A stretch of DNA of 13,447 bases from positions 1 through 13,447 of the forward strand of contig DFHZ01000040.1 of assembly GCA_002371985.1 (NCBI GenBank). Direction: 5' to 3'. Under the pieces are notes generated by a model, which ran no database searches, was not told the DNA's origin, and was given only the letters and a program-made list of their open reading frames with translations. Source of the stretch: Ruminococcaceae bacterium UBA3710. GTDB taxonomy: Bacteria; Bacillota; Clostridia; Oscillospirales; Acutalibacteraceae. Below, piece after piece: positions 1 to 13,447 of the stretch. Positions within the stretch are counted from its first letter, which is position 1, and every line of letters starts with the position of its first letter. The position numbers and the translations under genes were made by a program.

Positions 1-1578
1 GAGCTGGTGAAAAAAGCGCAAGAAGATCCTAAGGCGTTTGCGCAGTTATATGCGCAGACGATTTCATGTTCTTATTCCGTGGCACGCCTTTATCTTAATA
101 ATCAGCAGGACATCGAAGATGTGTTGCAAACGTCATATATGCATGTGGCAAAATCATTGCCTGATTTACGCGACCCGGACAATTTTTTCGGTTGGCTGCA
201 AACTATTGTGGTTCATGAGTGTCAAAAATGTTTACGAACAAACAGAAAAATTTCCGACTTGCTGCAACGCAGTAAAGGTAAGATGTTGCTTGTGGATGAG
301 CAGTCTAATTGGATTGATCTGTTGGAACAGTACGAAAAATATGAGGCTGTTCGCAACATTGTAGACGGCTTGCCAAACGAACAGAAAATGTGCGCAGCGC
401 TATTTTATTTTGAAGAAAAGACCATAGCAGAAATCGCCGAATTCTTGAAAGTGCCTCAGGGTACAGTAAAAAGCCGATTATATCATGTGCGTAAGAAGTT
501 TGAAAAAGAACTGAAAAAATTGTCAAAACGGGACAGTACGTTTTTGGGAGCGGCTCCTGGTGTGTTGTTGCGGTCATATTTCAGGTACAGCGAAAAAGAG
601 ATTGCTACGGTTTCCTTGAGGGACAGCGTTTGGTCGGCTGTTGTTTCTTCCGGCGCTATTCCCCACGGCGCAGGGCATATGGTTGGACTAGGGATTGCAT
701 CCTCAGGTTTGGGCGGAGCCGTTGCTTCTCACGGTGTGACTACAGCAACGATCATAAAAGCGGCGGCGATCACCGTGTCTGCGGTAACGGTCGTGGGTGG
801 CGGCTTATCTGTCCGGGAGCACATTCGTACAAAACTTCCTCAAGCAGAAGAAGCAGTGACAACCTCAATAAATATTCATGAGACAGACCATACAAATTCA
901 CCGACAGAACCAAACACTGCGCCGACTGAAATTTCAACGATTTCTTCACAAGTAACTACAATTCCTTTTACTGAGGCGATTTCAGAAAATACTACTGTAT
1001 CGGTAAATATTCCTGTAGCCGCAACGACTGAGTATAAGCCGAAAACAACGCGGCCGAACACGACGACTGCACAACGAAGTGCCCAAAGCCAGACTACAAA
1101 AGCGACGGTACAGTCGATTGCTGACACGTCAAAAACGACAACGCTGCCCATCGTGTCAAAAACGACGCCTACGGAAATCACACAACCTACAACAGAGGCT
1201 CCGGCGGACACATCGAGGTATCAAATGTCCGGAAACGTTTTGCGAAGTTATACAGGCAACGAACAGGATGTGTCGATCCCGGCGACGGTTGACGGCAAAA
1301 CAGTTACAGCTATCGGTTCCCATGCATTTGAACAGAATGAAAATATCCGTTCCGTGCAAATCCCGGATCCTGTTACTCAAATCGGACAGCAGGCGTTTTC
1401 TGAGTGCACATCGTTGAGGTCAGTGGGATTGCCGTCTTCGCTTAAAACTATCGGTGCCGGCGCATTCGACAGCTGTTCGTCTTTAGTGTCCATATCTGTT
1501 CCGAGCGGTGCTGAGTCAATAGGCGACGACGCTTTTTCGGAATGCACGACGACGCTTTTTCGGAATGCACATCGCTGA
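1..1578 (+). CDS. ECF-type sigma factor with TM segment and extracellular LRR tail (5'-partial, frameshifted 3' end)
   Basis: Probable RNA polymerase sigma factor tethered to the membrane. Numbering is from the GTG at 7. Residues about 8-75 resemble sigma region 2 (DIEDVLQTSYMHVAKSL, FFGWLQTIVVHE). Residues about 118-170 resemble region 4, with the HTH AEIAEFLKVPQGTVKSRL. A hydrophobic segment at about 247-269 is a likely TM helix. It is followed by a Thr/Ser/Pro-rich linker (about 280-402) and BspA-type LRR_5 repeats from about 405 (units of the IGxxAFxxC type). The expected topology is sigma domain inside, LRR outside. The frame is open to base 1 (Glu-Leu-Val-Lys-Lys), and ECF proteins usually have a few residues before this point, so the true start is probably upstream of the window and the GTG at 7 is likely internal. 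A 23-bp duplication shifts the frame, replaces the last repeats with nine foreign residues and stops at 1578. The sigma and TM parts are intact. Family assignment is firm; the sensing role is inferred. Confidence 0.85.
   Translation, partial: ELVKKAQEDPKAFAQLYAQTISCSYSVARLYLNNQQDIEDVLQTSYMHVAKSLPDLRDPDNFFGWLQTIVVHECQKCLRTNRKISDLLQRSKGKMLLVDEQSNWIDLLEQYEKYEAVRNIVDGLPNEQKMCAALFYFEEKTIAEIAEFLKVPQGTVKSRLYHVRKKFEKELKKLSKRDSTFLGAAPGVLLRSYFRYSEKEIATVSLRDSVWSAVVSSGAIPHGAGHMVGLGIASSGLGGAVASHGVTTATIIKAAAITVSAVTVVGGGLSVREHIRTKLPQAEEAVTTSINIHETDHTNSPTEPNTAPTEISTISSQVTTIPFTEAISENTTVSVNIPVAATTEYKPKTTRPNTTTAQRSAQSQTTKATVQSIADTSKTTTLPIVSKTTPTEITQPTTEAPADTSRYQMSGNVLRSYTGNEQDVSIPATVDGKTVTAIGSHAFEQNENIRSVQIPDPVTQIGQQAFSECTSLRSVGLPSSLKTIGAGAFDSCSSLVSISVPSGAESIGDDAFSECTTTLFRNAHR
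1525..1570 (+). repeat. 23-bp perfect tandem duplication causing a frameshift
   Basis: Bases 1525-1547 and 1548-1570 are identical and directly adjacent. Each copy begins GACGACGC and ends GGAATGCAC. Twenty-three is not a multiple of three, so the second copy moves translation into another frame and it ends at the TGA at 1576-1578. Removing one copy restores a continuous LRR reading frame to 1730. This is either a recent slippage mutation, a reversible switch, or an assembly error. Confidence 0.95.
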
Positions 1579-1730
1579 CTCAAATCACCATTCCTTCTTC
1601 TGTAAACAGTATTGGAGACAACGCTTTTGTAGGGTGTGGTAAATTGACGATCCGTTGCGCGGAAAATTCTGAGGCGCATTCATACGCGAAGGCAAATTCA
1701 ATATCTTATCAAATTGTGGAGGGAATATAA
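1548..1730 (+). pseudogene. Displaced 3' end of the sigma/LRR gene
   Basis: In the frame left behind by the 23-bp duplication, the protein continues with two more LRR units (AFSECTSLTQITIPSSV, IGDNAFVGCGKLTI). A cap then follows (CAENSEAHSYAKANSISY), of the kind that ends BspA-type arrays. The neighbouring 980-residue protein carries a related cap, CFAGSYAHTFAVENDYPF. The stop at 1728-1730 directly abuts the next ATG at 1731, which suggests that this was the native gene end and that the pair was translationally coupled. It has no start or RBS of its own that I trust; an ATG at 1542 lies inside the first repeat copy. The intact ancestor would have been about 567 residues from position 7. Confidence 0.85.
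1718..1723 (+). promoter_or_regulatory. Strong Shine-Dalgarno of the 980-residue surface protein
   Basis: GGAGGG lies seven bases before the ATG at 1731, inside the last codons of the displaced sigma/LRR frame. With the present premature stop at 1578, ribosomes leave 152 bases earlier, so any coupling to this site would be lost. Confidence 0.7.
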
Positions 1731-4673
1731 ATGAAAAAAACATTTAAGCTTTGTCTTGCATTGTTGCTTACGATGTCTTTTGTTATCGGTGCTTTACCGG
1801 TATGGGCGGAGGATATCGACTATACCTGCGGTGAGAATATGATATGGTCGCTGGACACGGAGACAAAAACTCTGACGATTTCCGGTACGGGAAAAATGTA
1901 TGACTATACAAGGGACGATTCCGCACCGTGGAAAAAGTATTATACCTTTATCAAGAATCTGGTAGTTGAAGAAGGCGTGCAGACGATTGGTAAGTATGCG
2001 TTCTATCAATGCTTTGAAACGGAAAAGTGTGAGCTTCCTTCAACACTTTTGGAGATCGATGAGCAGGCGTTTTGTTATACGAACAGTTTGCAGGATATTT
2101 CATTTCCGAACGGCTGTAATCTTATGTGGGTAAAACATGATATCTTTTGTCCTTCCCAATATATAATGGCCAGTCAATGGTACAAAGATCAGCAGGACGG
2201 CTGTGTATATCTTGGAGATTTACTCATTGCTTATAAGGGAACAATGCCCGAAAATACGACTCTGCACGTCAGAGAGGGAACCAGGGTCATTCAGGCGGAT
2301 TTCCGCAATATGACAAATCTTGTTGATTTGGATATACCGGACAGTGTGTTTTCAATCGGATATGAAAACAATGAAAGTCAGGGCGTTTTTGACGGCACAA
2401 CCTGGTTTGAAAATCAGAAGCAGACGGTGAACGGTGTTATATATGCAGGAAAGGTCGCTTACCGATATAACGGATCGATGCAGGTTGGACAGGAAGTCGT
2501 TTTGAACCAAGATACAACAGGTATTGCCTCTTATGCATTTCAACACCAACTATTATTGTCAAAACTTATCATGCCTGAGTCGCTTATTTGCGTACAAAGG
2601 AACGGTATTTTTAATTGTACAGATCTGAGGGGGCTGGACATTTCCCATATTCAATATCTCTATTCGTTTGCGCTGTATTGGCCGATCGATGATACTCTGA
2701 CCGTTCCTGCTTCGTTGAAATGGGCACAATCTGACGCGATTACTTTCCGGGCGTCGACCAGTGCAGCTTTTAATGTCATTTTTGAGGACAATGCGGCGAT
2801 GACTGAGCTGCCGCAAGGATTTCTGAGAAATTTTTCTACCGGAAATGATATAATAATCATCCAGCTTGCCGACAATCTGCAAAAGCTTAGCGAAAAGGTT
2901 TTTATAGGAATGACTGATTACGCAACAGTGGTGATCCCGCCTTCAGTACAGTCGATCGAGCGCAAGTTTGCGGTAAACAATACCAAGCTTGATGAAGTAA
3001 AGCCCACCATAAAATGCTTTGCCGGGTCTTATGCCCACACCTTTGCGGTGGAGAACGATTATCCCTTTGAATTGTTGGATGGGGCTGTGCTTGACACAGA
3101 CGGACTCAATGAACAGCTTGCGGCGGCGGAAGCAGTCAGGCGCGAGCTGTACACGGAGGCATCACTATCCGTATTGGACGAAGCTGTGGCGGCGGTGAAC
3201 TTAGGCGCGCAGACCACACAGAAAACAGTTGATGCCTGGTCGGCGGCAATTCAAAAAGCTATTGCAGAGCTGCAATACAAGCCGGCAGACTACACTTCAG
3301 TAAACCAACAGATACAAAACGCCGGGACTCTCGACAGGGATCTGTATACACAGGAGTCCCTGCAAACGTTGGATAACGCTATTTCCGCCGTTGATTGGAC
3401 GCTTCCTATTGTACAGCAGGCTGATGTGGACGCTTTTGCACAAGCGATTGCTGCAGCGATCAATGGTATCGTTTATATTACGGCGGATTACAGTGCAGTG
3501 GAAGCGGCTGTGAATGCGGCGAATAAAATTGAGCGGATATTGTATACATCCTCATCTCTTGCCGCACTTGATGCCGCGGTAAACGCGGTGATTTACGATT
3601 TGGACATAACCCGTCAGGCGCAGGTCAATGCATACGCCGCAGATATTTATTTGGCGATAGACGGACTGTCTTATTGCAGCGTTGTGCTGCGCAACGATAC
3701 CCACGGTGTTCTTGTCAGCGCAACGGCAAAGGAGATACATCCGGAGACTTTACTTGCGGTTGATGAGATCGATCCGTCTGTATATGAGATAGCGGATTAT
3801 GCCGTTGGAGGACATATTAAAAGTGTCAAATATTATGACATTACTCTGCTCAGGAAAATGCAGGTCGTTCAGCCTGACGGTACGGTAGAGGTCAAGGTGA
3901 AGCTCAGCGAAGGTGTGGATCCCGCAAAATGCCGTGTTTACCATGTAACAGAAGACATTGTGGACCCGTTGGTTCGCGTCGCCTCATTCCTGGACGGCAA
4001 TTATATTGTATTTAATACAGATCATTTCAGCGAGTATGCCATTGTTGAAGTAGAGACGGTATTGGATAGTATAGAAATTACTGCTCTGCCAAGGAAGCTT
4101 CAATATAATTTGGGCGAGGCTTTTGTTCCCGACGGCATACAGGTCACGGCATATTACAGCGACGGCACACAGCGTACCGTAGAGGATTATGACCTTTCCT
4201 CAGTTGATACATCCTCAGTCGGCGAAAAGACAGTTTCGGTATACTATACATTCAACGGTAAGACTAAAAACGCTCAATTTACGATTCGTGTAACCGCCGA
4301 AACGGTGAATGTGAAAATTACTGTTAACGGTACGCCCATGCAGCAGTATGACAAACGTGTGCGGCTCTTAAGACCTTATAAAAAGGAAACAGTTTCCCTA
4401 AAATGTGATGTTTCAGATTCCGGCAACTTCCAAATCGAGTGGTCATCGGACAATAAAAAGGTGCAGGTAGACAAAAACGGCAACGTGACAAACAAAGGCG
4501 TCTTCGGCGCCCGCAAAGCGATGATCACAGCAATGGTCAGAGACAAGGACGGCAATGTGATAGCTCAGGCTCAGATCACGGTACGGTTCTTCAAATTCAA
4601 CTTTCAGCGCAGCAAATTAAGTACACAGAGCGTTGTTTATTGGCAGAATAAATTGCCGTTTGTTATTTTTTAA
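1731..4673 (+). CDS. Secreted BspA-like LRR / FIVAR / Ig-like surface protein
   Basis: Exported 980-residue cell-surface protein. A Sec signal peptide occupies residues 1-26 (KK, hydrophobic core, cleavage after VWA). Next is the canonical start of a BspA ectodomain (CGENMIWSLD, LTISGTGKMYDY) and diverged LRR_5 repeats to about 425, closed by the cap CFAGSYAHTFAVENDYPF. Residues about 455-650 hold three helical FIVAR-like units (ELYTEASLSVLDEAVAAV, DLYTQESLQTLDNAISAV, ILYTSSSLAALDAAVNAV). A beta domain with DHFSEYAIVE follows at about 717-773. An Ig-like (Big_3) domain spans about 776-858 (YNLGEAFVPDGIQVTAYYSDGT), and a Big_2-like domain spans about 859-950 (IEWSSDNKKVQVDKNGNVTNKG). The protein ends in a short hydrophobic tail. 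No LPXTG sorting motif is visible, so wall attachment is uncertain. The family typically takes part in adhesion. It lies directly after the sigma/LRR gene and is a likely operon partner and possible target. Confidence 0.9.
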   Translation: MKKTFKLCLALLLTMSFVIGALPVWAEDIDYTCGENMIWSLDTETKTLTISGTGKMYDYTRDDSAPWKKYYTFIKNLVVEEGVQTIGKYAFYQCFETEKCELPSTLLEIDEQAFCYTNSLQDISFPNGCNLMWVKHDIFCPSQYIMASQWYKDQQDGCVYLGDLLIAYKGTMPENTTLHVREGTRVIQADFRNMTNLVDLDIPDSVFSIGYENNESQGVFDGTTWFENQKQTVNGVIYAGKVAYRYNGSMQVGQEVVLNQDTTGIASYAFQHQLLLSKLIMPESLICVQRNGIFNCTDLRGLDISHIQYLYSFALYWPIDDTLTVPASLKWAQSDAITFRASTSAAFNVIFEDNAAMTELPQGFLRNFSTGNDIIIIQLADNLQKLSEKVFIGMTDYATVVIPPSVQSIERKFAVNNTKLDEVKPTIKCFAGSYAHTFAVENDYPFELLDGAVLDTDGLNEQLAAAEAVRRELYTEASLSVLDEAVAAVNLGAQTTQKTVDAWSAAIQKAIAELQYKPADYTSVNQQIQNAGTLDRDLYTQESLQTLDNAISAVDWTLPIVQQADVDAFAQAIAAAINGIVYITADYSAVEAAVNAANKIERILYTSSSLAALDAAVNAVIYDLDITRQAQVNAYAADIYLAIDGLSYCSVVLRNDTHGVLVSATAKEIHPETLLAVDEIDPSVYEIADYAVGGHIKSVKYYDITLLRKMQVVQPDGTVEVKVKLSEGVDPAKCRVYHVTEDIVDPLVRVASFLDGNYIVFNTDHFSEYAIVEVETVLDSIEITALPRKLQYNLGEAFVPDGIQVTAYYSDGTQRTVEDYDLSSVDTSSVGEKTVSVYYTFNGKTKNAQFTIRVTAETVNVKITVNGTPMQQYDKRVRLLRPYKKETVSLKCDVSDSGNFQIEWSSDNKKVQVDKNGNVTNKGVFGARKAMITAMVRDKDGNVIAQAQITVRFFKFNFQRSKLSTQSVVYWQNKLPFVIF

Positions 4674-4689
4674 AAACAGATAAAAAATT

Positions 4690-4720
4690 GGGCTTCCTGA
4701 TGGGAAGCTCATTTTTTTTT
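4690..4720 (+). terminator. Rho-independent terminator of the BspA-like gene
   Basis: GGGCTTCC (4690-4697) pairs with GGAAGCTC (4703-4710) across a 5-base loop. That gives eight pairs, one of them G-T. A single A and nine Ts follow (4712-4720). A run of As just before the stem could make it act in both directions, although no gene converges from the right. It ends the unit 16 bases after the stop codon. Confidence 0.88.
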
Positions 4721-4852
4721 ACGCTTTTTTGAACCTTTCAAATATTTTTCATATCTATATTTATGTGAGAAGTTCTAAAAAAGATGACATTAAGATAACT
4801 GCTTTTGGAGTACAACTGAAACGACCGCAAATTTTTGAAATAAATTTGATGT

Positions 4853-4882
4853 TTGCAGAAATCTCTTTTTATCTCATATAAA
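4853..4882 (+). promoter_or_regulatory. Candidate promoter of the regulator and cassette
   Basis: TATAAA at 4877-4882 matches five of six bases of the -10 consensus. TTGCAG at 4853-4858 is a weak -35 box with an 18-base spacer. Transcription would start near 4889, inside the dyad described at 4885-4920, which would suit repression by the adjacent regulator. Such matches are common in A+T-rich DNA, so this is tentative. Confidence 0.35.
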
Positions 4883-4884
4883 AA

Positions 4885-4920
4885 AGTCAAATAATTTTAC
4901 AAAATTCAAATAAGTTGACT
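4885..4920. promoter_or_regulatory. Candidate operator: nested inverted repeats
   Basis: The outer arms AGTCAA (4885-4890) and TTGACT (4915-4920) are exact reverse complements, 30 bases apart centre to centre, about three helical turns. Inside lies AATTTT-AC-AAAATT (4893-4906), a perfect six-base dyad with a two-base centre. The two symmetry axes differ by three bases. It sits upstream of a Cro/CI-type gene, where autoregulatory operators are usual. Binding is an inference. Confidence 0.35.
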
Positions 4921-4986
4921 AATATCATACTGAAAATCAACCTGTTTTGCACATATTTTTGTTAAACTTAGAAAAGAGGTATTAAA

Positions 4987-5295
4987 ATGGTTAATTTTGG
5001 CACAGTACTGAAAAAATTGCGTACACAATCAGGAATGTCTCAAAGGCAGCTTGCGGAAAAATTGGGCGTTACGAAGTCGACCATCAGCTATTATGAGCTG
5101 TCTGAACGCACACCGTCTCCCGATATAATAATAAAAATTGCAAATATTTTTCATGTTTCTACGGATTATCTTCTGGGTAGGGATACAAAGATTGCTTTGG
5201 ATGTCAGCGACCTGCCGCACGAGGATGTGGAGTTGGTGGGCAGTTTTGTGGATGTGCTGCGCAAGAAAAACCAGCAAAACGACATCACCGAATAA
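4987..5295 (+). CDS. XRE (Cro/CI-type) HTH transcriptional regulator
   Basis: DNA-binding protein of 102 residues. The HTH_3 domain covers about residues 7-61. The first helix of the motif starts SQRQLAEKLG, and the recognition helix is TKSTISYYE (29-37). The domain closes with the typical HVSTDYLLGRD. The tail (about 66-102) contains a short helical stretch (EDVELVGSFVDVLRKK) that may serve for dimerisation. An AAAAGAGGT Shine-Dalgarno lies just before the ATG. It is the first gene of the A+T-rich block and is 53 bases from the protease gene, so it probably controls the block and itself. No ligand or peptidase domain is fused to it, so the signal it reads cannot be told. It resembles small repressors found both in phage-like elements and as host regulators. 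Confidence 0.92.
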   Translation: MVNFGTVLKKLRTQSGMSQRQLAEKLGVTKSTISYYELSERTPSPDIIIKIANIFHVSTDYLLGRDTKIALDVSDLPHEDVELVGSFVDVLRKKNQQNDITE

Positions 5296-5348
5296 TTGTT
5301 TTAATCATTTTTAGCGAAAATAAAAATAATAAAAAAGGGTGTGTTATT

Positions 5349-6791
5349 ATGTTCTGTCCACAATGTGGCAATAAACTTCCTGATGATGCGCGTTTCTGCC
5401 CAAATTGCGGTTGTAAAATTGATACAAAGAACATCTACAATGTTCAGTCTAAACAGTATCAAACATTGCCGATTCAGCAAGTACAACCGGCAGCACCGGT
5501 TCAGCAAGTACAACCGGCAACAACGATTCAACAGGAACAACCTGAGCCTCAATTTTTTACGGGAACACAACCTATAGCCTCATCAACAAACGAAAATACT
5601 CAGTTAACGGTATCTCAAACAGAACCGGCAGAAGAAAAGAGCACCACAATATATGCTTGGGAGTTTTTAAAAAGCCTTGCAAGCAAGGATAAGATTGGAA
5701 TAGATATTTGGCTTCTGATAAATTTAGTGGTAATAATAGTTCCTCTTTGGGTATTATCAGGAAGTCCGGGAAGTTTGCTGTTTTCTCTGCCTATTTATTT
5801 GGTTTCGATCTGCCTTGCACTGTCTCCTGTGGGTGAAGCGATACTGAGACTTATAAATCACTGTAAATCCGTTGAGAAAAAAGATTATGCGAAGTATAAA
5901 GAAAGACTTACTCCGTTGTTTAATGAAGTGTATGAAAAGGCTAAAATAGTTTCTCCTTCCATATCGAAAAAAATTAGACTTTTTGTTTGTCAAGATCCAT
6001 CTCCAAACGCTTTTGCCACAGGCAGGAAGACTATATGTGTAACCGAAGGTTTGCTTGATTTAAATGATGAAGAAATCAAAGGTGTCTTGGCGCATGAGTT
6101 TGGACATATTGCCCATAAGGATACAGATATTATTCTTGTTGTTGCAGTAGGTAATATTTTCGTGAATTTGTTTTTGCTTTTGTGCAGAGCATTTATAAGA
6201 ATATTCTTTACATTTCCGCTTGAGGTTGCTTTGAGATATCACGACTTTTCGTTATTAGCTAATCTTGTACGTATTATCGACTATGGCTTTTTCTTTGCTT
6301 TGGCATGGATTTGGACAAAAATTGGCGTTCTTTTGTGTCTCCACTCTGGAAGAAAAGATGAATATAGGGCAGACCACTATGCAGTGGATATTGGATATCA
6401 TCAGCAGTTAGTGTATGTATTGAAAAAAATTGATGACGGCGATTATGCTAAACCCAAAGGGCTTTGGGCAAGCTTGAACGCAAGCCATCCTGACATACCG
6501 GACAGAATATCTTCCATAGAAGAGTATGCTTCAGAAAATATGACTGTCAGTTCTGAGGTTCAATCAATAAACATACAGGTACCATTAATAGATCGGTTGA
6601 CAAATAAACCTGTTGAAATAGATAAGTCACAGGTTATAAAAAGTCAGGTTTCTTTCTTTTGCTATAACTGCGGAAACAAAATAACTGCTGATAAAAAACT
6701 TCTTGAAACTACTCCGAACACAGTTTGTAAAAAGTGTAATAATATTCTTAATAATGAGTTGATAGTTGATCGTTTAAAAAATGAATTCTAA
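5349..6791 (+). CDS. Membrane M48 (HtpX/Ste24-type) metalloprotease with zinc ribbons at both ends
   Basis: Integral membrane zinc protease of 480 residues. Residues 1-22 form a zinc ribbon (C3/C6 and C17/C20). A Gln/Pro-rich linker follows, with a 27-bp repeat (about residues 42-68). Two hydrophobic helices at about 116-160 precede the M48 core. HEFGH at 249-253 supplies two zinc-binding His and the catalytic Glu250. E338 of EYRAD supplies the third ligand, with D342 as the family's usual partner. Two more hydrophobic stretches at about 258-290 and 305-330 lie between them, as in HtpX. The C-terminus is a second zinc ribbon (C438/C441 and C460/C463), which is not part of a normal HtpX. M48 membrane proteases degrade misfolded membrane proteins. 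Four helices would leave both ribbons in the cytoplasm. Family and catalytic residues are firm; substrate is unknown. The start has AAGGGTG upstream and begins directly with the ribbon, as in the paralogues. Confidence 0.92.
   Translation: MFCPQCGNKLPDDARFCPNCGCKIDTKNIYNVQSKQYQTLPIQQVQPAAPVQQVQPATTIQQEQPEPQFFTGTQPIASSTNENTQLTVSQTEPAEEKSTTIYAWEFLKSLASKDKIGIDIWLLINLVVIIVPLWVLSGSPGSLLFSLPIYLVSICLALSPVGEAILRLINHCKSVEKKDYAKYKERLTPLFNEVYEKAKIVSPSISKKIRLFVCQDPSPNAFATGRKTICVTEGLLDLNDEEIKGVLAHEFGHIAHKDTDIILVVAVGNIFVNLFLLLCRAFIRIFFTFPLEVALRYHDFSLLANLVRIIDYGFFFALAWIWTKIGVLLCLHSGRKDEYRADHYAVDIGYHQQLVYVLKKIDDGDYAKPKGLWASLNASHPDIPDRISSIEEYASENMTVSSEVQSINIQVPLIDRLTNKPVEIDKSQVIKSQVSFFCYNCGNKITADKKLLETTPNTVCKKCNNILNNELIVDRLKNEF
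5374..5413 (+). repeat. 40-bp segment identical to 10335-10374 (copy 1)
   Basis: Forty bases within the N-terminal zinc-ribbon codons of the M48 gene are identical to those in the gene at 10310. They encode LPDDARFCPNCG and flanking bases. Flanking codons differ, including third positions, so identity is sharply bounded. This suggests recent duplication or gene conversion of the ribbon module. Confidence 0.9.
5471..5551 (+). repeat. Three 27-bp tandem repeats in the Gln/Pro-rich linker of the M48 protein
   Basis: Units at 5471-5497, 5498-5524 and 5525-5551 each encode nine residues of the form (I/V)QQ(V/E)QP plus three more. The first two share a long exact core (TTCAGCAAGTACAACCGGCA); the third is diverged. 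In-frame units of this kind can expand or shrink, changing the tether between the N-terminal ribbon and the protease. Confidence 0.85.
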
Positions 6792-6806
6792 TGATATGGT
6801 GATAGT

Positions 6807-8003
6807 ATGAAAAGTTGTATAAATTGTGGTAACCAGATGGAAGACCATATGCGATTTTGTATATGTTGCGGATCAGATAACGATATAGGGTCAATATTGA
6901 ATAACAATTTTTTTGAAAACAAAAAATCAAACGTTAAAAGTAAAATAAAGATAGTAATTATTGCTTTTGCTTTCTTGCTTTTCTTCGCCTGTATTGTGAT
7001 TGGAATCTTTTTTCTTAAAGAGCCAAAATCTTTAGCACAGACAGATGAACATGAATACAAATCAGCATACGTTAAATTGTTGTATTCAATTATACAAAGT
7101 AATGGTGAATACCTTGATGATATAGATTATATGTGCTTTGGAACATTTAACCTTGATAACGACGGTGTGCCAGAGTTAATGGTAAATTATTCAAATGCAA
7201 GCTCATATTTTACAGAAATTTATTGCTATTCCAACAACAAGGCAAAAAGTGTCGGAAAGTTTGCAATAAATGCAAGACCTTACCAGAGTTCAAACGACGA
7301 GGCATATTTTATTTTTGTACCTGAAGCAGGGATACTTAATGAAATGGTTACGTCAAGTGATGAAAGAATAATATATGAGACTTTATATAGTTATAAAAAA
7401 GGTAAAGCAAATAAAATTTGTAAATTTACAGAATATAAATCAGGGTCAATTTACTATATTGACGATAAACGTGTTACGCATGAAGAATATGAGAACAAAT
7501 ATAGTAAATATGTACCGACCGAATTTGATCCAAAAGGCGCTTTTGATGATGACTATATATATGATTATATGTATGAACTTACGCAGGAGGGAATAAGTGA
7601 GTTCTATTTGGAAAAAGAAGAGAGTGTTACCCCGTCAGAAATGTCTGACAAACCCACAACTACAGAAAGGCCAACTGATAATTATACTACAACAAATGTG
7701 TATAATAATGTTCCTCCGGAATTACAGCAATATACAAACAGATTAGTTTACGAGGGCAAAATGTACAGGATTACGCTTCAAGAAGATGATTGGTACATAA
7801 ATTGTCGCTCATCACCCCAATTAATAGATAAAGAAAGAGTTGATAATAACATTATTGGAAAAATAAAACATGGTACAGAAATATTTGTGGAATACATATG
7901 TGACGAAACCTGGGTCGTTTTTAAAAATGACGGCAGATATGTCTTTTCTTCGTTATATGCAGCAAATGATCCGAGTGAACGGAGACTTATGGAACCTTGC
8001 TGA
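6807..8003 (+). CDS. Zinc ribbon-TM protein with Asp-rich loop domain and C-terminal SH3-like domain
   Basis: Membrane-anchored protein of 398 residues. The N-terminal zinc ribbon has C4/C7 and C18/C21. A Lys-rich stretch and one TM helix follow (about 49-70), so by the positive-inside rule the ribbon is cytoplasmic and the rest extracellular. The first ectodomain has the calcium-loop-like DNDGVPEL (117-124), related to DINSDGIDEL in the protein at 10310, and ends with VTHEEYENKYSKY. A Thr/Pro-rich linker (about 275-300) leads to a bacterial SH3-like domain at about 315-390 (NCRSSPQ, IIGKIKHGTEIFV, TWVVFKNDGRYVFSSLY). Such domains often bind peptidoglycan. The ribbon-TM-ectodomain layout recalls TcaA-type Gram-positive proteins. 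The gene lies 15 bases after the protease gene with only a weak GGTGA Shine-Dalgarno, which suggests translational coupling. Exact function unknown. Confidence 0.8.
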   Translation: MKSCINCGNQMEDHMRFCICCGSDNDIGSILNNNFFENKKSNVKSKIKIVIIAFAFLLFFACIVIGIFFLKEPKSLAQTDEHEYKSAYVKLLYSIIQSNGEYLDDIDYMCFGTFNLDNDGVPELMVNYSNASSYFTEIYCYSNNKAKSVGKFAINARPYQSSNDEAYFIFVPEAGILNEMVTSSDERIIYETLYSYKKGKANKICKFTEYKSGSIYYIDDKRVTHEEYENKYSKYVPTEFDPKGAFDDDYIYDYMYELTQEGISEFYLEKEESVTPSEMSDKPTTTERPTDNYTTTNVYNNVPPELQQYTNRLVYEGKMYRITLQEDDWYINCRSSPQLIDKERVDNNIIGKIKHGTEIFVEYICDETWVVFKNDGRYVFSSLYAANDPSERRLMEPC

Positions 8004-8114
8004 AACAATTTTTTTAATTAAGCAAGATCCGATGTATTAATAAAAAAATACTTTTAAAAATACAAGATCAATAGACTCGATAAAAAATTTTAAAATACAA
8101 GTGAGGGAAATAAT
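8004..8114. other. A+T-rich spacer with no gene or clear terminator
   Basis: The longest gap inside the cassette (111 bases). It contains two near-copies of TTTTAAAAATACAAG (about 8052-8066 and 8091-8103, the second one base shorter). It ends in a GTGAGGG Shine-Dalgarno for the next gene. No stem followed by a T-run is present, so read-through is plausible. An internal promoter cannot be excluded. Confidence 0.5.
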
Positions 8115-8867
8115 ATGTACAAAAACATCGGTAAGAAAATCAAGGCGCTTGCAGTGATTTCGTTTATTATCGGCGCGGTAGCGTCGATCGTGGGAGCAAT
8201 TGTTTTATTTGTTCTTTCCCAAGAATGGGGTGCGCCCGAGGAGGTGTTAATAGCATCAGGAATAATGCTGATAATTATCGGGCCGCTGGTTTCATGGATA
8301 GGTAGTTTCCTGATATACGGTTACGGCGAACTTGTGCAAAGGACTATAAACATAGAGGAGTTTGTAAAAATAGAATATTTTAAACCGGATCAAACACAAA
8401 AAAATAATACAACAACTTTCCCAAAAACAACAAGTCAGTCAAACATAGCAAATACAAATAAAGTGTCTGTTAAAAAAAATACAGGGGTTGAATCTAATAG
8501 ACCGCAAGAAAACAAACCGAAAACGCAAAAAACAGAAAATGTCATTTCTGATAAACCGTTGCAAAACGAGTCTTCTGGTCAAGAAAATGTAAATATTTAT
8601 TCATATACCGATCAAACAAAAACTCCGGTTCAAGAAAGCATAAGTAGTAAGCAAGAAATTTTGTCGTCAAACGAAGTACCAGTTCAAGTTCCGGTTAAAC
8701 CGGTTGCTCCAACTTGCAAAGAAATCAAATTCTTTTGTACAAACTGCGGTCATAAAATCAATACTGATTCCCTGGCCTTGACAACCTATTCAGTTACAGT
8801 TTGTCAAAACTGCAAAAAATCTATAAACAACCAGTGGATAATTGAACATTTTGCCCAAAAGTCATAG
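8115..8867 (+). CDS. Two-TM membrane protein with C-terminal zinc ribbon
   Basis: Protein of 250 residues with two hydrophobic helices (about 11-35 and 43-68) ending IYGYGELV. A long polar linker rich in Lys, Gln, Asn, Thr and Ser follows (about 85-195). The C-terminal zinc ribbon has C208/C211 and C230/C233. Both ends should be cytoplasmic. The ribbon has the same CxxC-18-CxxC spacing as the C-terminal ribbon of the M48 protein, and the flanks also match (IKFFCTNCGHKI against VSFFCYNCGNKI; INNQWIIEHF against LNNELIVDRL). The two-helix N-terminal part resembles small uncharacterised clostridial membrane proteins, a recollection I could not test by search. I infer that it shares a cytoplasmic partner or assembly surface with the protease. 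No enzyme motif is visible. Confidence 0.8.
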   Translation: MYKNIGKKIKALAVISFIIGAVASIVGAIVLFVLSQEWGAPEEVLIASGIMLIIIGPLVSWIGSFLIYGYGELVQRTINIEEFVKIEYFKPDQTQKNNTTTFPKTTSQSNIANTNKVSVKKNTGVESNRPQENKPKTQKTENVISDKPLQNESSGQENVNIYSYTDQTKTPVQESISSKQEILSSNEVPVQVPVKPVAPTCKEIKFFCTNCGHKINTDSLALTTYSVTVCQNCKKSINNQWIIEHFAQKS

Positions 8868-8872
8868 GTTTG

Positions 8873-8880
8873 AAAGGGTG
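8873..8880 (+). promoter_or_regulatory. Shine-Dalgarno deciding the start of the PPC-like protein
   Basis: AAAGGGTG lies six bases before the ATG at 8887. It supports this ATG over the upstream TTG at 8842, which lacks a comparable site and would place 15 polar residues before the signal peptide. Confidence 0.75.
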
Positions 8881-8886
8881 TATATT

Positions 8887-10272
8887 ATGAAAAAACTGTT
8901 TAAGTTTATTTGCGGTGCAGTTTTCAGCGCGATGTTAATTTGTCTTTTTTGCATAACAGCGAATGCGTTTTCGGAAAAAGAATATAACGAAGAGATTGAA
9001 GCAGCAAATTATATACCGATTAATGAAACCGTATATGCAACATATGATTCTTCAAGATACATAGATAGGGATTATTTTAAATTTACTTTGCCGGAAGATG
9101 GAACAATTTCGGTGACAATGAATCATGCTTATCGCTCATACATGTCATATATGCATTTTTCGCTGTCTCTTGATGGTGAAGCAAAAAATATAATATTTAG
9201 TTACAATTTTCCATGGTCTGCTGAAACATCTACATCAAATAGAATAGGTTTAAGAGCAGGAACTTATTATTTGATTTCGTGGTTCGGTGCAGATAATGAA
9301 GATATACCATATCAGTTTACATTAAACTATACTCCCGATAAACGATTTGAACTTGAACCAAACGAATCATTAAAAAGTGCTACGGAAATGCCTGTAAACG
9401 TTGAATTTCACGGAATGACAAAGATGAATGATAATGATTTCTATGCGTTTTCAATTCCGAATGATGGTGTAGTGTCTTTTACTTTTAAACAACCTTATAA
9501 TGATAGAGACTTCAATACCAGCATGCAGTTGATGGCTTATGACGGGACGGCGGAAACACAATATGAAAATTATTATTTTGGAAGTGCTTCTGAAACAAAA
9601 ACCACTCAAAAAATAGGACTGAAGGCTGGAAAATATTACTTGAATATTTCCAATCCATCATACTTAGGCTCAACGAGTAGTTTTGAATACAGCATAAAAG
9701 TGAATTTTGAACAATCTGATAATTGGGAAAAGGAAAAAAATGAAAACTTAAAAGCGGCTACCTCTATGGCTATAGGTGAAAAATATTTTGGTACCATTTC
9801 TCGGGGAGATTTAGATTTTTACGAGTTTTCTTTGCCTGAAAATAGTGCCATATCCATTCGCTTTTCCCACCAATATTATGACGATTCGTTTAAAGCTGTG
9901 ATGGAAATATTAGCCTACGACGGAACATCAGAAACTGCTATAGGCAACTATAATTTTATTAATTCATCAGAATCAACTTTAACCGAAAAACTCAGACTGG
10001 ATGCAGGTACCTATATTATCAAATTGGAAACAGATCGTTATGATTCTTATGAATACAATTTTGTTGTTGAATCAGATAAAAGTACTGAAGAAAAAACTTA
10101 CGAAAACATATCAGAAACCATAAATGATATTGTTGAAGAAAAAAACACACAACTCCTCACAGAAGTATTATCACCAGAAAAAAGCAAAATTGATTTTATC
10201 CCAATAGCTTTAATTGCAATAGGTGTGTGTGGGATAATAGTGTTTATAGTAATTGTAAAAAAACGTGTTTAA
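8887..10272 (+). CDS. Secreted, tail-anchored protein with three PPC-like beta domains
   Basis: Exported protein of 461 residues. The signal peptide is residues 1-27 (MKKLFKF, then a hydrophobic core ending ANA). Three related units of about 110 residues follow, at about 47-148, 157-275 and 285-397. Each runs through the pattern DxDxYxFxLPxDGxISxxF, then LxAGxYYL. Examples are RDYFKFTLPEDGTISV with LRAGTYYL, NDFYAFSIPNDGVVSF with LKAGKYYL, and LDFYEFSLPENSAISI with LDAGTYII. This is the look of the bacterial pre-peptidase C-terminal (PPC) domain, here without any peptidase. A C-terminal helix (about 438-456) ending KKRV should anchor the protein with the domains outside; no LPXTG motif precedes it. 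The gene starts 19 bases after the previous stop, so it is probably co-transcribed. It is the only cassette member after the regulator without a zinc ribbon. Possible roles are binding wall polymers or presenting substrates to partners; this is inferred. Confidence 0.8.
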   Translation: MKKLFKFICGAVFSAMLICLFCITANAFSEKEYNEEIEAANYIPINETVYATYDSSRYIDRDYFKFTLPEDGTISVTMNHAYRSYMSYMHFSLSLDGEAKNIIFSYNFPWSAETSTSNRIGLRAGTYYLISWFGADNEDIPYQFTLNYTPDKRFELEPNESLKSATEMPVNVEFHGMTKMNDNDFYAFSIPNDGVVSFTFKQPYNDRDFNTSMQLMAYDGTAETQYENYYFGSASETKTTQKIGLKAGKYYLNISNPSYLGSTSSFEYSIKVNFEQSDNWEKEKNENLKAATSMAIGEKYFGTISRGDLDFYEFSLPENSAISIRFSHQYYDDSFKAVMEILAYDGTSETAIGNYNFINSSESTLTEKLRLDAGTYIIKLETDRYDSYEYNFVVESDKSTEEKTYENISETINDIVEEKNTQLLTEVLSPEKSKIDFIPIALIAIGVCGIIVFIVIVKKRV

Positions 10273-10309
10273 TGGTTAAAAATAATCAGAAATAAAATGG
10301 AGTGTTCCT

Positions 10310-11224
10310 ATGTTCTGTAAAAATTGTGGAAATCAACTTCCTGATGATGCGCGTTTCTGCCCAAATTGCGGTTGCAGCAACAGCGCATCAAATATCCCAA
10401 ACATTCAGCAGACACAGTCTGCGCCGGTGTTTGATCAACAGACTTCCGGCTATGGTTATGCACAACATTATAACAGGCAAAATAGTCTGCAACCTCAGTG
10501 TGAAAAAAAGAAATTACCAAAAATACTTTTCATTGCTTTTGGCTCAGTAGCAGCGGTTGTGATACTGATAATAATTTTGGCAGTCGTATTTTCAGGAAAA
10601 AGCAGCAGAACAACATACCCGACTGCTGTATACAAGCCTGTTGATCAGTACAGCGATACAGTTCCCGATCATGATTATACTGATACTGATGCAGATCTCG
10701 GTACAAGCTATTCACCAGAAACTGATGCGCCGATCGATAGTCCTCAAAAGACTTCTCTTGATTTATATTATCCTACGATTAAGAATTACGGCAAAAAGCG
10801 CGCTGAACATGAGATTGAAATGGGTCGTGAAGCGGAAATCCCAAAATATAGATATGCGATAAAAGATATAAACTCCGATGGTATAGACGAGCTGATAATT
10901 GATGAAGAATTCGTCTATGATGACGATGGTACAACCGTTCAGGATCATAGCATACAAGCAATATACACTTTGGATGGAGATAAGCCGGTAGATTTGTTCT
11001 CAATGGGCGAACACGGTAGCTATACCATAAGTTCAGACGGATACTTCATTTTTTCTTATCATGACATAACAATAGAAAAACTCGTTGGTACAGAGTTGGT
11101 TTTAGTGGCGGAAAGCGAACGCTTAGATTGGGAAAATTATGAAAACGAGCGTGATAATTTCCTTAAAAATAATGGAGTGTCTACAAGGGAAATGATATTC
11201 AACTTCACAACTTATAACGGGTAA
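10310..11224 (+). CDS. Zinc ribbon-TM protein with Asp-rich loop ectodomain
   Basis: Membrane protein of 304 residues. The N-terminal zinc ribbon has C3/C6 and C17/C20. A short Gln-rich linker, a KKK cluster and a TM helix (about 71-95) follow, which predicts a cytoplasmic ribbon. After an acidic Thr/Asp-rich stalk comes an ectodomain with DINSDGIDEL (186-195), an EF-hand-like or VCBS-like loop, followed by strands and a helical end (WENYENERDNFL). The same order (DNDGVPEL, then EEYENKYSKY) occurs in the protein at 6807, so these two ectodomains appear homologous. This one lacks the SH3-like domain. The Shine-Dalgarno is GGAG at 10299-10302. The ribbon codons are a mosaic: 27 bases match the gene at 11287 and the next 40 match the protease gene. 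Function unknown; a calcium-dependent wall sensor or binder is a guess. Confidence 0.8.
   Translation: MFCKNCGNQLPDDARFCPNCGCSNSASNIPNIQQTQSAPVFDQQTSGYGYAQHYNRQNSLQPQCEKKKLPKILFIAFGSVAAVVILIIILAVVFSGKSSRTTYPTAVYKPVDQYSDTVPDHDYTDTDADLGTSYSPETDAPIDSPQKTSLDLYYPTIKNYGKKRAEHEIEMGREAEIPKYRYAIKDINSDGIDELIIDEEFVYDDDGTTVQDHSIQAIYTLDGDKPVDLFSMGEHGSYTISSDGYFIFSYHDITIEKLVGTELVLVAESERLDWENYENERDNFLKNNGVSTREMIFNFTTYNG
10335..10374 (+). repeat. 40-bp segment identical to 5374-5413 (copy 2)
   Basis: Second copy of the identical ribbon-coding segment, nearly 5 kb from the first. It overlaps by one base the block 10309-10335, which is identical to 11286-11312. The ribbon exon-like unit is therefore assembled from two differently shared pieces. 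Confidence 0.9.
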
Positions 11225-11226
11225 AA

Positions 11227-11245
11227 ACACTTTGGTTAAAAGTGT
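11227..11245. other. Short hairpin between the last two zinc-ribbon genes
   Basis: ACACTTT (11227-11233) and AAAGTGT (11239-11245) are perfect reverse complements around a 5-base loop, directly after the stop at 11224. No T-run follows on the + strand, so it is not a standard terminator. It could stabilise or process the transcript, or be chance. Confidence 0.4.
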
Positions 11246-11286
11246 AATAATAAAACAAAAACAATAAATAAAAAGGAGTTATTATT

Positions 11287-12681
11287 ATGTTCTGTAAAAA
11301 TTGTGGAAATCAGCTTCAGAATGGTATGCGTTTTTGCTCTAACTGCGGTTGCGATAACGGCGCTATAAGCGACCCGAACGTTCAACCCGCACAGTATCAG
11401 GCAAGTCAATCGCCCCAAAAGAATAAAAAGACAGGGATCATTGTAGGTGCTGTTGTAGGTGGCTTGATAATTATCATCTTGCTTGCAATCTTGATCGGCG
11501 GCAACAAGAAACCGTCAAACTCTAACGAGAATAATACATCTGTCAACAACAATGTCCTTGCAACGCCAGGCGATGATACAAATACGCAGGAAAACGTATG
11601 GAAACCTGCCGCATATCTTTCATCAGATTATCAATCCGGTCAAGTACAAATTGACGGTGTAGTATACGGTGATTTGCCGATAAAAGGATCTGATTTTATC
11701 AAGCAAGGCTGGCAACTCACAAGCAAATCGTACGCAGATAAATTGATAGAGCCGAATAATTACAGTCAAGTGGGGTTGTCTAATGGAACTACTGAGATTA
11801 CAGCCCGCTTTATGAACTACACAGACGAACCGGCATCATTAGATAATTGTTATATTGTGTCCCTCTTTAATTCTGATTGGCCGGGAACACCAATTGGGAC
11901 AATCGTTCTTCCCGGTGGACTGACATTAAATACATCCAGCTATGAGAATGTGATCGAAAAATGGGGACAACCCGAGTACGATTATGTCGGCAAGGGTGAG
12001 TCGAATTTTCTTAATTATTATATTGGCAACTATGATGAGATCTACAAGTATGAATTAGAGTTTGATAATAATAACATTTTAACGAAATTTACCCTTATGA
12101 ATTATAATAAACCTTCTTATATTGCTCCTCAGCAATCTGCCGGATCAAACAAAGACACAAATGCGTCTTACAATGAAAACACTTTTCTTGATAATAATGA
12201 AACGCCAAACAACAGTGCTGATACGACAGATTATATCAATGTATCTGCACTTGATAAAATTGAAGCAAATGATACGTGTCCTGTGAAAATTACCGGGAGT
12301 GAGATCGTTAAAGATTACTATAAAGGCCAACTTGTGAATATTGGGGAAGTCGGAAATGATGCATGCATTTTCAATATTTCAAACAACAGCGGTTCAACTT
12401 TAAATAAAGTGGTATTTCTTGCGGTTGCATATAATTCGAACAATAACCCTATGAAGATAGGCGGAACTATCACTTTCTTTGGCGATGATAAAAATGTTCT
12501 TCAATTCACAACAAAAGATAACACAATAAAGGCTGGTGACACTTCAAAAGTCGGCGTGAGGTGTGATGGCAGCAGCATCTATGGCACTCGGTCAATCGTA
12601 TATTCATATACGACGGCAGACGGTGTAGAGCATATAAACAATAAAGCAAAAGAATGGTATAAAAATGTTTATATGGATTGA
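11287..12681 (+). CDS. Zinc ribbon-TM protein with two-part ectodomain
   Basis: Membrane protein of 464 residues. The zinc ribbon has C3/C6 and C17/C20. A KNKK cluster and a glycine-rich TM helix follow (about 51-71), and an Asn-rich stalk. The first ectodomain (about 112-280) contains YENVIEKWGQPEYDY (219 on) and then beta strands (YKYELEFDNNNILTKFTL). A helix ending in WGxP before a short sheet resembles the SmpA/BamE-like fold common in Gram-positive lipoproteins. A second Asn/Thr-rich linker leads to a C-terminal beta domain (about 317-464: CIFNISNNSGSTLNKVVF, VAYNSNNNPMKIGG). That domain looks like an Ig/FxLYD-type module in which backbone rather than catalytic residues are conserved. 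The start has AAAAAGGAG upstream. It is the last gene of the A+T-rich block. No enzyme signature; its role is unknown. Confidence 0.8.
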   Translation: MFCKNCGNQLQNGMRFCSNCGCDNGAISDPNVQPAQYQASQSPQKNKKTGIIVGAVVGGLIIIILLAILIGGNKKPSNSNENNTSVNNNVLATPGDDTNTQENVWKPAAYLSSDYQSGQVQIDGVVYGDLPIKGSDFIKQGWQLTSKSYADKLIEPNNYSQVGLSNGTTEITARFMNYTDEPASLDNCYIVSLFNSDWPGTPIGTIVLPGGLTLNTSSYENVIEKWGQPEYDYVGKGESNFLNYYIGNYDEIYKYELEFDNNNILTKFTLMNYNKPSYIAPQQSAGSNKDTNASYNENTFLDNNETPNNSADTTDYINVSALDKIEANDTCPVKITGSEIVKDYYKGQLVNIGEVGNDACIFNISNNSGSTLNKVVFLAVAYNSNNNPMKIGGTITFFGDDKNVLQFTTKDNTIKAGDTSKVGVRCDGSSIYGTRSIVYSYTTADGVEHINNKAKEWYKNVYMD

Positions 12682-12689
12682 GTAAAATG

Positions 12690-12709
12690 GTTGTATATCG
12701 TTGTATATC
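12690..12709 (+). repeat. 10-bp tandem direct repeat at the cassette edge
   Basis: GTTGTATATC occurs twice in a row (12690-12699 and 12700-12709). It lies nine bases after the stop of the last cassette gene and immediately before the point where Ig-like coding sequence of higher G+C begins. It could be a footprint of insertion or deletion, or a chance slippage product. Confidence 0.75.
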
Positions 12710-12710
12710 A

Positions 12711-12881
12711 AAGACACATAACGGAAACCTCAAAGGTCTCAAGTCCGGTTCCGCGACCGTTACTGTCACCGTCAGGGACGATCAGGGCAACACGGTTCAA
12801 GATACCTGCAAGGTCAAGGTGGGCTTAGCCGTCTGGCAGGTGCTTATCAAGATATTCCTGTTCGGATGGATATGGTATTAA
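12711..12881 (+). pseudogene. 5'-truncated C-terminal remnant of an Ig-like (Big_2) surface protein
   Basis: The frame running through NGNLKGLKSGSATVTVTV and RDDQGNTVQDTCKVKV is the last half of a bacterial Ig-like domain. Its tail is WQVLIKIFLFGWIWY, a hydrophobic end of the kind seen on clostridial surface proteins. Compare DKNGNVTNKG and VRDKDGNVIAQ in the 980-residue protein. Homology starts near 12714. Upstream the frame contains nothing recognisable, no signal peptide and no RBS, though the frame stays open to about 12678. The piece is clearly richer in G+C (35 of 60 bases at 12721-12780) than the gene before it. I read it as the 3' end of a gene whose front was lost. It might instead be a short membrane peptide, which is less likely. 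Confidence 0.82.
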
Positions 12882-12919
12882 GCGGAAAAATATTTGCTGA
12901 TTTATACATTATTATAATC

Positions 12920-12926
12920 AGGAGGT
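12920..12926 (+). promoter_or_regulatory. Consensus Shine-Dalgarno of the Listeria-Bacteroides-repeat protein
   Basis: AGGAGGT lies 11 bases before the ATG at 12938. It fixes the start of a gene that opens directly with a signal peptide. Confidence 0.85.
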
Positions 12927-12937
12927 AAAATATCAAA

Positions 12938-13447
12938 ATGAAAAAAATAGTCTCTCTTGTGCTTGCATTGCTTATGATGACATCTGTACTGTTTTCTGCG
13001 CCGATTTCGGCAAACACAGCGTCGCTCGACAATGCGGTAAACGAAACAAGAACAAACGCAAACGAGGAAAGCGGGTTTATGGCATTTATCCATGCCTTAT
13101 TCTACTCAAAACTGACCTTTGATACCGATGGCGGATCAGATGTACCGCCTCAGTATGCCTTTAAACTTTTTGGTAAGTTTAAAACCCCTGCCAATCCCAA
13201 AAAAGAAGGATATACATTTGCAGGCTGGGAGCCATCTTTGCCAACCCGAGCACCGCTTTTCGGTAATGTTACTGTTAAAGCAAAATGGGAAGCCAAAACT
13301 TATCAAGTGAAATGGGTTGTCGATGGGAAGACATATTCATCGGCGGAAGTGGAATACGGAGCAAAAATAACCAGACCCGCAGATCCGAAGAAGGAAGGCT
13401 ATTCCTTTGTAGGCTGGTCACCCGATGTTGCGGAAAAGATGCCGGCA
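12938..13447 (+). CDS. Secreted protein with Listeria-Bacteroides (InlB B-type) repeats, 3'-partial
   Basis: Open frame of 170 codons that leaves the window. It begins with a Sec signal peptide (MKKIVSLVLALLMMTSVLF, cleavage near SAPISA-NT). After a short spacer come repeats of the beta-grasp InlB-B / Flg_new type. The first runs KLTFDTDGGSDVPPQY, PKKEGYTFAGWEPSLP, VKAKWEA. The second starts YQVKWVVDGKTYSSAEVEYG and runs PKKEGYSFVGWSP. Such repeats occur in many copies in secreted clostridial proteins and act as stalks or adhesion modules; what follows is not visible. Higher G+C than the cassette and similar to the 980-residue protein, so it belongs to the surface-protein neighbourhood rather than the cassette. 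Start supported by a consensus Shine-Dalgarno. Confidence 0.9.
   Translation, partial: MKKIVSLVLALLMMTSVLFSAPISANTASLDNAVNETRTNANEESGFMAFIHALFYSKLTFDTDGGSDVPPQYAFKLFGKFKTPANPKKEGYTFAGWEPSLPTRAPLFGNVTVKAKWEAKTYQVKWVVDGKTYSSAEVEYGAKITRPADPKKEGYSFVGWSPDVAEKMPA

Follow-up and report, generated by a model that had tools for sequence, protein, structure and literature searches.

A repeated zinc-ribbon leader and an HtpX-like M48 membrane protease in a clostridial envelope gene cassette: a possible docking tag

Introduction

On our comparison, the nearest characterized relative of the locus considered here is the llmg_0524-0525-0526 operon of Lactococcus lactis, which, in the part of the account drawn on here, includes two membrane proteins with an N-terminal zinc-binding CX2CX10CX2C motif, and whose member llmg_0524 has been linked to cell-wall integrity (PMC4628341). 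That spacing is also the spacing of four N-terminal ribbons in the window, by which we mean the whole stretch of DNA analyzed (13,447 nucleotides); in contrast, as described in the same part of the source, the lactococcal operon contains no M48, PPC or Asp-loop protein, and the repeated leader present in the window goes unmentioned there (PMC4628341). A further point of comparison is TcaA of Staphylococcus aureus, which, according to the portions of the two reports used, combines a cysteine motif, one transmembrane (TM) helix and a long extracellular part (PMC4628341), and alters the cell wall and the sensitivity to agents that attack it (PMC10328498). This architecture resembles that of the N-ribbon single-pass proteins of the window (genes at 6807, 10310 and 11287); for the NCBIfam TcaA equivalog the gene at 10310 reaches 15.2, the cut-off being 550, and the other cassette genes are unmatched.

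The M48 protein of the window has the M48 domain, the HExxH motif and TM helices in common with HtpX and the other M48 membrane proteases, from which it differs by the addition of two zinc ribbons; among solved structures, Ste24p (4il3) and an HtpX homologue (3cqb) are related to it. Literature joining zinc ribbon, M48, transmembrane and Clostridia was searched for and none was found, and the pairings of HtpX with zinc ribbon and of zinc ribbon with TcaA returned only work that, from the partial texts available, appears unrelated.

Organization of the cassette

All seven open reading frames were found on the + strand at the positions given in Table 1, separated by gaps of 53, 15, 111, 19, 37 and 62 nt in gene order, and a search of these six gaps for terminator-like sites on the + strand gave none. 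The original prediction of seven same-strand genes with short gaps and no clear internal terminator is thereby borne out, as is that of cysteine ribbons in five of the six genes 3′ of the regulator, the M48 protease having two, and the seven genes of this gut-type bacterium probably form an operon.

Table 1. Features of the cassette and its left bound, in order of position.
Feature	Position	Strand	Remarks
Terminator-like hairpin	4689..4711	+	10-pair stem, T-rich tail; 3′ of upstream LRR gene; left operon bound
XRE-type HTH regulator, 102 aa	4987..5295	+	Pfam HTH_3
D1 copy 1	5333..5457	+	RBS and N-terminal ribbon of M48 gene
HtpX-like M48 membrane protease, 480 aa	5349..6791	+	HEFGH, E338, four TM helices, two ribbons
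Ribbon-TM protein, 398 aa, Asp-loop region and C-terminal domain	6807..8003	+	ribbon motif, TM helix
Two-TM protein, 250 aa, C-terminal ribbon	8115..8867	+	two TM helices
PPC-domain surface protein, 461 aa	8887..10272	+	hydrophobic TM segment at each end; no ribbon
D1 copy 2 (reference)	10294..10418	+	RBS and ribbon of Asp-loop gene
Ribbon-TM-Asp-loop protein, 304 aa	10310..11224	+	Pfam Zn_Ribbon_1 4.4e-8
D1 copy 3	11271..11395	+	RBS and ribbon of last gene (11287)
Ribbon-TM protein, WGxP-type and DUF5780-like ectodomain, 464 aa	11287..12681	+	sub-cut-off Pfam matches

The M48 protein matches Pfam Peptidase_M48 (E 1.7e-21, 77.3 bits against a cut-off of 20.3) and Zn_Ribbon_1 (E 2.3e-8), with its N-terminal ribbon at residues 3-20 and a second, C-terminal cysteine ribbon at 438-463; in the predicted structure both are folded (block pLDDT 83-84 and 72-88), and the linkers are of low confidence. 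HEFGH (249-253) and E338, which we take to be the downstream glutamate zinc ligand, are invariant across 10 aligned sequences. All the NCBIfam HtpX equivalog cut-offs are missed (best 61.9 against 355), and the protein is therefore assigned to an M48 subfamily, not to HtpX proper.

In the proteins at 6807, 10310 and 11287 an N-terminal CX2CX10CX2C is followed by one TM helix and then by an ectodomain. At 6807 the CX2C-X10-CX2C motif is accompanied by a weak Pfam ribbon match (E 0.009), and the C-terminal domain, which had been called SH3-like, has no Pfam match; this domain recurs on ribbon-TM proteins within ribbon-TM arrays in two of two genomes. The protein at 11287 falls just below the cut-off for Zn_Ribbon_1 (24.4 against 25) and below that for DUF5780 (22.5 against 28.2); a fold assignment for it was dropped, its mean pLDDT being 57.1 and its best PDB match, the Clostridioides difficile hypothetical protein 5tta, having an E value of 3.3e-3. 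The Asp-loop protein has two good ectodomain relatives, both of one genus, and the DUF5780-like protein three full-body relatives, all with a lipobox recognized by eye and no ribbon, and from their sequences these nearest relatives look like lipoproteins. As regards the PPC protein, its start is better placed at 8887, where the ATG is preceded by GAAAGGGTG; it had been described as a triple PPC-like protein, of which the PPC assignment holds (Pfam 1.8e-9), with one stretch above the cut-off where three copies had been proposed.

A possible docking tag around the protease

We favor, with a probability of about 0.4, a reading in which the cassette would be a lineage-specific operon and the ribbons an interchangeable cytoplasmic docking tag around the HtpX-like M48 protease. 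The operon would unite this protease with single- and double-pass envelope proteins; the ribbons would lie on the cytoplasmic side, as suggested by basic residues noted by eye before the TM helix and by the topology of HtpX, and would bind zinc, and one another or a common partner. Such binding would keep the protease beside the ribbon-tagged envelope proteins, which it would trim or clear, and the ectodomains of the latter would contact the wall or external ligands. In this clostridial family Zn_Ribbon_1 proteins are widespread, and the literature search yielded one characterized ribbon-TM operon; if the ribbon did serve to dock proteins around a protease, a mark visible in the sequence would predict complex membership for many uncharacterized envelope proteins, and this prediction is directly testable.

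The repeated leader and the shared C-terminal ribbon

A direct repeat of 125 nt (D1) lies over the 5′ ends of three genes (M48, Asp-loop and DUF5780-like), and its shared part, of about 80-125 nt, consists of the RBS and the ribbon, placed 5′ of three unrelated bodies. Copies 1 and 2 share 87.7% identity over 81 nt and have an exact run of 40 nt (5374-5413); the copies differ from one another, and hence they are not assembly duplicates. The 54-nt ribbon was compared with 2525 control pairs taken from different loci, pieces of the window's own genome being left out: the M48/Asp-loop pair (0.889) is matched by one of them, the Asp-loop/DUF5780-like pair (0.796) by seven, and the M48/DUF5780-like pair, at only 0.685, by 49. 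The D1 repeat exceeds chance. Small zinc-binding tags, some of them copied from gene to gene, would suggest that the tag joins the proteins that carry it. Moreover, the C-terminal ribbons of the M48 and two-TM proteins are alike (41% over 44 aa).

Several facts run contrary to the docking-tag reading: the literal cassette is unconserved, the PPC protein lacks a ribbon, the ribbon at 6807 lies outside the D1 set, and relatives of the two-TM protein frequently have a C-terminal ribbon anyway.

A stronger form of the docking-tag reading, which on the present sequences we hold to be rather unlikely, would make the ribbons the address code of an envelope complex with the ribbon-bearing M48 protein as its hub, to which copying of RBS plus ribbon within the locus would recruit clients, converting lipoproteins into ribbon-TM proteins.

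Ribbon genes near M48 and in other arrays

Nearly as likely as the docking tag is that the ribbons are generic terminal caps, which would aid the folding or orientation of membrane proteins in what would be an ordinary array of accessory surface proteins, with no shared complex; the 5′ ends would recombine because they are alike, and through such 5′-end recombination the M48 gene would have taken the expression signal and the ribbon of a neighbor. This would agree with (i) the ubiquity of ribbon proteins, 57 of 60 family genomes having Zn_Ribbon_1 matches, as many as 29 per genome; (ii) the common occurrence of ribbon arrays in which the stretch read holds no M48; and (iii) the locus L162, which has no M48 and pairs similar leaders with unrelated bodies (leader score 301, body 37). 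Three same-family ribbon-TM arrays (L141, L142 and L172) are like the window in their adjacent ribbon-TM genes with different ectodomains, the first two also carrying a relative of the C-terminal domain of 6807-8003, and unlike it in lacking an M48 gene over the stretches read.

Counting against the docking tag, none of 16 ribbon loci picked from ribbon rows in the window's family holds an M48-like HExxH protein, although that family seldom has M48. Leader sharing in these loci was not significant (leader p 0.31): leader scores of at least 100 occurred in 4 of 11 pairs, compared with 11 of 119 when the pairs were drawn from other genomes. An earlier comparison of 10 pairs that included the window had hinted that ribbon arrays generally share leaders, which was left unconfirmed by the 16 loci, two of which overlap those of the earlier comparison.

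Against generic caps stands, in the first place, the over-representation of ribbon genes near M48 genes: among the 150 matches listed, 6 of 50 clostridial M48 loci have ribbon genes no more than 10 kb from M48, 10 such genes in all (none in the other 44 loci), about 14-fold more than expected (10 genes against 0.7 rows), the six genomes amounting to five independent cases. Binning by distance gave no clear sign of linkage either way, 7 of 76 M48 loci (the best 80 minus four with no called M48 ORF) having a ribbon-TM gene within 5 kb; ribbon neighbors accompany 5 of 22 ribbon-bearing M48 genes against 1 of 28 others, a difference that is not significant (Fisher p 0.075). In the second place, capture of a 5′ leader cannot account for the C-terminal ribbon common to the M48 and two-TM proteins, and finally, M48 proteins have repeatedly gained or lost ribbons: in the M48 tree the ribbon state switched at least 11 times, six of the switches being forced by well-supported branches, and in the clade of the window protein the other members (7 of 7) have no ribbons. 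Some support for the idea, already present in the original prediction, that the ribbons tie the membrane proteins to the protease comes from the repeated leader, the shared C-terminal ribbon and the roughly 14-fold excess of ribbon genes near M48; the docking tag is the form of it that we prefer.

HtpX degrades misfolded membrane proteins, and the M48 protein could do likewise in an envelope quality control with no coupling through ribbons, adjoining the surface proteins because they are co-induced. We consider this improbable; the intact catalytic motif and the membrane architecture of the M48 protein speak for it, but it leaves unexplained both the repeated ribbon leaders and the presence of ribbons at the two ends of the protease.

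Conservation and composition

Of 70 genus genomes one has the M48 protein, as do 7 of 200 family genomes, that of the window included, and the regions read around the six other family M48 genes contained no full-length second cassette member. Three members together occurred in none of the 80 best M48 loci from named genomes, which gave only partial matches to single members; among the matches listed from genome searches with cassette members other than the last gene (11287), one genome alone (G014) matches two members on one contig, both of them in one protein. Conserved co-occurrence of three or more members had been proposed as the mark of a system, and with M48 in a single genus genome and no other three-member locus read, the literal cassette fails by that measure. 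On the genome searches and these 80 M48 loci we reject a conserved seven-gene system; the cassette in its exact form is not one, and it is the looser ribbon theme that survives.

Least probable of all is a chance or recent assembly, that is, a low-GC stretch or mis-binned contig among BspA-type surface genes, with no joint function: the entire cassette is in no other locus read, its GC3 (0.25-0.37, the HTH gene apart) differs from that of the flanking genes (0.45-0.48), next to it lies the apparent 3′ end of a truncated surface gene (12688-12879), and the window is one entire contig of a MAG of 191 contigs, but the short gaps free of terminator-like sites, the open frames and the differences between the D1 copies argue against it, and the cassette GC3 is no outlier since the genes that this genome carries outside the contig range from 0.17 to 0.59. 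The HTH gene, with a GC3 of 0.476 like that of the flanking LRR genes, is possibly not an original member of the cassette.

Two further candidates were rejected. An anti-phage defense system finds a PADLOC match confined to the generic HTH, none of the six cassette proteins outside the HTH gene being matched by its models, and for phage or plasmid cargo the M48 matches (4 phage and 35 plasmid records) are all below 60% identity, none covering 80% of the query. The PHROGs matches outside the HTH are mostly to ribbon pieces, together with weak partial matches to M48.

A Repeated Ribbon Leader within the Gene Group

The source genome comprises 1.70 Mb over 191 contigs, and the window is one complete contig (G000:C49). 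The original prediction described the gene group correctly: between 4987 and 12681 lie seven ORFs, all on the + strand, at intervals of 53, 15, 111, 19, 37 and 62 nt, with the ribbons in the places it had named; no + strand terminator-like sites were found in the gaps between them. Three single-pass proteins carry ribbons, one of these by motif only. Just 6 nt past the last cassette gene comes a short ORF (12688-12879), which by eye resembles a Big-domain surface protein's 3′ end and suggests a recombination edge.

Features of the window, and ribbon genes near M48 in other loci
Feature	Position	Description
Hairpin	4689-4711	terminator-like, 10-pair stem, 3′ of preceding LRR gene
Regulator gene	4987..5295	HTH_3 family match
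M48 gene	5349..6791	Peptidase_M48; Zn_Ribbon_1 at N-terminus
Ribbon-TM gene	6807..8003	Asp-loop region, C-terminal domain
Two-TM gene	8115..8867	C-terminal ribbon
PPC gene	8887..10272	PPC family match; no ribbon
Asp-loop gene	10310..11224	ribbon-TM
Last gene	11287..12681	WGxP region; DUF5780 match, under cut-off
Repeat copy 1	starts 5333	16 nt 5′ of M48 start codon
Repeat copy 2	starts 10294	16 nt 5′ of Asp-loop start codon
Repeat copy 3	starts 11271	16 nt 5′ of DUF5780-like start codon
L035		one ribbon gene, upstream of M48
L039		M48 bearing six ribbons at its C-terminus; followed by a 1162-aa gene, then by three ribbon-TM genes
L045		one ribbon gene, divergent, no TM
L047		two ribbon genes
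L102, L108		two ribbon genes each
L101	11432-17124	M48, then three ribbon proteins, two putatively kinase-like with TM helix

A family of three 125-nt direct repeats spans the RBS and N-terminal ribbon of three of these genes, a stretch referred to here as the leader. The first two copies are 87.7% identical across 81 nt, with an exact 40-nt run at 5374-5413. Across the 54-nt ribbon, M48 and Asp-loop score 0.889, Asp-loop and DUF5780-like 0.796, and M48 and DUF5780-like 0.685, values reached by 1, 7 and 49, respectively, of 2525 different-locus pairs drawn from 72 N-ribbon ORFs outside the source genome (median 0.52, 99th percentile 0.70), a control that is conservative because orthologues were kept among the pairs. 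Since control pairs so rarely reach their scores, two of the three leader pairs appear to be local copies. The ribbon of gene 6807, the fourth, falls outside the set (0.56-0.65). Elsewhere in the source genome, a blastn comparison with parts of six further contigs, five with ribbon genes and one with a two-TM gene, yielded short weak matches only. Two contigs of this genome, C121 and C36 (L027 and L028), show an identical ribbon gene start, and possibly hold one gene at contig ends.

Ribbon Genes with and without M48

Zn_Ribbon_1 genes are common, being present in 57 of 60 family genomes, at least 11 of which have, by reading of the listed matches, two or more within 5 kb. An M48-like HExxH protein was absent from 16 family ribbon loci chosen from the ribbon match rows, a weak argument given how seldom M48 occurs in the family. 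Seven of these 16 loci supplied 11 pairs of neighbouring ribbon genes whose products have one or two TM helices; their leaders were no more alike than those of other-genome pairs (p 0.31; for the first 90 nt only, p 0.04). Clear cases of similar leaders on dissimilar bodies are the window and L162; at L039 the leaders are alike and the bodies partly so; to judge from these sequences, leader sharing on unlike bodies is no general rule.

A matched background was obtained by searching the entire genome behind each of 50 clostridial loci for Zn_Ribbon_1 and placing the best 150 rows. Eleven of these rows are the M48 gene's own ribbon and one more (L090) an M48 second ribbon; the other rows among the 150 that lie within 10 kb of M48 number 11, representing 10 genes in 6 of the 50 loci, where 0.70 rows are expected because the flanks make up 0.51% of the DNA. 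Among these rows, p is 9e-5 for at least six loci and 8e-4 for at least five, the count if L102 and L108 are taken as one event, under a null that spreads genes evenly, with non-clostridial and five divergent loci omitted and with MAG bins that may be mixed. M48 itself bears a ribbon in 5 of the 6 loci with ribbon neighbours and in 22 of 50 overall, a difference that is not significant (p 0.075). Titles, abstract openings and passages of the papers found gave no prior description of the repeated leader or of the enrichment beside M48, both of which are, to our knowledge, new, and are testable.

Conservation of the Cassette

The idea of a new conserved envelope module found no support, M48 being present in 1 of 70 genus and 7 of 200 family genomes (E 1e-20; all conservation counts include the source genome), and the proposed co-occurrence of at least three cassette members was seen at none of the best 80 of 256 M48 loci retained from named genomes. 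Around the six other family M48 genes, the regions examined held no full-length second member. The two-TM gene occurs in 15, the PPC protein in 19 and gene 6807 in 5 of 200 family genomes (6807 in 1 of 394 in the order, with at most four candidates scored per genome), and gene 10310 in 27 of 300 genomes, nearly all matching by the ribbon end only; across the match lists of these four and M48, two members shared a contig only in G014, where both are one protein.

Partial likenesses do occur near M48. The gene at L114:12143-12997 specifies a lipoprotein-like product that shares 29.5% identity across 132 aa with the last gene's WGxP region; it lies 1.4 kb downstream of M48, which is divergent, and a recombinase-like gene (by eye) stands between the two. 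In three loci a PPC-like protein is encoded in the surroundings of M48: by the gene that directly precedes it in L091 (a weak match, 24% over 130 aa), by the second gene downstream of it in L049 (likewise weak, 69 aa) and at a distance of 7.6 kb in L072 (24% over 330 aa); L110 has a ribbon-like TM protein after M48, and L054, a single case, an XRE regulator (51% over 99 aa) divergent next to a C-ribbon M48.

The M48 Protease and a Possible Role of the Ribbon

The M48 protein retains HEFGH and E338, and the solved structures closest to it in sequence are those of Ste24p and further CAAX protease chains, an HtpX homologue ranking lower. In its predicted structure (mean pLDDT 74.3) two ribbons are folded, with block means of 83-84 and 72-88, and the linkers 30-100 and 402-430 are of low confidence. 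The Gln/Pro-rich linker is encoded in part by a 27-nt repeat in three units (5469-5549), as in length-variable linkers.

A tree built from 195 of 196 M48 domains pairs the window protein with P0002 (61% identical) within an eight-member clade whose other seven members all lack the ribbon on inspection of their sequences. The ribbon is present in 47 rows of the tree, requiring at least 11 changes, six of them forced by well-supported branches. An N-ribbon M48 relative in L014 and L069, whose N-terminus resembles by eye the 'GIS..DI..AALGDFDD' start of P0003-P0007 and P0009, lies in a cluster that also encodes an FtsK/SpoIIIE ATPase, small proteins, a kinase, and PP2C and VWA proteins.

The ribbons of the single-pass proteins should face the cytoplasm, because each precedes the TM helix after a stretch that is basic by eye; those of M48 are presumably also cytoplasmic, under an HtpX-type topology. 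The favoured reading is that the ribbon is a small exchangeable docking domain and that the protease would act on, or jointly with, the proteins bearing it. Nearly as likely, the ribbon is a generic cap spread by recombination. In the L. lactis llmg_0524-0526 operon a motif of the same spacing has been shown to bind zinc, and one protein has been tied to wall integrity (PMC4628341).

Relatives of the Other Cassette Proteins

A lipobox is seen by eye in each of the three proteins related to the DUF5780-like protein over its full body (43-45% in alignment). Relatives of the Asp-loop body are of one kind, in two genomes of a single genus, and adjoin a putative acetate kinase gene; that of G014 (L148:5738-6994), lipoprotein-like and beside the acetate kinase gene, matches the Asp-loop regions of two window ribbon-TM proteins, that of 6807-8003 at 24% over 196 aa. 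Two good relatives of the C-terminal domain of the latter were found among the family genomes (60% over 124 aa for the one in L141, 40% over 160 aa for that in L142); each sits on a ribbon-TM protein whose gene belongs to an array of three of this type.

The C-terminal ribbon of the two-TM protein, 41% identical over 44 aa to that of M48, is by these comparisons not special to this locus, because one full-length relative, P0128 (45%), has the same ribbon and further relatives have C-terminal ribbons of different kinds. On contig C124 of the source genome, a 344-aa ribbon-TM protein (L022:2590-4064) and an XRE regulator are encoded divergently, the regulator sharing 33% identity with the window HTH. 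Finally, window 7-1578 encodes a 523-aa protein with ECF sigma factor domains, then a single TM helix, a linker rich in Thr and Pro, and an LRR region of BspA type; it may be a sigma factor bound to the membrane that carries a surface sensor.
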